Origin: Candidatus Peregrinibacteria bacterium RIFOXYB2_FULL_33_20 | GTDB lineage: Bacteria > Patescibacteriota > Gracilibacteria > UBA1369 > GWF2-33-10 | NCBI GenBank assembly: GCA_001788835.1 | Contig: MFXK01000028.1 | Span: forward strand, 1 to 60,255 | Length of the DNA stretch: 60,255 bases | Direction of reading: 5' to 3' | Shown here: piece by piece, positions 1 through 60,255 of the stretch | Numbering within the stretch: the first letter of the stretch is position 1 | Layout of the letters: every line of letters starts with the position of its first letter | Program-made: the position numbers and the translations under genes | Notes under the pieces: generated by a model | Database searches by the model: none | Told to the model about the DNA's origin: nothing | The model's input: the letters and a program-made list of their open reading frames with translations, nothing else

Positions 1-892
1 TTTTACAATCCCATAAATCCTCGCATTCAAAACAATTAGTAGCATTTTTACAGTTAAATAAATAATCTCCACTTACATTTTCATTTTGAACTCCGTGATA
101 AAATTTTTGTGGAAACTGCAGAGTAAATTCTTGAAATTGAGCGGTTAATTGCTTAAGAAAATGTCTATTTTTCAAACAAGCCATCGCCTCTTCATACTTT
201 TCTTTTGGCATTGGTTTATTTAAAATATGATACTCTTTCTGTCTTAAATTCACACACATAAAACAATGCTTAAGTCCCGTACAATTAAGAAGAAAAGCAC
301 TATCATTACAAGTCTCAGAATTTTCCACAAAATAACAATTAAAACAATTCTGAATATCACAACAATTATAGCAAAGTTCAGATTTCCTAGCTCTATATGA
401 CTCCATAACATCATTGCACTTATTAATGCTATAACTATACAGACAATCTCTAGATTCATCAGAATCAAATATCATATAACAATTTTTGTTTTTTCCAGAA
501 TGATTTGTATACTCTGAATTTTCATCAAATTCATAAGCTGTAAAAAGTGCTGGTTTTGGTACCTTAAGTGATAATTCATTAAATTGTTCGAAAAAGGACA
601 TGTTAAAATTAAAATCCATTCCATATTTCAAAGCGTCCCATTTATCACTATACCAATAATCTTGTTTATACACTTTATGAACAGAACTTGGATGATAATT
701 CGAAATTATTTTTTCTCCTGTTGCATCGCATTTTCGTTCATATAAATTTAACTGATTAATTCTTGCCAATCTTCTTATTTTTCTACACCTCAAACAGTGA
801 GTTGGCGCGGGTACGCTAATTTTTTCATAAAATTTTAAATCCAAATCAGTTATTTCGAAACTTTGAGAACAGTTTTTGCAAATTTTTTGCAT
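1..892 (-). CDS. Cys-rich multi-zinc-ribbon protein, copy 1 (3' end outside window)
   Basis: The frame is open from an ATG at 892 to the window edge, about 297 residues, so the C-terminus is missing. It opens MQKICKNC and holds about 22 Cys in CxxC or NCxxC spacing: an N-terminal ribbon (CKNC, CLRC), then a long stretch with a Cys pair every 10-20 residues. It is a clear paralogue of the gene at 1773-3527, sharing the start, the SFFEQFNEL segment and the GVQNENVSGD segment. The family is, to my knowledge, common in Patescibacteria and has no assigned function; metal binding is inferred from the Cys pairs. It is divergent from the TrmB-like gene at 1036, with 143 bp between them. Confidence 0.85.
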   Translation of the reverse strand, partial: MQKICKNCSQSFEITDLDLKFYEKISVPAPTHCLRCRKIRRLARINQLNLYERKCDATGEKIISNYHPSSVHKVYKQDYWYSDKWDALKYGMDFNFNMSFFEQFNELSLKVPKPALFTAYEFDENSEYTNHSGKNKNCYMIFDSDESRDCLYSYSINKCNDVMESYRARKSELCYNCCDIQNCFNCYFVENSETCNDSAFLLNCTGLKHCFMCVNLRQKEYHILNKPMPKEKYEEAMACLKNRHFLKQLTAQFQEFTLQFPQKFYHGVQNENVSGDYLFNCKNATNCFECEDLWDCK

Positions 893-919
893 AATTATTT
901 TTTTAAAATTTAAGAACCA

Positions 920-948
920 ATTCTATCATAAATAATTTCATCTGTCAA
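920..948 (-). promoter_or_regulatory. Sigma-70-type promoter for Cys-rich gene 1
   Basis: On the minus strand TTGACA (948-943) is followed by exactly 17 nt and TAGAAT (925-920), with an extended TG at 928-927. Transcription would start near 912, giving a leader of about 20 nt with no Shine-Dalgarno sequence. Confidence 0.65.
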
Positions 949-959
949 GAGTACGTGAC
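943..959. promoter_or_regulatory. Inverted repeat GTCA-N8-TGAC over the -35 of Cys-rich gene 1
   Basis: GTCA at 944-947 and TGAC at 956-959 are separated by 8 nt. The same half-sites and spacing recur at 1012-1027 next to the TrmB-like gene. It overlaps the -35 box of the Cys-rich gene and may be a regulator binding site; part of the match comes from the -35 hexamer itself. Confidence 0.4.
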
Positions 960-976
960 TATATTTTAAGTATATA

Positions 977-1005
977 TTGTAAAATGGCTTAAAATCAAGT
1001 AAAAT
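977..1005 (+). promoter_or_regulatory. Promoter for TrmB-like regulator 1
   Basis: TTGTAA (977-982), 17 nt, then TAAAAT (1000-1005). The inverted repeat at 1011-1028 begins 5 nt downstream, over the expected transcription start. Confidence 0.5.
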
Positions 1006-1010
1006 ATTTA

Positions 1011-1028
1011 TGTCAATATACCCTGACA
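1011..1028. promoter_or_regulatory. Operator-like inverted repeat TGTCA-N8-TGACA before TrmB-like gene 1
   Basis: Perfect 5-bp arms (1011-1015 and 1024-1028) around an 8-nt spacer, between the -10 box and the ATG at 1036. The position fits repression of the downstream regulator gene. An equal-geometry repeat lies at 3643-3660 before the second regulator. Confidence 0.5.
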
Positions 1029-1035
1029 ATATAAA

Positions 1036-1776
1036 ATGGATTATATAAAAAAAGTTTTATTAGATGCTGGACTTGAAGATTTAGAAATAGAAGTTTATTT
1101 GAATCTTTTAAAAATAGGGGAAGCGCCTGTAAGTACAATAGCTCGCAAAATAGGATCAAAAAGAACTAATATATATAATGTTACAGAAAAATTAAGTCAA
1201 AAGGGGTTTTTGAGTGAAATTAACAAATCAAATGTCAAATATTTCAGCGCCATGGATCCAAAAAAGATCCTTTATTCACAAAAACAACAAAAAGATATAG
1301 TAGAAAGAAACATACATAATTTAGAAGAGATTTTGCCCCAACTTGAAAGTCTTAAGGATCCTTATGCACTTAAACCTAGAGTTAGCTTCTATCAGGGGAA
1401 AGAAGCAATTGGAAGTTTACTTATTCAAACGCTGGAAGAGCCTTTTGATGCGTATTTTAATCCGGATGAAGCTTATAATCTTTTTCCGAAATCAATTGAG
1501 GATTTTCAAAAACACTCAGCAGAAAAAAATCTTTTTATAAGAGAGCTTCTCACTTATGGACGTTTAAGTAAAAAATATATAAAAGAAGTAAAAAATCCAA
1601 ATCATAAATGTAAAATTTTACCAAAAAGATATAATTTTTTTACTGATAATTTCATTTTTCATGACAAAATAATATTCATTTCATACAGAACTTTAATTGC
1701 TGTAGTTATTGAAAATGAAGATATCGCCCTTACCCAAAAACAAGCTTTTGAAATTATGTGGAATAGTTGTATTTAA
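1036..1776 (+). CDS. TrmB-like winged-helix transcriptional regulator 1
   Basis: 246 residues. The N-terminal 75 or so match the TrmB-type winged helix: a short helix, LEIEVYLNLLKIGEAPVSTI, a recognition region with SKRTNIYNVTEKL, and a wing leading to the KYFSAMDP segment typical of this family. The C-terminal part, from about 115, resembles the effector-sensing region of TrmB-like proteins; no ligand can be read from it. The gene is divergent from Cys-rich gene 1, and its stop codon overlaps the stop of Cys-rich gene 2 by 4 bp (1773-1776). Probable role: regulation of itself and the adjacent Cys-rich gene, inferred from layout and the inverted repeats upstream. Confidence 0.85.
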   Translation: MDYIKKVLLDAGLEDLEIEVYLNLLKIGEAPVSTIARKIGSKRTNIYNVTEKLSQKGFLSEINKSNVKYFSAMDPKKILYSQKQQKDIVERNIHNLEEILPQLESLKDPYALKPRVSFYQGKEAIGSLLIQTLEEPFDAYFNPDEAYNLFPKSIEDFQKHSAEKNLFIRELLTYGRLSKKYIKEVKNPNHKCKILPKRYNFFTDNFIFHDKIIFISYRTLIAVVIENEDIALTQKQAFEIMWNSCI

Positions 1777-3527
1777 TAAATGGTCTCCAAATAACATTTC
1801 TCACAATACACTATCTCTTTTCTCTCAAGTGGATAAGTAGTTTGAATTTCAGTATTACATTTCATGCAGTTCCTTGTCCAAAGTTTTCTAGGATTTCGCA
1901 TAGATAATCTTTGTCTATGTCTACAATCTGGACAGTTTTTTGGAATTGGCAGTTTTAGGCTGCGATAAAATTTTAATTCTTGTTTTATTATTTTGTAGTA
2001 TTTATTGCATGATTCACAATTTAAAATTTGATTAATGATTTCATCTTTGACGGAATCAATATTATCAGGAATTTCAATTTTCGGGCCAAAATATTCGCTA
2101 TTTTTTTCTTCATCTTTCCATTTATAGTTTTTTGACAATGCTTGTTCTTTGGTCGTTGGAAAATATTCCTGGGCTACTGTTTCATTGTAACCAAAGGGAG
2201 AAATTGATGATGGAAAAAATTCACCCCATTCAGAATCCTCCCATTTCAAATCCCCTAAATCCCCTTTAACAAGGGGACTTTCCGATCGCCCCCTTGTTAA
2301 AGGGGGGTGGGGAGATTTCATTGCCTCAATAATTTTTGGTACTAATTGTTCATATTCTTTTTTTGAATATTGTTTATTTAAGATGCAATATTTTTTATGA
2401 TTCAGACCAATACAACCAAAACAATCACTAACATTGTTAATGCAAAAATAACAATAAAGTAAATTACTTACATTATTCCAGCATGATGCTGAGAATTGAA
2501 CATTATAAAAATTGTTTCCGCAAAGATGATTTTCATATCCTAATTCTCCAGTTTGCCCCCACGCATAACAATCATGACAATTTTTGCTCTCATGAAGCCA
2601 TGTGCAATTTTTGCATTCTTCTGAATAATTACAATCAAAACAATTTGTAAGATTTTTTGAAAAGGAAATATGGTCGCCACTAACATTTTCATTATTTATG
2701 CCCTGATAATATTTGTGTGGAATAATTTTTTGTAAATCCAAGAATTTCTGTTTTGCAATAATTAACCACTGTGGATTTTTTAGAAGCTGATCGATTATGT
2801 CTATATATTCTTGTTTTGAATATTGCTGGTTTAAGAAACAATATGATTTGTTTTTCATCCCAACACAACAGAAACAGTTAGAACATTTTTTGCAGTCATA
2901 TAGAAAATAGCTGTCAGTGCAATTGTTACAATATTGAGATAAAAAAACTTTATAGCAGAAATAACAGTCTACACATTCATAACAAAGCTCGCTATCAAAT
3001 ATAAAAAGACTATCCAAAACATTTTTGCATCTGTGAAGGTAGGTACAGTAATAACAATCTTCTGATTTTAAGGCCGCAAAAATTAAATATGAATTTTTGT
3101 TATAAGAAGTTAAATTAGTATAATCACAATTTTCATTTCCTGCTTGTAAATTAACTGACATTACAGGGACTTTTAGCATTAACTCGCTAAATTGTTCAAA
3201 AAAACTTTTATTAAAATCATAATTTCTGCCAAAAACTATTGGATCGTATTTATCGCTCCAGATACATTTCTGGCAATAAACTTGAAAAGGTTTATCTGGT
3301 GAATAAATTGATATTATTTGTTGTTTACAAAGATCACATTTTCTTTTATATAAAACGCGTTCATTCCTAAAGGCAAGTTTTCTTTGTTGTCTGCATTCAT
3401 AACAAAGAGTTGGTTGGGGAATTAAATATTTTTTGTCATTAAAAACAGGAGATACTTTTTCATAGAATTTTAAATCCTCATCAGTAATTTCAAAATTTTG
3501 TTGGCAATTTTTACAAATTTTTTGCAT
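1773..3527 (-). CDS. Cys-rich multi-zinc-ribbon protein, copy 2
   Basis: 584 residues with about 45 Cys. Residues 1-90 hold a ribbon-like unit (CKNC, CYEC, CDLC, CQKC). The C-terminal 85 or so hold a second version of the same unit (CESC, CPDC, CMKC, CEKC), including matching RQQRKLAFRN and RHRQRLSMRN segments, so the protein is bracketed by a duplicated domain. Between them are many NCxxC-type turns, roughly one Cys pair per 10-20 residues, which could form a Cys-lined repeat fold. About 24 residues near 404-427 are encoded by a palindromic repeat (see 2248-2318). No signal peptide, so probably cytoplasmic. Function unknown. Divergent from TrmB-like regulator 2 with 138 bp between. Confidence 0.88.
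   Translation of the reverse strand: MQKICKNCQQNFEITDEDLKFYEKVSPVFNDKKYLIPQPTLCYECRQQRKLAFRNERVLYKRKCDLCKQQIISIYSPDKPFQVYCQKCIWSDKYDPIVFGRNYDFNKSFFEQFSELMLKVPVMSVNLQAGNENCDYTNLTSYNKNSYLIFAALKSEDCYYCTYLHRCKNVLDSLFIFDSELCYECVDCYFCYKVFLSQYCNNCTDSYFLYDCKKCSNCFCCVGMKNKSYCFLNQQYSKQEYIDIIDQLLKNPQWLIIAKQKFLDLQKIIPHKYYQGINNENVSGDHISFSKNLTNCFDCNYSEECKNCTWLHESKNCHDCYAWGQTGELGYENHLCGNNFYNVQFSASCWNNVSNLLYCYFCINNVSDCFGCIGLNHKKYCILNKQYSKKEYEQLVPKIIEAMKSPHPPLTRGRSESPLVKGDLGDLKWEDSEWGEFFPSSISPFGYNETVAQEYFPTTKEQALSKNYKWKDEEKNSEYFGPKIEIPDNIDSVKDEIINQILNCESCNKYYKIIKQELKFYRSLKLPIPKNCPDCRHRQRLSMRNPRKLWTRNCMKCNTEIQTTYPLERKEIVYCEKCYLETIY
2248..2318. repeat. Palindromic repeat inside Cys-rich gene 2, translated in frame
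   Basis: A perfect 16-bp inverted repeat (2261-2276 and 2290-2305, core CCCCTTTAACAAGGGG) with a 13-nt spacer, flanked by imperfect AAATC...CCCC ends. On the coding strand it gives a Pro/Gly/Lys-rich stretch that includes SPHPPLTRGR and SPLVKGDLGDL, unlike the rest of the protein. The open frame is kept. Sequences of this kind are dispersed palindromes in many bacterial genomes. Confidence 0.75.
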
Positions 3528-3610
3528 TTTTTAAAATTATTAACTAAGGTGTCATTTTCCTCTTAAAAATATTTTTATCAACAATTCTAATTATTATTTT
3601 TATAAAAATG

Positions 3611-3639
3611 TTTACAGCGCTTATTTAAATTGCTAAAAT
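3611..3639 (+). promoter_or_regulatory. Promoter for TrmB-like regulator 2
   Basis: TTTACA (3611-3616), 17 nt, then TAAAAT (3634-3639) with an extended TG at 3631-3632. The start site would fall inside the inverted repeat at 3643-3660. Confidence 0.6.
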
Positions 3640-3642
3640 TCC

Positions 3643-3660
3643 TGTAGATCATTTTCTACA
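3643..3660. promoter_or_regulatory. Operator-like inverted repeat TGTAG-N8-CTACA before TrmB-like gene 2
   Basis: Perfect 5-bp arms with an 8-nt spacer, 3 nt after the -10 box and 5 nt before the ATG. Arm length, spacer and position match the repeat at 1011-1028 while the half-site bases differ (TGTAG against TGTCA), as expected if each paralogous regulator reads its own site. Confidence 0.5.
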
Positions 3661-3665
3661 ACAAT

Positions 3666-4424
3666 ATGATTTATGATGATTTAATTTCGCTTGGCTTAAC
3701 TAAAGAAGAGATCAAAGTATATTTGGCAACTTTGGAACTTGGCGGGGGATTTGTAAGTGTTATTGCGAGTAAGGCTAAAGTTCATAGGGTTACATGCTAT
3801 AACACGCTTTCAAATTTAATTAAAAAAGGACTTTTGTCATTTACCAAGCATAAAAATATAAGATTTTATTCTCCTGAACCTCCGCAAGTTCTTTTGAATG
3901 ATTTTGAAGATAAACATGAAATAGCTAAGAAAGTACTACCTGAACTTATATCTTTGCAAAATAAATCAGCTTTTAAGCCAAAAATTAGATATTATGAAGA
4001 GAAAAAAAACATGAAATTAATTTTTGAAGATATGAATGAAGCTAAAACTGAAATTCTTGGATATACGAATTTAACTGCATTAACAGAACTTTTTGGAGAT
4101 GAGCTTAAAAGATTTGCTGATAATCTTATTAATAAAAAAATTAAAGCCAGATTTTTAACGCCTTTTGATGATGAAAATATAAAAATTATTAAAAATTTAT
4201 TTAAAAACGCAATTGATAATAATGTCGCAGAAATTTTGTGTGTTGATAAAAATCAATTTGATTTCAAAAGTGGCGTATTTTTCTATGACAACAAAACCGC
4301 AATTATTTCTTATGACAAAAATGAACTTCTGGGTGTAATTATAGAAAGTTCGGTGAACACAGAAACGCAAAAAGCCATATTTAATCTTGCCTGGCTTGGA
4401 GCAACAAGTTTTGTGGCTAAATAA
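3666..4424 (+). CDS. TrmB-like winged-helix transcriptional regulator 2
   Basis: 252 residues, same architecture as the regulator at 1036-1776: an N-terminal winged helix (LTKEEIKVYLATLELGGG, recognition segment KVHRVTCYNTLSNL, wing ending RFYSPEPP) and a C-terminal sensing-type region from about residue 110. The two are paralogues by organisation and motif order, though diverged in sequence. Divergent from Cys-rich gene 2, repeating the pairing seen at 1-1776. Ligand unknown. Confidence 0.85.
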   Translation: MIYDDLISLGLTKEEIKVYLATLELGGGFVSVIASKAKVHRVTCYNTLSNLIKKGLLSFTKHKNIRFYSPEPPQVLLNDFEDKHEIAKKVLPELISLQNKSAFKPKIRYYEEKKNMKLIFEDMNEAKTEILGYTNLTALTELFGDELKRFADNLINKKIKARFLTPFDDENIKIIKNLFKNAIDNNVAEILCVDKNQFDFKSGVFFYDNKTAIISYDKNELLGVIIESSVNTETQKAIFNLAWLGATSFVAK

Positions 4425-4429
4425 CAAAA

Positions 4430-4449
4430 AAGTTTTTTTTAAAAAACTT
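4430..4449 (+). terminator. Weak AT-only hairpin after TrmB-like gene 2
   Basis: AAGTTTTTT and AAAAAACTT form a 9-bp stem just after the stop codon at 4424. The stem has little G+C, so terminator function is uncertain. Confidence 0.3.
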
Positions 4450-4469
4450 ATTTTAAAAATAAAAAAACA

Positions 4470-4478
4470 TGTTATAAT
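4470..4478 (+). promoter_or_regulatory. Extended -10 promoter for the VirD4-like gene
   Basis: TG-T-TATAAT at 4470-4478, 31 nt before the ATG at 4510. No good -35 is visible, which an extended -10 can tolerate. Confidence 0.5.
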
Positions 4479-4509
4479 TATCTCTGACTTTTAATTTTAA
4501 GCGTATTTA

Positions 4510-6768
4510 ATGAGTGAACATAACAATAGTCATGGCGTTAAGGTAATGTTGATAAAAATTCCACCTGAAAATAACACCGCCGTTAAATTTGAACAATTAA
4601 TTGAAAATTTACATGAATCAGCACATGGCGAAATAATAGGCTGGGAAATTGTGTCTTATAACCAGCACATTTATTTCTATGTGAGAGTGGAAGCGAAGAT
4701 TAAAGAATTGGTGGAGGGACAAATATATGCCACTTATCCTTACGCTGAGATCGAAATTGTTGATGATTACGCTTATTTGAATGAAGATAGGGTGAAGAGA
4801 TTTAAAGCGGCAGAATTGCTTTTAACCAGAAGTGATATCTATCCGATTAAGACTTTTGAACATTTTGATGGAGATAGTTTGTCTGGTATTGGGGCGATTT
4901 TGACAAAACTTGAGGAAGGGGAGGAGGCTTGGATACAAATTATTGCTAGAGCGGAAGCTGATGATTGGAAGTTGAATTTTATTCGTGGATTGAAGATGAG
5001 ATTTATTGGTATTCCTAATTTATTTCGTTTAAAAAATTATTTTAAATTAAAAGGTCGGGCTGGTTTGAAAGAAGAAGATAAAGGTCATTTTGTGAAAAAA
5101 GCCGATCAGCACGCTTTTCGCACCCAAATCAGAATTGGATTTTTGGCCAAAAAGATGGAGGAGGCGAATCATAAATTACATGCTTTGACTCACGCTTTTA
5201 GTCAGTTTAATACTTTGGATCAAAATGCTTTTAAACAAATTGATGTTAATTCTAAAAAATTTGTAGAAGCATATGCTAAACTGCGATTTCAAGGGGCGAA
5301 CTATCTTTTATCTACCGAAGAATTATCTACTCTTTATCATTTGCCTAATCCTGATGCGGTGCCAAATTTAGTTTATGTAACTTCCCGTAAAGGCGAACCG
5401 CCTAGAGATCTCCCCAAAGAAGGTGGTCCTGATAAAATATCGTTTTTTGGCATTACCAATTTTCACAATCAAAATATGAAATTTGGAATTTACAGGAAAG
5501 ATCGTCGAAGACATTTGTATACAGTGGGTAAGAGTGGATCTGGCAAATCAAAATTGTTGGAGTTGTTGATGTTGGCGGATATTGCCGCTAATAAAGGCAT
5601 CGGGGTTTTGGATCCTCACGGAGATTTGGTTGACAATATTCTTAGATATATTCCGCCGGAGAGAAAAAATGATGTGATTTTATTTGACCCGACTGATACT
5701 GAATATCCAATTGCTTTTAATCCCCTAGAGCAGGTAACGTCTGAGTTTAGGGTGAGAGTGACGCTTGGATTCATTGAGATTTTTAAAAAATTGTTTGGAA
5801 CTAATTGGTCTCCAAGGTTGGAACATGTGCTTAGATACACAACCTTAGCTTTGTTGGATTCGCCGAATACTACAGTTTTGAGTATTCTGAAAATGCTGAC
5901 TGACAAAAATTATCGCCAGAAAATTGTTGCTAGAATTGATGATTCGGTAGTTAAAAATTTCTGGGTAAATGAATTTGCCGGTTGGAGTGAAAAATTTGAT
6001 AATGAAGCGATTACGCCACTTTTGAATAAAGTTGGACAATTCGTGTCCACTAATTTGATTCGTAATATTATCGGGCAACCAACCAACAAAATTAATATCA
6101 GGAATATTATGGACACTAATAAAATATTACTAATGAAAGTGCCAAAAGGAATTTTAGGGGAAGAAAATGCTCAATTATTAGGTTCTTTGATTATCACCAA
6201 AGTGTACCAAGCGGCGATGAGCAGGGCGGATACTTTTGAAGAAGATAGAATTGACTGGTATTTCTATGTGGATGAGTTTCAAAACTTTGCAACTGATACT
6301 TTTGATGAAATTTTATCAGAAGCGAGAAAATACAGACTGAATTTGACTTTGGCTCATCAGTTTATGGGTCAGCTTTCTGATAAAATTAGAAAAACGGTTT
6401 TTGGCAATGTGGGATCTTTGATAAGTTTCAGAGTGGGGGCTGATGATGCCCAAGTGCTTGCCAATGAATATAATCCTAGATTTAAAGAAAGAGATATCAT
6501 TAATTTGGGTGTTAGGGAAATGTATTTAAAATTATCTGTAAATGGTGAAATTAGAGATGCTTTTTCGGCTGTTACCATGTCGATGCCTAAGCCAGAAAAT
6601 GATATTTCGCATGAAATTAGAAATTTATCACGAGAAAAATATTGTCTACCACGGTCTGAAGTTGAAAAAACCTTGAAAGCCTGGGATGAAGGAGCGTTGG
6701 ATAATAAGGAACAGGATGTTAACCCCAATGATTTGGGGGAACCAGAGTTTACAGCACCGATCATATAG
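4510..6768 (+). CDS. VirD4/TraG-type DNA-pumping ATPase (type IV secretion coupling protein-like)
   Basis: 752 residues. Walker A GKSGSGKS at 340-347, followed by GVLDPHGDLVDNI; Walker B with WYFYVDEF at 583-590, followed by the TraG/VirD4-type segment ILSEARKYRLNLTLAHQF; arginine-rich and sensor-type segments after that. The N-terminal 330 residues have no membrane helix that I can see, unlike classical VirD4, and resemble the soluble N-terminal part of patescibacterial homologues. These ATPases move DNA or DNA-protein complexes at the inner membrane. No VirB4, relaxase or pilin lies nearby, so a conjugation role is not supported here; DNA uptake, segregation or secretion are open. Stands alone behind its own promoter. 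Confidence 0.85.
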   Translation: MSEHNNSHGVKVMLIKIPPENNTAVKFEQLIENLHESAHGEIIGWEIVSYNQHIYFYVRVEAKIKELVEGQIYATYPYAEIEIVDDYAYLNEDRVKRFKAAELLLTRSDIYPIKTFEHFDGDSLSGIGAILTKLEEGEEAWIQIIARAEADDWKLNFIRGLKMRFIGIPNLFRLKNYFKLKGRAGLKEEDKGHFVKKADQHAFRTQIRIGFLAKKMEEANHKLHALTHAFSQFNTLDQNAFKQIDVNSKKFVEAYAKLRFQGANYLLSTEELSTLYHLPNPDAVPNLVYVTSRKGEPPRDLPKEGGPDKISFFGITNFHNQNMKFGIYRKDRRRHLYTVGKSGSGKSKLLELLMLADIAANKGIGVLDPHGDLVDNILRYIPPERKNDVILFDPTDTEYPIAFNPLEQVTSEFRVRVTLGFIEIFKKLFGTNWSPRLEHVLRYTTLALLDSPNTTVLSILKMLTDKNYRQKIVARIDDSVVKNFWVNEFAGWSEKFDNEAITPLLNKVGQFVSTNLIRNIIGQPTNKINIRNIMDTNKILLMKVPKGILGEENAQLLGSLIITKVYQAAMSRADTFEEDRIDWYFYVDEFQNFATDTFDEILSEARKYRLNLTLAHQFMGQLSDKIRKTVFGNVGSLISFRVGADDAQVLANEYNPRFKERDIINLGVREMYLKLSVNGEIRDAFSAVTMSMPKPENDISHEIRNLSREKYCLPRSEVEKTLKAWDEGALDNKEQDVNPNDLGEPEFTAPII

Positions 6769-6772
6769 GGGA

Positions 6773-6807
6773 AATTTTGAATTCTAAATTTTGAATTTTG
6801 AATTAAG
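6773..6807. repeat. Five tandem AATTTTG-type heptamers
   Basis: AATTTTG, AATTCTA, AATTTTG, AATTTTG, AATTAAG follow one another without gaps, starting 4 nt after the VirD4-like stop codon. Nearly the same five-unit order recurs at 56635-56669. Confidence 0.8.
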
Positions 6808-6840
6808 GGAAAGAAAAAGTGTGAAAGTGTGAAGGAGGGG

Positions 6841-6959
6841 AGGAAAGAGGATGTAGTCAGAAGTGAGTAATCAGTAGTCAGTTAGCTACACTATTACCGA
6901 TTACTGACCACTGACTACCTATTACTATTCTCAGCTCTTAGTTCTTAGTTCTTAGCTCT
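6841..6959. repeat. Dispersed intergenic repeat ending in heptamers
   Basis: About 119 bp with GGATGTAGTC, ATTACCGA, GACCACTGACTACC and ATTACTATTCTCAGCTCT, ending in CAGCTCT, TAGTTCT, TAGTTCT, TAGCTCT (6932-6959) just before the PrsW start codon. A second copy in the same orientation lies at 31024-31128, directly before rpiB. Confidence 0.75.
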
Positions 6960-6963
6960 AACA

Positions 6964-7800
6964 ATGCTTATTCTCAGTATCATAATCGCTATAATACTTG
7001 CTCTGATTCCAGTTATAATCTGGGGGTATTTATTTTATATTAAAGAACCTGAGCCAAAGAGACTTATTCTGAAAGTTTTTTTAGGTGGGATGATATCAGT
7101 TATACCAATTATTCTTTATAAAGCATCATGGCAGTATTATCCGAATTTAAATGTGTTTTTGTATGTAGATAATTTTAAGCATCATTTTATCGGCATTGGA
7201 GATATTTTTAGCATACCTGTTAGCGTTATATTTACGTTTATGTTTGTGGGGGTGGTTGAAGAATATATGAAACATTTTATCGTTAAATTTACAGATAAAA
7301 ATAATTTAAAAAATATTGATGATGTAATGGAGTTAAGTATTATTGCGGCACTTGGATTTGCTTTTGTTGAAAATATTTTGTATTTTTTATTAATCTGGCA
7401 GAAGCAGGGTGTTCAGAATTTAATAATTGCTTTTATATTTAGATCAATATTCTCTACATTTGCGCATATTTTATTTTCAGGCATATATGGGTATTTTTAT
7501 GGCATAGCACGGTTTGCTTCTCCAATTTATAAAGAAAATCTTATTAAAAACAGATCGAGATTTATTGCTGTCATGCATAAAATTATACACTTAAAAAGTG
7601 AAACAATTTTTAAAGAAGAAAAAATTGTTGAAGGACTTATGTTTTCGATGCTACTGCACGCATTATTTAATATAGTGCTTGAATTAGATTTTACCATTTT
7701 AGTTGTTCCATTCCTTATTATTGGATATATTTATCTTTCATATCTTTTTAGTAAAAAAGAGGATCATAAGGAGTATGGGAGGGTGGTGGGGGAACAATGA
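6964..7800 (+). CDS. PrsW-family intramembrane metalloprotease
   Basis: 278 residues, about seven to eight hydrophobic segments. It carries the PrsW signature elements in order: VVEEYMKHF (EExxK type) near residue 97, ALGFAFVENILYF, HILFSGIYGYFYG, and LLHALFNIVLE near the C-terminus, giving the Glu and His ligands expected for a membrane zinc protease of the CPBP/PrsW clan. In Bacillus PrsW cleaves an anti-sigma factor; the substrate here is unknown. The ATG follows a heptamer array, with no ribosome binding site. The next gene is a large surface lipoprotein, but 314 bp of repeat DNA separates them, so co-transcription is doubtful. Confidence 0.85.
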   Translation: MLILSIIIAIILALIPVIIWGYLFYIKEPEPKRLILKVFLGGMISVIPIILYKASWQYYPNLNVFLYVDNFKHHFIGIGDIFSIPVSVIFTFMFVGVVEEYMKHFIVKFTDKNNLKNIDDVMELSIIAALGFAFVENILYFLLIWQKQGVQNLIIAFIFRSIFSTFAHILFSGIYGYFYGIARFASPIYKENLIKNRSRFIAVMHKIIHLKSETIFKEEKIVEGLMFSMLLHALFNIVLELDFTILVVPFLIIGYIYLSYLFSKKEDHKEYGRVVGEQ

Positions 7801-7829
7801 AAAATTGAAAATGAAAAATTACTAAACGA

Positions 7830-8014
7830 GTCATTCCAGATTTAGTCTGGAATCCAGTGGAGGACTAACTTAGACAGGGCTGTATCTTGTTTTACATGGA
7901 GAATTTGTTAGAAAAATAAGATGACGCTATTTCATGATTGGATTTATTTGTATGTAAAGTTCATGCCATAAATAATTAGTATGTTTACTGGATTCCAGCC
8001 TTCGCTGGAATGAC
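7830..8014. mobile_element. MITE-like element with inverted palindromic ends
   Basis: This fills most of the 314-bp gap between PrsW and the macroglobulin. The left end (7830-7858) begins GTCATTCCAG and the right end (7987-8014) is its inverted counterpart ending CTGGAATGAC. Each end is itself a hairpin with ATTCCAG/CTGGAAT arms and a different loop. The roughly 130 bp between carry no open frame. Single ends of the same family occur inside tsaC and murC. No target-site duplication could be established. Confidence 0.6.
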
Positions 8015-8090
8015 AAACGCACAACGCAAGTCGCATGTCTTTCTTAAATTCTATTTACTTTGTGTCAAAGAGTATTTAGTTTTAAGCTAA

Positions 8091-8096
8091 TATAAT
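8091..8096 (+). promoter_or_regulatory. -10 box upstream of the macroglobulin gene
   Basis: TATAAT at 8091-8096, 18 nt before the ATG. No convincing -35 hexamer. Confidence 0.4.
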
Positions 8097-8114
8097 TAAC
8101 TATACATTTTCTCT

Positions 8115-11100
8115 ATGTTTAATAAGTTTTTTGCCCATAAAATATTTATTATTATTTTATTGTCTTTTTTGATTTTTTCTCTATTTTCTTGTACTCCAAA
8201 ACAAAATGAAAGTTTTCAGTATGTTGGGAAAAATATTTTGGTTTCAGAAAGAATTTCAACCGGAGCAGATATTGTGATTTCAACTGATAAAATGGATATA
8301 AGTTCTAATGCTGACATTAAGATTAAACCTGAGATTGAAGGGGATTTTGTGAAATCAGAAAATGATAAAACAATTGTTTATCATCCAAAAAACGCTTTAA
8401 AAGTCGGAATGGTTTATGAAATTTCCGCGAAATCTGATGAGAAAATTTTGAAAGAATATTTTCAAATTATTGATGCTCCCAAATTAGTCGTTTTGTTCCC
8501 AAATCAGGACACGGAAGCAGATGAAAAATCAAAAATAACTGCAATTTTTAATGAGCCTATTGTTCCTCTGACAACTTTGGATGAGATTGATGAGAGCAAA
8601 TTGCCTATTGAGATTTTTCCAGTTACAAAAGGAAAATGGAAATGGATTGGAACAAGAACTTTGCAATTTCAGCCTGAAACAAATTTGATTAGATCATCTA
8701 ATTATAAGATTAGACTTAAAAAAGATTTCAAAACATATGATGGATTTACTTTACCTGAATTTGAATATCAGTTTAAAACAAGGCCTATCAGAAATGAATA
8801 TATAGAGCCTTCTTTATCGCAAAGTTATAGCGAACCTATTACTGTTTATTTCAACCAGCCTTTTGATTTAGAAAAAACAAAAGGGCATATAAAGGTAAAA
8901 AATAATACTTTGAATCAGGCTGTAGATTTTATAGCTGAATATGGTAAACATTCTGTCTGGGATGAAGAAAAAAAGAAAAATATTGAAGAGGAGAATCAAT
9001 CAATTTTGGCAATATATCAAAAAGTTGATAAATATAATCGTCCTAGATTTTGGAATTTTTCTGAAAGTTATGGTGTTGAAATTGAAAAAGTTGTTCCCCA
9101 GGAAGGTGATATTTTTTTAGAAGAAAAACTTGTATTAACAAGAGATATCAATAATATTGTATCAAATATTTTTCCTGTATCAGAGCGGGCTTCTTTTCAG
9201 GATTTTCAAATGATTGATCCAAAAGGATATATAGAAGTGGATTTTTATGAAAATATTGATTTAAAGAAAAGTATTATTTCTTCAGATAAAATTAAAAACA
9301 TTGAAAACATTGAAGAATGCGATTCAAATAAAGAAATTGTTTATGAAAATAATGAAACTGTGTGTGATAAAATTTTAAATAAATCAAAAATCAAAATTTT
9401 TCTAAATAGCGATAAAATAGTTTTAAATGAAAGTTTTAAATTGAAATTAGAGAAAATTTTTAATGAAAAAGGATTGGAAATGAATGTTGATCCAATTGAA
9501 TATGATTTCAAATCAGCACCAAAATTTGAGATTTTAAAAATTGTGCAAGATGGATCAAAATCAGCATCAACTGATAATTTAATTATTTGTTCAAATACAG
9601 AAATCCATGTGCCTCAATTAACCTCAGATAATGAAAAAGTTAAACCGGAAAATATTGATGATTTTTTAAAAGTTAATTTAGGTTATAAATTTAAAGAATG
9701 GGGTAATTCTTTTTATATCTATGAAGGTAATTTAACTGATAAATGTCAGCCAAAGCAATTTCAAACATATATAAATTATAGTCTGATCCCTCAATCTAAT
9801 TATGAAATCACTTTGAATTTAATAGATGTTTATGAACAAAAAGCTACAACAAAAGTTAAATTTAAAACTGGTGATATCGATAAATCAAAATTGAATTTTT
9901 ATAATTTGCAGGAAAAATATAGCATCACAACACCAGAAAAAACCAAATTAAGTTTTGCCGTACAGGCAATGGATTATATTGATATGGATATATGTGAGAT
10001 TGAACCAGCTGATATGATTGAAGCTTTGTCATATAGAATATATTATACGCAAAAAATAACTGATGAATTTACATGTAAATCAAATACGCAGAAAAGATTA
10101 GAGCTTCCGAAATTTTATTTTGGCTTAAATTATTTTCAGGTTGATTTGAAAGATTATATTGATTCAAAATACGGACATTTTGTAATTATTTTTTCTCATC
10201 CAGATTATAAAGATTATAGTGGGGTGAAAGTTTATGAGAATGTATTTGTGACTCTTACAAATTTAAGTGTTATACAAAAACAAGTGCGTGTTAGTGAAGA
10301 TGAATGGACGAAAAATGAAGGTGTAATTTTGACTGATAATCAGAAGAAAGATTTGCGAAATTTTTATTTCGTTACTGACATTAAAACTTTAAATCCAATT
10401 TTTAATGCTAAAGTACAAACTTATGAACAATTAGATCCATCAAATGCTGATAATTTTAGTTTAGGTAAAGAATATTATACTAATATTGATGGGCTTGCTG
10501 AAACTGAAATTACTTCTAATATTATTGGGACCATAGTTTATGGCGATAACAATGATACTGCAATTATAGCTTCTGATAACACTTTATCATATGCCAATTA
10601 TGCTTTTAATGATAAAAAAATATTTGTTTATACAGACAGACCAATTTATAGGCCAGGCGACGTGGTAAATGTGAAAGGTATTTATAGATTTGGATATGAA
10701 GAAAACTATGAATTTGTAAAAGATAAAGAAATAAATTTTAGCATCCAAAACAGCCAATATAATCAGACTTTTAATGCTACCTTAAAATTAAATGATTTTG
10801 GTACATTTGAAACAAGTTTCATTTTGGATAAAAGTGCTCCTTTAGGATCTTATTCAATATTGATAAATGATAATAATATTTATAATTTCGATGTTCAGGA
10901 ATATGTTGGAGCGGCATTTAAGATTGATTCAAAAACAGATAAGGAGGAGTACATGAATGGCGATACCTTTAATTTGGATATACAGTCTGATTATTATTTT
11001 GGAGTCCCAGTAAAAGAAGGGCAGTTGATTTATGATATTACAAGTCAGGATTATTATTTTGATAAATATCAGGATGAATATTTTAGTTTTGGATCGTATT

Positions 11101-14100
11101 GGTATGATTGTTATGGTTATAATGGATGTAGCTCTGGTGATAAGTATATTTTGAGAGGTGAAGCAAAATTGGACGCATCTGGTCATTCCTTGATTTCGAA
11201 GAAAATTGATTTTGTTAAATTTTTTAAAGATCAAAAGTTAAAAAGTAAAATATTTGTTGTAAATTATGCGATTACAGATTCAACTGGCAGACAGGTAGCA
11301 GGACAAAAATCATTTATTGTTCATGCTGGAGAATTTTATCTTGGACTTAAAACAGATAAATATTTTGTAACGGAAAATGAAGAATTTGAACTAAAGGCAA
11401 AATCAGTTGATGTGAATGGCAAACCTCTTTCTGTTGATAATTTGAAGGCAACTGTAAATCAAGTCTCTTATGTCACTTTTCAAAGAAAAGAAGTTGATGG
11501 CGGGTTTTATTATAGGTCAGATAAAAAATTAACGCCTGTACAAGAGATAGATTTATCAACAGATTCAGATGGTAATGCAAGTAAAAAACTTTCCATTAAG
11601 GAACAAGGTGAATATGAAATAACGATTGAAGGGGTAGATGACTCAGGAAATAAAATTTCAACAACTTCTAATTTGTATGTTGGTGGAAAAGAAAATGTTT
11701 CCGAAGCTTCAAATTTAGTCATGCCAACTAATGATACAAGTTTGACTTTGGTTAATGATAAGCCAAATTTGAATATTGGAGATGAGGCTGGTTTTATAAT
11801 CAAGAATCCATTCACAAAACCTGCAAAAGCCTTAATTGCGATTGAAAGAGGAAGGATTTATAAATATGAAATTCTGGATATCAATACAAGCTTCTATAAC
11901 TATAAATTTAAAATTGATCCAAGTTATTTACCAAATATTTATGCGTCAGTTGTTTTGCTTTCAAACGATCCAGTATCAGTCAAATATGGACAAACTAGTT
12001 ATTCTATTAATATTGATTCAAAAGAACTTGATGTGAAAGTGACTACTGATAAAGAAAAATATTTGCCTGGTGAGGAAGTTAATTTAAATATTGAAGTTAA
12101 AAATAATCAAGGTAAGCCAGTATCTGCAGAAATTAGTATTGCAGTTGTAGATATGAGTGTTTTGGCTTTGAAAGGCAATCCTCACAAGAACCCAGTTAAG
12201 TTTTTTTATGACAGTATCCCTTTAACAATTTCAACTTCAGCAAATTTAAAAAATTTACTGCATGAAATTGATATTAAAACAGGTAAAGGCGGAGGTGGTG
12301 GTGCTGACGCCACTAAGAAAAGGGGAATTTTTAAAGATACTGCTTATTGGATAGGCACATTGAAAACAGATGCAAATGGCAAGGCAATTGTGAAATTTAA
12401 TTTACCTGATAATTTAACAACATGGCAGATTGAGTCTTTGGGCATTACAAAAGATACTTTGACAGGTATTAATTATAAAGAGATTATGACGAATAAAGAT
12501 TTGTTTATTACCACACTTAAGCCAAGATTTATTGTTCCAGGTGATGAATTTGAAATTGGTGGCAAGATTTTCAACCAGTCTGGCAAATTTCAAAAAATAA
12601 AAATGAATTTAGTTTCTGATACTTTGGAAATTGATGATGATTCGCAAAGTCTGAAATTAGATGATAAAGCAAATCAGGTTGTGTATTTCAAAGTTAAAGC
12701 GCCTTCTAACATTTCTGAAGGCTTGCATAAATTTACAATCTCAATTAAGGGAGATGATTATGAAGATACAGTTGAAAATACTATACCTGTTATTGCTGAT
12801 ACAACTTATGAAACAGTGGCAACAGCAAATTATAGCACGGAAAGCGAGGCTGAATTTATTTATGTGCCTGAAAATGTTTTGGGAAATAAAGGAAGTTTAA
12901 AAATTAATACTAGTGCAACTTTGGCATTATTTTTGTCTGATGCTTTGAATTCTATACTTGCCTATCCTTATGGCTGTACGGAACAGATTGCTTCAAAATT
13001 AGACAGTATTGCGATAATTAAAAACGGCCTTAATTTAAAAAACATAGGCGATAAATTCAAAGTTAATGAAATTGTAATTGATGGTAAAAAATATGGCATG
13101 GAAGATGCGGTAGCTTTAAGTTTATCCAGGATTTATCAAAATCAACATGATGATGGGGGATTTGTATATTTTCAAATTTGGGAGAATTCAGATTTTTATT
13201 TAACTTTGAGAATGATTCAGACTTTATCAAATTTACAAAGAGCTGGATTTAATATTGATGAAAGCAGGATTAATTATGCGGTAAATTTTGTTAATGAGCA
13301 GATAAAATTAAATCCTGACAATAGATATTCTAGTTCTGATGTTATTTTAACAATGTATGTTTTGACTCAGGTTTATGGAGATAATAATGATTTTGTAAAA
13401 GAATTGTCTCCTTTTTTGAGTGAGAAAATTTTTGGAACTGATAAGTTTTTAAATGAGACAATTGATAATATTTCTTTAACCAATTTGGCATTGATGTTAA
13501 GCAGAAATCCTGATTTTTACAGTCAAGAAATTAAGGAAAAAGTTTATAAGGCTTTAGAAAATAGAATATCAATTGATGCCAGAGGAGCATATTTGAAATT
13601 ATCAGACAATACAAACTGGGCTTACTATGAAACTGCTGAAAAAGATACAGCTTTAATGCTCAAAGCTTTGATTGCTGACAAGCGTGATAATGAGCTTTTT
13701 GGAAATATTTTGAGATGGTTACTCAATTCAAGGTCAAAAGATGGAGCATGGGGATCAACAGATTCAACATTAACAGTGATTGATGCGTTTACAGATTATT
13801 TAACTTGGCAAAAAGAAACAGAATCTGATTTTAATTTAAAAATTTCACTTTCTGACAAAGAGTTGGGATCATTTGATTTTAATAAAAATACAATTTTGGA
13901 TCAGAAATCAATTTCGATTTCTCCTTTGTCTGAATTGGATATGGGCAAAATTCTTCCTCTTAATTTCCTTAAAGAGAATAAAAATAGTTTAAAAAATAAT
14001 TTTTATTATGATATTGCCCTTCAATATTATTTGCCGACCCAGAATATAAGTTCACGCGATGAAGGATTTGTAATTAACAGAAGTTATTATTTGCCAACAG

Positions 14101-14531
14101 ATTTAAAATTAGAAAAGGCAGTTAAGGAGGCAAAAGTAGGGGATATATTGGTTGGTAAGATTGATATTGTTGTTCCTGAGATGAGGCATTTCGTTGCTAT
14201 TGAAAATTATATTCCTGCTGGATTTGAATTGATTAATTTTAATTTAGATACTGAAAGTGCGAGTTTTGTTGAGTCACTTCAAGGCAAAAAAGGAGAAAAT
14301 GATTTATCAGCATTTAATTCGGATTTGTATCCTGACGTTGAGGAAATGAGAGACGACAGAGTGTTTGTCTTCAAACAAAGTTTAGAACCTGGAGTTTACA
14401 CTTATATTTATTATGTTAGAGCTTTAATCCCAGGATCATTCAATGAAATGCCAGCACAAATCAGTGAAATGTATTTCCCGGAAAATTTTGGAAGGACAGG
14501 TGGGGATGTGTTTAAGGTTGTGGAAAAATAA
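8115..14531 (+). CDS. Bacterial alpha-2-macroglobulin, thioester-containing lipoprotein
   Basis: 2138 residues. The N-terminus is a lipoprotein signal: a charged start, a hydrophobic stretch, then LFSC with Cys near 26, so it is probably lipid-anchored outside the membrane. Macroglobulin domains follow. The conserved YTDRPIYRPGD segment lies near 840, and the macroglobulin core segment (AYWIGTLKTDANG, then LPDNLTTWQIES) near 1410. The thioester site YGCTEQ has Cys-1621 and Gln-1624. A following alpha-helical thioester-domain region and a C-terminal receptor-like region complete the fold. Such proteins trap attacking proteases after bait-region cleavage; a Gly-rich loop (GKGGGGGAD) near 1392 is a plausible flexible part. 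In Proteobacteria the gene often pairs with pbpC; no such partner is seen here. An lgt gene needed for lipidation is at 37879-38694. Confidence 0.92.
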   Translation: MFNKFFAHKIFIIILLSFLIFSLFSCTPKQNESFQYVGKNILVSERISTGADIVISTDKMDISSNADIKIKPEIEGDFVKSENDKTIVYHPKNALKVGMVYEISAKSDEKILKEYFQIIDAPKLVVLFPNQDTEADEKSKITAIFNEPIVPLTTLDEIDESKLPIEIFPVTKGKWKWIGTRTLQFQPETNLIRSSNYKIRLKKDFKTYDGFTLPEFEYQFKTRPIRNEYIEPSLSQSYSEPITVYFNQPFDLEKTKGHIKVKNNTLNQAVDFIAEYGKHSVWDEEKKKNIEEENQSILAIYQKVDKYNRPRFWNFSESYGVEIEKVVPQEGDIFLEEKLVLTRDINNIVSNIFPVSERASFQDFQMIDPKGYIEVDFYENIDLKKSIISSDKIKNIENIEECDSNKEIVYENNETVCDKILNKSKIKIFLNSDKIVLNESFKLKLEKIFNEKGLEMNVDPIEYDFKSAPKFEILKIVQDGSKSASTDNLIICSNTEIHVPQLTSDNEKVKPENIDDFLKVNLGYKFKEWGNSFYIYEGNLTDKCQPKQFQTYINYSLIPQSNYEITLNLIDVYEQKATTKVKFKTGDIDKSKLNFYNLQEKYSITTPEKTKLSFAVQAMDYIDMDICEIEPADMIEALSYRIYYTQKITDEFTCKSNTQKRLELPKFYFGLNYFQVDLKDYIDSKYGHFVIIFSHPDYKDYSGVKVYENVFVTLTNLSVIQKQVRVSEDEWTKNEGVILTDNQKKDLRNFYFVTDIKTLNPIFNAKVQTYEQLDPSNADNFSLGKEYYTNIDGLAETEITSNIIGTIVYGDNNDTAIIASDNTLSYANYAFNDKKIFVYTDRPIYRPGDVVNVKGIYRFGYEENYEFVKDKEINFSIQNSQYNQTFNATLKLNDFGTFETSFILDKSAPLGSYSILINDNNIYNFDVQEYVGAAFKIDSKTDKEEYMNGDTFNLDIQSDYYFGVPVKEGQLIYDITSQDYYFDKYQDEYFSFGSYWYDCYGYNGCSSGDKYILRGEAKLDASGHSLISKKIDFVKFFKDQKLKSKIFVVNYAITDSTGRQVAGQKSFIVHAGEFYLGLKTDKYFVTENEEFELKAKSVDVNGKPLSVDNLKATVNQVSYVTFQRKEVDGGFYYRSDKKLTPVQEIDLSTDSDGNASKKLSIKEQGEYEITIEGVDDSGNKISTTSNLYVGGKENVSEASNLVMPTNDTSLTLVNDKPNLNIGDEAGFIIKNPFTKPAKALIAIERGRIYKYEILDINTSFYNYKFKIDPSYLPNIYASVVLLSNDPVSVKYGQTSYSINIDSKELDVKVTTDKEKYLPGEEVNLNIEVKNNQGKPVSAEISIAVVDMSVLALKGNPHKNPVKFFYDSIPLTISTSANLKNLLHEIDIKTGKGGGGGADATKKRGIFKDTAYWIGTLKTDANGKAIVKFNLPDNLTTWQIESLGITKDTLTGINYKEIMTNKDLFITTLKPRFIVPGDEFEIGGKIFNQSGKFQKIKMNLVSDTLEIDDDSQSLKLDDKANQVVYFKVKAPSNISEGLHKFTISIKGDDYEDTVENTIPVIADTTYETVATANYSTESEAEFIYVPENVLGNKGSLKINTSATLALFLSDALNSILAYPYGCTEQIASKLDSIAIIKNGLNLKNIGDKFKVNEIVIDGKKYGMEDAVALSLSRIYQNQHDDGGFVYFQIWENSDFYLTLRMIQTLSNLQRAGFNIDESRINYAVNFVNEQIKLNPDNRYSSSDVILTMYVLTQVYGDNNDFVKELSPFLSEKIFGTDKFLNETIDNISLTNLALMLSRNPDFYSQEIKEKVYKALENRISIDARGAYLKLSDNTNWAYYETAEKDTALMLKALIADKRDNELFGNILRWLLNSRSKDGAWGSTDSTLTVIDAFTDYLTWQKETESDFNLKISLSDKELGSFDFNKNTILDQKSISISPLSELDMGKILPLNFLKENKNSLKNNFYYDIALQYYLPTQNISSRDEGFVINRSYYLPTDLKLEKAVKEAKVGDILVGKIDIVVPEMRHFVAIENYIPAGFELINFNLDTESASFVESLQGKKGENDLSAFNSDLYPDVEEMRDDRVFVFKQSLEPGVYTYIYYVRALIPGSFNEMPAQISEMYFPENFGRTGGDVFKVVEK

Positions 14532-14574
14532 AAACTCACTCTAAATCCCTCTCTTCAAAGAGAGGGACTTTTTT
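14531..14574 (+). terminator. Rho-independent terminator made from a dispersed palindrome
   Basis: After the macroglobulin stop, TCCCTCTCTT (14546-14555) pairs perfectly with AAGAGAGGGA (14558-14567), followed by CTTTTTT. The preceding AAAACTC and stem match, in reverse orientation, the palindrome inserted in rlmE (50036-50081), so a repeat family member appears to serve as the terminator between these convergent genes. Confidence 0.75.
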
Positions 14575-14578
14575 AAAA

Positions 14579-14842
14579 CTAAAAGATTATTGCCGTAATA
14601 GCAGTAATAATCCCAAGTACAATGCCTGGTATATTACAAATGATAATAGGCCAATCTTTCTTTGTCTTTAATGCACCATAAAAAGTCCAAGCACTACAGT
14701 TAATTACTGTGATAATTGGCAAAATAATTGATCCAGTTTGGCCTGAAAGATTTAGCCTGATTTGATCTATGTAGGAACTATACATTGCAATAGCCATAAA
14801 AGACGCAAACCATCCAATTTTGTTTATGGTTCTTTCATTCAT
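14579..14842 (-). CDS. SemiSWEET-family small sugar transporter
   Basis: 87 residues with three predicted membrane helices, the size of a SemiSWEET half-transporter that works as a dimer. Family features visible: IGWFASFMAIAMYSSYIDQI (the PQ-loop position reads DQ), ILPIITVINCSAWTFYG with the conserved Asn and Trp of the third helix region, and DWPIIICNIPGIVLG with a substrate-site-type Asn. SemiSWEETs move sugars by facilitated diffusion; the sugar cannot be told from sequence. The gene is convergent with the macroglobulin gene and shares the terminator region. Confidence 0.8.
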   Translation of the reverse strand: MNERTINKIGWFASFMAIAMYSSYIDQIRLNLSGQTGSIILPIITVINCSAWTFYGALKTKKDWPIIICNIPGIVLGIITAITAIIF

Positions 14843-14930
14843 AATCTTTTGAAAAATAATAAATGGAAAAATTTGAAAATTATGAAAATAATTGTTAAGA
14901 TTATATCTTTTATATAACTAAAATTTTTTA

Positions 14931-16424
14931 ATGTCTAATGAAATTTGTGACTTGGTGGATTTAAAAGGAATAGAGGGCGAAAGAGTGCGTGATATTTATG
15001 GAGAAAAAGCCTTTGGATTAAGGAAGTTATTAGGGTTAAAAGATTCAATAACTGGATATGAAGTTCCTCAAGGATTTGCTGTCCCTGTCGGATTTGACTT
15101 TGAACATGATATAGTTAGATCAAGGTTAATACAATTATTGGCTGGTTCACATGGATTACAGCCTATAGTAATTAGATCTTCTGCCCAAAAAGAAGAACCC
15201 GGGCAATTTCATAGTCAAATGATTAGTGTAGATTCTCAACAAATTGACTCAGGTTTGGCGGAAATAGGATCTGTGTTTCAGCGAATTATTGAACCTAATC
15301 CTTCATCTATAGGAGTCATAGTGCAAATGGCCGCTGTTGGGGATTATAGTGCTAATCAAAGAGCAAAAAGAATATTACCTGATAATCCAAGTATTTATGG
15401 TTTATTTGATAGAGGTTTTGTTGTTGATTCTCATTCGATTGCTAGTCCAGATTGTATGCAAATATCTGTAGTGTTGGGACTTACTAGTAGAGCTGTAAAC
15501 ATTGGTGGTGGGCCAGTGATTATCGATGTCGATAGAAAAACAGGACAATTAAAAATGGTTTTAGATCGTAGTGATTATGCTTTATCTACTTTAAGAATGA
15601 CATTAAATGGACAAAGACAAAATAGAGTAGATTATTTTAATGCTTTAACAAAACAAGTTGAATTTATTTATTATTATTTACCGTTTGGTGGTTCTGTAGT
15701 TTATAAGGCAGGGGATATTTATGCTGATGATGATTCAATAGTTTCTCGTTCTTCTTTTATTACTGATAAAGGGTTGTTAGGGGATAATGGGGGTGGTACA
15801 GATTTAGAGTTAGATTCTTTAATTAGAGTTATGCAGAGAATTATTACTAGTTTAGATGGCCATCTAATTCAAATAGAAGGAAGTTTTGTTGGTGGAGATA
15901 TTTGGGATGGCACTATTGGGAAACTTTGTTTATATCAATTAAGAGATTTAGAAAATTTACCAATTCAAGATAAACAATTAGATCAAGTTGATGAATCAAA
16001 AATAATAGCTAGAACAAATAATGTTATGGGGGCAGGGAAATTCAGGGGTAAATTATTAATAATTCCAGAATTAAATCGTAAAGAAACCTTTAGCTCACAA
16101 ATTGAGACATTAAGAGATTATGAATGGTTTCAAAAAGGTGAATATATAATATTGTTTGATGGAAATGTACATAGTGAAGATTTACAATCTTTAACAGGAT
16201 TGAATGTTTTTTGTACTTTTGAGTTATTACCTATGCAGTCTCATGAAATGGGACAAATTAGAAGTGCTATATCTAAGGGTCAAAATAAGGTATATGCGGC
16301 TTTTCCTGGGCAGAAAAATAAAATTCTTGCTCTTAAAAATAAAAGACGTAATAGATCTGTAGTTTTAAACGATGTTGTATTTGAAAGTAATGGAAGAGAA
16401 GCACAGTTGTATTTTGGAGAATAA
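14931..16424 (+). CDS. Orphan protein related to the N-terminal domain of PEP synthase / pyruvate phosphate dikinase
   Basis: 497 residues. The start resembles the ATP-grasp domain of PEP synthase and PPDK: GEKAFGLRKLLGL then VPQGFAVPVGF, later PIVIRSSAQKEEPGQFHSQ, matching the family pattern of an Arg-Ser-Ser-Ala segment. After about residue 180 the sequence diverges. I see no phospho-His swivel domain and no PEP/pyruvate barrel, so it is not a complete enzyme of that family. A nucleotide-binding or phosphotransfer role is possible but not shown. It is monocistronic between convergent neighbours. Confidence 0.6.
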   Translation: MSNEICDLVDLKGIEGERVRDIYGEKAFGLRKLLGLKDSITGYEVPQGFAVPVGFDFEHDIVRSRLIQLLAGSHGLQPIVIRSSAQKEEPGQFHSQMISVDSQQIDSGLAEIGSVFQRIIEPNPSSIGVIVQMAAVGDYSANQRAKRILPDNPSIYGLFDRGFVVDSHSIASPDCMQISVVLGLTSRAVNIGGGPVIIDVDRKTGQLKMVLDRSDYALSTLRMTLNGQRQNRVDYFNALTKQVEFIYYYLPFGGSVVYKAGDIYADDDSIVSRSSFITDKGLLGDNGGGTDLELDSLIRVMQRIITSLDGHLIQIEGSFVGGDIWDGTIGKLCLYQLRDLENLPIQDKQLDQVDESKIIARTNNVMGAGKFRGKLLIIPELNRKETFSSQIETLRDYEWFQKGEYIILFDGNVHSEDLQSLTGLNVFCTFELLPMQSHEMGQIRSAISKGQNKVYAAFPGQKNKILALKNKRRNRSVVLNDVVFESNGREAQLYFGE

Positions 16425-16464
16425 TTAAAATGTTTACTCTTTCTTATTGCGTCTGCCCAGTGTC

Positions 16465-18168
16465 TCATTCAAAATCCGAAATCTGAGCGCTGTTTGAATC
16501 TGAACCAATGATATATTTAGCTGGTACCGCTCGATAACTGGTATGAATTTTTTCGGTTTTTTGAGGCAAACCATTTTTGACAATTGTTCTATACCAATCG
16601 ACATTAAAGCCGGTGTGGGCATTCTCAACTAATTGTTTTTGGCCAGGGTTAAGATTGGGAGAAACTTCATAAACAGGGCTGGCTGAGTTGTAGCCATAAT
16701 AATAAGGGCCATTGAATTTTACTTGCCGACCATCGCTGGTAGAATAAAATTTGAAGTAAGCATCTAATCCTTCCGTATAGGTTTGAATCAGGATATAATA
16801 ACCGCTATCATTGGTCATAATACAGTCTTTTGATCCGGGATAAACCGTGCAATCCATGCCGTAATGTGGATTTGCATAGTAACTAACTGCATATGAATGT
16901 CCACTTCTTTCGTTAATTTCATATCCTCCATTCAAAGCCGCTCTATAGAAAGTTGTTGATACCTGGCAAAGACCTCCACCCGCTTCAGGAATTGTTTCTT
17001 TACCTTTGATTACAAGTTCAGATTTCCAGCCGGTTTTATTGGTCACTGGCCCCCCCAAATGGTCCACAAAAGAGAATTTTTCGCCGGGAGCAATTAGCAA
17101 GCCATTGTATTTATTGATACCAAATTTAACGTTGTAAATTCTGGCGGCGGAAGAATGGACAAAATTACTCCAGCCCATGGACACCAATTCCTTAACGCCT
17201 AATTTTTGTAATTTCTCGTCAGTCTGGACTTGTGCTTTGATTTCAATGACCGGTAATTCAAATTTTTGAATGTTATTAGCTAAAGCGAAAGCAATAAATT
17301 TGGACAAAGATTTGTCGTCAACTTTTTGCCCATTGACAGCTGTGCCTTCAAACACGATTTTTTCGTTTTGATCAAAATAAATTTTTACATTTTGTGCTTG
17401 TTTTTCGATTTTTGGCCTTATTTGTTCGTTGATATATTGTTCCAAATTTGTTTGATTTATATCCAAATTTAATTCCTCATTAATTTGGCAGTAAGATGGT
17501 AAGTCAACGGTTTTCTCTAATTTGATTTGTAGTTGCTCATCAAGGAAATCACATTTAAGGGTTTTTTGTGGACTTATTTCCAGCCATGGCAAGTAAGTAT
17601 TTTCTTCAAGTTCCCAACTATTTGAACCGGAGATAATGGTGAGTGATTGGATTTTATTTTCTAAAAATTTTTGATATTGTGACAATTTTTCGGTGTTAAT
17701 TTTTGGATTAGTCGTTTGTAGATAAACGGTTAATTTTTCTAAATCCAGAGTGTTTAATTGATTTTGCAGTTGTTCAATAGTACGTTTGAAATCTATTTCT
17801 AAGCCAGCGCTGCCATCTTGAATGATTATTTTTTTATTTTTCAAAACAAATTTGGCACTTTGTGCGATTGGTAAATATGGACCTAAAATTTCTTGAAGTT
17901 TGATTTTGACTTCTTCAGTGTCTAGGCTTAAATCATCATTTAATCCTAGATCTTTGAGAACTACAAAAAAATCCTTTTGAATATCCGGCACTGCCAGTAA
18001 GATGGTTTTTTCTGGCAGGGGGATTAACCTGGTTAAAGAGGAATCGTTTAAATCATTTAAATTTAAGTTAATATCGTTGGCTGGTATAATATTAGAAGTG
18101 AAGGCCTGGTTGGAGATTAATAGACAAAATAGAAGGGAAAAAATAAATTTTGTAAAAATTTTCGTCAT
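16465..18168 (-). CDS. VanW-domain exported cell-wall-associated protein
   Basis: 567 residues. The N-terminal hydrophobic segment, ending near SNQAFTS, is a signal peptide or anchor. Residues about 40-320 are a repeated alpha/beta region like the peptidoglycan-binding-type domains that precede VanW. The VanW domain spans about 335-460, with APGEKFSFVDHLGGP, PEAGGGLCQVSTTFYRAAL near 392, and ERSGHSYAVSYY. The last 70 or so residues look like a G5-type strand domain ending YRAVPAKYIIG. VanW has no proven activity; a role in the cell envelope is inferred from family context. Its start overlaps the ytxH-like stop by 4 bp (ATGA), so the two are translationally coupled, third in an operon with rny. 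Confidence 0.85.
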   Translation of the reverse strand: MTKIFTKFIFSLLFCLLISNQAFTSNIIPANDINLNLNDLNDSSLTRLIPLPEKTILLAVPDIQKDFFVVLKDLGLNDDLSLDTEEVKIKLQEILGPYLPIAQSAKFVLKNKKIIIQDGSAGLEIDFKRTIEQLQNQLNTLDLEKLTVYLQTTNPKINTEKLSQYQKFLENKIQSLTIISGSNSWELEENTYLPWLEISPQKTLKCDFLDEQLQIKLEKTVDLPSYCQINEELNLDINQTNLEQYINEQIRPKIEKQAQNVKIYFDQNEKIVFEGTAVNGQKVDDKSLSKFIAFALANNIQKFELPVIEIKAQVQTDEKLQKLGVKELVSMGWSNFVHSSAARIYNVKFGINKYNGLLIAPGEKFSFVDHLGGPVTNKTGWKSELVIKGKETIPEAGGGLCQVSTTFYRAALNGGYEINERSGHSYAVSYYANPHYGMDCTVYPGSKDCIMTNDSGYYILIQTYTEGLDAYFKFYSTSDGRQVKFNGPYYYGYNSASPVYEVSPNLNPGQKQLVENAHTGFNVDWYRTIVKNGLPQKTEKIHTSYRAVPAKYIIGSDSNSAQISDFE

Positions 18169-18416
18169 TTTACTTTTTTTATAAATTTAAGGAATCTTTT
18201 TTTAAAAATTTCATAGATAGTTAAAATAATTTTCAGTCCAAGCCTGGTAGTTGATTTGATTTTTTCTCTGGCAATCGGCCCTTCTTCTGGAGCGAGACTT
18301 AGTCCTAAAACCGACCCTATTGCTCCGCCTATAATAAGTCCCATCACGATTTTATCAATAGTGTTTTTTTTATTATTAGAAGTTACCTGATTTTTATGAT
18401 TTTTTAAAAAAAACAT
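18165..18416 (-). CDS. YtxH-like small membrane protein
   Basis: 83 residues: a charged N-terminus, one membrane segment (IVMGLIIGGAIGSVLGLSLAP), then EEGPIAREKI, the Ala-Pro-x-x-Gly-x-x-x-Arg turn characteristic of YtxH-type proteins, and a basic tail. Function of the family is unknown; stress-related in Bacillus. It lies 8 nt after rny and overlaps vanW, so it is the middle gene of a three-gene operon. Confidence 0.7.
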   Translation of the reverse strand: MFFLKNHKNQVTSNNKKNTIDKIVMGLIIGGAIGSVLGLSLAPEEGPIAREKIKSTTRLGLKIILTIYEIFKKRFLKFIKKVK

Positions 18417-18424
18417 AAATAAAT

Positions 18425-20047
18425 TTAAGAGTTAACACCAATTTTAGCTTTATATTCAGTGATTCTGATTACATTGACTTTGATTTTGCCTGGATAGTTG
18501 AGCGTTTCTTGAATGTTTTGAGCGGTGGATTCCGCGATATTTTGCATGTCGTTGTCATTGATGGTGCTTTCATCCACAATCAGTCTTAGTTCTCGACCGG
18601 CAAACACCGAGAAAGCTTTTTTTACATTATTTACATTTTTTCCTAACTCTTCTAATTCTTTGATCCTGGTTAAATAGAATTCAAAAGTTTCTTGCCTGGC
18701 GCCTGGTCGGCCGGCTGAAATGGCATCAGCTGATTTGACAATATAGTCCTCAGGGTTTTTATAAGGGACCTTTTCGTGGTGGCAGTAAGCGGCATAAATC
18801 GTTTTTTCTCGCAATACTTCATCTTGTGGAAATTGCCAGGTTTCCATAATGATTTTACTGATATCATCATGCCCTTGATTGCCATTAAGTTTTTCCGCAA
18901 TCGCTTCATCCAATAATGTTACCGCCATGCCTTTGTCATAACCCTTGTCGGTAACAATCTGCAAATCTACCGCCTTCCCCAGATCATGAATGAAACCAGC
19001 AAGTTTGGCGATTTCATAATTAGCGCCAATTTCGTCTGCAAGTAAGGAAGAAAAAATGCATACCTCCATGGAATGAAGCCAAATATTCTGTCCATAACTG
19101 GAACGATATTCAAAACGACCAAATAAATTACTAATTTTTTCTGGCACATCTTTGATTCTTAAGATATCAACAGCTTTTTTGCCCATGGAGTCAATGATTT
19201 TGTCAATTTTGCTTTTTGCTTGCAAATAACATTCATCAATCGCTTCCGGATTAATAGTTTTTTTGCTGATCAAAAGCTCTAAGGTTTCTTTGGCTAAAGT
19301 TTTTTTGAGTAAATCATGGGAAGATACTCTGATAATATCAGGTCCGTCTTGGTTAAAGAGCACGTCAACATCAAGTTTTTCTTCAAAATATTGGATATTA
19401 TGGCCTTCTTTTCCGATGATTGCTCCTTTAATTTTTTCATTAGGGATTTTGATGCTCATTTCTTTCTTGTCTACCGAACTGCCCATAGCATATCTTTGCA
19501 TAGTCCAGGTGATAATATTTTTGGCCTCTTTATCGGCATTCTCTTCAAAATCAGTTTTTATTTTGGCTAAATTAATCGTCTTCAGTTCCTCAAATAAGCG
19601 ATCAAAAGTATTTTTAATCTCATTAATTACCGCATTTTTTTCCAAATTTAACTTATGTGCCAGGGTATTTAAGTATTCATGCTGAAGGGTTTTGATTTTA
19701 TCTTGGTAGCTACGGATTTCATTTTCTATGTTTTTTAAAAGCATTTTGGTCTCGTCATTTCTTTTTTCTTTGCGTTCGGTGAGTTCTTTTTTAGCGATAA
19801 TTTTACCTTCAATGAGTTTGGACATTTCTTGAGATTCTTGTTCTTCCATTATTGATTGATCTCTGATGCTTTTGGCTTGTTCAATGGCGGTTTGCATGAT
19901 TTTCTCCGTTTCTTTTTTAAAAATCTGGTTTTTATGATGTAAGGCCTTAATTTTGAGTTTGAGAGTTTTTAGTTTACTTTTTTCAGTAATGAAGATCATC
20001 ACTATACCGATAATTATGCCGATAATGAGAGTAATTATATTAAACAT
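18425..20047 (-). CDS. rny: Ribonuclease Y
   Basis: 540 residues, close to the usual length of about 520. Order of domains: an N-terminal membrane anchor (IITLIIGIIIGIVMIFI), a long coiled coil to about 180, a KH domain (IKGAIIGKEGHNIQYFE), then an HD domain with HSMEVCIFSSLLADEIG and FIHDLGK near 354, and a conserved C-terminal region. It is an endoribonuclease that starts mRNA decay at the membrane. First gene of an rny-ytxH-vanW operon on the minus strand. Confidence 0.95.
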   Translation of the reverse strand: MFNIITLIIGIIIGIVMIFITEKSKLKTLKLKIKALHHKNQIFKKETEKIMQTAIEQAKSIRDQSIMEEQESQEMSKLIEGKIIAKKELTERKEKRNDETKMLLKNIENEIRSYQDKIKTLQHEYLNTLAHKLNLEKNAVINEIKNTFDRLFEELKTINLAKIKTDFEENADKEAKNIITWTMQRYAMGSSVDKKEMSIKIPNEKIKGAIIGKEGHNIQYFEEKLDVDVLFNQDGPDIIRVSSHDLLKKTLAKETLELLISKKTINPEAIDECYLQAKSKIDKIIDSMGKKAVDILRIKDVPEKISNLFGRFEYRSSYGQNIWLHSMEVCIFSSLLADEIGANYEIAKLAGFIHDLGKAVDLQIVTDKGYDKGMAVTLLDEAIAEKLNGNQGHDDISKIIMETWQFPQDEVLREKTIYAAYCHHEKVPYKNPEDYIVKSADAISAGRPGARQETFEFYLTRIKELEELGKNVNNVKKAFSVFAGRELRLIVDESTINDNDMQNIAESTAQNIQETLNYPGKIKVNVIRITEYKAKIGVNS

Positions 20048-20173
20048 GTATTTATTTAAAAGCTTTACTAGTATAGTTAAAAATTCCTTGCGAAGTAAAG
20101 TTGGAATTTAGAAAAACTGGGCTTTTAAAAAGCTGTTAGTTTTTTACTATTGTTTGTTTGTTGTGATAAAGAA

Positions 20174-20250
20174 TGGCGGAACGGACGGGACTCGAACCCG
20201 CGACCTCCACAGTGACAGTGTGGCGTTCTAACCAACTGAACTACCGCTCC
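20174..20250 (-). tRNA. tRNA-Asp (anticodon GTC)
   Basis: 77 nt including an encoded CCA. The acceptor arm GGAGCGG pairs with CCGTTCC. The anticodon stem CCACA/TGTGG holds the loop CTGTCAC with GTC. The T arm is GCGGG-TTCGAGT-CCCGT. The discriminator is G, as usual for tRNA-Asp. Confidence 0.95.
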
Positions 20251-20333
20251 TTTTATGGTTCTCTAAGATGGCTTTTGCTGTGAAAATATATATAAATATT
20301 TAATACTTAGCAAGTTTATGTTTTTTTGGCTAT

Positions 20334-21146
20334 TTAAAGATCCTTAACGATTAATTGTTTTAAAAAACTATTAAAAACCGAATAAAATATTTTTGGATTG
20401 TCGTAAAATGGAAAATGATTGCTGTTATCAATTTCCGCAAGTTTGCAATTTTCTTTTTTAAGTTTTTTTAGAAAAATGAGATTTTTTTTATTTTCAGATC
20501 CGTAAATATACAAAGTAGGGATTTTCAGATCAATATATTTTTTAACAAGCTTTCCATTGTCAGAATAATCAACTATTTGATAGCAATAATGTAAAAATGC
20601 TTTTGGATCAGAATATTTCTCTATTGTTTTACTCCATTCTTTCAATCCTTTATTTCCTGAATTTTTTAGATTTTGAGTTAATTGATTTAAAATGTTTTTA
20701 TATTCGTGGACTGAACAGTTAGAAACTTGCCTTGAAAAAACACAATTTTCGGAAGTTAAATTGCCTTCAATATCTATAAAAGCCTTGATGTGATTGTATT
20801 TTAATACATAAAGAAGTCCAACTAGTCCTCCCATGCTATGACCTATCAAAACAATATTATTTAAATTTAATTTTTTAATAATAAGATGAGTGATCTCTAC
20901 TAAATCATCGATATTTAAATTTTGATCTTTTGAATAAGTAGAATTTCCACAGCCAGGGAAGTCAAAAGCAATAATTGTATAATCATTAAAAGTAGGAATT
21001 TTTGTTGCTTCTAAAAAATCATTTTTATAACAAGCCCCTCCATGTAAATAAAGTAAGGTTTCTTTAAATCCAAGACGCAAAAAATATTCAATTTCTAATT
21101 TTTGTTCTTTGTAATTAATTTTTAGTTTTTTAATTTTAAGTGTCAT
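20334..21146 (-). CDS. Alpha/beta hydrolase-fold protein
   Basis: 270 residues. Oxyanion-type LHGGACYKNDF near 35, FDFPGCGNS near 61, nucleophile elbow GHSMGG with Ser-104, and a C-terminal NSNHFPFYDNP with the likely catalytic His. A central cap segment (about 130-200) is present. No substrate is indicated. It lies 12 nt downstream of the Bro-N gene, so the two may be co-transcribed. Confidence 0.8.
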   Translation of the reverse strand: MTLKIKKLKINYKEQKLEIEYFLRLGFKETLLYLHGGACYKNDFLEATKIPTFNDYTIIAFDFPGCGNSTYSKDQNLNIDDLVEITHLIIKKLNLNNIVLIGHSMGGLVGLLYVLKYNHIKAFIDIEGNLTSENCVFSRQVSNCSVHEYKNILNQLTQNLKNSGNKGLKEWSKTIEKYSDPKAFLHYCYQIVDYSDNGKLVKKYIDLKIPTLYIYGSENKKNLIFLKKLKKENCKLAEIDNSNHFPFYDNPKIFYSVFNSFLKQLIVKDL

Positions 21147-21158
21147 GATTTTGAAATT

Positions 21159-21977
21159 TTATATCAATTTTTTAGATTCTTTCTCGATCAAATAGTTTTT
21201 TTCTGAAATTACTGATTTGCTGAGTTCTTTTTCTAACTCTTTTCTTGCAATTCCTGCTATTTTGCCACCTCTACTTGCATCTTGTTTTAATTTTGGTACT
21301 CCTTTTGAATTTTCAGTGCGATGAATTTCTGTAGTTGATCTTTCTCCAAGCATAGTAAAGATAAGTTCAAAATCATTCATATGGTCTCGTAAATTTTCTC
21401 GTTTTAGATTTTTAAGTTTTTTGTATTGTTTAGGCGTGATGCCAAAAGTTGCTTTGGAAATTTCAGCAGTGAGAATTTCATAATCTTTATTTTCTTTTGC
21501 TCCTCTTTTTTGCCACTCATCAGTTAATTCTTCACGAATAGTAATTCCTCTCATTCTTTTTCCAATCCAATCATCAGAATACCCTTTGAGTTTATAAAGC
21601 ATCCTTGTTCTTTTAGTCGAAAGTTCAGGATTTTCAATTTCCTGTACTCGTTCATAACCAACTTTTGCCAACCAACGCTTAAAAGGTTCTGCTTTTGGGG
21701 ATGGAATAGATTGAATGATACGAAAAATTCCTTCTGTGTTTGCACAGTTTATCTTTTGCTTGCCTCCACTAGTATCAATTAAAAGGGGGGATTCAATTTG
21801 AACCCATCCTTTTGCTAACTCTTCATCTCTATTTAGCATGTTTTTTAAATATTGTCTTGGGTTTTGTGAATCAGTAAGTACCTCTATGACATCGATTATT
21901 ACAAACCACCATTCGTTATTATGAATAGTTTTTCTAATTTTTTTCCCTTTAAATAAGGCAATTTTTGTTGTTTCCAT
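21159..21977 (-). CDS. Bro-N domain protein (phage antirepressor / DinD-like)
   Basis: 272 residues. The N-terminal Bro-N region includes KKIRKTIHNNEWWFVIIDV, DSQNPRQYLKNM, KGWVQIESPLL and NTEGIFRIIQSIPSPKAEPF, followed by KRWLAKVGYERVQEIENPEL. The C-terminal part (ITPKQYKKLKNLKRENLRDHMNDFELIFTMLGE-type region) matches chromosomal homologues related to DinD and phage antirepressors. DNA binding is known for Bro-N; the role of the chromosomal forms is unclear. There are no other phage genes nearby, so prophage remains are not supported. Confidence 0.85.
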   Translation of the reverse strand: METTKIALFKGKKIRKTIHNNEWWFVIIDVIEVLTDSQNPRQYLKNMLNRDEELAKGWVQIESPLLIDTSGGKQKINCANTEGIFRIIQSIPSPKAEPFKRWLAKVGYERVQEIENPELSTKRTRMLYKLKGYSDDWIGKRMRGITIREELTDEWQKRGAKENKDYEILTAEISKATFGITPKQYKKLKNLKRENLRDHMNDFELIFTMLGERSTTEIHRTENSKGVPKLKQDASRGGKIAGIARKELEKELSKSVISEKNYLIEKESKKLI

Positions 21978-22135
21978 AGTTATAATTTATATTAATTTAT
22001 AGTTTTTGAAAAATTTACTTCGAAATAATATATCTCATTTCTGGTGTTTTCATGAATTTTTTGTAGTTTTTTCGAAAATCAATCTTTTTATTCAATTCAA
22101 AAAGTGATAATCTACAAAAGCTTTTTTTACATATA

Positions 22136-22987
22136 ATGAAAGAACATATTTTATCTAAGTACGATATTAGGAAAATTTTTCCTTATAGGAATTTAGATTC
22201 CCATAAAGGTGATAATGGCAGGGTTTGCATTATTGGAGGCTCGATAGAATATTATGGAGCACCAATTTTTGCCGGATTGGGAGCGGTGCATAGCGGCGCT
22301 GATTTGGTATATATTTTTGTACCGGAAAGTAATTTTGATTGTAGCCGGAGTTTTTATCCTGATTTTATTGTCAGATCTTTTGCTGGGGAATTTTTGACAG
22401 AGGATAGTTTGTTGAAAATTTTGGAATTAGCAAATAAGTGCGATGTCGTATTGGTTGGGCCTGGATTGAGTGATAAGCCTGATACAATCAAGGCTTTAAG
22501 AAAGTTTATTCCTCAAATTAAAACGCCGGTCATATTGGATGCTGATGCCTTGAAAGTGATTCATGATATTAAGTTGCCGTATCGTACTTTACTAACGCCT
22601 CATCATAAGGAGTTTGAAATGATCAGCGGTTATGAATTGACGAGTAGCATGGAGGACAATATTAACGCTGTTCAGAAAATTGCCAGCGCCTTAAAAGCGC
22701 AAATTATTCTTAAAGGGCAAGTAGATATTATTGCCAAAGATAATGGTGAATATAAAATCAATAAAACAGGCAGTCCCGGTATGACGGTGGGTGGTAGTGG
22801 CGATGTTTTGGCCGGATTTATTGCTGGGATAGTGGCGCAAGGAGCAACTTTGTTTGAAGCTTCCTGTTTTGCCACTTTTTGTTTAGGGACAGCGGCGGAA
22901 GTGCTGGAAACGCAAAAAGGCTATGCTTTTTCAGCCACAGATTTAGCTTTGGAAATACCTTATGCCATGAAGAAAGTTGTGGGGTGA
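22136..22987 (+). CDS. nnrD: ADP/ATP-dependent NAD(P)H-hydrate dehydratase
   Basis: 283 residues, ribokinase-like fold. Recognised by HKGDNGRVCIIGGSIEYYGAP at the start, VLVGPGLS, LDADALKVI, LLTPHHKEFEMI and the C-terminal GSPGMTVGGSGDVLAGFIAG, whose Gly-rich segment with Asp is the nucleotide and catalytic site. It repairs the hydrated, damaged forms of NADH and NADPH. The epimerase domain (NnrE) that is often fused to it is absent here. Monocistronic. Confidence 0.93.
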   Translation: MKEHILSKYDIRKIFPYRNLDSHKGDNGRVCIIGGSIEYYGAPIFAGLGAVHSGADLVYIFVPESNFDCSRSFYPDFIVRSFAGEFLTEDSLLKILELANKCDVVLVGPGLSDKPDTIKALRKFIPQIKTPVILDADALKVIHDIKLPYRTLLTPHHKEFEMISGYELTSSMEDNINAVQKIASALKAQIILKGQVDIIAKDNGEYKINKTGSPGMTVGGSGDVLAGFIAGIVAQGATLFEASCFATFCLGTAAEVLETQKGYAFSATDLALEIPYAMKKVVG

Positions 22988-23020
22988 TTAGGGGGCAATG
23001 GATTATCAGTGATCAGGTGG

Positions 23021-25630
23021 TCAGCTAGTTTTTTTAGGGCCGACAATGGCAATAGTGACTTTGTCTAAATTAATAATGTCTTTAGCAATTTTTAAAACAT
23101 CATTTTTGGTGACGTGGCTGATCTTTTTGGCAAAATCAAAATCATAACTGAAACCTAATCCATATAGTTCATCGCTACATAATTTGATGACTTGTGAAAT
23201 ATTACTCTGTAGTCTGACATCATATTCGCCGATAAGGAAATTTTTGGCATCAATTAATTCTTTATCAGTAATTAGATTGGTTTGGATTTCCTTAAGTTCG
23301 CGTTTGAGTTCTTGGATTGAATGTTCCTGTTTTTCTGGCGCGCAACCAATATAAGCGACAAAATAGCCAGGATATTGATAACCAGCGACGCTGAGAGCAG
23401 TTATGCTATAAGCAAGGCTTTGTTTGTCTCTTAAATTAATAAACAAGCGCCCTCCCATGCCAGCCAAAACTTTTTTCAAAATTTCTAAGCTATAAACTTG
23501 CGGGTGACCTATCTCTAAAGCTGGAAAACCAAGTAGGATATTGGATTGATTTTTTTCAGTTGCCACAAACACGGTTTTGGGGTTTTTGGAAAAATTAATT
23601 TTAAATTTTTGGACGTGATTTGGTTTAGCAATTTTTAGATTTTCTAAATTTTCGCTTAGATATTTGCTAATTTTTTCAATATTTATGTCTCCCACTACTG
23701 AGATAACAATATTTTTTGGATCCAAAAGTTTTAGATATTGTTGTTTAATTATTGATTGGCTAAATTTTTGGATGTTTTTGATGGAACCAAGTTGATTTAA
23801 ACTGTAGGGATGATTACCATATAAAGTTTTTTGAAACAGATTAAAAACTTTTCTAATCGGATTATCAAGTTCTCGTTTAATTTCATCAATAAGGTTTGGT
23901 TTGATTTTTTCAATTTCTTGCCTGCTAAAATTTGCATTTTTTAACATATCCAAAGCTAAATTAAAAGTTTCTATCAAATTTTCGCTTAAAGCTTTGCCTT
24001 CCAATCCAAAACAGTTTTGATTGCTAAAGCCTATAATTATACTAGCCATTGATTCAGTTTTTTTAGCTAGAATTTCTGCGGAATTTGCGTCAGTGCCGCG
24101 AGTTAATAGTTCAGCAATCATATTAGTGATGCCATTGTTTTTTTTTGTTTCATTGAGAAGACCTCCCAAGATAGCAATACGGAAACTGGCAGCCTTGGCG
24201 CTATCATTTTTTTTCAAAATTAACCTTAGGCCATTTTTAAGAGTGATTTTGTGGATGTGATTAATTATTAAGGATTTTGTAGATGCCGTTTTTTGCTGAA
24301 CTTTGTCAAAATTTTGATAGTTTTCTTTTAAAATTTTTAAAATAGCTGGCTGACTTATTTGGTAATTTTCTTTTTGTGGTAATAGTAGACCGATCGTGGT
24401 GTTGGCTGGCGTTAGAAATTTTTTGGCTACAGCTTGAACATTTTTAGCGTTAACGTTTTTTAGTGTTGTTAAATAACTGGCAATTTGTTCATGGCCACCA
24501 CCGTTAAGTTCGAAATGCCCGAGGTTACGGGCAATACCTTGAAAAGTTTCTTGGTTATAAATAAATTGGCTTTGAAGTTGTAATTTGGTTTTTTGTAATT
24601 CCTCTTCACTGACTAGTTCCCGGTGCAGTTTGAAAATTTCTTTAAAAATTTCTGTGAGAGCGGGTTTAATATTTTCTGGTTTTAATTCTACATCAATGAA
24701 ACCAAGTCCAGGATCTTTTGGGGTAAAGACATCAGCATAAATTGAGTAGACTAACTTCAGTTTTTCAAATAGGTTTTTGTTTAATCGGCTATCGATACCA
24801 TTACCTAAAATAGAATACAAAACATCAACAGCCGGCGTATCTTTGTCGGCTAATTTGCTAATGTGATGAGCGATAGACAGGTAAGTGCCTTCAAAGTTTT
24901 TTCTCAAGATTAAAACTTGCTCTTGACGTTGTTTTGGCTCAGCAGGGATTAAATTTTTCGGATTTTTTTTATTTTTAATTTTGCCAAACTCTGATTTTAC
25001 CCATTTTTTGATTTCATTTTCTGATAAGTCGCCGACAATTACCACTGTCATGTTGGCTGGGGCATAATATTTATCGAAAAAATGTTGCACTGTTTGTCTA
25101 TCAATAGCCCTGATAGTTTTTTCATAACCGATAATTGGATGATGGTAAGGATGTTTTTGGTAGGCAACTTTGAATAACTCTTCTTGCAAAACGGTGTGAG
25201 GATCATCATTGCAACGACGAAATTCTTCCATAATCACCTCTAGTTCCTTTTTTAATCTATCGCTTTCAATGGTGGCTTCGCTAACCATGCTAGCTAGGAT
25301 TTTGATGCCAGTTTGAGCATGTTTGGATGGCATGGTAATGTGATAAACTGTTTCATCAAAATTTGTCCAAGCATTGAAATCACCGCCACATCCTTCCACG
25401 ATGGAAGCAATTTCTCCTTGGTTAGGAAAACTTTTACTGCCTTGGAATAACATGTGTTCCTGAATATGAGCCAGCCCGCCTTCATCTTGAAATTTGGCTT
25501 GATGACCACGAAGTTCATCTCTTGAGCCTATGTTTATCCACACTTGAAGTGCCGCTACTTTTGCTGATTTGTTCTGTTGAAAAATTACCTTAAGTCCGTT
25601 TGAGAGAGTAAATTTGAGGGGAGAAGACAT
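23021..25630 (-). CDS. M16-family zinc peptidase, double-length
   Basis: 869 residues, two M16 halves in one chain. The first half has the inverted zinc motif HIQEH (His-55, Glu-58, His-59) and the distant Glu at 135/136 in VIMEEFRR, so it should be catalytic. The second half, from about 450, has the fold but no HxxEH and contains the RLFINLRDKQSLAYSI segment typical of the substrate-holding half. No signal peptide is seen, so it is probably cytoplasmic. The 869-residue single-chain form is unusual beside the 400-residue paired forms. A second M16 gene lies at 59625-60255. Confidence 0.9.
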   Translation of the reverse strand: MSSPLKFTLSNGLKVIFQQNKSAKVAALQVWINIGSRDELRGHQAKFQDEGGLAHIQEHMLFQGSKSFPNQGEIASIVEGCGGDFNAWTNFDETVYHITMPSKHAQTGIKILASMVSEATIESDRLKKELEVIMEEFRRCNDDPHTVLQEELFKVAYQKHPYHHPIIGYEKTIRAIDRQTVQHFFDKYYAPANMTVVIVGDLSENEIKKWVKSEFGKIKNKKNPKNLIPAEPKQRQEQVLILRKNFEGTYLSIAHHISKLADKDTPAVDVLYSILGNGIDSRLNKNLFEKLKLVYSIYADVFTPKDPGLGFIDVELKPENIKPALTEIFKEIFKLHRELVSEEELQKTKLQLQSQFIYNQETFQGIARNLGHFELNGGGHEQIASYLTTLKNVNAKNVQAVAKKFLTPANTTIGLLLPQKENYQISQPAILKILKENYQNFDKVQQKTASTKSLIINHIHKITLKNGLRLILKKNDSAKAASFRIAILGGLLNETKKNNGITNMIAELLTRGTDANSAEILAKKTESMASIIIGFSNQNCFGLEGKALSENLIETFNLALDMLKNANFSRQEIEKIKPNLIDEIKRELDNPIRKVFNLFQKTLYGNHPYSLNQLGSIKNIQKFSQSIIKQQYLKLLDPKNIVISVVGDINIEKISKYLSENLENLKIAKPNHVQKFKINFSKNPKTVFVATEKNQSNILLGFPALEIGHPQVYSLEILKKVLAGMGGRLFINLRDKQSLAYSITALSVAGYQYPGYFVAYIGCAPEKQEHSIQELKRELKEIQTNLITDKELIDAKNFLIGEYDVRLQSNISQVIKLCSDELYGLGFSYDFDFAKKISHVTKNDVLKIAKDIINLDKVTIAIVGPKKTS

Positions 25631-25637
25631 TTTAATG

Positions 25638-25697
25638 GTTGATTGTTAATTGTTAATTGTTGGATGGCTTAAGCTATTGGCTGTTAGCTGTTGGTTA
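25638..25697. repeat. Heptamer-period tandem repeats
   Basis: GTTAATT units at 25644-25657, then TTGGCTG, TTAGCTG, TTGGTTA at 25677-25697. They lie in the 163-bp divergent region between the M16 gene and the gene at 25794. Confidence 0.6.
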
Positions 25698-25793
25698 TTA
25701 TCAATACATTTTCAGCATAAAGCAAAATTTTAACGCATTCAATTCCAAAAAAGTTTTTTTTGTGCTAAAATAAATAGAATATATAAATTTTTT

Positions 25794-26507
25794 ATGGAAA
25801 CTTTAAGCCCAATTATTCATTTCATCGACCAGAAAAAAGTGGAATTTCTGTCAGCACATAAATACGAAGAGATGAGGAGGCAATTATTGGTAAAGCTTCA
25901 AGAACTTGATAGTGGCAGTTATGAAGAAATCGCGAGGATTAATTATTATATTTTGATGTTAGGATTGAGATATAATTATATGAAATTAGACGAAGCGGAT
26001 AGATTATATGAGTTGATTGATAATGCTTTTTTGCAAGAAGAGGCGAAGATTAAAGACAAATTAAACAAGGCAGATAAAAAAGACAAGCATACTATTCATT
26101 TACAGCTTGGCTATTTTTATAAAATGGCTCAGCATTATTTGGATAATCTGGAAAATTTGTTTAGAGCTAAATATTTTTTTGATCATTCTAAAAAAGCTTA
26201 TACTGATAAATTAAGATTTAGGGCCAGTCAAAAACTACATGAACATAAACTGCTGGATTTTTTTGAATACAAAAGAGAAGAACTTACGAATCGATTTAGG
26301 ACGCATTATTTGCTGTATACTCTTTTTGGTGGTATTGGAATGATAATTTTTTGGCGAGGGATATGGGATTTAACTTATAATATTCCGATTGTAAGGACCG
26401 ATCTGGGAGCAATAATTATTGGATTATTTATTATGACTGTGACAGGATTTATGGCATCTTTGGGGGACAGATCAATTATCTCCACTACGGATAAGTTTGA
26501 GGAATAA
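25794..26507 (+). CDS. Conserved-type membrane protein with helical cytoplasmic domain
   Basis: 237 residues, not assigned to a named family. The N-terminal 165 or so are helical and charged (TPR-like pacing, for example LQLGYFYKMAQHYLDNLENL). They are followed by two membrane helices: LYTLFGGIGMIIFWRGIWDL and GAIIIGLFIMTVTGFMASLG. The FWRGIWDL turn resembles a motif I recall in uncharacterised bacterial membrane proteins. Divergent from the M16 peptidase gene. Confidence 0.65.
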   Translation: METLSPIIHFIDQKKVEFLSAHKYEEMRRQLLVKLQELDSGSYEEIARINYYILMLGLRYNYMKLDEADRLYELIDNAFLQEEAKIKDKLNKADKKDKHTIHLQLGYFYKMAQHYLDNLENLFRAKYFFDHSKKAYTDKLRFRASQKLHEHKLLDFFEYKREELTNRFRTHYLLYTLFGGIGMIIFWRGIWDLTYNIPIVRTDLGAIIIGLFIMTVTGFMASLGDRSIISTTDKFEE

Positions 26508-26510
26508 AAT

Positions 26511-26546
26511 AGTTTATAAAGTTTGTAAAGTTTATAAAGTTCATAA
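26511..26546. repeat. Four tandem 9-bp repeats AGTTTATAA
   Basis: AGTTTATAA, AGTTTGTAA, AGTTTATAA, AGTTCATAA in direct succession, directly after the stop codon of the preceding gene and before folK. Confidence 0.8.
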
Positions 26547-26605
26547 AGTGGAGACAAATTTTTTTTTTGTATGTATAAAGTTTGATGTGGTTTATGTAAT
26601 AATTT

Positions 26606-27118
26606 ATGATCTATTATTTGGGATTAGGAACAAATTTGGGGGATAAGGAGCTAAATTTAAAAAATGCTATTTTTGAACTTGGGAAGAAAGCGAAAATTTT
26701 AAAAAAATCTAGTATCTATTATTCCAAGCCAATGGGACCTAAGAACCAGGAAGATTTTTTGAATATGGCCGTTAAAATTGAAGCTGATTTAGAACCTTTG
26801 GCGCTTTTGGAATTCGTGAAAAAGCTTGAAAAAGAGATGGGCAGGATAAAAATAAAAAAATGGGGACCGAGGATAATTGATATTGATATATTATTTGTGG
26901 AGGGGAAAGAAAAAAGAAAAAAGAAAAAAGAGATTTTTGATGGTGGCGAAAAATTAATCATTCCGCACAAGGGAATTTTGGAGAGGGAATTTGTTTTGTA
27001 CCCGTTGGAAGAAATCGCGCCAGGGTTAATTGCAGAATTTTTTAATGAAAAATGGGAAGAAATTATCAAAAAAGCTAAGTATAAAGTTGATTTAAGCCAA
27101 ACAAAAGCTATAATTTAG
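26606..27118 (+). CDS. folK: 2-amino-4-hydroxy-6-hydroxymethyldihydropteridine pyrophosphokinase
   Basis: 170 residues. YYLGLGTNLGDKELNLKNAI at the start, the pterin-site segment KNQEDFLNMAVKIE, and WGPRIIDIDILF with the magnesium-binding Asp pair are diagnostic. It transfers pyrophosphate from ATP to the pterin in folate synthesis. No other folate gene lies in the window. A small Lys-rich insertion (KEKRKKKKE) interrupts the loop after the catalytic segment. The next gene starts 4 nt downstream. Confidence 0.93.
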   Translation: MIYYLGLGTNLGDKELNLKNAIFELGKKAKILKKSSIYYSKPMGPKNQEDFLNMAVKIEADLEPLALLEFVKKLEKEMGRIKIKKWGPRIIDIDILFVEGKEKRKKKKEIFDGGEKLIIPHKGILEREFVLYPLEEIAPGLIAEFFNEKWEEIIKKAKYKVDLSQTKAII

Positions 27119-27122
27119 CCTT

Positions 27123-29093
27123 GTGGGACATAAATTACTTAAATTTATCGATTTTATTCCGACTTTAGCTTTATCTTTGCTACTGCTCTTTTCCTTGTTT
27201 TATCAGGAAGGCAATAAATTCGATACTACTGGGCGTTTATTTTTTCCTCTGTTTTGCGGATATTTAGCTCTGGCTTTGCTGGGTTTTGCTGTTATGAGGG
27301 GTTTGTGGCTGAAGAAAGAGAGAGAAGTTTTAAATTGCCAAAAGAATTTTATCCAAAATTTATTTTTGTTAGGATTTTTAGTTTTTGTTCTGATTTCATT
27401 CGTTAAATCACAAACTTTTAATTTTGGTTTTACGGAAGTTCTGATGTCGTTTTCAAGTGTTTTGATATATTTTTTGCTACAAACAAAAAGTTTGAATTTT
27501 AAATTTTTATATAGGTTAGCTATTTTTTTGTTAAGTTTAGCGGCGATTTGCGGTTATGTACTTTATTTTACGTCTAATCATAATCGTGATTTTGGATTAT
27601 TTTATAATCCAGCGATTAAGGCGGCTGCCTGGCCCAATGCTTTTGCCTTATTTGTTTTAATGCTTTGGCCGATAACGTTGCATTGGTTTCTTGGTAAATC
27701 TGTAAATTCGCGCTTAATTAAATTTTTAAAATATTTTTTATTGGCTTTGGTTTTAGCTTCTTTTGTTTTGACTTTTTCGAGAGCGGCGATTCTGGCAATG
27801 CTTGGTCAAATCGTTATTTTTGCAGTTTATGGAATTTATTATTACAAAAATTTGCTGACTTTTAAACAGATTTTTAAAAAAATCTGGCTGGTTTTGCCGG
27901 TTTTTATTTTAATTTTTATTTTGATTGGAGCTGCACAATTCGGACGGGCCTATTATCAAAATAAGGTAATTACATTCAAAGATCGCTTGGAGTTTTCTAA
28001 CGGCGAAAAAATTACTTCGGTACAGGAAAGAAAAGATTTTTGGCTGGGAGCAATTCAATTGATTAAGAAAGAACCAATATTTGGTTATGGCCCAATGAGT
28101 TTTGGCTATGTATATCGTTCTATCCAAAAAGATTGGCTGGCGATTTCTGATCATCCTCACAATGTTTTTCTGAAAATTGCCGTGGAAAATGGACTGCCGG
28201 CTAGCATATTTTTCGGTTTATTTTTATTAGCGGTGATTATTAGGTTTATTCGAAATTTTTTGCGATTTGATAAACAAAAACAGTTTTTGCTGGTAACTTT
28301 GGCGGTAGCGATAATGGGAGCGATTGCTCATAGTTTGGTAGATTGTAATTTTAATTTTGCCACTAATTTGATTATTTTTTGGATGATCTTGGGAATTTTT
28401 AACGCTTTAATTGTTGAAAATTTAGAAATTAAATTTGCAAAAGGACATTTATGTAACTATTTGATTGTTGGATTGGTTTTTTTGATAGTGTTTTATTTAA
28501 CGGTTTTTGAAACTTTTAACGCGGCTGACGGTTATTTGGCAAGAAAATATTTAAAAGAAGGACATACAAATGAAGCTAATAAATTATTAATTTATTTTGG
28601 CGATCACACTTTGTATTCTCGGTATTTTTTCTTGGATGAAGCTGATCGTTATTTGCGGGCTGGTGATTTGGAATCTGCTGAACAAATGTATCTGAAATAT
28701 GCTGAGGCTAATAAATGGGATGCGATGATTTGGAACAGACTAGGAGAATTTTATCGGGATTATTATAAAGACAATGTTAAGGCGACTGAGTATTTTCAAC
28801 AGGCAATTACCTTAGATGGTAAAAATTTCTGGGTTTATTATCTTAATTATGCCCGAGCTTTGACCGTAATTCAGGCTAGATTGGAATTACAGCATTTGGG
28901 AGATTTGTTGCTAAAAGAGTTTCAACAATACCTGCCAAAAGTGGAAGGAAATTTGCATTATACCGCCAATACTGGCAATCCAAGCGATGCTCTCAGTTTG
29001 CTTAATATTTTAGCAAAATACGACTCAGTCAATATCAAAGAATATACTAATTTTAGAAATAGAATTAAAAAAGCATTAGTTTGGGGTAAATGA
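27123..29093 (+). CDS. O-antigen ligase/polymerase-like membrane protein with C-terminal TPR-like region
   Basis: 656 residues, starting at GTG 4 nt after folK. About eleven membrane helices fill residues 1-460. The family loop is seen as RKDFWLGAIQLIKKEPIFGYGPMSFG followed by DHPHNVFLKIAVENGLP, the conserved periplasmic segment of the Wzy/WaaL superfamily. From about 480 the chain is soluble and TPR-like (AEQMYLKYAEANKWDAMIWN, ATEYFQQAITLDGKNFW). The likely role is joining or polymerising surface glycans on the outer face of the membrane; the acceptor is unknown. Confidence 0.82.
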   Translation: MGHKLLKFIDFIPTLALSLLLLFSLFYQEGNKFDTTGRLFFPLFCGYLALALLGFAVMRGLWLKKEREVLNCQKNFIQNLFLLGFLVFVLISFVKSQTFNFGFTEVLMSFSSVLIYFLLQTKSLNFKFLYRLAIFLLSLAAICGYVLYFTSNHNRDFGLFYNPAIKAAAWPNAFALFVLMLWPITLHWFLGKSVNSRLIKFLKYFLLALVLASFVLTFSRAAILAMLGQIVIFAVYGIYYYKNLLTFKQIFKKIWLVLPVFILIFILIGAAQFGRAYYQNKVITFKDRLEFSNGEKITSVQERKDFWLGAIQLIKKEPIFGYGPMSFGYVYRSIQKDWLAISDHPHNVFLKIAVENGLPASIFFGLFLLAVIIRFIRNFLRFDKQKQFLLVTLAVAIMGAIAHSLVDCNFNFATNLIIFWMILGIFNALIVENLEIKFAKGHLCNYLIVGLVFLIVFYLTVFETFNAADGYLARKYLKEGHTNEANKLLIYFGDHTLYSRYFFLDEADRYLRAGDLESAEQMYLKYAEANKWDAMIWNRLGEFYRDYYKDNVKATEYFQQAITLDGKNFWVYYLNYARALTVIQARLELQHLGDLLLKEFQQYLPKVEGNLHYTANTGNPSDALSLLNILAKYDSVNIKEYTNFRNRIKKALVWGK

Positions 29094-29166
29094 TCCAAAA
29101 AGCCTTGACTATTTTTTTAATAGTTTTAAAATTTCTTACCAAATTTATTGTTTAATTATTTTAAAA

Positions 29167-29982
29167 ATGGATACAACATCAGAAGGGCCTATGGTAGACG
29201 TGTGCGAAGTTAGAAAACTAATAGCTCCTCGAGTAGTGAGTTCATATGCTTTAAATATACCTGAGGCGCAAGGAGGAAGGCCGGGAAATTTTAGAGCTTT
29301 GCTGGCATTATTATTGGCAGGACTTGTTGTTGGCGAAGGAGCGATGTTAGTATCTTGCGCTGATGTTCCTGAGGGAGATGATGATTCATCAGGTGTTGCA
29401 GATACGAGTGTTCCTGGGGATGATGATGGAAGTAACGAGACAGGGACGCCTTCGCCTATGTATACAATACAGTGTGATGATGGGAATGTAATTGTATTGC
29501 CAAATAGCGCGTATCAGGGTTTGAAGAATATGGCAGGTGTAGATGGTTCGATTGAACCTGTTAGTTGCGCGGTGGTAAGTGATACCAATGAAAGATTACA
29601 GGGAGTGCAAGCTGAAGTGCCTATGGGGCATGCTTTGAATATTGTTGGTTCGTTATTTTCAGCTAATGGAGGGGGAGTTCAGTCAACTAGCGGTGAACCA
29701 TGTGATACCACTCAGGGTGATTTTAGCTGTCAGGTAGAAAAAGACGGAATACCAGGTAGCGCCTTGATTAGTTGTCAGGAAACGGTTTGTGATACTTTTT
29801 ATGTGGAGGCTGGTGGTGATATGTCTGCTAGAGTTGATTTAAGTACCGGGGTAAGTTGTGAAGATCTAAAAGGAGGGGTTGGTTTTGTGCTTGGTATGGA
29901 GGTGGAAGATGAACACGGCCAAAATATTAGCACTGAGGAACGGCAGGGAGGAATTTGCGGGAATCAGGAATTTATACAGTAA
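29167..29982 (+). CDS. Putative lipoprotein with Asp-rich linker, function unknown
   Basis: 271 residues. An unusual 43-residue charged leader precedes a hydrophobic stretch (ALLALLLAGLVVGEGAML), which ends in LVSC with Cys-64, a good lipobox. An acidic, Ser/Gly-rich linker follows (EGDDDSS, GDDDGSNETG), then a Cys-containing globular domain with about ten Cys after residue 100, possibly disulfide-bonded. Codon choice looks more G-rich than that of its neighbours. I do not recognise the domain. The long leader raises the possibility of a later start, but no ATG is well placed before the hydrophobic segment. Confidence 0.6.
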   Translation: MDTTSEGPMVDVCEVRKLIAPRVVSSYALNIPEAQGGRPGNFRALLALLLAGLVVGEGAMLVSCADVPEGDDDSSGVADTSVPGDDDGSNETGTPSPMYTIQCDDGNVIVLPNSAYQGLKNMAGVDGSIEPVSCAVVSDTNERLQGVQAEVPMGHALNIVGSLFSANGGGVQSTSGEPCDTTQGDFSCQVEKDGIPGSALISCQETVCDTFYVEAGGDMSARVDLSTGVSCEDLKGGVGFVLGMEVEDEHGQNISTEERQGGICGNQEFIQ

Positions 29983-30051
29983 AATTTTCCGCCTTTCCAA
30001 ATTCAAAAAAAAACGGTAAATTGTGAACGCCTTAAGTAAGCATTTCACAAT

Positions 30052-30999
30052 ATGTCATCAGAAATTAAAATTTTTGCTGGGTCATCACATCCCAAATTGG
30101 CTCAGGAAATAGCTGAATGTTTGAAACTGCCTTTGTCAAAAATGGATCTTAAACATTTTGCTTGCAAGGAAATTTATGCTCGAGTATTAGAAAGCGTCCG
30201 CGGCATGGACGTTTTTCTTATTCAGACTGCCACGCAACATGTGAATGAAGATTATATGGAACTTTTTATCATGATCGATGCTTTAAAAAGGTCTTTTGCC
30301 AAGTCAGTGCATGTGGTGATGCCTCATTTTGGCTATGCCAGGCAGGATAGAGTGGCTAGTCCGAGGGAACCGATTACTGCTAAATTAATGGCTAGTTTGA
30401 TCGAAGCGGCTGGAGCTGATCATGTCATTACCACTCATTTACACTCAGATCAGATTCAGGGTTTTTTTAGGTTTCCAGTGGATAATTTAAGCGCCAAAAG
30501 GCTTTTTTGTGAATACTTCCGAAATAAGAAGTTAAAAGATTTAGTGATCGTGTCTCCAGATGCCGGTGGTGCTAAAGATGCCAAGAAATTTGCGGATAAA
30601 ATCGGTGCTGATTTAGCCATCATTCATAAGAATCGTCCTAAGCATAATGTCTCGGAAGTAATGCATGTGGTGGGTAATGTGAAGGCAAAAACTTGTCTTT
30701 TGTATGATGATATGATTGATACAGCCGGTTCGGTTTGTGCGGCTAAGAAAGCTTTGGAGGCTCATGGCGCTAATAAAGATGTTTATTTGGCTGCGACTCA
30801 TGCGATTTTTTCTGATCCGGCTTTGCAAAGGCTTGAAGAAGCAGGTTTCAAAGAAGTGGTTGTGTCTAATAGTTTACCGATTAAGGAAGATGCTTTTCGG
30901 GGATTAAAAATTATTTCCATTGCCAGTTTGTTGGCTGATATAATCAAAAATGTTCATGAAGGCAAATCTTTGACGAAATTGGTGTACGGGGAGGAATAA
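30052..30999 (+). CDS. prs: Ribose-phosphate pyrophosphokinase
   Basis: 315 residues, the standard length. Segments seen: KIFAGSSHPKLAQEIA at the start, HFGYARQDR (catalytic Arg region), ADHVITTHLHSDQIQGFF, VIVSPDAGGAKDA, and the PRPP-binding loop LLYDDMIDTAGS. It makes PRPP from ribose 5-phosphate and ATP for nucleotide synthesis. It heads the local prs, rpiB, rpe group of pentose-phosphate genes, although a repeat-filled gap separates it from rpiB. Confidence 0.96.
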   Translation: MSSEIKIFAGSSHPKLAQEIAECLKLPLSKMDLKHFACKEIYARVLESVRGMDVFLIQTATQHVNEDYMELFIMIDALKRSFAKSVHVVMPHFGYARQDRVASPREPITAKLMASLIEAAGADHVITTHLHSDQIQGFFRFPVDNLSAKRLFCEYFRNKKLKDLVIVSPDAGGAKDAKKFADKIGADLAIIHKNRPKHNVSEVMHVVGNVKAKTCLLYDDMIDTAGSVCAAKKALEAHGANKDVYLAATHAIFSDPALQRLEEAGFKEVVVSNSLPIKEDAFRGLKIISIASLLADIIKNVHEGKSLTKLVYGEE

Positions 31000-31023
31000 A
31001 TGAGGAAAATAATGAAAAATGAG

Positions 31024-31128
31024 AAAGAGGGAAGGATGTAGTCGGAAGTCAGTTCGAACCGATTACCGACCACTGACTACCGATTACTATTCTCAGCTCT
31101 CAGTTCTCAGCTCTCAGTTCTTAGTTCT
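31024..31128. repeat. Second copy of the dispersed intergenic repeat, with heptamer tail
   Basis: Shares GGATGTAGTC, ATTACCGACCACTGACTACC and ATTACTATTCTCAGCTCT with 6841-6959. It ends in five heptamers at 31094-31128: CAGCTCT, CAGTTCT, CAGCTCT, CAGTTCT, TAGTTCT. The rpiB start codon follows 5 nt later. Confidence 0.75.
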
Positions 31129-31133
31129 CATTT

Positions 31134-31562
31134 ATGCAAATATATATTGGTTCAGATCAGGGCGCGTTTGAACTTAAGGAGGTTTTGAAAAAATATTTAG
31201 AGGGGAAAAATTATGAAGTTGCTGATGAAGGTTGTTATTCTTTGGATAGTGTTGATTATCCAGATATTGCCAAAAAAGTGGCTTTGAAAATTAATAGTAA
31301 TCCTCAAGCCAAAGGAATTTTGATGTGCGGGACAGGCATTGGTATTTCCATTAGCGCCAACAAAGTGCCAGGGATTCGAGCGGCCTTATGCACTGATGAA
31401 TATATGGCGCGCATGGCTAGAGAACATAATGATGCTCAGATTTTGTGTATGGGGGGGAGAGTGGTTGGGACTGATTTGGCTAAATCAATTGCGGATGTTT
31501 TTTTGCATACTGATTTCTCTAACCTTGATCGGCATAAAAGGCGGATTGAGAAGATGGAATAA
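31134..31562 (+). CDS. rpiB: Ribose 5-phosphate isomerase B
   Basis: 142 residues. IGSDQGAFELKE at the start, VDYPDIA, and the active-site loop MCGTGIGISISANK with Cys-65 (the general base position of RpiB), followed by REHNDAQILCMGGR. It interconverts ribose 5-phosphate and ribulose 5-phosphate, feeding Prs and linking to Rpe at 31990. There is no ribosome binding site because the heptamer array abuts the start. Confidence 0.95.
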   Translation: MQIYIGSDQGAFELKEVLKKYLEGKNYEVADEGCYSLDSVDYPDIAKKVALKINSNPQAKGILMCGTGIGISISANKVPGIRAALCTDEYMARMAREHNDAQILCMGGRVVGTDLAKSIADVFLHTDFSNLDRHKRRIEKME

Positions 31563-31609
31563 ATTTGCTATAATTATAAGAAGTAATTTTTATTTATTAA
31601 AATAAATGT

Positions 31610-31894
31610 ATGAAGGAAACCGCAATTTTGGGCTTTATCGGGGCTTTAATGATTTTGATCGCTTTTGTTATGAATCAGAAGCATAAATGGGAAGAAGATT
31701 ATTTGGTATATGATCTTTCTAATGTTGCAGGCAGCAGCCTTTTAGTTTGGTACGCATATTTGATTGATGCTTACCCTTTTATGTTGCTGAACGGAGCTTG
31801 GGCAATTGTCTCTCTGGTTGATGTCGTGAAATATTTTATGAATTTAAGGAAAGGTGGCAAATTTGAGGGCAGTACTCATGAAATGATGAAGTAA
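31610..31894 (+). CDS. Small membrane protein, CBU_0592-like
   Basis: 94 residues, three hydrophobic segments. The pattern GFIGALMILIAFVMNQ, then LSNVAGSSLLVWYAYLIDAYPFMLLNGAWAIVSLVDVVKY, matches a widespread small membrane family (CBU_0592-like) whose function is not known. It lies between rpiB and rpe and may be part of that transcription unit. Confidence 0.65.
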   Translation: MKETAILGFIGALMILIAFVMNQKHKWEEDYLVYDLSNVAGSSLLVWYAYLIDAYPFMLLNGAWAIVSLVDVVKYFMNLRKGGKFEGSTHEMMK

Positions 31895-31971
31895 AGACGT
31901 CTATTTGTTGGTGATTAGAGATATTGCTGAATGGTTGAGAAGAAAAGATGCAAAAACGTGAAGAAATCGGG

Positions 31972-31992
31972 AATTTTAAATTTTAAATTTTG
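31972..31992. repeat. AATTTTA/AATTTTG heptamers running into the rpe start
   Basis: AATTTTA, AATTTTA, AATTTTG in succession. The last three bases of the third unit are the TTG proposed as the rpe start codon. Confidence 0.65.
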
Positions 31993-32631
31993 AATTTGCC
32001 CCCAAAAATCATAAAAATAGCGCCATCAATTTTATCTGCGGATTTTGGCAAATTAAATGAAGAAATTGCTGCGGTTGAGCCTTATAGCGATTGGATTCAT
32101 GTTGATGTAATGGATGGGCATTTTGTGCCAAATATTACTATTGGGCCAGTGATTGTTAAATCTATTAAATCTAAGCTGCCACTTGATTGCCATCTGATGA
32201 TCGAAAGTCCAGAACGATATGTGGAGAATTTTGTTAAAGCTGGAGCGGCGCATATTACGGTGCATCAAGAAGCATGTATTCATTTGGATAGGAATATTCA
32301 GCAAATCAAAGATTTGGGCGTTAAGGCTGGAGTGTCTATTAATCCAGCTACACCGGCAGAAACTTTGAAACATGTGATTGATAAAGTGGATTTGGTTTTG
32401 GTGATGACTGTAAATCCTGGCTTCGGCGGACAGAGGTTTATCCCGGAGGTTTTGTCGAAAATTAGTTATTTACGGAATTTACGCTCTGATTTGGACATTG
32501 TGGTGGATGGCGGAATCAATGAAGAAACGGCAAAATTAGTGATTGAAGCGGGCGCAAATATCTTAGTGGCAGGTAGTTATATCTTTGGCGTGCAAAATAG
32601 GAAAAAGGCGATCGAGAGATTAAGGGGGTAA
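31990..32631 (+). CDS. rpe: Ribulose-phosphate 3-epimerase
   Basis: 213 residues, TIM-barrel family. APSILSADFGKL, HVDVMDGHFVPNI, CHLMIESPERY, VMTVNPGFGGQ and VDGGINEETA supply the metal and phosphate ligands. It interconverts ribulose 5-phosphate and xylulose 5-phosphate. There is no ATG before the first conserved block, so the start is a TTG at 31990 or 31996, both inside or beside a heptamer array, which makes the exact start uncertain. Confidence 0.94.
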   Translation: MNLPPKIIKIAPSILSADFGKLNEEIAAVEPYSDWIHVDVMDGHFVPNITIGPVIVKSIKSKLPLDCHLMIESPERYVENFVKAGAAHITVHQEACIHLDRNIQQIKDLGVKAGVSINPATPAETLKHVIDKVDLVLVMTVNPGFGGQRFIPEVLSKISYLRNLRSDLDIVVDGGINEETAKLVIEAGANILVAGSYIFGVQNRKKAIERLRG

Positions 32632-32638
32632 TTTGTTT

Positions 32639-33187
32639 TTATTTTTTTTGTTTTACATTTTTCACTAAATAATAAGCGGAGAAAATGGCGAAGAATATAT
32701 TTAGCCAGAAAAATATCCAGCTTTGACCAAGATAACTAAATAAAGCGATTAAAATACTGCCAAGAGTTAAAGCAATATCTCTGCGTATGGTGCCCATTTC
32801 AAAGGCATATCCAAGACCAATGGCCGATAGGCCAATGATGAAAAATATGGTGTCGTAGCCTTGAAACAATGCCACAGACCAAACAATAAAAAACAAACCA
32901 GTCAGAGAAATAATGGTGGTATCAAGGCGATCATCAAGATTGAGCATCATCAAGATACTGGCAATGACCACTAAAGCTTCCAGAAAAACGAAAAATATTT
33001 CTCCGCCGTTTAAATAACCCAGCAGGGCATAAATGAGCATTATTAAACCGCCGATAGCAAATAGCCAGTTTTTGGCTGATTTGAGGGGAGATGGTTTTTT
33101 GGCGATTTTTTCTGGATAACCGGCGCCAGTGACTAAAACCAATGACCCCAAAAGTCCGGTTAAGAAGATGTAGTTCATAAAAAACAA
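32639..33187 (-). CDS. Polytopic membrane protein, function unknown
   Basis: 182 residues with about seven hydrophobic segments and short loops (FLTGLLGSLVLVTGAGYP, WLFAIGGLIMLIYALLGYL, and others). No motif that I recognise. It is convergent with rpe, with 7 bp between stops. Confidence 0.7.
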   Translation of the reverse strand: MFFMNYIFLTGLLGSLVLVTGAGYPEKIAKKPSPLKSAKNWLFAIGGLIMLIYALLGYLNGGEIFFVFLEALVVIASILMMLNLDDRLDTTIISLTGLFFIVWSVALFQGYDTIFFIIGLSAIGLGYAFEMGTIRRDIALTLGSILIALFSYLGQSWIFFWLNIFFAIFSAYYLVKNVKQKK

Positions 33188-33323
33188 ATGATAAAAAATT
33201 CTGACAACAGTATTAAGTATATTGTGAAATTATGGAAATGCAAATTTAATAGTGAGGCATTGAAAGAAAGGCAAGGTATAAATTATTCTGATCAGTTTTT
33301 AAAAAACAATATGATTTGTTTTT

Positions 33324-34397
33324 TCAAGGTGCTAATGATAAAGAAGCCAAAATTGCCTTAGCCATTTCAATCTTATTTTTTTCAAACTGTTCTTTGATAG
33401 CTAAATTGATTTTTTGTCGAATATCCATGTAAATATCATAATCATTGGTGTTAATGTAATAAACAATTTCGAATTTTAAACTGGAATCTCCAAATTCAAT
33501 AAAATGGACTCTTTGGAAATCAGTATTATCAATTTTGATAATAATATTTTTGATTATTTCAGGGATTTTTTTTAGTTGGTTAGAGCTAGTATCATAAACG
33601 ACATTAATATTAAAAAGGACTCGTCTTTTTTTCATTTTTTTATAGTTGTGAATTTTATTTTGCGTTAAATCTTTGGTGGGAATAATTAATTCTTCACCGC
33701 TTAAAGCTTCGATGCGAGTTGATTTCATGCCGATTTGTTTGACCACGCCTGAATCTTCGCCAATGACAATAAAATCACCGATATTAAATGGCTTATCAAT
33801 GTAGATAGAGACGGAGGCAAAAATATCACCTAAAATACTTTGTAAAGCAAAAGCAACAATTACGCCACTGATACTTAAGCCAGCGACTAAACCTGATACG
33901 TTATAACCACTATTTTGAATAATAATAATGACGGCAATTGTCCATATTAAAACTTTAGTGATTTTGGCGCTGACATCAATAACAGATGGATCAAGTTTCT
34001 TTTTGTCAAAATGATCAGTTTTTAGTTTTTCATTGATGGAAGTAATTAATTGATTTAAACTTTTGCTAATATAACAGGTAGCCACGATCAAGATTAAATA
34101 ATGCAATGATTTACTAAGATCATCAGGAAGGGCGACAAAGTATAGAGAAATATATACTGATATAACCAAATAAAATGGCCAGCCAAATTTTTCCACGAAA
34201 TTAACCATCATATCATAATAACTCAAGGTGTTTTTTCCAGAAAGCACCTTCATTCTTTTCACTATCACATTCTTAAAAATCCATAGTATCACTATACAAA
34301 TAAGAAAGGCGACGAAGGCCTCAATATAATTATAGAGGAAGTTATCGCCTAGTTGGTAATGTAAGACTTTGTTGATGGTCGGTAGAATGTTATTCAT
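33324..34397 (-). CDS. MscS-family mechanosensitive ion channel
   Basis: 357 residues. Four or so N-terminal membrane segments lead to the pore-lining helix (VSGLVAGLSISGVIVAFALQSILGD), then the MscS beta domain with FNIGDFIVIGEDSGVVKQIGMKSTRIEALSGEELIIPT, and an alpha/beta C-terminal domain. It opens under membrane tension to release solutes during osmotic downshock. Divergent from the P-type ATPase gene. Confidence 0.92.
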   Translation of the reverse strand: MNNILPTINKVLHYQLGDNFLYNYIEAFVAFLICIVILWIFKNVIVKRMKVLSGKNTLSYYDMMVNFVEKFGWPFYLVISVYISLYFVALPDDLSKSLHYLILIVATCYISKSLNQLITSINEKLKTDHFDKKKLDPSVIDVSAKITKVLIWTIAVIIIIQNSGYNVSGLVAGLSISGVIVAFALQSILGDIFASVSIYIDKPFNIGDFIVIGEDSGVVKQIGMKSTRIEALSGEELIIPTKDLTQNKIHNYKKMKKRRVLFNINVVYDTSSNQLKKIPEIIKNIIIKIDNTDFQRVHFIEFGDSSLKFEIVYYINTNDYDIYMDIRQKINLAIKEQFEKNKIEMAKAILASLSLAP

Positions 34398-34467
34398 AAT
34401 TCGAAGGGAAAAATTATTGATTGTCAGTTAGATTTTACCTAAGATATTAATATTCTTAAAGTATTTT

Positions 34468-37170
34468 ATGAAAAGTTCGAAGCAAATTCTAAATAATACT
34501 AATACGCAAAATTGGCATGCTTTATCTATTCCAGAGGTATTATCTCCCCTGAACAGCACTTGTAATGGTTTAACGCCAGATGAAGTGAAAGTTCGTCAAG
34601 ACCAATATGGTTGGAATGAATTAACAGTTACAAAAAAAATTTCTCCATGGCTAATTTTATATGAACAATTTAAAAATGTATTAATTGTTATTTTATTGAT
34701 AGCGACAGTTTTTTCATTTTTTCTTGGACACAGAATTGAAGCAGTTGCGATTGCAGTAATTGTGTTATTTGCGGTAGTACTAGGTTTTTTACAGGAATAT
34801 CGTGCTGAAAAAGCGATTGATGCCTTAAAAAAAATGGCGGCACCTTTGGCTACAGTAATTAGAAATGGAAAAGAAATTGATATCCCAGCAAAAGATCTGG
34901 TACCAGGAGATATTATTGTTTTGCACGAAGGTAATAAGATCCCTGCAGATGCAAGATTGTTTGAATCAATGAATTTAAAAGTTGAAGAAGCAGCTTTAAC
35001 TGGTGAATCACTCCCAGTGGAAAAGCATATTGAAACACTTATAGATGAAAATTTAGCATTGGGTGATCGTAAAAATTTAGTTTTTGCTGGAACGGTTGTA
35101 ACTTATGGAAGAGGGAAGGCGATAGTCGTTGGAACAGGTATGAATACAGAATTTGGTAAAATAGCAAAAATGCTTCAGACAGTTGAAACAAGCAGAACTC
35201 CTTTGCAGAAAAATTTGGATAAAGTTGGTCATATTTTAGCTCGTGCAGCTTTTGTTGTTGTTGCTTTAATAGTTGCACTTGGTTTATTTAGAGGGCAGCC
35301 TTTTATTGAAATGTTGATATTTGGTATTGCTCTTGCAGTAGCTGTTGTACCTGAAGCTTTGCCTGCGGTTGTCACAATATCTCTTGCTCTTGGTGTCCAA
35401 CGAATGGTGAAACGTAATGCATTAATTCGAAGCCTTCCAGCTGTTGAAACACTTGGAAGTACTACAATTATTTGCTCTGACAAAACTGGAACTTTGACTA
35501 AAGATGAGATGACTGCAAGAAAAATATTCGTTGCTGGAAAAAATTTAGACATTTCTGGAATTGGTTATGACCCAATCGGAGAATTTACAGAAAAAGGGGA
35601 AAAAATAGGTGATTTTGAACCTTTACGTTTATTATTACAAGCAGCTATGTTATCTTGTGATGCAAAACTTATTAAAAATGATGATAACGGCTGGGCTATA
35701 AAAGGTGATCCAACCGAAGGAGCTTTGGTTGTGGCTGCTGCAAAAGCTAAATTAGAGAAGAGTTCATTAGAAAAACAATTCCCAAGAGTTAATGAAATTC
35801 CTTTTAGTTCAGAAAGAAAACGTATGACAACTTTGCATTCAACAGTAGAAGGTTCTTTTGCTTATTCAAAAGGTGCTCCAGAAATTCTCTTAGATTCTTG
35901 TTCTAAGCAGTTAACTTTCAATGGCGAAGAGCTTTTAGATGAAAATAAAAGGAAAGCAATTTTGGATCAGGCTCAAATGATGGCAAAAGATGCTTTACGT
36001 GTTTTGGCTTTAGCTTATAAATCCAATGCTACGATAGAAAATGCTGAAAGTGAAATGATATTTATTGGTTTAGTTGGAATGATTGATCCGCCAAGACCAG
36101 AGGTAAAAGTTGCGATTCAAACATGTGTAAAAGCAGGGATAAAAGCAGTTATGATTACAGGAGACCATCCGATTACTGCTGAGGCGATAGCAAGGGAATT
36201 AGGATTACTAAGAGATGGGAAAGTTATTATTGGTGCAGATTTGGAAAAAATGAGTGATGAAGAATTTGAAAAAAATATAGAGAATATTGATGTATATGCG
36301 CGTGTTTCACCTGCGCATAAATTAAGAATTGTAACTACATTTCAGAAAAAAGGACATATTGTTGCTATGACTGGAGACGGAGTAAATGATGCTCCTGCTC
36401 TTAAGAAAGCAAATATTGGCATTGCCATGGGTATTACAGGAACTGATGTCAGTAAGGAGGCTGCAGCAATGATGCTTCTTGATGATAATTTTGCTTCAAT
36501 TGTTGCTGCGGTTGAGGAGGGACGTGGAATTTTTGGTAATATAAAGAAATATTTGATGTATCTTTTATCCTCGAATATTGGTGAAATTGGTTTAATGACC
36601 ATGGCTTCAGTTCTGGGATTACCATTACCTTTGACTGCCGTTCAAATTCTTTATGTAAATTTAGCTACAGATGGTCTTCCTGCTTTGGCATTAGCAGTTG
36701 ATCCACCAGAAAAAGATCTTATGCAAAGGCCTCCAAGAGATAACAAAGTTGGAATTTTTACAAGACCTGTTGTAGCGCTTATGCTTGTCGGAGGAATATG
36801 GTCAACAATAATTAACATTAGTCTTTTTGCGTGGGCGAGAAGTACAGATCATACTGTGACGGAGGCTATGACTATGACCTTTGTCTCTTTAGTTCTAATA
36901 CAATTTATTAAAGCTTATAATTTCCGTTCAGATCGTAATTCAGTTTTAGATAAACCATTTGCAAATAAATGGCTAAATATTTCAATTTTATGGGAGTTAT
37001 TTTTAATTGTTCTGATTGTTTACTTACCTGCCTTACATAAACCATTTAGCACTTTTAGCCTAACTTTAATGGATTGGATTATTGTTGTTGTTCTTGCCTT
37101 CACCGTACTTCCAGTTCTTGAATTTGCTAAATATATTGAAAGGAAAGGATATTTTGGGAAGTTGGTTTAA
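34468..37170 (+). CDS. P2A (SERCA-like) calcium-type cation-transporting P-type ATPase
   Basis: 900 residues. Phosphorylation site DKTGTLT with Asp-338, actuator loop LTGESLPVEK, hinge TGDGVNDAPALKKANIGIAMG. Ion-site residues known from SERCA are conserved: Glu-296 in PEALPA (helix M4), Asn-703 and Glu-706 in SSNIGEIG (M5), and Asn-731, Thr-734, Asp-735 in NLATDG (M6). This supports calcium export and, on these residues, both SERCA-type sites; a different divalent or monovalent ion is not excluded. The stop overlaps that of the convergent peptidase gene by 4 bp (37167-37170). Confidence 0.93.
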   Translation: MKSSKQILNNTNTQNWHALSIPEVLSPLNSTCNGLTPDEVKVRQDQYGWNELTVTKKISPWLILYEQFKNVLIVILLIATVFSFFLGHRIEAVAIAVIVLFAVVLGFLQEYRAEKAIDALKKMAAPLATVIRNGKEIDIPAKDLVPGDIIVLHEGNKIPADARLFESMNLKVEEAALTGESLPVEKHIETLIDENLALGDRKNLVFAGTVVTYGRGKAIVVGTGMNTEFGKIAKMLQTVETSRTPLQKNLDKVGHILARAAFVVVALIVALGLFRGQPFIEMLIFGIALAVAVVPEALPAVVTISLALGVQRMVKRNALIRSLPAVETLGSTTIICSDKTGTLTKDEMTARKIFVAGKNLDISGIGYDPIGEFTEKGEKIGDFEPLRLLLQAAMLSCDAKLIKNDDNGWAIKGDPTEGALVVAAAKAKLEKSSLEKQFPRVNEIPFSSERKRMTTLHSTVEGSFAYSKGAPEILLDSCSKQLTFNGEELLDENKRKAILDQAQMMAKDALRVLALAYKSNATIENAESEMIFIGLVGMIDPPRPEVKVAIQTCVKAGIKAVMITGDHPITAEAIARELGLLRDGKVIIGADLEKMSDEEFEKNIENIDVYARVSPAHKLRIVTTFQKKGHIVAMTGDGVNDAPALKKANIGIAMGITGTDVSKEAAAMMLLDDNFASIVAAVEEGRGIFGNIKKYLMYLLSSNIGEIGLMTMASVLGLPLPLTAVQILYVNLATDGLPALALAVDPPEKDLMQRPPRDNKVGIFTRPVVALMLVGGIWSTIINISLFAWARSTDHTVTEAMTMTFVSLVLIQFIKAYNFRSDRNSVLDKPFANKWLNISILWELFLIVLIVYLPALHKPFSTFSLTLMDWIIVVVLAFTVLPVLEFAKYIERKGYFGKLV

Positions 37171-37889
37171 ACTATTCCCTTCACTAGAATTTTTTTATTT
37201 TGTTTATAAATTTGAAATGCTTTTGCTGAGGATTTGGATTTAATAATCTCTGCTGCGTTGTTTGTAAATTTAATGGCACAACAGTTTTCAATTCCGATTC
37301 CAAGCCCGCCGATTTTTTTTATCATATTTTGAAAATCATTTTTGCGTTTTTTTGTTCCAGTTTGTCCATCATAATGTGGGCATACGGTACCTTTGATTAA
37401 TCCCAAACCTTTTACGCAAATATATTTCCATTTTTTTGGATTATAAAATGACATGGAATCGCTGTGTCCATATTCATACCAGCAAATTGCTCCAGCACTT
37501 ATTCCACACATTATTGTACCTTTGTTATATGCAGATTTAAGCATTTTATCAATTCCCAGTTTTCTCCATAATTTCATCATCATTAAGGTATTTCCACCCC
37601 CAACATAGATAATATCGGCTGAGGAGATTTTTTCTTCAATAGTTTTGATGCTTGGTTTTTCTTTGATTAAAAGCAAGGTATCGATCTGGCAACGTAATTT
37701 TTTGCCGTAAGTTTTTTTCATGGCTTGGATATAGTTGGCATCGTCAGAACTGGCCGTGGGAATGAATAACAGTTTTGGTCGTGATTTTTTGGTCAGTTTG
37801 ACAATTTCTTGGTCGATAGCTAGGGTTTGGCCTTTGCCCACATCGCCGCCGCCAATAGCAATGATGTATTTGTTGAGTTTATTTGGCAT
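37167..37889 (-). CDS. Peptidase E-like protein (family S51)
   Basis: 240 residues with GGGDVGKGQT at the start, LLFIPTASSDD, YVGGGNTLMMM, and the nucleophile motif GISAGA with Ser-131 (Escherichia PepE uses Ser-120). A His in VCPHYDGQTG is a candidate catalytic base. S51 enzymes cleave Asp-Xaa dipeptides or related small substrates such as cyanophycin fragments; which is used here is unknown. The start overlaps lgt by 11 bp, so it is translated from the lgt transcript. Confidence 0.85.
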   Translation of the reverse strand: MPNKLNKYIIAIGGGDVGKGQTLAIDQEIVKLTKKSRPKLLFIPTASSDDANYIQAMKKTYGKKLRCQIDTLLLIKEKPSIKTIEEKISSADIIYVGGGNTLMMMKLWRKLGIDKMLKSAYNKGTIMCGISAGAICWYEYGHSDSMSFYNPKKWKYICVKGLGLIKGTVCPHYDGQTGTKKRKNDFQNMIKKIGGLGIGIENCCAIKFTNNAAEIIKSKSSAKAFQIYKQNKKILVKGIV

Positions 37890-38694
37890 TTTTTATAAAG
37901 GATTTTTTTGTAATGAGAAATAACCCAAACAGGATAAACGGAATACTTAAAATTTGTCCCATATCCAGTATCCAATTATTTTCAAACGCTTCCTGATTTT
38001 CTTTTGCGAATTCGATTAAGAAACGCAGGCTGAATAAAATTGTCAAAAATAATCCTGATAATTGGCCTTGCTGATTAATCAGTTTTTTATGTTTATATAA
38101 AATTAATAATAACAAAAATACAGTGAAATAACTTAGTGATTCATATAGTTGGGTGGGATGCCTAGGAATATCATCAATGCGCTGAAAAATAAAAGCCCAG
38201 GGCAGATTACTTGGCTGTCCAATAATTTCTGAATTCATTAAATTGCCTAATCTGACGAAGCCGGCAGTTAAAGGAATACAGATTGCCAAACGATCAGCAA
38301 TCCAGAGCAAGTTGCTTTTGTATCTTTTGACAAAAATTAATAAGGCCAGAATCACTCCAATAGCTCCGCCATGGCTAGATAAGCCTTGATAACCGGTGAA
38401 TTCAAAATTTTTTCCGATTGTCCCGTGCCATGGTAAAAAAATTTCAGCAATATGTTTGGAGTAATAACTAAATTCATAAAATAAAGTATGCCCTAACCTA
38501 GCTCCAATGACCGCGCCAATAATAATATACAAAGCCAAAGTATCGGCTTCATCAGGTGTTTTTTTTTCTTTTTTATAAATCCAGCGCAGCGTCAAATAAG
38601 CGCTAATTAGTCCAGTGGCAAAAAGAAGCGAATAATATCGTAAGGCCAACGGTCCAATTTGCATAATTTCCGGATTGACGTTCCAGGTGAACAT
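37879..38694 (-). CDS. lgt: Prolipoprotein diacylglyceryl transferase
   Basis: 271 residues, seven membrane segments. The Lgt signature is seen as AGFVRLGNLMNSEIIGQPS, and IPRHPTQLYESL carries the conserved His and Glu. YQGLSSHGGAIG holds another family-conserved His. It attaches diacylglycerol to lipobox Cys residues in the membrane, as would be needed by the macroglobulin (8115-14531) and the protein at 29167-29982. Co-transcribed with the downstream peptidase E-like gene. Confidence 0.95.
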   Translation of the reverse strand: MFTWNVNPEIMQIGPLALRYYSLLFATGLISAYLTLRWIYKKEKKTPDEADTLALYIIIGAVIGARLGHTLFYEFSYYSKHIAEIFLPWHGTIGKNFEFTGYQGLSSHGGAIGVILALLIFVKRYKSNLLWIADRLAICIPLTAGFVRLGNLMNSEIIGQPSNLPWAFIFQRIDDIPRHPTQLYESLSYFTVFLLLLILYKHKKLINQQGQLSGLFLTILFSLRFLIEFAKENQEAFENNWILDMGQILSIPFILFGLFLITKKSFIKNAK

Positions 38695-38771
38695 AGGGGA
38701 GAGGAAAGTGCGTGGTTAGTGGGGAGGGCTTAACACCTTCAATTATTAAATGGCTGATTGTTAATTTTATC

Positions 38772-38861
38772 TGGCGGAGAGAGGGGGATTCGAACCCCCG
38801 AAACCTTTGCAGATTTACACACTTTCCAAGCGTGCGCACTAAACCACTATGCGATCTCTCC
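38772..38861 (-). tRNA. tRNA-Ser (anticodon GGA)
   Basis: 90 nt with encoded CCA. The acceptor GGAGAGA pairs with TCTCTCC. The anticodon loop TTGGAAA lies between CACGC and GTGTG. A long variable arm of class II type (AAATCTGCAAAGGTTT region) precedes the T arm CGGGGG-TTCGAAT-CCCCC. The discriminator is G, as in tRNA-Ser. Confidence 0.95.
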
Positions 38862-38969
38862 GAGGAGGGAAAATAAAAAAGAGAAAGAAGAAAGTATTTT
38901 GAAAAAGTAATTTTTGCCTGACAAAATTAAATCTACATTAAGTTTTGATAAATTTGAATTTTATTTTTT

Positions 38970-38998
38970 TTGACAAAATCAGTAAAGATTGTAATAAT
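38970..38998 (+). promoter_or_regulatory. Promoter for the 450-residue orphan gene
   Basis: TTGACA (38970-38975), 17 nt, AATAAT (38993-38998) with extended TG at 38990-38991. The start codon is at 39024. Confidence 0.6.
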
Positions 38999-39023
38999 AT
39001 CACCTTCTTAATATTATTTTATT

Positions 39024-40376
39024 ATGGAAACAGTAGGGATGGGAGCCATACATGGTCAGCAAAATGGGCCAATGCAAAGATGTATTGCAGAAGCTTTATC
39101 AAGTCCAGTTGGGCAGGCTTTGAAGGAAGATGTGCGTGAAGCGTTAACAATGCTAGCGGTACGCGCTGATTTAGCTGGTAATGGTTCTGATCATGAGTCA
39201 TGGGTTAATGGTAGACGCTTAGCTGAAGATGCCTTGGAAAAGGGAATGGAATTAACTCCAAGAGAAGGGGGGGCGTTAATCCGTAAAGTTAGAAAGGCCG
39301 TAGGGGAATTAAGATTGCCTGTGCTTATGAAGGATAGGTGTCTGCCGGGACAGATGAATTATTTTATGCGTTTGGAATTTCAAAATGAAGGAGTTGAACG
39401 TCGATTTGGAGGGAATGGCCACCAGTTGGGTCAAATTAACAGAGGACCAGTCATAAACATTGATCATGATAAACTCCCTTTAGAGCTTAATTATTATGAA
39501 TTTCCGTATAAGGAGATATGTTTTAGGTTAACAGGTGATCAGCAAATTCCTGCCAATTTTGTTGGCACAGATCTTGCGGTTATTGGGCCTGAACATCCGA
39601 AATTTAATCAATGGGCGAAACAGGCAGGTATGAAGACAGGAGATTGTAAGGTTTTAGCACGAAGAGCGGCTGGGGATAAAACAGTGCTAGCAGTACCAAG
39701 AAGGTCTCTCAAAGCAATCGGAATTTTTACTAGCGTGCCTGATTTGGAAAAGTTTGGACAGGGAAGATCTGAAACAGCCTTGGAAGCTTTAAGACGACGA
39801 GAACAAGAATTGGCAAAAACTTTAAGAGCAAAAGCTGAAGCAAATCAGAAAGAAGCAGTAGAATTAGAGTTAGAAAGACGTTCCTCTTATACAGCCAGAG
39901 AAAGAGCTAAAAGAGTGGAAAATCAAACGATGCAAAAGCAAGGAGCTGATAGTGATGATTTAGGTCCCTTCATAAGTTTAGAAGATATGGAAGTAGATGG
40001 ATATATGATTAATAAAAGTCGTTATGAGGCGGTGAATGTAGGTGAAGATGTTTATGTATATATTCTGAAGCAAGGTAAAGATACAAAAGTTATACAAATA
40101 AGGACTGATGTGGATAAAAAATATCAAATCTTAATTGGTGAGCGGCTGGCAGAGGTAAGAATTATAGAACCGAGCAAAAATCCTTCTTTATATTTTCAGG
40201 CTGTTAAATTAGCTAAAAATAAATTTTTTGTAGCAATTGAAGGGAACGGAGATCATAGATTAATTAGTTTGAATGAATTATTACCAATGGATGAGGAAAC
40301 GGATGATGCGGAAGCAGGTAAGGAGGATGTGGATTTTGAGAGATTCCTTGAAACACTCATTCCTGGAAAGGATTAA
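39024..40376 (+). CDS. Orphan protein with central coiled coil, function unknown
   Basis: 450 residues, no signal peptide or membrane helix. Residues 1-240 are globular, with a basic N-terminal third. A charged coiled coil occupies about 250-310 (EALRRREQELAKTLRAKAEA, then ELELERRSSYTARERAK). A beta-rich C-terminal domain follows (DVYVYILKQGKDTKVIQI, FFVAIEGNG), ending in a very acidic tail. I do not recognise any family. It has a strong promoter of its own and no close co-directional partner, so context gives no function. Confidence 0.7.
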   Translation: METVGMGAIHGQQNGPMQRCIAEALSSPVGQALKEDVREALTMLAVRADLAGNGSDHESWVNGRRLAEDALEKGMELTPREGGALIRKVRKAVGELRLPVLMKDRCLPGQMNYFMRLEFQNEGVERRFGGNGHQLGQINRGPVINIDHDKLPLELNYYEFPYKEICFRLTGDQQIPANFVGTDLAVIGPEHPKFNQWAKQAGMKTGDCKVLARRAAGDKTVLAVPRRSLKAIGIFTSVPDLEKFGQGRSETALEALRRREQELAKTLRAKAEANQKEAVELELERRSSYTARERAKRVENQTMQKQGADSDDLGPFISLEDMEVDGYMINKSRYEAVNVGEDVYVYILKQGKDTKVIQIRTDVDKKYQILIGERLAEVRIIEPSKNPSLYFQAVKLAKNKFFVAIEGNGDHRLISLNELLPMDEETDDAEAGKEDVDFERFLETLIPGKD

Positions 40377-40547
40377 TTTCCTGATAAATTTAAAATTAGT
40401 TAAAATACACTTAAATTATCTAAAATTATATAAAAATATAATTACATCATCATTTTTATATAAAACAATATATTTTAATAAAAAATACTTGTAATTAAGT
40501 TTAATTACGATATTTTAATGTTAGTTAGAAAATAATTATAATAAATA

Positions 40548-40594
40548 TTGAAAAATGAACTAAAATAGCGTAAACTTAAGATAAATATAGTTCA
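40548..40594 (+). promoter_or_regulatory. Promoter flanked by a TGAACTA/TAGTTCA inverted repeat
   Basis: TTGAAA (40548-40553), 17 nt, TAAACT (40571-40576). TGAACTA (40556-40562) lies between the boxes and its exact inverse TAGTTCA (40588-40594) lies past the start site, 3 nt before the ATG. The placement suggests control by the encoded HTH protein or another repressor. Confidence 0.45.
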
Positions 40595-40597
40595 ACC

Positions 40598-40774
40598 ATG
40601 TTTATGACCGAAGAAATTATGACGCCGGAGCAGGTAGCGGATTATCTTAAGCTTCACCCTATGACTGTGCTCAAAATGATCAAAGCGAAGAAGATCAAAG
40701 CCATGAGAATAGGTAGAGTGTACAGAATTGCAGGCAAAGATCTGAAAGAATTTCTCAATAGTGTCAAAATTTAA
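40598..40774 (+). CDS. Excisionase-type small HTH protein
   Basis: 58 residues, beginning MFMTEEIMTPEQVADYLKLH and continuing with a KMIKAKKIKAMRIGRVYRI segment and KDLKEFL. This is the compact HTH_17/excisionase winged-helix pattern: a helix-turn-helix with a basic wing ending in Arg-x-x-Arg-Ile. A second in-frame ATG at 40604 is an equally possible start. It lies 9 nt before a small zinc-ribbon gene and probably forms an operon with it. There is no integrase nearby, so it is more likely a regulator than a recombination factor. Confidence 0.8.
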   Translation: MFMTEEIMTPEQVADYLKLHPMTVLKMIKAKKIKAMRIGRVYRIAGKDLKEFLNSVKI

Positions 40775-40783
40775 TTTATATTC

Positions 40784-40996
40784 ATGATTTTCAATTGTCT
40801 TGGTTGCGGCAAATCGGTATCAAGCAGAATGGATATTTGTCCTTATTGCAAATTTGTGCAAACCGAGATTGTGGCGGCTTTGGAGGAGATGCAGTCTCAT
40901 AAATCATTATCCGTAGGAGAAAATTATAAAGGCACCATTTTCAGTGCTTTGTGGAAGCAGGTTCAGTCCGGTGCGAAGTTGGCTTATAGGAGATAA
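40784..40996 (+). CDS. Small zinc-ribbon protein
   Basis: 70 residues. Two CxxC knuckles at the N-terminus (Cys-5, Cys-8, Cys-19, Cys-22 in CLGC and CPYC) make a short zinc ribbon, followed by a helical tail (EIVAALEEMQS) and a basic end. Begins 9 nt after the HTH gene and ends before a bidirectional hairpin. Function unknown; nucleic acid or protein binding is likely for such ribbons. Confidence 0.75.
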   Translation: MIFNCLGCGKSVSSRMDICPYCKFVQTEIVAALEEMQSHKSLSVGENYKGTIFSALWKQVQSGAKLAYRR

Positions 40997-41036
40997 ACTT
41001 AATCAAGTTTCAAGTTCGTGAAACAACCAGAGCCTT

Positions 41037-41067
41037 AATACCTTGGCCTTCAAAGCCGGGGTATTTT
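41037..41067. terminator. Hairpin between convergent genes
   Basis: AATACCTTGGC (41037-41047) pairs with GCCGGGGTATT (41055-41065), 11 bp with two G-T pairs, a 7-nt loop, then TTTT on the plus strand. It sits between the zinc-ribbon gene and the exported-protein operon and could stop both transcripts. Confidence 0.6.
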
Positions 41068-41082
41068 GGCATCTTGAGAGGT

Positions 41083-42258
41083 TTAATTATCTGAACATTG
41101 TTTTTTAATAACTTCATTGAGACAGCTGGAAGTTGCTTTTAATTCCGGTATAGCTTGCTTGATTAAATCATCTAGACTGGCAAGCTGTGAGGCAAAAGAC
41201 TTGATGATGCTGTCGTTTAGTTGATTATATTTGATATCATACTTAGCTAAACGCTTGGCAAAATCAACATCGAAAGCATAACGTTGTTTGTCTTTATCTT
41301 GAGCATTGATTACTGCTGGTATGGAAACAGAAGATGGGTCATTGTTGTTTTGACTTTGATTATTAGCTGATCTTGATTTCATGTCTTGATAAATATCGGA
41401 AAACAGTGTTCCAGCATCTTTGAGAGGTTCCACATTATCAATCCGGAAAGCTAAACGCGCCCATATTGTTGGTTTTGTATTTGGGGAATCTTTTAATATC
41501 TGGATATCTTTTAATAAAGTTTCCACAGAAGCACTATTCGGTCCATCTTTTAGGGGGTTGGCTTGATAGTTGAGTGGGTCATCTAATTCCATGTCTTCTT
41601 TTAAATTATCTAATGATAAAGCTTGAAATTTGTCTTCGATGCTTTGGAGTTTCATTTTGAGGCCTTCAATGCTGGGATCAAGGCAATTGATGTAGGAATC
41701 TTTGTCGTATCTTTGATAAAATTCATTAATATAGTCATCAAGCTGATCAGAGGATAGATATTGTTTGTCATTGACAAGGTATTTAGATATTTTTGCTTCT
41801 AAAACTTTGCGTCCATTTTGTTTGGCTAATTTGCCTTCAGTTTTGGATAAACTACTGTCAGTTTTGGCCTGAAAATTGCGGACGAAATAAAGTTGGGCAA
41901 GCAGTTTATAATATTCATTAATCATAACGTCGACATTGATGGCTTTGTTAGCTCCTTGTCCATCAAGGCTGGTATTGAGCGCATCAAGGCTGTCTTCTAG
42001 CACGCTATTTAAGATATCTTCTCTGATTTTGCTTTGCTGAGTTCTAAGTTTAAAAATTTCAGTGCGTTGGCAATAAGGTCGAAAATAATCTTTCCAGCTT
42101 TTTTTCCAGCTTTCGTAATCAGCCAAACTATCAAGGAATTTGATAGCGCTATTGCGATCTTGAGTGCCGTCATCAGCCCATACTTTGACAGGAAAATAGG
42201 TCGTCAACAGACTTAAACAAAGAATGGATAAAAGCAATTTTTGAAAAACTTTAGACAT
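41083..42258 (-). CDS. Exported protein with C-terminal Cys loop (operon gene 4)
   Basis: 391 residues. Signal peptide KLLLSILCLSLLTTYFPVKVWA with a likely cleavage after VWA. The mature part is charged and mostly helical with few Cys. It ends in SSCLNEVIKKQCSDN, a Cys-x8-Cys loop next to the C-terminus. Starts 2 nt after operon gene 3. Function unknown. The shared end pattern with the three genes before it suggests disulfide-closed tails outside the membrane. Confidence 0.75.
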   Translation of the reverse strand: MSKVFQKLLLSILCLSLLTTYFPVKVWADDGTQDRNSAIKFLDSLADYESWKKSWKDYFRPYCQRTEIFKLRTQQSKIREDILNSVLEDSLDALNTSLDGQGANKAINVDVMINEYYKLLAQLYFVRNFQAKTDSSLSKTEGKLAKQNGRKVLEAKISKYLVNDKQYLSSDQLDDYINEFYQRYDKDSYINCLDPSIEGLKMKLQSIEDKFQALSLDNLKEDMELDDPLNYQANPLKDGPNSASVETLLKDIQILKDSPNTKPTIWARLAFRIDNVEPLKDAGTLFSDIYQDMKSRSANNQSQNNNDPSSVSIPAVINAQDKDKQRYAFDVDFAKRLAKYDIKYNQLNDSIIKSFASQLASLDDLIKQAIPELKATSSCLNEVIKKQCSDN

Positions 42259-42260
42259 AA

Positions 42261-44195
42261 TTAACTGCAGTATTTTTTATTAAGAAGGGCTGGACAAGCA
42301 TTCTCACCAGTATTGATTTGATTTATCATTTTGAAAAAAGAGGAAAAATAACTATTCATTTTGGACATTTCAGCCCCTAGCGCCTTATAATTATCAGCTG
42401 TGGCTTGGGTTTCCACCTCCAACGGTTGTTGTTCTTTTTTGTTGGCAATTTGAAATTCAATTTCATCGTGCAGTTTGATCAAAGCATTGCCTGCTGATTC
42501 CAAAGATAACTGCTCAGTGCTTAATAGTTTTTCCTCAGCTTTGGTGAATTTATTAGAAAAATTGTTTTGATCAAGCGGAGGACTCGGTTCTTCTCCACTG
42601 TCTTCATTAAAACTATAGATATCTTTTAGCTGTTTTTTAAAATCAGGGGTGTTACTAATGAGATTATCGTCTAAAGGAGAGGTAATCGGTTGTTTGATCA
42701 TGGTGACATTTAGTCCGGGCGAAACATTTTCAAAAGCTTTTTTACACTTTGGCGCTTCCAGAATATTGCCGGTGACTTTATTGGGTACTAAGGAATGATT
42801 GCTTAAATCTTCAAAAGTTTTTAAGATAAACTGAATGTGGCAGGCAATGCAATTATCTGTTTGTTGATACACTAATGTTTTTTCTTGTGTGCTATTGTTA
42901 GTATTTTCCTGACTATTATTGGTAGTAGTTGAAGAGTCTTTTTTGTCTTCTTGGTCATCGTTATTTTGAAAGCTGATCTTGAGGCAGAAATGAGTACCGC
43001 AAGGTAAAACAAAATTCCAATTATTGCTATCAGTTTTTGCTTTTATATTATCAAATGCAGCTTGTAAAGTTTTGGCGCTAGTGGTTGGCGATTCGTCAGA
43101 GCTTGGGGTAGTTGTGGTTGACATTGGCTCTCCAGTTGGCGAGATTTTTTCCTGTTCCTGATTATTTTGGTGATTTTCGTTTTGATCTTCATCGTTGGAA
43201 TCGATTTTGTTCATTTGAAAATTTTCAAAAGCTTGCTTAAGGGTAGAGTCCTCAAAACAAGAATTTGGTTTATTAGGATCAAAATAGTTTGTTTTCTGAT
43301 AGTTAGAGGCCTGGCTGATGGTATTTGTACTATTAAGATTTGGATCATTATAGCTTTGATTATCGGAATCCTGACTAGTAATGTTTTGATCACTAGAGTC
43401 TGCCTGGTTTGTTTCAGCTGCGCTTTTAGAATCTTCGTAATTAGTTTTATTATTAATTCTATTTTGAGCTGAAGTTTGATTATTTTTTTCATTGTTTTTA
43501 TTGATCAGTGTCCCAGTTGCTTCTGAGGCGCTGTTAACTAGCTCGCTGGCAATTTTGACAAATTCAGGGGCGCTGAGATCTTTAGAAGAGGAACTGCCTT
43601 CTAACTCAGTCTCGTTTATGATAATTTTGTTGAATAAAATAGATTCAATCACTTCCAAATCATAAACTAAATCAAAGCCGGAATTATTGGTATCGCCATC
43701 CACAAAAATTTCTTTCGTGAAGATGTAATTTTGCAGGTCATTACGTAAATTTTCGATTTCCAATTCTTGATTTATACGATCTTGAATATTGTTTAAAGCT
43801 TTTTTCATGCTCTCCTGGCTTTGTCCGGTCACAGAAGGATCAATTATACCGGTAATTAAAAAAGTTCTAATCTGTTCCTTGGATAAGTTTTGGCTTTTTT
43901 TGGTGTCGTAATTATAAAACTTGTATTTTTTACTTAAACGGTCAGTGATGTTTTCAAGCGGTATGATCTGTTGTGCTTGATATGCCGCTAAGTATAAATT
44001 TTGCCCTTCGTTTTCTTCAAAAACCGTGTGTAGATCAACTTGAGATTTATCAATTTTAAGAGTTTCCAGTAGTTTGTTGAATTTAATTTCTTGCGGAAAT
44101 AGATTTGACTGATCATCTTTGGCTTGGCTGATGTTGATAAAAGCCACAGCAAAAATGATCATCATGAACGCCAATTTTTTCCAGAAATTTTTCAT
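42261..44195 (-). CDS. Large exported Asn/Ser-rich protein with C-terminal Cys loop (operon gene 3)
   Basis: 644 residues from the ATG at 44195, which begins MKNFWKKLAFMMIIFAVAF; an upstream ATG at 44210 would overlap gene 2. Signal peptide ends near ISQA. A helical N-terminal domain (to about 210) is followed by about 120 residues of Asn/Ser/Asp/Gln-rich low complexity, a Pro/Thr/Ser linker, then a domain with CGTHFCLKI and CIACHI. This second Cys pair, CxxCH, has the form of a haem c site, but a single such motif without other support is not enough to call a cytochrome. The end is ACPALLNKKYCS, again a Cys-x8-Cys tail. Confidence 0.75.
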   Translation of the reverse strand: MKNFWKKLAFMMIIFAVAFINISQAKDDQSNLFPQEIKFNKLLETLKIDKSQVDLHTVFEENEGQNLYLAAYQAQQIIPLENITDRLSKKYKFYNYDTKKSQNLSKEQIRTFLITGIIDPSVTGQSQESMKKALNNIQDRINQELEIENLRNDLQNYIFTKEIFVDGDTNNSGFDLVYDLEVIESILFNKIIINETELEGSSSSKDLSAPEFVKIASELVNSASEATGTLINKNNEKNNQTSAQNRINNKTNYEDSKSAAETNQADSSDQNITSQDSDNQSYNDPNLNSTNTISQASNYQKTNYFDPNKPNSCFEDSTLKQAFENFQMNKIDSNDEDQNENHQNNQEQEKISPTGEPMSTTTTPSSDESPTTSAKTLQAAFDNIKAKTDSNNWNFVLPCGTHFCLKISFQNNDDQEDKKDSSTTTNNSQENTNNSTQEKTLVYQQTDNCIACHIQFILKTFEDLSNHSLVPNKVTGNILEAPKCKKAFENVSPGLNVTMIKQPITSPLDDNLISNTPDFKKQLKDIYSFNEDSGEEPSPPLDQNNFSNKFTKAEEKLLSTEQLSLESAGNALIKLHDEIEFQIANKKEQQPLEVETQATADNYKALGAEMSKMNSYFSSFFKMINQINTGENACPALLNKKYCS

Positions 44196-44200
44196 AAATA

Positions 44201-44863
44201 TTAAGTGCATTGGTTAGTGGTAACATTCAGAAATTTACTTGGCAATAAATCGCTTGGTTCGCGGATTTTGATTAACTGGTCGCGATATTTTTCCAAATCC
44301 TCAATAATTTTTTTATATTCCTTATGCATCTGATAATTTTTCAAATAGCCATCATATAAGGTCAATGCTAGATCAAAAGACTCAATGGCCGCATCGATTT
44401 CTTGGCTGATATTAACTTCACTGGTTTCGCCTTGAGTATAGACGTAGTTTTGAATAGAATTATTACTTTGCGTATCAATCGCTAATCCTTGACTGTCGAA
44501 ATCTTTTAAAGCCAAGATATAAGCTTTTAGTTCTTCGCTTCCTTGAGTGGCCAGGCAATAGGTGGAAATATTATCTTCAGAACAGCTAGTAATGTCAGCA
44601 GTAGTTTCTGTGGTTATAACACTTAGGTCTTTTATTTTTTTTACTTTAGAGTTAAATAGATCGTTCATGTATTTATGATGAGCGGCGCTAAGATCATTTA
44701 AAGATGTACGATTATCGACCATGGTTTGGAAATTCGGCATGTTCACCGCGTAAGTGGTAGTGATGGGATTTTTTATGAAAATTTTAAATAGACCAAAAAT
44801 GCAGGCTCCTAAGAGCAATATTGATAGGCTAAGGGCAATAAATTGTTTTCTTTTTTTAGGCAT
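44201..44863 (-). CDS. Membrane-anchored exported protein (operon gene 2)
   Basis: 220 residues. A basic N-terminus (MPKKRKQF) and one hydrophobic helix (IALSLSILLLGACIFGLFKIF). LGAC resembles a lipobox, but the hydrophobic stretch continues past the Cys, so a simple anchor is more likely. The rest is helical, with DLALTLYDGYLKNYQMHKEYKKIIEDLEKYRDQL near the end and the tail NVTTNQCT. It starts 11 nt after gene 1 ends and finishes 5 nt before the gene 3 ATG. Function unknown. Confidence 0.72.
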   Translation of the reverse strand: MPKKRKQFIALSLSILLLGACIFGLFKIFIKNPITTTYAVNMPNFQTMVDNRTSLNDLSAAHHKYMNDLFNSKVKKIKDLSVITTETTADITSCSEDNISTYCLATQGSEELKAYILALKDFDSQGLAIDTQSNNSIQNYVYTQGETSEVNISQEIDAAIESFDLALTLYDGYLKNYQMHKEYKKIIEDLEKYRDQLIKIREPSDLLPSKFLNVTTNQCT

Positions 44864-44874
44864 TTAAATTTAAA

Positions 44875-45444
44875 TTACTGAGTAACGCATTTCTTGACAT
44901 AGCAGGGTAAATTCAAACCAAAACCATCAATATAGGCTTTGAGATAGCCAAGCATGATATTGAGTTCACTTAATTTAGCATTAATTCTTTTATAAACAAT
45001 CAGTAATAAATTAGTTTCTTTAGCGATTGAGGTTTGCATCACGGTTTCCCTGATAACGTTGGACCATCTTTCTGACTGTCCATCAATAATGGCGTCGCAA
45101 GTAGCCAGCATATCGCCCTGGGACATAATATCGCTATTGCTTTGATAGGCTCCAGCCCAATCTTCATGCAAAGAGGCATCTAAAATATCAATATAAGTGG
45201 TAAACTTAGTCATGGTATCGTCAATAAGGTCGGAGGTCGGCGAAGAGTTAGTCAATTGTTGTTTTATATAATTTTCCATTTCCGGTTCATTTTTTTGAAT
45301 AATACTGTCTAAATACACAGCGCAATTAGGATCAAGCGGAATGCCATTTTTGTCTTTAGGCAGATTTCCTTCGGCCCAAGCGTAAGCAATCAATCGGCTA
45401 AAAAGCACAATAACAGTCAGTAAAGATAATAAGATTTTTTTCAT
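44875..45444 (-). CDS. Exported protein with C-terminal Cys loop (operon gene 1)
   Basis: 189 residues. Signal peptide (KKILLSLLTVIVLFSRLIAYAWA) with cleavage after AWA. The mature part is helical. Cys residues are few: one near the mature N-terminus (PNCAVYLDS), one in the middle (TCDAIIDGQ), and the tail LPCYVKKCVTQ with Cys-x4-Cys. First gene of a tightly spaced four-gene minus-strand operon whose products all appear to be exported. No family recognised. Confidence 0.75.
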   Translation of the reverse strand: MKKILLSLLTVIVLFSRLIAYAWAEGNLPKDKNGIPLDPNCAVYLDSIIQKNEPEMENYIKQQLTNSSPTSDLIDDTMTKFTTYIDILDASLHEDWAGAYQSNSDIMSQGDMLATCDAIIDGQSERWSNVIRETVMQTSIAKETNLLLIVYKRINAKLSELNIMLGYLKAYIDGFGLNLPCYVKKCVTQ

Positions 45445-45552
45445 GATGGTATTTTATCGCTAGTCGAATTTTACTATATTTTGCGGGGAAATGCCTAATG
45501 AATTTTTCAGGTGTGGATTGATAATTTTAAGATGACAAAAGTAAGAAAATAT

Positions 45553-45581
45553 TTGATTGTTGTAAAAATAATGGGTAAAAT
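45553..45581 (+). promoter_or_regulatory. Promoter for the HD-domain gene
   Basis: TTGATT (45553-45558), 17 nt, TAAAAT (45576-45581). Transcription from here would start near 45588, which supports the ATG at 45610 and argues against in-frame starts further upstream. Confidence 0.55.
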
Positions 45582-45609
45582 AAAAATCTTAAGCTCATAT
45601 CTTAATATA

Positions 45610-47292
45610 ATGAGTATAGACAGAATACAGCATTTAGATGTGAAAAGTTTAAGTTCTCAAGAAATTCATGACTTATTGGTTATGGATTATCATGCCTTTA
45701 TGAGAGAACAGTATCCTTTTCAAATTGAGCCGGGAAAATGCGCCTCTATTGAAGAAGGTTATGTGATGGGGCTGCATGTTGATGCGATGCAAATTCCAAG
45801 TGAACTATCCTTTGATGCCGTAGTAGCAAATATTGTTGGTTCTGAAAGACAGGGTATGCAAAATTTTTGGTCATTGCTAAAATCTTTTGAAAAAAAGTTT
45901 CAAGATGAAGCTGAAAGATTTGTTGAATTGTGGGATGAGGACAGTAGGGCATTGATCCCTTCGCAGGAAGCATTAGCATTGATTGAGAAATTCAGCTCAT
46001 TTATTAAGGGGACCGACATTAACACTCTAGCTCTGTTGATTAGTCAAAAATCAGGTGATAGAAAAGTAGAAAAATGGCAGAGCGATGAAGCGGCACATAG
46101 AAATCAATTTTACACAGTATCTCAAAATATAATGAAAGCAGTGAAAGCTTGGTATAAAAGACTGATTTTCAGGCCATTTTCGTTGGGTTCTCAGTATATT
46201 GCGCCTATTCAAGAAGATAATTCTTTGTATAGTGAAGCGTTATATAGAGCAAGAGCTATGGATTTTATTGATTCTTTACATATGGGAGTGGTTGTTGGGA
46301 GAGGGTTTCATCATCCTCAATCTTCTGTAAAAGATAAACTTAGAGAAACAGGAGAGGGCTTTTTTAGGCATCCTATACAGACTGCTTATGACTTTGCTTA
46401 TCATGTTTTGCGTCATACCATTAATGATGTCGTGCCAAAATGCGATCCAAGAGATGGTGGTAGAATTGGCTGTCTTCATGATGCGTGTGAAAATACGATT
46501 TTTGGAGTATATGCCTTATCTCATGAGTTTAGTGAGAGAGCTAACCGTGTTGATACAAAGTTGTCTAACGCCTTGTTAATATCTTTTGGGGTACCTGTGT
46601 CTATACTTCGTGATACATCTTGGGAGGTGCTTACTGACTGGCTGCATGTTGCACCTGGGAGATCAGCCCGAATTGATATGGAAAGAGCTTCAATTGTTAT
46701 GACTAATAAATGTGAAGCGGAATTTGGGGAAGAAGAAAAACGAGAAATAATTTCAGCGGCTAAAGTTTTAGGGAAAGATATAATATTAAAATATTTTCCA
46801 ATTACTGAAGAGGAAATTGATGATACTGATCCTGATAGAATTATCCCACGAGAATGTTCTTTGAATTTTATGAAAATCTTCTCTTCCATCGCAAGTAGAA
46901 AGATTTTACCAATGATTGCCAAATTAGTGTCATTTACACAAGGCGAACAAAGAAGAGCGGTTTTGCGCGAAAAATTATTGGACAGAATCAATAATTTTTT
47001 AACGATTGGAGTGAAATCTCCTGAGAAACAACTGATAATATTAAGAGAAACTTTTTTGTTAGCTGCTTATGTCGCTGTGGATTGGGATCATGAAACATTG
47101 GAGTTGCTTGATCCGTTTCCGAAATTATTAGATATGTTATATGATAATTATATAAAATGGAAAGGTATCTCTCCAGGCGGTGCAGATGATACAATAAGTT
47201 TGGATCAAAATGATTTGGAATCTATAGAATACCTTGAACAATGGAAAGAACAATTTCCATATTATGAAAAGAGAGGGGAAGTGATAGTGTGA
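45610..47292 (+). CDS. HD-domain protein resembling the RelA/SpoT hydrolase domain
   Basis: 560 residues from the ATG at 45610 (MSIDRIQHLD); the open frame extends 33 codons upstream, but the promoter lies inside that extension. An HD-type phosphohydrolase region in the middle carries HPIQTAYDFAYHVLRHTI followed by GCLHDACENTIFG, which parallels the HPxxVA and LLHDxxEDT segments of RelA/SpoT and related hydrolases. Flanking regions are helical and unassigned, with no synthetase or TGS domain seen. A nucleotide phosphohydrolase role is plausible; ppGpp specificity is not shown. Confidence 0.6.
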   Translation: MSIDRIQHLDVKSLSSQEIHDLLVMDYHAFMREQYPFQIEPGKCASIEEGYVMGLHVDAMQIPSELSFDAVVANIVGSERQGMQNFWSLLKSFEKKFQDEAERFVELWDEDSRALIPSQEALALIEKFSSFIKGTDINTLALLISQKSGDRKVEKWQSDEAAHRNQFYTVSQNIMKAVKAWYKRLIFRPFSLGSQYIAPIQEDNSLYSEALYRARAMDFIDSLHMGVVVGRGFHHPQSSVKDKLRETGEGFFRHPIQTAYDFAYHVLRHTINDVVPKCDPRDGGRIGCLHDACENTIFGVYALSHEFSERANRVDTKLSNALLISFGVPVSILRDTSWEVLTDWLHVAPGRSARIDMERASIVMTNKCEAEFGEEEKREIISAAKVLGKDIILKYFPITEEEIDDTDPDRIIPRECSLNFMKIFSSIASRKILPMIAKLVSFTQGEQRRAVLREKLLDRINNFLTIGVKSPEKQLIILRETFLLAAYVAVDWDHETLELLDPFPKLLDMLYDNYIKWKGISPGGADDTISLDQNDLESIEYLEQWKEQFPYYEKRGEVIV

Positions 47293-47304
47293 AAAAAATT
47301 ATTT

Positions 47305-47353
47305 TTGCTTTTAAAATATACTTTTGATAGAATAGTATTGTTACAATATTATT
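47305..47353 (+). promoter_or_regulatory. PadR promoter and operator-like palindrome
   Basis: TTGCTT (47305-47310), 17 nt, TAGAAT (47328-47333) with extended TG at 47325-47326. AATAGTATTGT (47331-47341) and ACAATATTATT (47343-47353) form an inverted repeat with 10 of 11 positions paired around one base, overlapping the -10 and start site. This fits autoregulation, common for PadR proteins. Confidence 0.6.
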
Positions 47354-47366
47354 TTTATAAAAATAT

Positions 47367-47696
47367 ATGTTTTTTTCAAATGGAATTATCAAAGGGGCAG
47401 TAGAAATGATTGTGCTTAGTGCTTTGAAAGAAAATGGCCAATCTTACGGTTACCAATTAATTAAATATATTAAGAGTGAAAGTTCAGAAATTTTTGAATT
47501 TGGAGAAGGGACTCTTTATCCGGTCTTGTATAAGCTTGAGGAAAAAGGATTTGTAAAAAGTTTCGTAAAAGAAGCTCCAAGCGGCAAAAAAAGAAAATAT
47601 TATAAAATCACAAATACAGGAGGAAAATTTTTGAAAGATAGAAAAATTGAATTTGGATTCTTTTTCAAAGGACTAAAAAACATTCTTTCCAATTAA
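47367..47696 (+). CDS. PadR-family transcriptional regulator
   Basis: 109 residues. Winged helix with the PadR hallmarks: GAVEMIVLSALKENGQSYGYQLIKYI, then EFGEGTLYPVLYKLEEKGFVKSF, and the wing GKKRKYYKITNTGGKFL. It is followed after 1 nt by a HAAS-type membrane protein, the usual partner arrangement, in which the regulator controls its own operon. Confidence 0.93.
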   Translation: MFFSNGIIKGAVEMIVLSALKENGQSYGYQLIKYIKSESSEIFEFGEGTLYPVLYKLEEKGFVKSFVKEAPSGKKRKYYKITNTGGKFLKDRKIEFGFFFKGLKNILSN

Positions 47697-47697
47697 A

Positions 47698-49287
47698 ATG
47701 AAGAATCTCAAACAACAATTTTTAAGCGAACTTAAAGAACAAAAGTTTGTTAATGAAAAATATAAAGAAGAAATTGAAAGTGAGTTAAGTGATCATTTTG
47801 AGGATTTGAAATATGATTTGATTCTAAGTGGTTTTAAAGAAGATGATGCTGAAAAAGAAGCTATAAGAAGAATAGGTGAACCTAAAAAAATTATTAATAC
47901 TTTAAATAATTACATGAAAGATTCTAAATATTATATTTTATTTGAAACATTAGTTCTAAGCATCATAACTTTGCCATTATATTATGTTTTGTTCATGGCA
48001 AATGCTGATTTATTTTTCCCGTTTAATAATTCAGATGTTTCTGATTATAGTAATTTATATCTTACTGTAATTGGAATAATTCCAATAATATTTTTAACAA
48101 AACATTTAGCAAAAAAATGGATATATAATTTACTTCTAAAAAAAGAATTACTTTTGAATAGTTTTATTTATTTAATTCCAATTATTGTTTTTCATTTGTT
48201 TTTTTATAGAAATTTTATAGGTTATGAATTAAGATTAGGAGCCTATTTTCAAAAAGAAATTATTCATATTTCTATCATCACAATTTCAAATCTTTGGCTA
48301 ATTAAATTTTGGTATAGAAGAATTGAAATTAATAAGTTAATAAAAACCAGAAAAAATAGAATTTTAGGAATTATCAAAAAAATTATTGGAATAAGTGCCT
48401 GTGCATATTTATTTATACCTTTAGTTTTAAATGCAACAAGGTTGATAGTTATAAATCAGCCTTATTTTGAACATTTTTTAGATGAATGGAATGAACGAGG
48501 ATATAATAGTATTTTACATTCAATATTTTTTGTTAAATATATGTTTGATTTTCTGCAGAGATTTATCATTGCAATTGTATTTGGACAATCAGTTGGGATT
48601 TTGGCTTTTTGGTGTCTTGGTTTTGTGTATGTAGCGGTATTGATTTTATGTTTAATAAATTTATATAAATATTATAAATCCAAACATAAAAAAGAATTTC
48701 CATATTTTAATTTAGCAGGATTGTTTTATGTAATTTCAGTACTGATTATTGTGCCTTTAATGCCACAAAACATTGACTGGAAAGTGCCTGTAAATCATAT
48801 TTCTGAAACTATTGAGAAAAGACAAATGCTGATTTTTTATCCAATGTCACAGTATATGAATGATGATGAAGGCAGGCTTTTCCATTACAATATTAGATTT
48901 GAAAATGATCAATTTAAATTAAATCAAAGTGGGTCGGATTATTTATTTCAAATAAGTGATATAGAAAATGTTAATGATTATATAATGATAAAATCAAAAG
49001 AAAATTTCCCGGGTGATTTATGGCCAAATGACATTTCAGAAGTAATGAAATCAAATGTAGAATGTATTGTTTATTCGCAAAATTTTTCTGATGAAAGAGT
49101 CAATATTGAAGGTGAATTTCGATGTAATGAATTTTGGTATAAAGGGAAATTAATTTATGTTCAGAAGCAGGAATGGCCAAATCCTATTCTTGAAATTCAA
49201 GTTGATGAGGATGAGAATTTTATGCTTTTAAATATCTCTAATGGCGCTTACGATCCAACTGATGTATATTTAATTTCGTTGAAATAA
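47698..49287 (+). CDS. HAAS-domain multi-pass membrane protein
   Basis: 529 residues. The N-terminal 75 or so match the HAAS/DUF1700-type domain found next to PadR genes: FLSELKEQKF, EIESELSDHFEDLKYDLILSG, then AIRRIGEPKKI. About seven membrane segments follow to residue 360, and the last 150 residues form a soluble, probably external domain with beta strands (DDEGRLFHYNIRFE, NVECIVYSQNF, GEFRCNEFWYKGKL). The external domain is not recognised. Probably a PadR-controlled sensing or stress module of the membrane. Confidence 0.8.
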   Translation: MKNLKQQFLSELKEQKFVNEKYKEEIESELSDHFEDLKYDLILSGFKEDDAEKEAIRRIGEPKKIINTLNNYMKDSKYYILFETLVLSIITLPLYYVLFMANADLFFPFNNSDVSDYSNLYLTVIGIIPIIFLTKHLAKKWIYNLLLKKELLLNSFIYLIPIIVFHLFFYRNFIGYELRLGAYFQKEIIHISIITISNLWLIKFWYRRIEINKLIKTRKNRILGIIKKIIGISACAYLFIPLVLNATRLIVINQPYFEHFLDEWNERGYNSILHSIFFVKYMFDFLQRFIIAIVFGQSVGILAFWCLGFVYVAVLILCLINLYKYYKSKHKKEFPYFNLAGLFYVISVLIIVPLMPQNIDWKVPVNHISETIEKRQMLIFYPMSQYMNDDEGRLFHYNIRFENDQFKLNQSGSDYLFQISDIENVNDYIMIKSKENFPGDLWPNDISEVMKSNVECIVYSQNFSDERVNIEGEFRCNEFWYKGKLIYVQKQEWPNPILEIQVDEDENFMLLNISNGAYDPTDVYLISLK

Positions 49288-49330
49288 TTTACAAATTATT
49301 TCAAAATACATTATAATAATAATGTATTTT
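49288..49330 (+). promoter_or_regulatory. hicBA promoter with 28-bp palindromic operator
   Basis: TTTACA (49288-49293), 18 nt, TATAAT (49312-49317). A perfect inverted repeat with 12-bp arms (AAAATACATTAT and ATAATGTATTTT, 49303-49314 and 49319-49330) and a 4-nt centre covers the -10 and the start site. This fits autorepression by the HicB antitoxin. Confidence 0.75.
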
Positions 49331-49340
49331 ATATAACAAC

Positions 49341-49568
49341 ATGAAGACATATAATTTCCCAATTGTTATTACGCAAGATGAAGATGGAATATATATTGCA
49401 AAAGTTCCAAGCTTATTGGGTTGTCACACTCAAGCAAAGACATTGGCTGATTTATATGTAAGGATTGAAGAAGCAATAGCTTTGTGTTTGGAAGTTGAAA
49501 AAATGAAACGACATAATATATATCAAGAAAGATTTATAGGTATGCAACAAATACAAGTAAGTATTTAA
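49341..49568 (+). CDS. hicB: HicB-family antitoxin
   Basis: 75 residues, partial RNase H-like fold: FPIVITQDEDGIYIAKVPSLLGCHTQAKTLADLYVRIEEAIALCLE, the HicB core. It is short, with no obvious C-terminal DNA-binding extension, yet a strong palindrome precedes it. It is followed after 1 nt by hicA, so the antitoxin is the first gene, as in many HicBA loci. Confidence 0.88.
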   Translation: MKTYNFPIVITQDEDGIYIAKVPSLLGCHTQAKTLADLYVRIEEAIALCLEVEKMKRHNIYQERFIGMQQIQVSI

Positions 49569-49569
49569 T

Positions 49570-49797
49570 ATGCCAAAACTTCCAATTATTTCAGGTAAAA
49601 ATCTTTTAAAGATTTTAAAAAAGTATGAATATGTTCAGGTTAGGCAAAAGGGTAGTCATGTTTTTGTTGAAGATAAAAATGGTGAGTTGAGTACTGTAAT
49701 CCCTGTACATAGAAATGAAGATTTAGGGAAAGGGCTTTTGAGAAGTATAATTAATGATTTAGAATTAGATGTGGAAGATTTATTAAACATGATTTGA
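49570..49797 (+). CDS. hicA: HicA-family mRNA interferase toxin
   Basis: 75 residues. Double-stranded RNA-binding-like fold: KLPIISGKNLLKILKKYEYVQVRQKGSHVFVED, with His-30 at the catalytic position, then TVIPVHRNEDLGKGLLRSII. It cleaves mRNA when not bound by HicB. The rlmE start codon lies only 2 nt after its stop, so the downstream RNA-modification genes probably share its transcript. Confidence 0.92.
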   Translation: MPKLPIISGKNLLKILKKYEYVQVRQKGSHVFVEDKNGELSTVIPVHRNEDLGKGLLRSIINDLELDVEDLLNMI

Positions 49798-49799
49798 TT

Positions 49800-50411
49800 A
49801 TGCCCAAAGCATTTACACCCAACGATAAATATTTTTATAAAGCCAAAAGAGAAGGTTATATGGCTAGAAGTGTTTTTAAATTGGAAGAAATTCAAAACAA
49901 ATTTCGATTAATTCAATCAGGCGATAAGGTTTTGGATTTAGGTTGTGCGCCAGGGAGCTGGATGCAGTATATTTTGAAAATGATTGGAGAGAAAGGTTCT
50001 CTTGTTGGTCTTGATTTGCAGAAAGTTGATATCCAAAAACTCCCCCTCTCTTTTAAGAGAGGGGGTAGGGGGGTGAGTTTTGAATGTGATATTTTTGATA
50101 ACGACAAAATTACATGTATTTTAGGAAATTTAAATTTCAATGTTGTTACAAGTGATGCAGCGCCAAATACTTCAGGAATACATGAAGTGGATTGCTCTAA
50201 ATCTGAAGAAATATGTTTGCAGGTTTTGGAGATTGCCAAGAAATATTTAAGGAAAAATGGCAGTTTAATTATGAAAATTTTTCAGGGGGAGGATTATGGA
50301 AAAGTTGTAAACCAGACAAAAGAAATTTTTGATAGAGTCACATGTTTTAAACCAAAAGCATGTAGAGATCGAAGCAGGGAAATATATATAATTGGATTTA
50401 GAAAAAAATAA
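49800..50411 (+). CDS. rlmE: 23S rRNA 2'-O-ribose methyltransferase RlmE (FtsJ/RrmJ)
   Basis: 203 residues from ATG 49800, 2 nt past hicA. Class I methyltransferase with the SAM motif VLDLGCAPGSW and the catalytic K-D-K-E set: Lys in ARSVFKLEEI (Lys-27), Asp in TSDAAPNTSG, Lys in SLIMKIFQGED, Glu in SREIYIIGF. It methylates the ribose of U2552 in 23S rRNA in E. coli. About ten residues after VDIQK are encoded by a palindromic repeat and are absent from usual homologues; they lie in a loop before the DIFD segment, away from the catalytic residues. Confidence 0.93.
   Translation: MPKAFTPNDKYFYKAKREGYMARSVFKLEEIQNKFRLIQSGDKVLDLGCAPGSWMQYILKMIGEKGSLVGLDLQKVDIQKLPLSFKRGGRGVSFECDIFDNDKITCILGNLNFNVVTSDAAPNTSGIHEVDCSKSEEICLQVLEIAKKYLRKNGSLIMKIFQGEDYGKVVNQTKEIFDRVTCFKPKACRDRSREIYIIGFRKK
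50036..50081. repeat. Palindromic repeat inside rlmE
   Basis: CCCCCTCTCTT (50042-50052) pairs with AAGAGAGGGGG (50055-50065), and outer AAAACTC (50036-50042) pairs with GAGTTTT (50075-50081). It is translated as part of KLPLSFKRGGRGVSF. It is the reverse-orientation relative of the terminator hairpin at 14531-14574. Confidence 0.75.
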
Positions 50412-50423
50412 ATTTTAGATTCA

Positions 50424-50444
50424 AATTTTGAATTTTAAATTATG
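50424..50444. repeat. Heptamers overlapping the tsaC start codon
   Basis: AATTTTG, AATTTTA, AATTATG: the last three bases of the third unit are the tsaC ATG. Confidence 0.55.
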
Positions 50445-51464
50445 GTTGTTAAAATTTCAAATAATAAAGTAGTTCAAAAAGCCGCAAATTTAATAAAAAA
50501 AGGAGAATTAGTTGCTTTCCCGACGGAAACTGTTTATGGCTTAGGTGTAGATGCCCTAAATCCAGAAGCTATTAGAAAAATTTTTCAGGCTAAAGGCAGA
50601 CCTTCTGATAATCCTTTGATTGTACATATTGCTGATTTAAAAGATTTGCAAGTTTTAGCAGAAAATATTCCAAAAGAAGCCTATTTTTTGGCTGAAAAAT
50701 ATTGGCCTGGACCTTTGACATTTATTTTGGACAGGCAAAAAATTGTGCCTGATGAGATAACTGGTAGACTTGAGACTGTTGCTATCAGAATGCCGAAAAA
50801 TGAAATTGCTTTAAATTTAATAAAGTTATCTGAAACTCCTATCGCCGCCCCTTCAGCTAATAAATCAGGAAGACCAAGTCCAACTGATGCAGAGACTGTT
50901 TTTGAAGATTTTGGCAATGAAATTGCCATGATTTTGGATGGCGGTAAAACTGAATTTGGACTTGAATCAACAGTGATTGATTTGTCAAAAAAACCATTTT
51001 CTGTCCTCAGGACAGGAGCAATTTCAAAAGAAGAGTTAGAGGAATTTTTACGAGAAAAAATTTCTATTGCTTCACATGCAGATTCCAAACCAAAATCTCC
51101 AGGCATGAAATACAAACATTATGCCCCAAAAGCAGAACTTGTTCTTGTCATTCCTGCGGAAGCAGGAATCTTGTGCTTTCAAATTCAGAAGTTAATTAAT
51201 TATTATAAATTAGAAAAAAAGAAGATTGGAGTCTTATGTCGCAATGAAAATGCAAAAAATTATAAAAATGCTGATTTAGTTATTTCAGTTGGTTCAATAA
51301 AAAATTTAAAAGAAATTTCCTCAAATTTATTTCGGACTTTACGTCAATTTGATCATGCTAAAATTGATATAATTTTATCGGAAAGCTTTCCGGAGCAGGG
51401 AATAGGCCAAGCTATCATGGATCGTTTGACTCGAGCATCTTCAAAATCTATTGCTAATTTTTGA
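50442..51464 (+). CDS. tsaC: L-threonylcarbamoyladenylate synthase, Sua5 type
   Basis: 340 residues. The YrdC domain (1-205) shows LVAFPTETVYGLGVDALNPEA, GRPSDNPLIVHI, YWPGPLTFIL, APSANKSGRPSPT and ESTVIDL. The linker KSPGMKYKHYAPKAELVLV then leads to the Sua5 C-terminal domain, ending FPEQGIGQAIMDRLTRAS. It makes threonylcarbamoyl-AMP for the t6A37 tRNA modification. In the linker, IPAEAGILCFQ is encoded largely by a palindromic repeat. It follows rlmE by 30 bp, giving a translation-related cluster behind hicBA. Confidence 0.94.
   Translation: MVVKISNNKVVQKAANLIKKGELVAFPTETVYGLGVDALNPEAIRKIFQAKGRPSDNPLIVHIADLKDLQVLAENIPKEAYFLAEKYWPGPLTFILDRQKIVPDEITGRLETVAIRMPKNEIALNLIKLSETPIAAPSANKSGRPSPTDAETVFEDFGNEIAMILDGGKTEFGLESTVIDLSKKPFSVLRTGAISKEELEEFLREKISIASHADSKPKSPGMKYKHYAPKAELVLVIPAEAGILCFQIQKLINYYKLEKKKIGVLCRNENAKNYKNADLVISVGSIKNLKEISSNLFRTLRQFDHAKIDIILSESFPEQGIGQAIMDRLTRASSKSIANF
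51147..51170. repeat. GTCATTCC-family palindrome inside tsaC
   Basis: ATTCCTGC (51150-51157), loop GGAA, GCAGGAAT (51162-51169), preceded by GTC. It encodes VIPAEAGI in the linker between the two Sua5 domains. Same family as the ends of the element at 7830-8014 and the repeat in murC. Confidence 0.78.
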
Positions 51465-51490
51465 CAAAATGGTAAAATATTTTATATCTT
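51461..51490 (+). promoter_or_regulatory. Promoter overlapping the tsaC stop codon
   Basis: TTGACA (51461-51466) includes the tsaC TGA stop; TATCTT (51485-51490) lies 18 nt downstream. It would transcribe the small Cys/His gene at 51509. Confidence 0.45.
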
Positions 51491-51508
51491 AATCATATAA
51501 GCTATATA

Positions 51509-51763
51509 ATGAGAGCCATTAATCAACCACATCATTGTAATGGCCCAGAGACTGACCCCTGTAAGATAGGGAGATTTGATTTTGATCATTGTCGGCATTT
51601 AACAATAAACGGGCAGTGTATTATTGGCCCTGTGGAAGAGTTAACTTGGTGGGACAGATTACGTTATGATAAAATATTAGGGCAGAGACCTTTGCAATCT
51701 TGCCCCTGGAGTAAACAAAATGTTTTATCAGGAAAGTCTAGATTTACTGATGGTGGAAAATAA
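51509..51763 (+). CDS. Small Cys/His-rich protein, function unknown
   Basis: 84 residues with Cys-10, 18, 28, 37 and 65 and His-8, 9, 27 and 30, enough for one or two metal sites, with two Trp in ELTWWDRLRYD. No signal peptide or recognised family. It has its own likely promoter, and a 179-bp gap before aconitase shows no other gene. Confidence 0.55.
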   Translation: MRAINQPHHCNGPETDPCKIGRFDFDHCRHLTINGQCIIGPVEELTWWDRLRYDKILGQRPLQSCPWSKQNVLSGKSRFTDGGK

Positions 51764-51942
51764 GAATATTACGAGAAATTAATAAGACTAAAGGTTTAGT
51801 TCAAAGTGACAGGAAAGTATTTAGATGAAAAATTTGGGGCAGGCCAGAATGATTATTTTCCATTGTTTTTGGGCTGGGATTTTAATATATTCAGAATAGA
51901 AGTTTTGAATAATAACAATTTTTTTAATCTAAAATTTTTTCT

Positions 51943-54216
51943 ATGGTTTTTGATTTAGATATGATCAGGAAAGTTTACAATAATTTTTCGGCAGCAGTGA
52001 GCAAAATAAAAACAGTTTTAAACCGGCCGTTAACTTTGACAGAAAAGATTTTGTATTCTCATTTGTATGATTTGGGGATGGTTTCTGAATATAAAAGAGG
52101 TGTTGATTATGTAGAATTTGCACCAGATCGTCTGGCCATGCAGGACGCTACCGCTCAGATGGCTTTGCTTCAGTTTATGCAGGCGAAAAAGAAAAAAGTG
52201 GCGACGCCGTCAACTGTGCATTGCGATCATTTGATTCAAGCTAAAGAAGGAGCGGGCAAAGACTTGATGGAAGCGAAAGTTACGAATAAAGAGGTTTATG
52301 ATTTTTTATCTTCAGTCTCCAATAAATATGGTATTGGTTTTTGGGCGCCGGGCGCTGGGATTATTCATCAAGTGGTTTTGGAAAATTATGCCTTCCCGGG
52401 AGGAATGATGATTGGGACTGATTCCCATACTCCTAATGCTGGAGGACTGGGGATGCTAGCTATTGGCGTTGGTGGAGCTGATGCTTGTGATGTGATGGCT
52501 GGCTTAAGTTTTGAATTGAAAATGCCGAAGATAATTGGAGTCAAATTGACTGGCAAATTGCAAGGTTGGGCCTCCCCCAAAGATGTGATTTTGAAACTTT
52601 TAGGGATTTTGACAGTCAAGGGGGGGACTGATTGTATTGTGGAATACTTTGGTGAGGGTACTAAAAATATTTCCGCTACCGGTAAAGCTACCATTTGTAA
52701 TATGGGAGCGGAACTTGGCGCTACTTGTTCGCTTTTTGGGTATGACGCGAAAATGTCAGAATATTTACAGATAACAGGTAGGAAGGAAGTTGCTGATTTG
52801 GCGGACAAAATTAAGGATGATTTGAATTTAGATAATGCAGTACTAGAAAACCCTGAAAAATATTTTGACCAGGTGATTGAGATTAATTTGTCAGAACTTG
52901 AACCTTATGTTAATGGTCCATTCACTCCTGATTTAGCCACACCTTTGTCGAAATTTGCTCGAGCGGTGAAAGATAATAATTGGCCGGAAAAAATGGAGGT
53001 AGGCTTAATTGGTTCATGCACGAATTCATCTTATGAAGATATTACCAGATCATCTTCCATTGCCAAGCAAGCGGTGGAGAAAAATTTAAAGTTTATATCT
53101 GAGTTTACGGTCACACCAGGTTCAGAGCAGATTAGATATACTGTGGAAAGGGACGGACTTTTGGAGATTTTTGAAAAAGCAGGTGGGCAAGTATTGGCAA
53201 ATGCTTGCGGCCCATGCATTGGTCAATGGTCAAGGAAATCAAAGGATCCAAACGCCAAGAATTCAATAATGACTTCATTTAACAGAAATTTTGCCGCCAG
53301 AAATGATGGGAATCCAAATACTCACGCTTTTGTGGCTTCACCGGAAACAGTCACTGCTTTTGCTTTGGCTGGGACTTTATTGTTTAATCCGATAATTGAT
53401 GTTTTGACTAATGACCAGGGAGAAGAGATTAAATTAAATCCGCCTGTTGGCATTGAACTACCGATTAAGGGATTTACAGTGAAAGATGCCGGTTATATAG
53501 AACCGATAGAGGATGGCAGTCAGGTGAAAGTTTTGATTAAAGACAGTTCGCAGAGATTGGCATTATTATCTCCGTTTGATGCTTGGGATGGAAAAGATTA
53601 TCAAGGCTTAAAGCTTTTGATTAAAACAACAGGTAAATGCACCACTGATCATATTTCTATGGCCGGGCCATGGCTGAGGTATCGCGGACATTTAGATAAT
53701 ATTTCGAATAATTTATTGATTGGTGCTATTAATGTTTTTAATAATGAAAAAAATAAAGTAAAAAATCAATTAACAGGGGAATATGTTGAGGTGCCGCAAG
53801 CTGGCAGGGCTTATAAAAACGCCGGTTTGGGATCGGTGGTTTTTGGGGAGGACAATTACGGCGAAGGGTCCAGCCGTGAACATGCCGCCATGGAACCAAG
53901 ATATTTGCACGTCAGGGCGGTAATAGTTAAATCATTTGCCAGGATTCATGAAAGTAATTTGAAAAAGCAAGGTGTTTTGGCTTTAACTTTTGTGGATAAA
54001 TCTGATTATGACAGAGTTCGCGAAGATGATACGGTAGATATTTTTGGCTTAACAAGTTTTGCGCCTGGTAAGTCATTGGTGTTGGTATTAAATCATAAGG
54101 ATGGGGACAAAGAAGAGATCCAGTTGAAACATACCTATAACACTAATCAGTTTGAATGGTTTAAGGCTGGCTCAGCTCTAAATTTGATTGCGAGAAACAA
54201 TAATCAATTTGATTAA
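51943..54216 (+). CDS. Aconitate hydratase, mitochondrial type
   Basis: 757 residues. The 4Fe-4S ligands are present: Cys-359 in [10 protein letters not shown] and Cys-422 and Cys-425 in [10 protein letters not shown], with the same spacing as the mitochondrial enzyme. Active-site segments include [59 protein letters not shown], and the swivel-domain [16 protein letters not shown]. It interconverts citrate and isocitrate. No citrate synthase or isocitrate dehydrogenase lies in the window; aspartase lies 540 bp downstream on the other strand. Confidence 0.95.
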
Positions 54217-54321
54217 CAACAGGTAGCCAGCCATCAGAGGATAAGATTTTAAAAATCTCTTTTTTTAGTAATAAATTTATGTTGTTTTCAGTAATAATTG
54301 GTTTTTTTTAAGAGTGAAAAA

Positions 54322-54330
54322 TGATATAAT
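54322..54330 (+). promoter_or_regulatory. Extended -10 for the gene at 54356
   Basis: TG-A-TATAAT at 54322-54330. The start codon follows 25 nt downstream, without a ribosome binding site. Confidence 0.5.
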
Positions 54331-54355
54331 TTAATAATTTATTCAAATCAGTTTG

Positions 54356-54745
54356 ATGTCAAAAAATACTATCTTATCAACGGAGGAAATTAATAAATTG
54401 ATTAAGGACATTTCTGATAAATTAATCAATGAGTGTATATCAGAATATTTTAGTGATGATGAACCATTAAAAGCTGATGACTTGGAAATCAAGATTGTGA
54501 GTCTTAATGAAAATTATCAAAAAAAGGGGCAAAAAACTGATGAAGTGGAACAGATTGGACTGGAAGTTATGCATTATTTGGCCGATAAACTTTCGAGAAA
54601 AAATAAACAGTATCAAAAACTTTTTACTCAGATTTTTTTGAACACAGATAGCGAAAATGGTGATGATTCAGCTTACGATATTTTGTCTTCCCGCATTGAC
54701 AGTAAGGTGATGAATCTTTATATTGCGGCAGTAGAGAAAGAGTGA
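54356..54745 (+). CDS. Small acidic helical protein, function unknown
   Basis: 129 residues from ATG 54356; a TTG one codon earlier is less likely. It is Lys/Glu/Asp-rich and helical throughout, with no membrane helix and no Cys beyond one near residue 23. No family recognised. Convergent with aspartase, 11 bp between stops. Confidence 0.65.
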   Translation: MSKNTILSTEEINKLIKDISDKLINECISEYFSDDEPLKADDLEIKIVSLNENYQKKGQKTDEVEQIGLEVMHYLADKLSRKNKQYQKLFTQIFLNTDSENGDDSAYDILSSRIDSKVMNLYIAAVEKE

Positions 54746-54756
54746 AGCTCTCATCT

Positions 54757-56148
54757 CTATTTAGGCAATCCTGGTTCAGTTAGTTTCCTTGGGTTAAGGA
54801 TTTTTTTGAGTTGTTTCTTGTCCAGAATTTTCTTTGCCAAAATGATTTCATCAATCGGTTTGCCGGTTTTGATAAATTCTTTGGCGATTTCCGCGGCGTT
54901 TAAGTAACCAATAATCGGGTTCAAAGCGGTGACTAAACTGGGACTTTGTGTTACATATTTTTCGCAAGTAGCTTTATTAGCTGTAATTCCTCGGACACAT
55001 TTTTCTTCAAGCATTTTGAGGCCATTTTTTAAAATTTCTAAAGAATTTAATATTTCATAAGCCATTAAAGGCATGAAAACATTTAAATTTAACTGACCAT
55101 TGCCTATTGCCAAAGATACAGTTTGATCAGCGCCAATAACATGCATACAAATCATATTTAAGCATTCTAGGATTGAGGGATTGACTTTGCCTGGCATGAT
55201 CGAAGAACCTGGCTGAACGGCTGGCAGGTTGATTTCTCCCAGTCCAGTATTCGGTCCAGAGGCAATTAACCTCAAATCATTAGTGATTTTGTTTAGTTCT
55301 ATGGCTAGATTTTTTATCGCGCTGGAAATGTGAGCAATGGCTTGCTGACTTTGCATGATTTCAATTAAATTGGCGCTAATTTTAAAAGGCAATTTTGTTT
55401 CTTGCTTCAAAAATTTAATGACCGCAAAGCGATATTTTGCGTGAGTGTTAATACCTGTACCAGCTGCAGTTCCGCCAATGCCAAGTTCTTTTAAATCTTC
55501 AGCATTTTTTTCGATATCTTTTAAACATTTTTCCAGAGTAATGGCGTAAGAAATAAATTCTTGACCTAATCTGATCGGAACAGCGTCTTGTAAATGAGTG
55601 CGGGCTGATTTGATGATGTTGTCAAAAGCTTTGCCTTTGACTTTCAAAGTTTTAATTAGTTTTTTAAGGGCAGGGTAAAATGTCGCCAGTTTAAGTAGTA
55701 TCGCTATTCTCATGGCGGTAGGGAAAGTGTCGTTGGTTGATTGTGCCATGTTGACATCATCATTGGGACTGACGATTTTGTAATCACCCTTTTGCCCTCC
55801 CAAAACTTCAATTGCTCGATTGGCAATCACTTCATTTAGATTCATATTGAAGGAAGTGCCAGCTCCAGCTTGAAAAACATCTGATTTAAATTGATCAGAA
55901 AATTGTTCATTTATTACTTCGTCACAAGCTTTGATAATGGCTTTGCTTTTTTTGGCGTCTATTAATTTAAGCTCAGTATTTGCTAAACAGCAGGTTTTTT
56001 TCAATATGGCATAAGCTTTGACTAAAATTTCATCAGCTCTAAGTCCGCTGATGGGGAAATTTTCCAAAGCGCGTAACGTCTGAATGCCATAATAGGCATT
56101 GTCAGGAAGTTTTTTTTCACCAAGGGAATCTTTTTCGATGCGAGGCAT
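54757..56148 (-). CDS. aspA: Aspartate ammonia-lyase (class II fumarase/aspartase superfamily)
   Basis: 463 residues. Features favouring aspartase over fumarase: RIEKDSLGEKKLPDNAYYGIQTLRALENF at the start, FQAGAGTSFNMNLNEVIANRA, and TAAGTGINTHAKY. Superfamily blocks PNDDVNMAQSTNDTFPTAM, ARTHLQDAVPIRLGQEF and the catalytic loop QPGSSIMPGKVNP are intact. It splits aspartate into fumarate and ammonia. GLGEINLPAV is partly fumarase-like, so fumarase remains a minor alternative. No fumarate-consuming enzyme lies nearby except, indirectly, aconitase. Confidence 0.88.
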   Translation of the reverse strand: MPRIEKDSLGEKKLPDNAYYGIQTLRALENFPISGLRADEILVKAYAILKKTCCLANTELKLIDAKKSKAIIKACDEVINEQFSDQFKSDVFQAGAGTSFNMNLNEVIANRAIEVLGGQKGDYKIVSPNDDVNMAQSTNDTFPTAMRIAILLKLATFYPALKKLIKTLKVKGKAFDNIIKSARTHLQDAVPIRLGQEFISYAITLEKCLKDIEKNAEDLKELGIGGTAAGTGINTHAKYRFAVIKFLKQETKLPFKISANLIEIMQSQQAIAHISSAIKNLAIELNKITNDLRLIASGPNTGLGEINLPAVQPGSSIMPGKVNPSILECLNMICMHVIGADQTVSLAIGNGQLNLNVFMPLMAYEILNSLEILKNGLKMLEEKCVRGITANKATCEKYVTQSPSLVTALNPIIGYLNAAEIAKEFIKTGKPIDEIILAKKILDKKQLKKILNPRKLTEPGLPK

Positions 56149-56198
56149 AAGGGGGAAGATAAAAAAATAAAAAACAAAGGTTTTAAATTTTAAAATTT

Positions 56199-56630
56199 TT
56201 AATTTTCTCCATTCTTCCAGGGATTATCTTCAAAGAAAAAGCGAAACCATTTTTCTAAAGGGGTAAGAGTTGCGATTTTTGCAGTTCTTTTTTCTTTTTC
56301 CTCTTCCAGAATAATTTGGCTTAAATCAATTGGCTCAGGGATTACTATCACTTCTTCTCCTGGATTAATGAGTCCAAGATGAAGTTTAGCCATTTTGTCG
56401 ATATATTTTTCTGAGATGTAATATTGATAATTAGCAAGTTTTTCTCTGTTTTCTTTTTCTAAAGCTTGATTTTCTTTTTCAAAATTTTCAATAACAAGTT
56501 GAATTTGGTAATTTCTGTATATTGAGACTGTTAGGGCGTAAAGCATATAAGCAATAAAGGCAAATCCAGCAATTATGGCAATATGCAAAGGGTTCCATTG
56601 TTTGTTATTTTGATGGTGAGGAGAATACAT
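56199..56630 (-). CDS. FtsB/DivIC-like septum formation protein
   Basis: 143 residues. A short cytoplasmic start, one membrane helix (LHIAIIAGFAFIAYMLYAL), a coiled coil (QLVIENFEKENQALEKENREKLAN), then EKYIDKMAKLHLGLINPGEEVIVI, the conserved block after the coil in FtsB/DivIC proteins. It is a structural part of the divisome linking FtsL and FtsQ homologues. It is divergent from murC across 124 bp that hold a heptamer array. Confidence 0.85.
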   Translation of the reverse strand: MYSPHHQNNKQWNPLHIAIIAGFAFIAYMLYALTVSIYRNYQIQLVIENFEKENQALEKENREKLANYQYYISEKYIDKMAKLHLGLINPGEEVIVIPEPIDLSQIILEEEKEKRTAKIATLTPLEKWFRFFFEDNPWKNGEN

Positions 56631-56634
56631 GAAA

Positions 56635-56669
56635 AATTTTGAATTCTTAATTTTGAATTTTGAATTGAA
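56635..56669. repeat. Five tandem AATTTTG-type heptamers between ftsB-like gene and murC
   Basis: AATTTTG, AATTCTT, AATTTTG, AATTTTG, AATTGAA, beginning 5 nt upstream of the FtsB-like start codon. The unit order copies that at 6773-6807, including the variant second unit. Confidence 0.8.
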
Positions 56670-56754
56670 ATGGAAATATTTTTAATTTTACATTTTTCAT
56701 TTTCAATTTTCATTCTGTATATTGATTATAGATTTTTTTAAAAAAGGGTCAAAC

Positions 56755-58116
56755 ATGTTTGCGAAAGGTTTTAAAATTCATTTTATTGGGCTTGGGGGGA
56801 TTGGAATGAGTGCTTTGGCTGGGCATTTGATGAGTAAAGGATGTGTTGTGTCTGGATCAGATCTGTGTGATAGCCAGATTTTGCAAAATTTTAAAAAACA
56901 GGGAGTTGAGGTGTTTTTGGATCAGAAAAAGACAAATATTAGAGATGATATTGATTTAGTTATTATTACTTTGGCAATTGAAGAAAATAATCCTGAACTT
57001 ATTTCCGCCAAATTGAAAAAAATAAAAATTTTAACTTATCCGCAGGCATTAGGTGAATTTACAAAAGAGTTTTATTTAATCAGCATTTGCGGCAGTCATG
57101 GCAAATCCACCTCAACGGCCATGTTGTCAAAAGTTTTGATTGATGCGAATCTGGATCCAAATGTTTTAATTGGGACGAAACTTCAGGAATTTGCAAATAC
57201 AAATTATAGAATAGGGGAAAGTGATTATTTCGTAATGGAATCATGTGAATATAAAGAAGCATTTTTGTATTATAGTCCGTCAGCGATTCTTGTTACGAAC
57301 ATTGATCCTGATCATTTGGATTATTATGGGAATACAGAAAATTATTATAAGGCTTATGAGAAATTTGTGGGGAAATTGAAGGGAGGGGGGATTTTAGTTA
57401 TTAATGGAGATAGCAACAAGATTTCTGCCTTCGCAGGAATGACAGAAAGGACGTTTGGAGAGAATGAAAAAAATGATTATGTGTTAAAAGGAGGTGAGAT
57501 TTATTTGCATGGAGAATTGATTGGGAAGTTAAATTTAAAAGTTCCAGGTCGGCATAATAGAATCAATGCGTGTGGAGTTTTTGCGATTGCTGATGCTTTG
57601 AAAATTGATAGAAAAGTAATTTTAAATGCCTTAAATAATTTTGAAGGGACATGGAGAAGGCTTGAGTATAAAGGAAAAATTTCATCTGGAGCAATAGTTT
57701 ATGATGATTATGGCCATCATCCAACCGAAATTAAGGCATCGCTTGAAGCAATGAGAGAATTATATCCTTTAAATAATTTGATTTGTGTTTTTCAGCCTCA
57801 TCAATTCTCAAGAACAAGATTTTTTTGGGATGAATTTGCCAGATCTTTCAGTTACGCAGATCAAGTAATAATTCCCAATATATATAAAGTAAGAGACGAA
57901 AAATCTGATTTTCCGGAAATATCAGCTGAAAATTTAGTTAAAGAAATTTCCAAATATCACAAAAATGTAGTTTATGGCAATGGTTTTGAAAACACTGCAA
58001 AAATATTAAAAGAAAAAACCAGTGGAAATGACGTGATTGTTATAATGGGAGCGGGAGATGTGGAGAGGATAGGGAAAATTATTTTTTTGAAAGGCAATCA
58101 CGCTCTTTATTTATAA
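56755..58116 (+). CDS. murC: UDP-N-acetylmuramate--L-alanine ligase
   Basis: 453 residues from ATG 56755, preceded by AAGGG about 6 nt upstream; an in-frame TTG at 56722 is less likely. N-terminal Rossmann segment HFIGLGGIGMSALAGHL, ATP loop GSHGKSTSTAM (Gly-113 to Ser-118), LVTNIDPDHLDYYG, GRHNRINACGVFAIADAL, and YDDYGHHPTEIKASL. It adds the first amino acid of the peptidoglycan stem peptide in the cytoplasm. Residues around 222-231 (ISAFAGMTE) come from a palindromic repeat. Length is slightly below the usual 460-490. Confidence 0.92.
   Translation: MFAKGFKIHFIGLGGIGMSALAGHLMSKGCVVSGSDLCDSQILQNFKKQGVEVFLDQKKTNIRDDIDLVIITLAIEENNPELISAKLKKIKILTYPQALGEFTKEFYLISICGSHGKSTSTAMLSKVLIDANLDPNVLIGTKLQEFANTNYRIGESDYFVMESCEYKEAFLYYSPSAILVTNIDPDHLDYYGNTENYYKAYEKFVGKLKGGGILVINGDSNKISAFAGMTERTFGENEKNDYVLKGGEIYLHGELIGKLNLKVPGRHNRINACGVFAIADALKIDRKVILNALNNFEGTWRRLEYKGKISSGAIVYDDYGHHPTEIKASLEAMRELYPLNNLICVFQPHQFSRTRFFWDEFARSFSYADQVIIPNIYKVRDEKSDFPEISAENLVKEISKYHKNVVYGNGFENTAKILKEKTSGNDVIVIMGAGDVERIGKIIFLKGNHALYL
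57420..57443. repeat. GTCATTCC-family palindrome inside murC
   Basis: ATTTCTGC (57421-57428), loop CTTC, GCAGGAAT (57433-57440), then GAC: one T-G pair in the stem. It is the reverse orientation of the copy in tsaC and is translated as ISAFAGMT. Confidence 0.78.
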
Positions 58117-58120
58117 TTTT

Positions 58121-59158
58121 TCATTTTATTTTATTCCCCTCACGTCCCTTTTCCAAATCCAATGCTCGTTTCAAAGCCGCTAAACCGACTTCCAATTCCT
58201 CCTCATTCGGCTCCTTGGTAGTGATGTGTTGGAAAGCTAAACCTGGTTTAATGAATAGTTTAATTAAAAAATTATCTTGATATTTAGCGCTTAATTTTAA
58301 AACTTCATAAGAAACGCCAGCGATAAAAGGTAACAATAAAATTCTTTCCATAAATTTTGTCCAAAAATCGCTTTGGCTGGGAATTAAAGTGTAAATAAAA
58401 ATGCTCAAAAATAACACAAAAAAAATAAAACTCGTACCACATCGGGGATGAAATCTTGTTTGAAATTTGGCATTTTTGGGATTTAGATCTAAATGATGCT
58501 CATAAGTCATAATTGATTTATGTTCCGCGCCATGATACTCAAAAACCCTCCTAATATCCGGCATCAAAGAGATTAAAACAATATATAAAAGAAAAATTGC
58601 AATCTTGGTGAGGCCGTCCACTGTATTAAATAAAATATAATTGTCCGCAATAATAGGAAAATATTTTTTGCTTAGTTCGGCAATGACTAATGGAATATAT
58701 TTAAAAAGAAAAAGTCCGACCGTTATAGAAAAAACGTAGCTAAAAATCACCAGAATTGTCATGCCCGTGTTTTTTAAAAATTCTTGAAAACTATTAATTT
58801 TAACTTTCTGTTTTTTTAAAAAGCCTTCTAGGTGTCCTTTTAAATCATCATCTGCCGCTACTTTGGCTGAGAAATTCAAAGCTTTGGTACCGACATACAA
58901 GGATTCAAATAAGCCAATAACGCCGCGAATAATCGGAATTCGATGTGCTTTCAGTTTTTTGGCTAATGATATGTAAGCTTCATCTCTAATTAAAAGCTCA
59001 CCATTAGGTTTGCGTACGGCAATCGTTAAAAAATTAGCAGACCTCATCATCACACCCTCAATCACCGCCTGCCCACCTACTGCAAAATCAAATTTAACTT
59101 CAGGTTTTGCATTGCAAATTTTAATTTTATTTTTATTCATAAATTTTAAAAAGCACAT
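58121..59158 (-). CDS. DUF1385-family membrane protein
   Basis: 345 residues. The family signature VGGQAVIEGVMMRSANFLTIAVR is near the start, then IPIIRGVIGLFESLYVGTKAL. About four to five membrane helices lie between 130 and 290, including a His-rich loop with EYHGAEHKSIMTYEH and FHPRCGTSF, which are conserved and suggest a metal site. Function of the family is not established. A start at ATG 59140 (MNKNKIK) is an alternative. Convergent with murC, 4 bp between stops. Confidence 0.88.
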   Translation of the reverse strand: MCFLKFMNKNKIKICNAKPEVKFDFAVGGQAVIEGVMMRSANFLTIAVRKPNGELLIRDEAYISLAKKLKAHRIPIIRGVIGLFESLYVGTKALNFSAKVAADDDLKGHLEGFLKKQKVKINSFQEFLKNTGMTILVIFSYVFSITVGLFLFKYIPLVIAELSKKYFPIIADNYILFNTVDGLTKIAIFLLYIVLISLMPDIRRVFEYHGAEHKSIMTYEHHLDLNPKNAKFQTRFHPRCGTSFIFFVLFLSIFIYTLIPSQSDFWTKFMERILLLPFIAGVSYEVLKLSAKYQDNFLIKLFIKPGLAFQHITTKEPNEEELEVGLAALKRALDLEKGREGNKIK

Positions 59159-59212
59159 TTGATCTTAACAGAGCTTACGCAAAAATCAAAAAAATAATAG
59201 ATAATTTATAAT

Positions 59213-59557
59213 TTATAATAAAGGGACCTGTCGATTAGCAAAATATTGCTTCACTTCCTCTAAATGGTATTTAAGCAGATATTGCCAGATAAATACTATC
59301 TGCAGTTTATATGGACCGAATCTTTCCATTCTTACTATTGGATAATAATTATCAATTACAAATGGATATAGATAAAAGGAATCAGAATTAAGATTTTTCA
59401 ATATTTGTTCTTTTGGGATACCAAATTTATTTTTTAAATAGTCAATAGCTTTAGTGGTGTTTCTAAATCTTAAAGCTTCTAATTTATCACACAATGCATT
59501 CATGGTTTCTAATGATTCATCATCGTCTTTAAATATTTCTCGCGAGGCAAGTTCCAT
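59213..59557 (-). CDS. Small hypothetical protein
   Basis: 114 residues with no membrane helix: an acidic helical N-terminus (EIFKDDDESLETMNALCDKLEAL), a middle that resembles a small helical DNA-binding unit without a clear motif (TTKAIDYLKNKFGIPKEQIL), and an aromatic C-terminal part (YPFVIDNYYPIVRMERFGPYKLQIVFIWQYLL). Not assigned to a family. Confidence 0.6.
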   Translation of the reverse strand: MELASREIFKDDDESLETMNALCDKLEALRFRNTTKAIDYLKNKFGIPKEQILKNLNSDSFYLYPFVIDNYYPIVRMERFGPYKLQIVFIWQYLLKYHLEEVKQYFANRQVPLL

Positions 59558-59624
59558 AATTTTTATATTTTATAAAAATTTATATCAAAATCTTTATTTA
59601 AAATTTTAAATTTTTTCTTACTTT

Positions 59625-60255
59625 TTACCACCTTATCGCTTCTTCAAACCTGTCTTTTTGTTCTTCCTCAAACGGACCAATAATGGCGGCTTTCATTTTT
59701 TCTTCCGCCAAAATTTCCTTGATCATAGTATTTATATCGTCCATTGTCACTCTGTCAATATCAGATAAAATTTCTTCCGGATTTTTATATTGGCCGTATA
59801 GAAGTTCAAACTTCCCAAGTAAGTGAGCGAATTCTTCCGTGTCTTCCAGTCTTAATAAAATTTTTCCTTTAAGGCAAGATTTGGCTTTTTCCAGTTCAAA
59901 GCTAGATACTCCATTCTCTTTTAAATTTTTATACTCAAAAATCATGGCTGAAATTGCTTCGTCAACTCTATCCGTATCAATCCCTGCCCTGGTGGAAATA
60001 ATACCCGTGTCAGTATAATCATCCGTGGTTGTGCAAATATTATAAGCCAAGCCTTTACGCTCTCTAACTCCCAAAAACATTCTAGAACTCATGTTGCCGC
60101 CCAGTATCATTGCCAGAATTTTTAGCCAAATGGAACGATGATCAGTCTCACTATAACCCGGAAACCCAATAACCACATGTCCTTGCTTGGTATATTTTTT
60201 TCGCAAAATCACTTTTTCTTTGCTATGGTTTACTTCCAAAGGAAAATAATTAAAG
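59625..60255 (-). CDS. M16-family zinc peptidase, C-terminal half (5' end outside window)
   Basis: The frame is open to the window edge (it continues upstream as FNYFPLEVNHSKEK), so this is about 209 residues of a longer protein, and the apparent start inside it is not real. It shows the M16 C-terminal half: KQGHVVIGFPGYSETD, ILGGNMSSRMFLGVRERKGLAYNICTTTDDYTDTG, and ELEKAKSCLKGKILLRLEDTEEFA. The zinc site would lie outside the window. It is probably a standard-length (about 420-residue) M16 peptidase, distinct from the double-length one at 23021-25630. Confidence 0.88.
   Translation of the reverse strand, partial: FNYFPLEVNHSKEKVILRKKYTKQGHVVIGFPGYSETDHRSIWLKILAMILGGNMSSRMFLGVRERKGLAYNICTTTDDYTDTGIISTRAGIDTDRVDEAISAMIFEYKNLKENGVSSFELEKAKSCLKGKILLRLEDTEEFAHLLGKFELLYGQYKNPEEILSDIDRVTMDDINTMIKEILAEEKMKAAIIGPFEEEQKDRFEEAIRW

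What the first reader, a model, noticed from the sequence alone, without database searches (positions are those of the whole stretch)
41083..45444. Four-gene operon of exported proteins that all end in a Cys-bearing tail
Gaps are 2-11 nt, all four products have a signal peptide or anchor, and all end within five residues of a Cys: CYVKKCVTQ, TTNQCT, CPALLNKKYCS, CLNEVIKKQCSDN. Three have a Cys-x4-8-Cys loop. I recognise no family. The pattern suggests one surface or periplasm-like assembly with disulfide-closed or mixed-disulfide-linked C-termini. The largest protein also has a Ser/Asn-rich linker and CIACH.
Basis: partly seen in the sequence, partly recalled or inferred. Interest (0 to 1): 0.72.

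Follow-up and report, generated by a model that had tools for sequence, protein, structure and literature searches.

The report
Disulfide-linked four-protein surface complex of Gracilibacteria
Four neighbouring genes of a tiny uncultured bacterium encode exported proteins of no known family, and across related genomes the cysteines at their tails disappear only in matched pairs from different proteins, which indicates that the four are chemically bolted together on the outside of the cell, probably next to a giant surface protein.

Summary
In detail: four minus-strand genes P1-P4 (45444-41083), each with an N-terminal export signal or anchor, each ending within five residues of a Cys (4% background). 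No Pfam, NCBIfam or convincing PDB match. They are a conserved operon of Ca. Peregrinibacteria: P3 in 46/47 good genomes of the order, class-wide (144/241), and in no sampled genome elsewhere in the phylum. The operon usually follows a giant (here 5,487 aa, outside the window) SLH/TSP3 surface protein.
The decisive result is Cys covariation between different proteins. P1-C181 and P3-C648 are present or absent together in 46/46 genomes; P3-C639 and P4-C379 in 52/52 (one shifted Cys counted); P1-C186 and P4-C388 in 42/42, lost together again in another family; P2-C219 and P3-C489 in 49/49 and in most of the class (3 exceptions). Mismatched pairs, including the two Cys within one tail, are not concordant.
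So the tails are most likely inter-subunit disulfides, not closed loops: P1, P3 and P4 form a three-way ring and P2 is tied to P3. The linkage is inferred from sequence, not shown chemically; the role (surface assembly with the giant protein, perhaps attachment) is a guess.

The parts
44875..45444 (-). P1, 189 aa exported all-alpha protein; tail PCYVKKC. C181 (codon 44904-44902) inferred to bond P3-C648; C186 (44889-44887) inferred to bond P4-C388; C41 and C116 invariant, presumably intramolecular
44201..44863 (-). P2, 220 aa exported or anchored all-alpha protein, homologous to P1; tail KFLNVTTNQCT (family F[DN].[TS]T..C). C219 (44209-44207) inferred to bond P3-C489; C94 and C103 invariant, presumably intramolecular
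42261..44210 (-). P3, 649 aa hub protein: helical N-domain with GD...SGFDL..DL..IE..LF motif, Ser/Asn-rich linker, Cys domain (C318, C404, C409, C454-x2-C457-H, C489), C-terminal helix and tail C639-x8-C648. Start may be Met6 (44195)
41083..42258 (-). P4, 391 aa exported all-alpha protein with long C-terminal helix; tail C379-x8-C388. C379 (41124-41122) inferred to bond P3-C639, C388 (41097-41095) to bond P1-C186; C63-C192 inferred intramolecular; the family pair C34-C89 is absent here
42744..42746 (-). P3-C489 codon, inferred partner of P2-C219
   Evidence: covariation
42267..42296 (-). P3 tail C639 (42296-42294) to C648 (42269-42267): inferred partners of P4-C379 and P1-C181
   Evidence: covariation
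40598..40996 (+). Convergent small genes HTH_17 (58 aa) and a 70 aa CxxC...CxxC protein; the HTH_17-like gene borders the operon in many relatives. Neighbours, not claimed as members of the complex

Best explanation
P1-P4 are the exported subunits of one hetero-oligomeric complex of Gracilibacteria (Peregrinibacteria sensu lato) held together by inter-subunit disulfides. Inferred bonds: P1-C181 to P3-C648, P3-C639 to P4-C379, P1-C186 to P4-C388 (a closed three-chain ring at the C-termini, with P1's short Cx4C tail stapling the ends of P3 and P4), plus P2-C219 to P3-C489; P3 is the hub. After Sec export the chains would associate through their helical C-terminal regions, and DsbA-like/VKOR enzymes would oxidise the tails. 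Because the operon normally follows the gene of a giant (thousands of aa) SLH/TSP3-bearing surface protein whose last domain holds a CxxCPC motif, the complex most likely assembles with or anchors that protein at the cell surface. Shown here: operon, conservation, synteny, covariation. Inferred: the disulfides themselves. Weakly inferred: contact with the giant protein and a structural or attachment role.
For: (1) Conserved synteny giant-P1-P2-P3-P4 across about 15 families of the order and in several other orders of the class; P3 in 46/47 high-quality order genomes, 144/241 class genomes, none outside the class. (2) Cys covariation: P1-C181/P3-C648 28 both, 18 neither, 0 mixed; P3-C639/P4-C379 35/17/0; P1-C186/P4-C388 41/1/0; P2-C219/P3-C489 48/1/0. 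(3) Losses fall in different lineages for different pairs, on a tree made without the tail columns: 5 and 6 changes for P1-C181 and P3-C648, 3 and 3 for P3-C639 and P4-C379; one f15 genome (L136) has both P1-C181 and P3-C648 while its relatives have neither. (4) Class level: P1 and P3 tails concordant in all 21 genomes compared; P1 second Cys and P4 tail Cys lost together in f30 (L106, L160); P2-C219/P3-C489 concordant in 10/10 f21 genomes, 3/3 f20, 3/3 f30. (5) Internal positive controls: presumed intramolecular pairs P4-C34/C89 (49/4/0) and C63/C192 (47/6/0) behave alike; mismatched pairs do not (e.g. P1-C181/P3-C639 19/8/9/10). No Cys column of the giant protein fits these patterns. (6) Losses are point substitutions in otherwise intact tails (C to G in P1; C to V, I or L in P3). 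(7) Oxidation machinery: DsbA-like protein with CPAC in this genome and in 37/40 relatives; VKOR in 24/40 relatives.
Against: No experiment and no complex model; AlphaFold2 single-chain models are poor (pLDDT 55 for P2, 48 for P4). Independent events are few: the sign test on independent pairs cannot reach 0.05 (3-6 pairs); independent simulation on the tree gives identical patterns by chance at 6e-4 to 1e-3 per pair at the fitted rate and about 2e-4 at twice that rate. Two shifted Cys (L122 P3, L033 P4) were counted as present by eye. Exceptions: L104, L105 and L109 for P2-C219/P3-C489; L102 for P1-C186/P4-C388; the f20 P4 assignment is unclear. In f24 and f30 several P4 genes are identified by position only. 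VKOR was not found in the window's own genome. In this genome the giant gene lies 40 kb from the operon, so its part in the complex is less sure.
Confidence: 0.8

Rival explanations
1. Each tail closes its own small intramolecular loop (Cx4C, Cx8C, Cx8C), and the four proteins need not form one assembly.
For: Three of four tails hold two Cys at loop spacing.
Against: Within a tail the two Cys are lost independently: P3 25 both, 10 neither, 23 with one only; P1 17 with one only; P4 15 with one only, while each matches a Cys of another protein without exception in the order. P2 has a single tail Cys.
Confidence: 0.07
2. Cys losses coincide because some lineages lost oxidative folding or changed redox habitat, so exported Cys decay together without pairing.
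For: Losses are clustered by family.
Against: Losses are pair-specific: f14 and f5 lose P1-C181/P3-C648 but keep P3-C639/P4-C379; f4, f3 and f11 do the reverse; all other conserved Cys stay. f13, which lost the whole ring, still has VKOR and a DsbA-like protein.
Confidence: 0.04
3. Terminal Cys are attachment points, e.g. lipidated, joined to a cell-wall polymer, or binding a metal or haem (CIACH).
For: Position at the extreme C-terminus; CxxCH in P3.
Against: Does not explain pairwise covariation between proteins. No cytochrome-c assembly gene in 26 genomes; His458 is not invariant and C454/C457 become Ser-Ser together. Tails differ in sequence, so there is no common sorting motif.
Confidence: 0.04
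4. The complex is not tied to the giant SLH/TSP3 protein; the genes are neighbours for other reasons, and P1-P4 form an independent envelope machine (e.g. secretion or DNA uptake).
For: In the window's genome the giant gene is 40 kb away; in TGA-recoded families P3 and a P4-like gene sit together without the giant nearby.
Against: Giant directly upstream of P1 in nearly all order genomes with enough contig and in f17, f20, f24 and f30; the giant's C-terminal Cys motif is invariant in the order (47/47), and in f21, where the P3 Cys C318/C404/C409 are gone, the giant ends that could be read lack the motif too.
Confidence: 0.4

Closest known systems
Fibrinogen disulfide rings (A-alpha, B-beta, gamma chains)
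   Same: Three different helical chains held in register by inter-chain disulfide rings (described in PMC7186824); two Cys per chain, each bonded to a different chain, is the geometry inferred for P1, P3 and P4.
   Different: No sequence relation; bacterial; a fourth chain is tied by a separate bond; only inferred here.
FACIT collagen C-terminal cystine knots (own knowledge)
   Same: Short paired Cys at chain ends lock a trimer.
   Different: No collagen triple helix; heteromeric, helical, prokaryotic.
VirB7-VirB9 disulfide of type IV secretion (own knowledge); disulfide attachment of outer-membrane proteins in the gliding/T9SS machinery of Bacteroidota (PMC12635249, abstract only)
   Same: Bacterial envelope machines joined by inter-subunit disulfides.
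   Different: No homology detected; no ring with a hub subunit; a different phylum.
Large and cysteine-rich extracellular proteins of Ca. Peribacter (PMC4736985) and giant surface proteins of Ca. Vampirococcus lugosii (PMC8080830)
   Same: Same broad clade; giant exported proteins proposed to act in attachment; FG-GAP and DUF11-type domains as in the giant next to this operon.
   Different: In the passages read, the papers describe the giant or Cys-rich proteins but not this four-gene operon or inter-subunit Cys covariation.

Membership tests
c-type cytochrome (P3 CIACH) | Invariant CxxCH | tested here: not met
   His is Thr in 2 of 19; CxxC is SxxS in L090 and absent in TGA-recoded families
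c-type cytochrome (P3 CIACH) | Cytochrome c maturation system in the genome | tested here: not met
   PF01578 in 0/26 genomes; control search rings in 9/14
Known Pfam/NCBIfam family | P1-P4 match a curated model above its cut-off | tested here: not met
S-layer / SLH surface protein (giant partner, outside the window) | SLH domains and signal peptide | tested here: met
   PF00395 above cut-off in two giants; N-terminal signal in the 5,487 aa ortholog of this genome
Type IV secretion / VirB7-VirB9-like complex | Sequence homology to VirB components | tested here: not met
   No Pfam, NCBIfam or convincing PDB sequence match; a fold-level comparison was not possible with low-confidence models
Inter-chain disulfide ring (fibrinogen-like principle) | Two Cys per chain, each bonded to a different chain | tested here: inconclusive
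   Covariation supports it; no chemical proof
Inter-chain disulfide ring (fibrinogen-like principle) | Parallel helical bundle adjoining the ring | not testable with these tools

The most novel reading that the evidence does not exclude
A previously undescribed, ancestral surface organelle of the class Gracilibacteria: a covalently closed P1-P3-P4 disulfide ring with P2 attached, which carries a giant SLH/TSP3 fibre through a fifth disulfide (giant C-terminal CxxCPC to P3-C318), forming the base or cap of the fibrous coat used by these episymbiotic or predatory bacteria to hold their hosts.
Probability: 0.3. Interest if true: 0.9.

Novelty: categorically new. Interest (0 to 1): 0.78.

Why it matters
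Peregrinibacteria, Gracilibacteria and Absconditabacteria are uncultured or barely cultured, and how their cells build a surface and hold other cells is an open question. Here is a conserved exported complex, universal in one order and spread through the class, with no known relatives, whose subunit contacts can be read residue by residue from matched Cys loss. It predicts four specific inter-chain disulfides that can be tested by co-expression in ordinary E. coli, without culturing the organism. It also shows that Cys covariation between proteins can reveal covalent complexes in metagenomes.

Tried and rejected
The window's 2,138 aa protein (8115-14531) was first taken for the giant upstream partner; it is a bacterial alpha-2-macroglobulin with no relation to it. 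The real giant is at contig 85654-102117. An apparent P3-P4 fusion in L099 contains a run of X and was dropped as an assembly gap. CIACH as haem site: rejected. Giant-protein Cys as partner of the tail Cys: no column fits. Full-family P3 alignment failed as a pattern query; a narrower one gave nine named loci, mostly Peregrinibacteria. AlphaFold2 gave low-confidence single-chain models, so no fold search was run. PDB profile hits were chance matches of long helices such as apolipoprotein A-I. Literature searches found no description of the operon.

Full report
Observation. All begin with a hydrophobic export signal or anchor. P3 overlaps P2 by 10 nt from its first ATG, or starts 5 nt after P2 at Met6; the other gaps are 11 and 2 nt. 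Cys within the last five residues is rare in other genes (2/44 in the window, 0/10 exported-like; 8/186 in relatives) and found in 176/208 proteins of this operon in relatives. No protein matches a Pfam or NCBIfam family significantly, and PDB profile searches gave only weak matches to long helices.

Distribution. The window lies in a 1.5 Mb genome of 42 contigs. Named relatives are mostly Candidatus Peregrinibacteria. A P3 profile finds the gene in 55/59 genomes of the order and 46/47 good ones, in 144/241 genomes of the class, including lineages with in-frame TGA, and in no sampled genome outside the class (380 phylum genomes, 20 hits, all in this class). P2 is also class-wide (91/241). Gene order P1-P2-P3-P4 is kept, usually directly after a giant exported protein and facing uvrA, an HTH_17 gene and PrsW in many genomes. 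In the window's own genome the giant is separate: contig 28, 85654-102117, 5,487 aa, with signal peptide. Giants of two relatives carry SLH and TSP3 repeats by Pfam, and all readable ones in the order end in a domain with invariant CxxCPC.

Cys covariation. In alignments of up to 58 order genomes the tail Cys are the only frequently variable ones. P1-C181 is missing in 18/47 genomes (mostly C to G). P3-C648 is missing in exactly the same genomes wherever both proteins are known (46/46). P3-C639 and P4-C379 go together in 52/52, counting one Cys shifted by a few residues in L122. P1-C186 and P4-C388 are both lost in f13 only (42/42). P2-C219 and P3-C489 are both lost in L137 only (49/49). Wrong pairings are not concordant (both/neither/one/other): P1-C181/P3-C639 19/8/9/10; P3-C639/P3-C648 25/10/13/10; P3-C648/P4-C379 22/9/8/13. 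Two presumed intramolecular pairs, P4-C34/C89 and P4-C63/C192, serve as positive controls and are perfect (one shifted Cys in L033 counted). P3-C454 and C457 become Ser together in L090.

Statistics. On a tree made without the tail columns, P1-C181 needs 5 changes, P3-C648 6 (more genomes known), P3-C639 and P4-C379 3 each. Independent simulation on that tree produced identical patterns in 117 and 233 of 200,000 pairings at the fitted rate, and 41 and 43 at twice the rate. Independent-pair sign tests are in the right direction without exception but too few (3-6 pairs) to reach significance. The strength lies in several separate pairs each matching one-to-one, not in one p-value.

Class-level test. 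In families of other orders: P1 and P3 tail Cys are both present in f17, f24, f26 and f30 and both absent in f20, 21 genomes without exception. In f30 (L106, L160) P1 has lost its second Cys and P4 ends without one, a second independent co-loss for P1-C186/P4-C388; L102 is an exception. P2-C219 and the P3-C489 equivalent agree in 10/10 f21 genomes (present only in L112 and L113), 3/3 f20, 3/3 f30, L101 and L102, and 10/13 f24; L104, L105 and L109 disagree.

Mechanism. The simplest reading is four inter-chain disulfides: P1-C181 to P3-C648, P3-C639 to P4-C379, P1-C186 to P4-C388, P2-C219 to P3-C489. The first three close a ring through the three C-termini. P1 and P2 are homologous over their C-terminal helices (HHalign probability 88-93%), so part of the operon probably arose by duplication. 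AF2 models, though poor, are all-helical with long helices leading into the tails. An oxidant exists: a Thioredoxin_4/DsbA-like protein with CPAC in this genome and VKOR in 24/40 relatives, though not detected in this genome. Loss of oxidative folding cannot explain the pattern, because different lineages lose different pairs and keep the rest.

Function. The constant partner is a giant SLH/TSP3 surface protein; related organisms are known for giant surface proteins thought to act in attachment (PMC8080830, PMC4736985). A role as anchor, cap or assembly unit for that protein is the best guess (about 50-60%), not shown. In f21, where P3 lacks C318, C404 and C409, the giant ends that could be read also lack the Cys motif, a hint of a further bond.

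Novelty. No known family or system was found with these components. The linking principle resembles fibrinogen disulfide rings (PMC7186824) and other disulfide-joined envelope machines, but membership in none is met. What is shown: genes, conservation, synteny, covariation. What is inferred: the bonds. What is guessed: the role.

Noticed in passing
window 8115-14531 (+): Bacterial alpha-2-macroglobulin (MG2, A2M, BRD, MG10 domains; thioester motif YGCTEQ), preceded by a PrsW-type protease gene at 6964-7800.
   Followed up: partly
window 40598-40996 (+): HTH_17 gene followed by a 70 aa CxxC...CxxC protein, convergent with the operon; an HTH_17-like gene borders the operon in many relatives (L024, L026, L037, L039, L041, L082 and others), so it may regulate it.
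   Followed up: partly
window 2-892 and 1773-3527 (-): Very Cys-rich paralogues (22 and 45 Cys) with a sub-threshold treble-clef match in the second; a similar protein lies near the operon in L025 and L032.
   Followed up: no
window 49341-49797 (+): Pair of adjacent 75 aa genes that look like HicB/HicA toxin-antitoxin (by eye only).
   Followed up: no
own genome contig 28, 85654-102117 (L057, L058): 5,487 aa giant exported protein with TSP3, SLH, FG-GAP-like and FecR-like regions and a C-terminal CxxCPC domain; further SLH-region matches lie on many contigs of this genome.
   Followed up: partly
L115-L118: In TGA-recoded Gracilibacteria the P3 gene and a P4-like gene sit next to a ClpB-like ATPase gene instead of the giant; P2-like genes are on other contigs.
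   Followed up: partly
L022, L024, L039, L041: The giant gene upstream of the operon is replaced by long N runs in several records.
   Followed up: no
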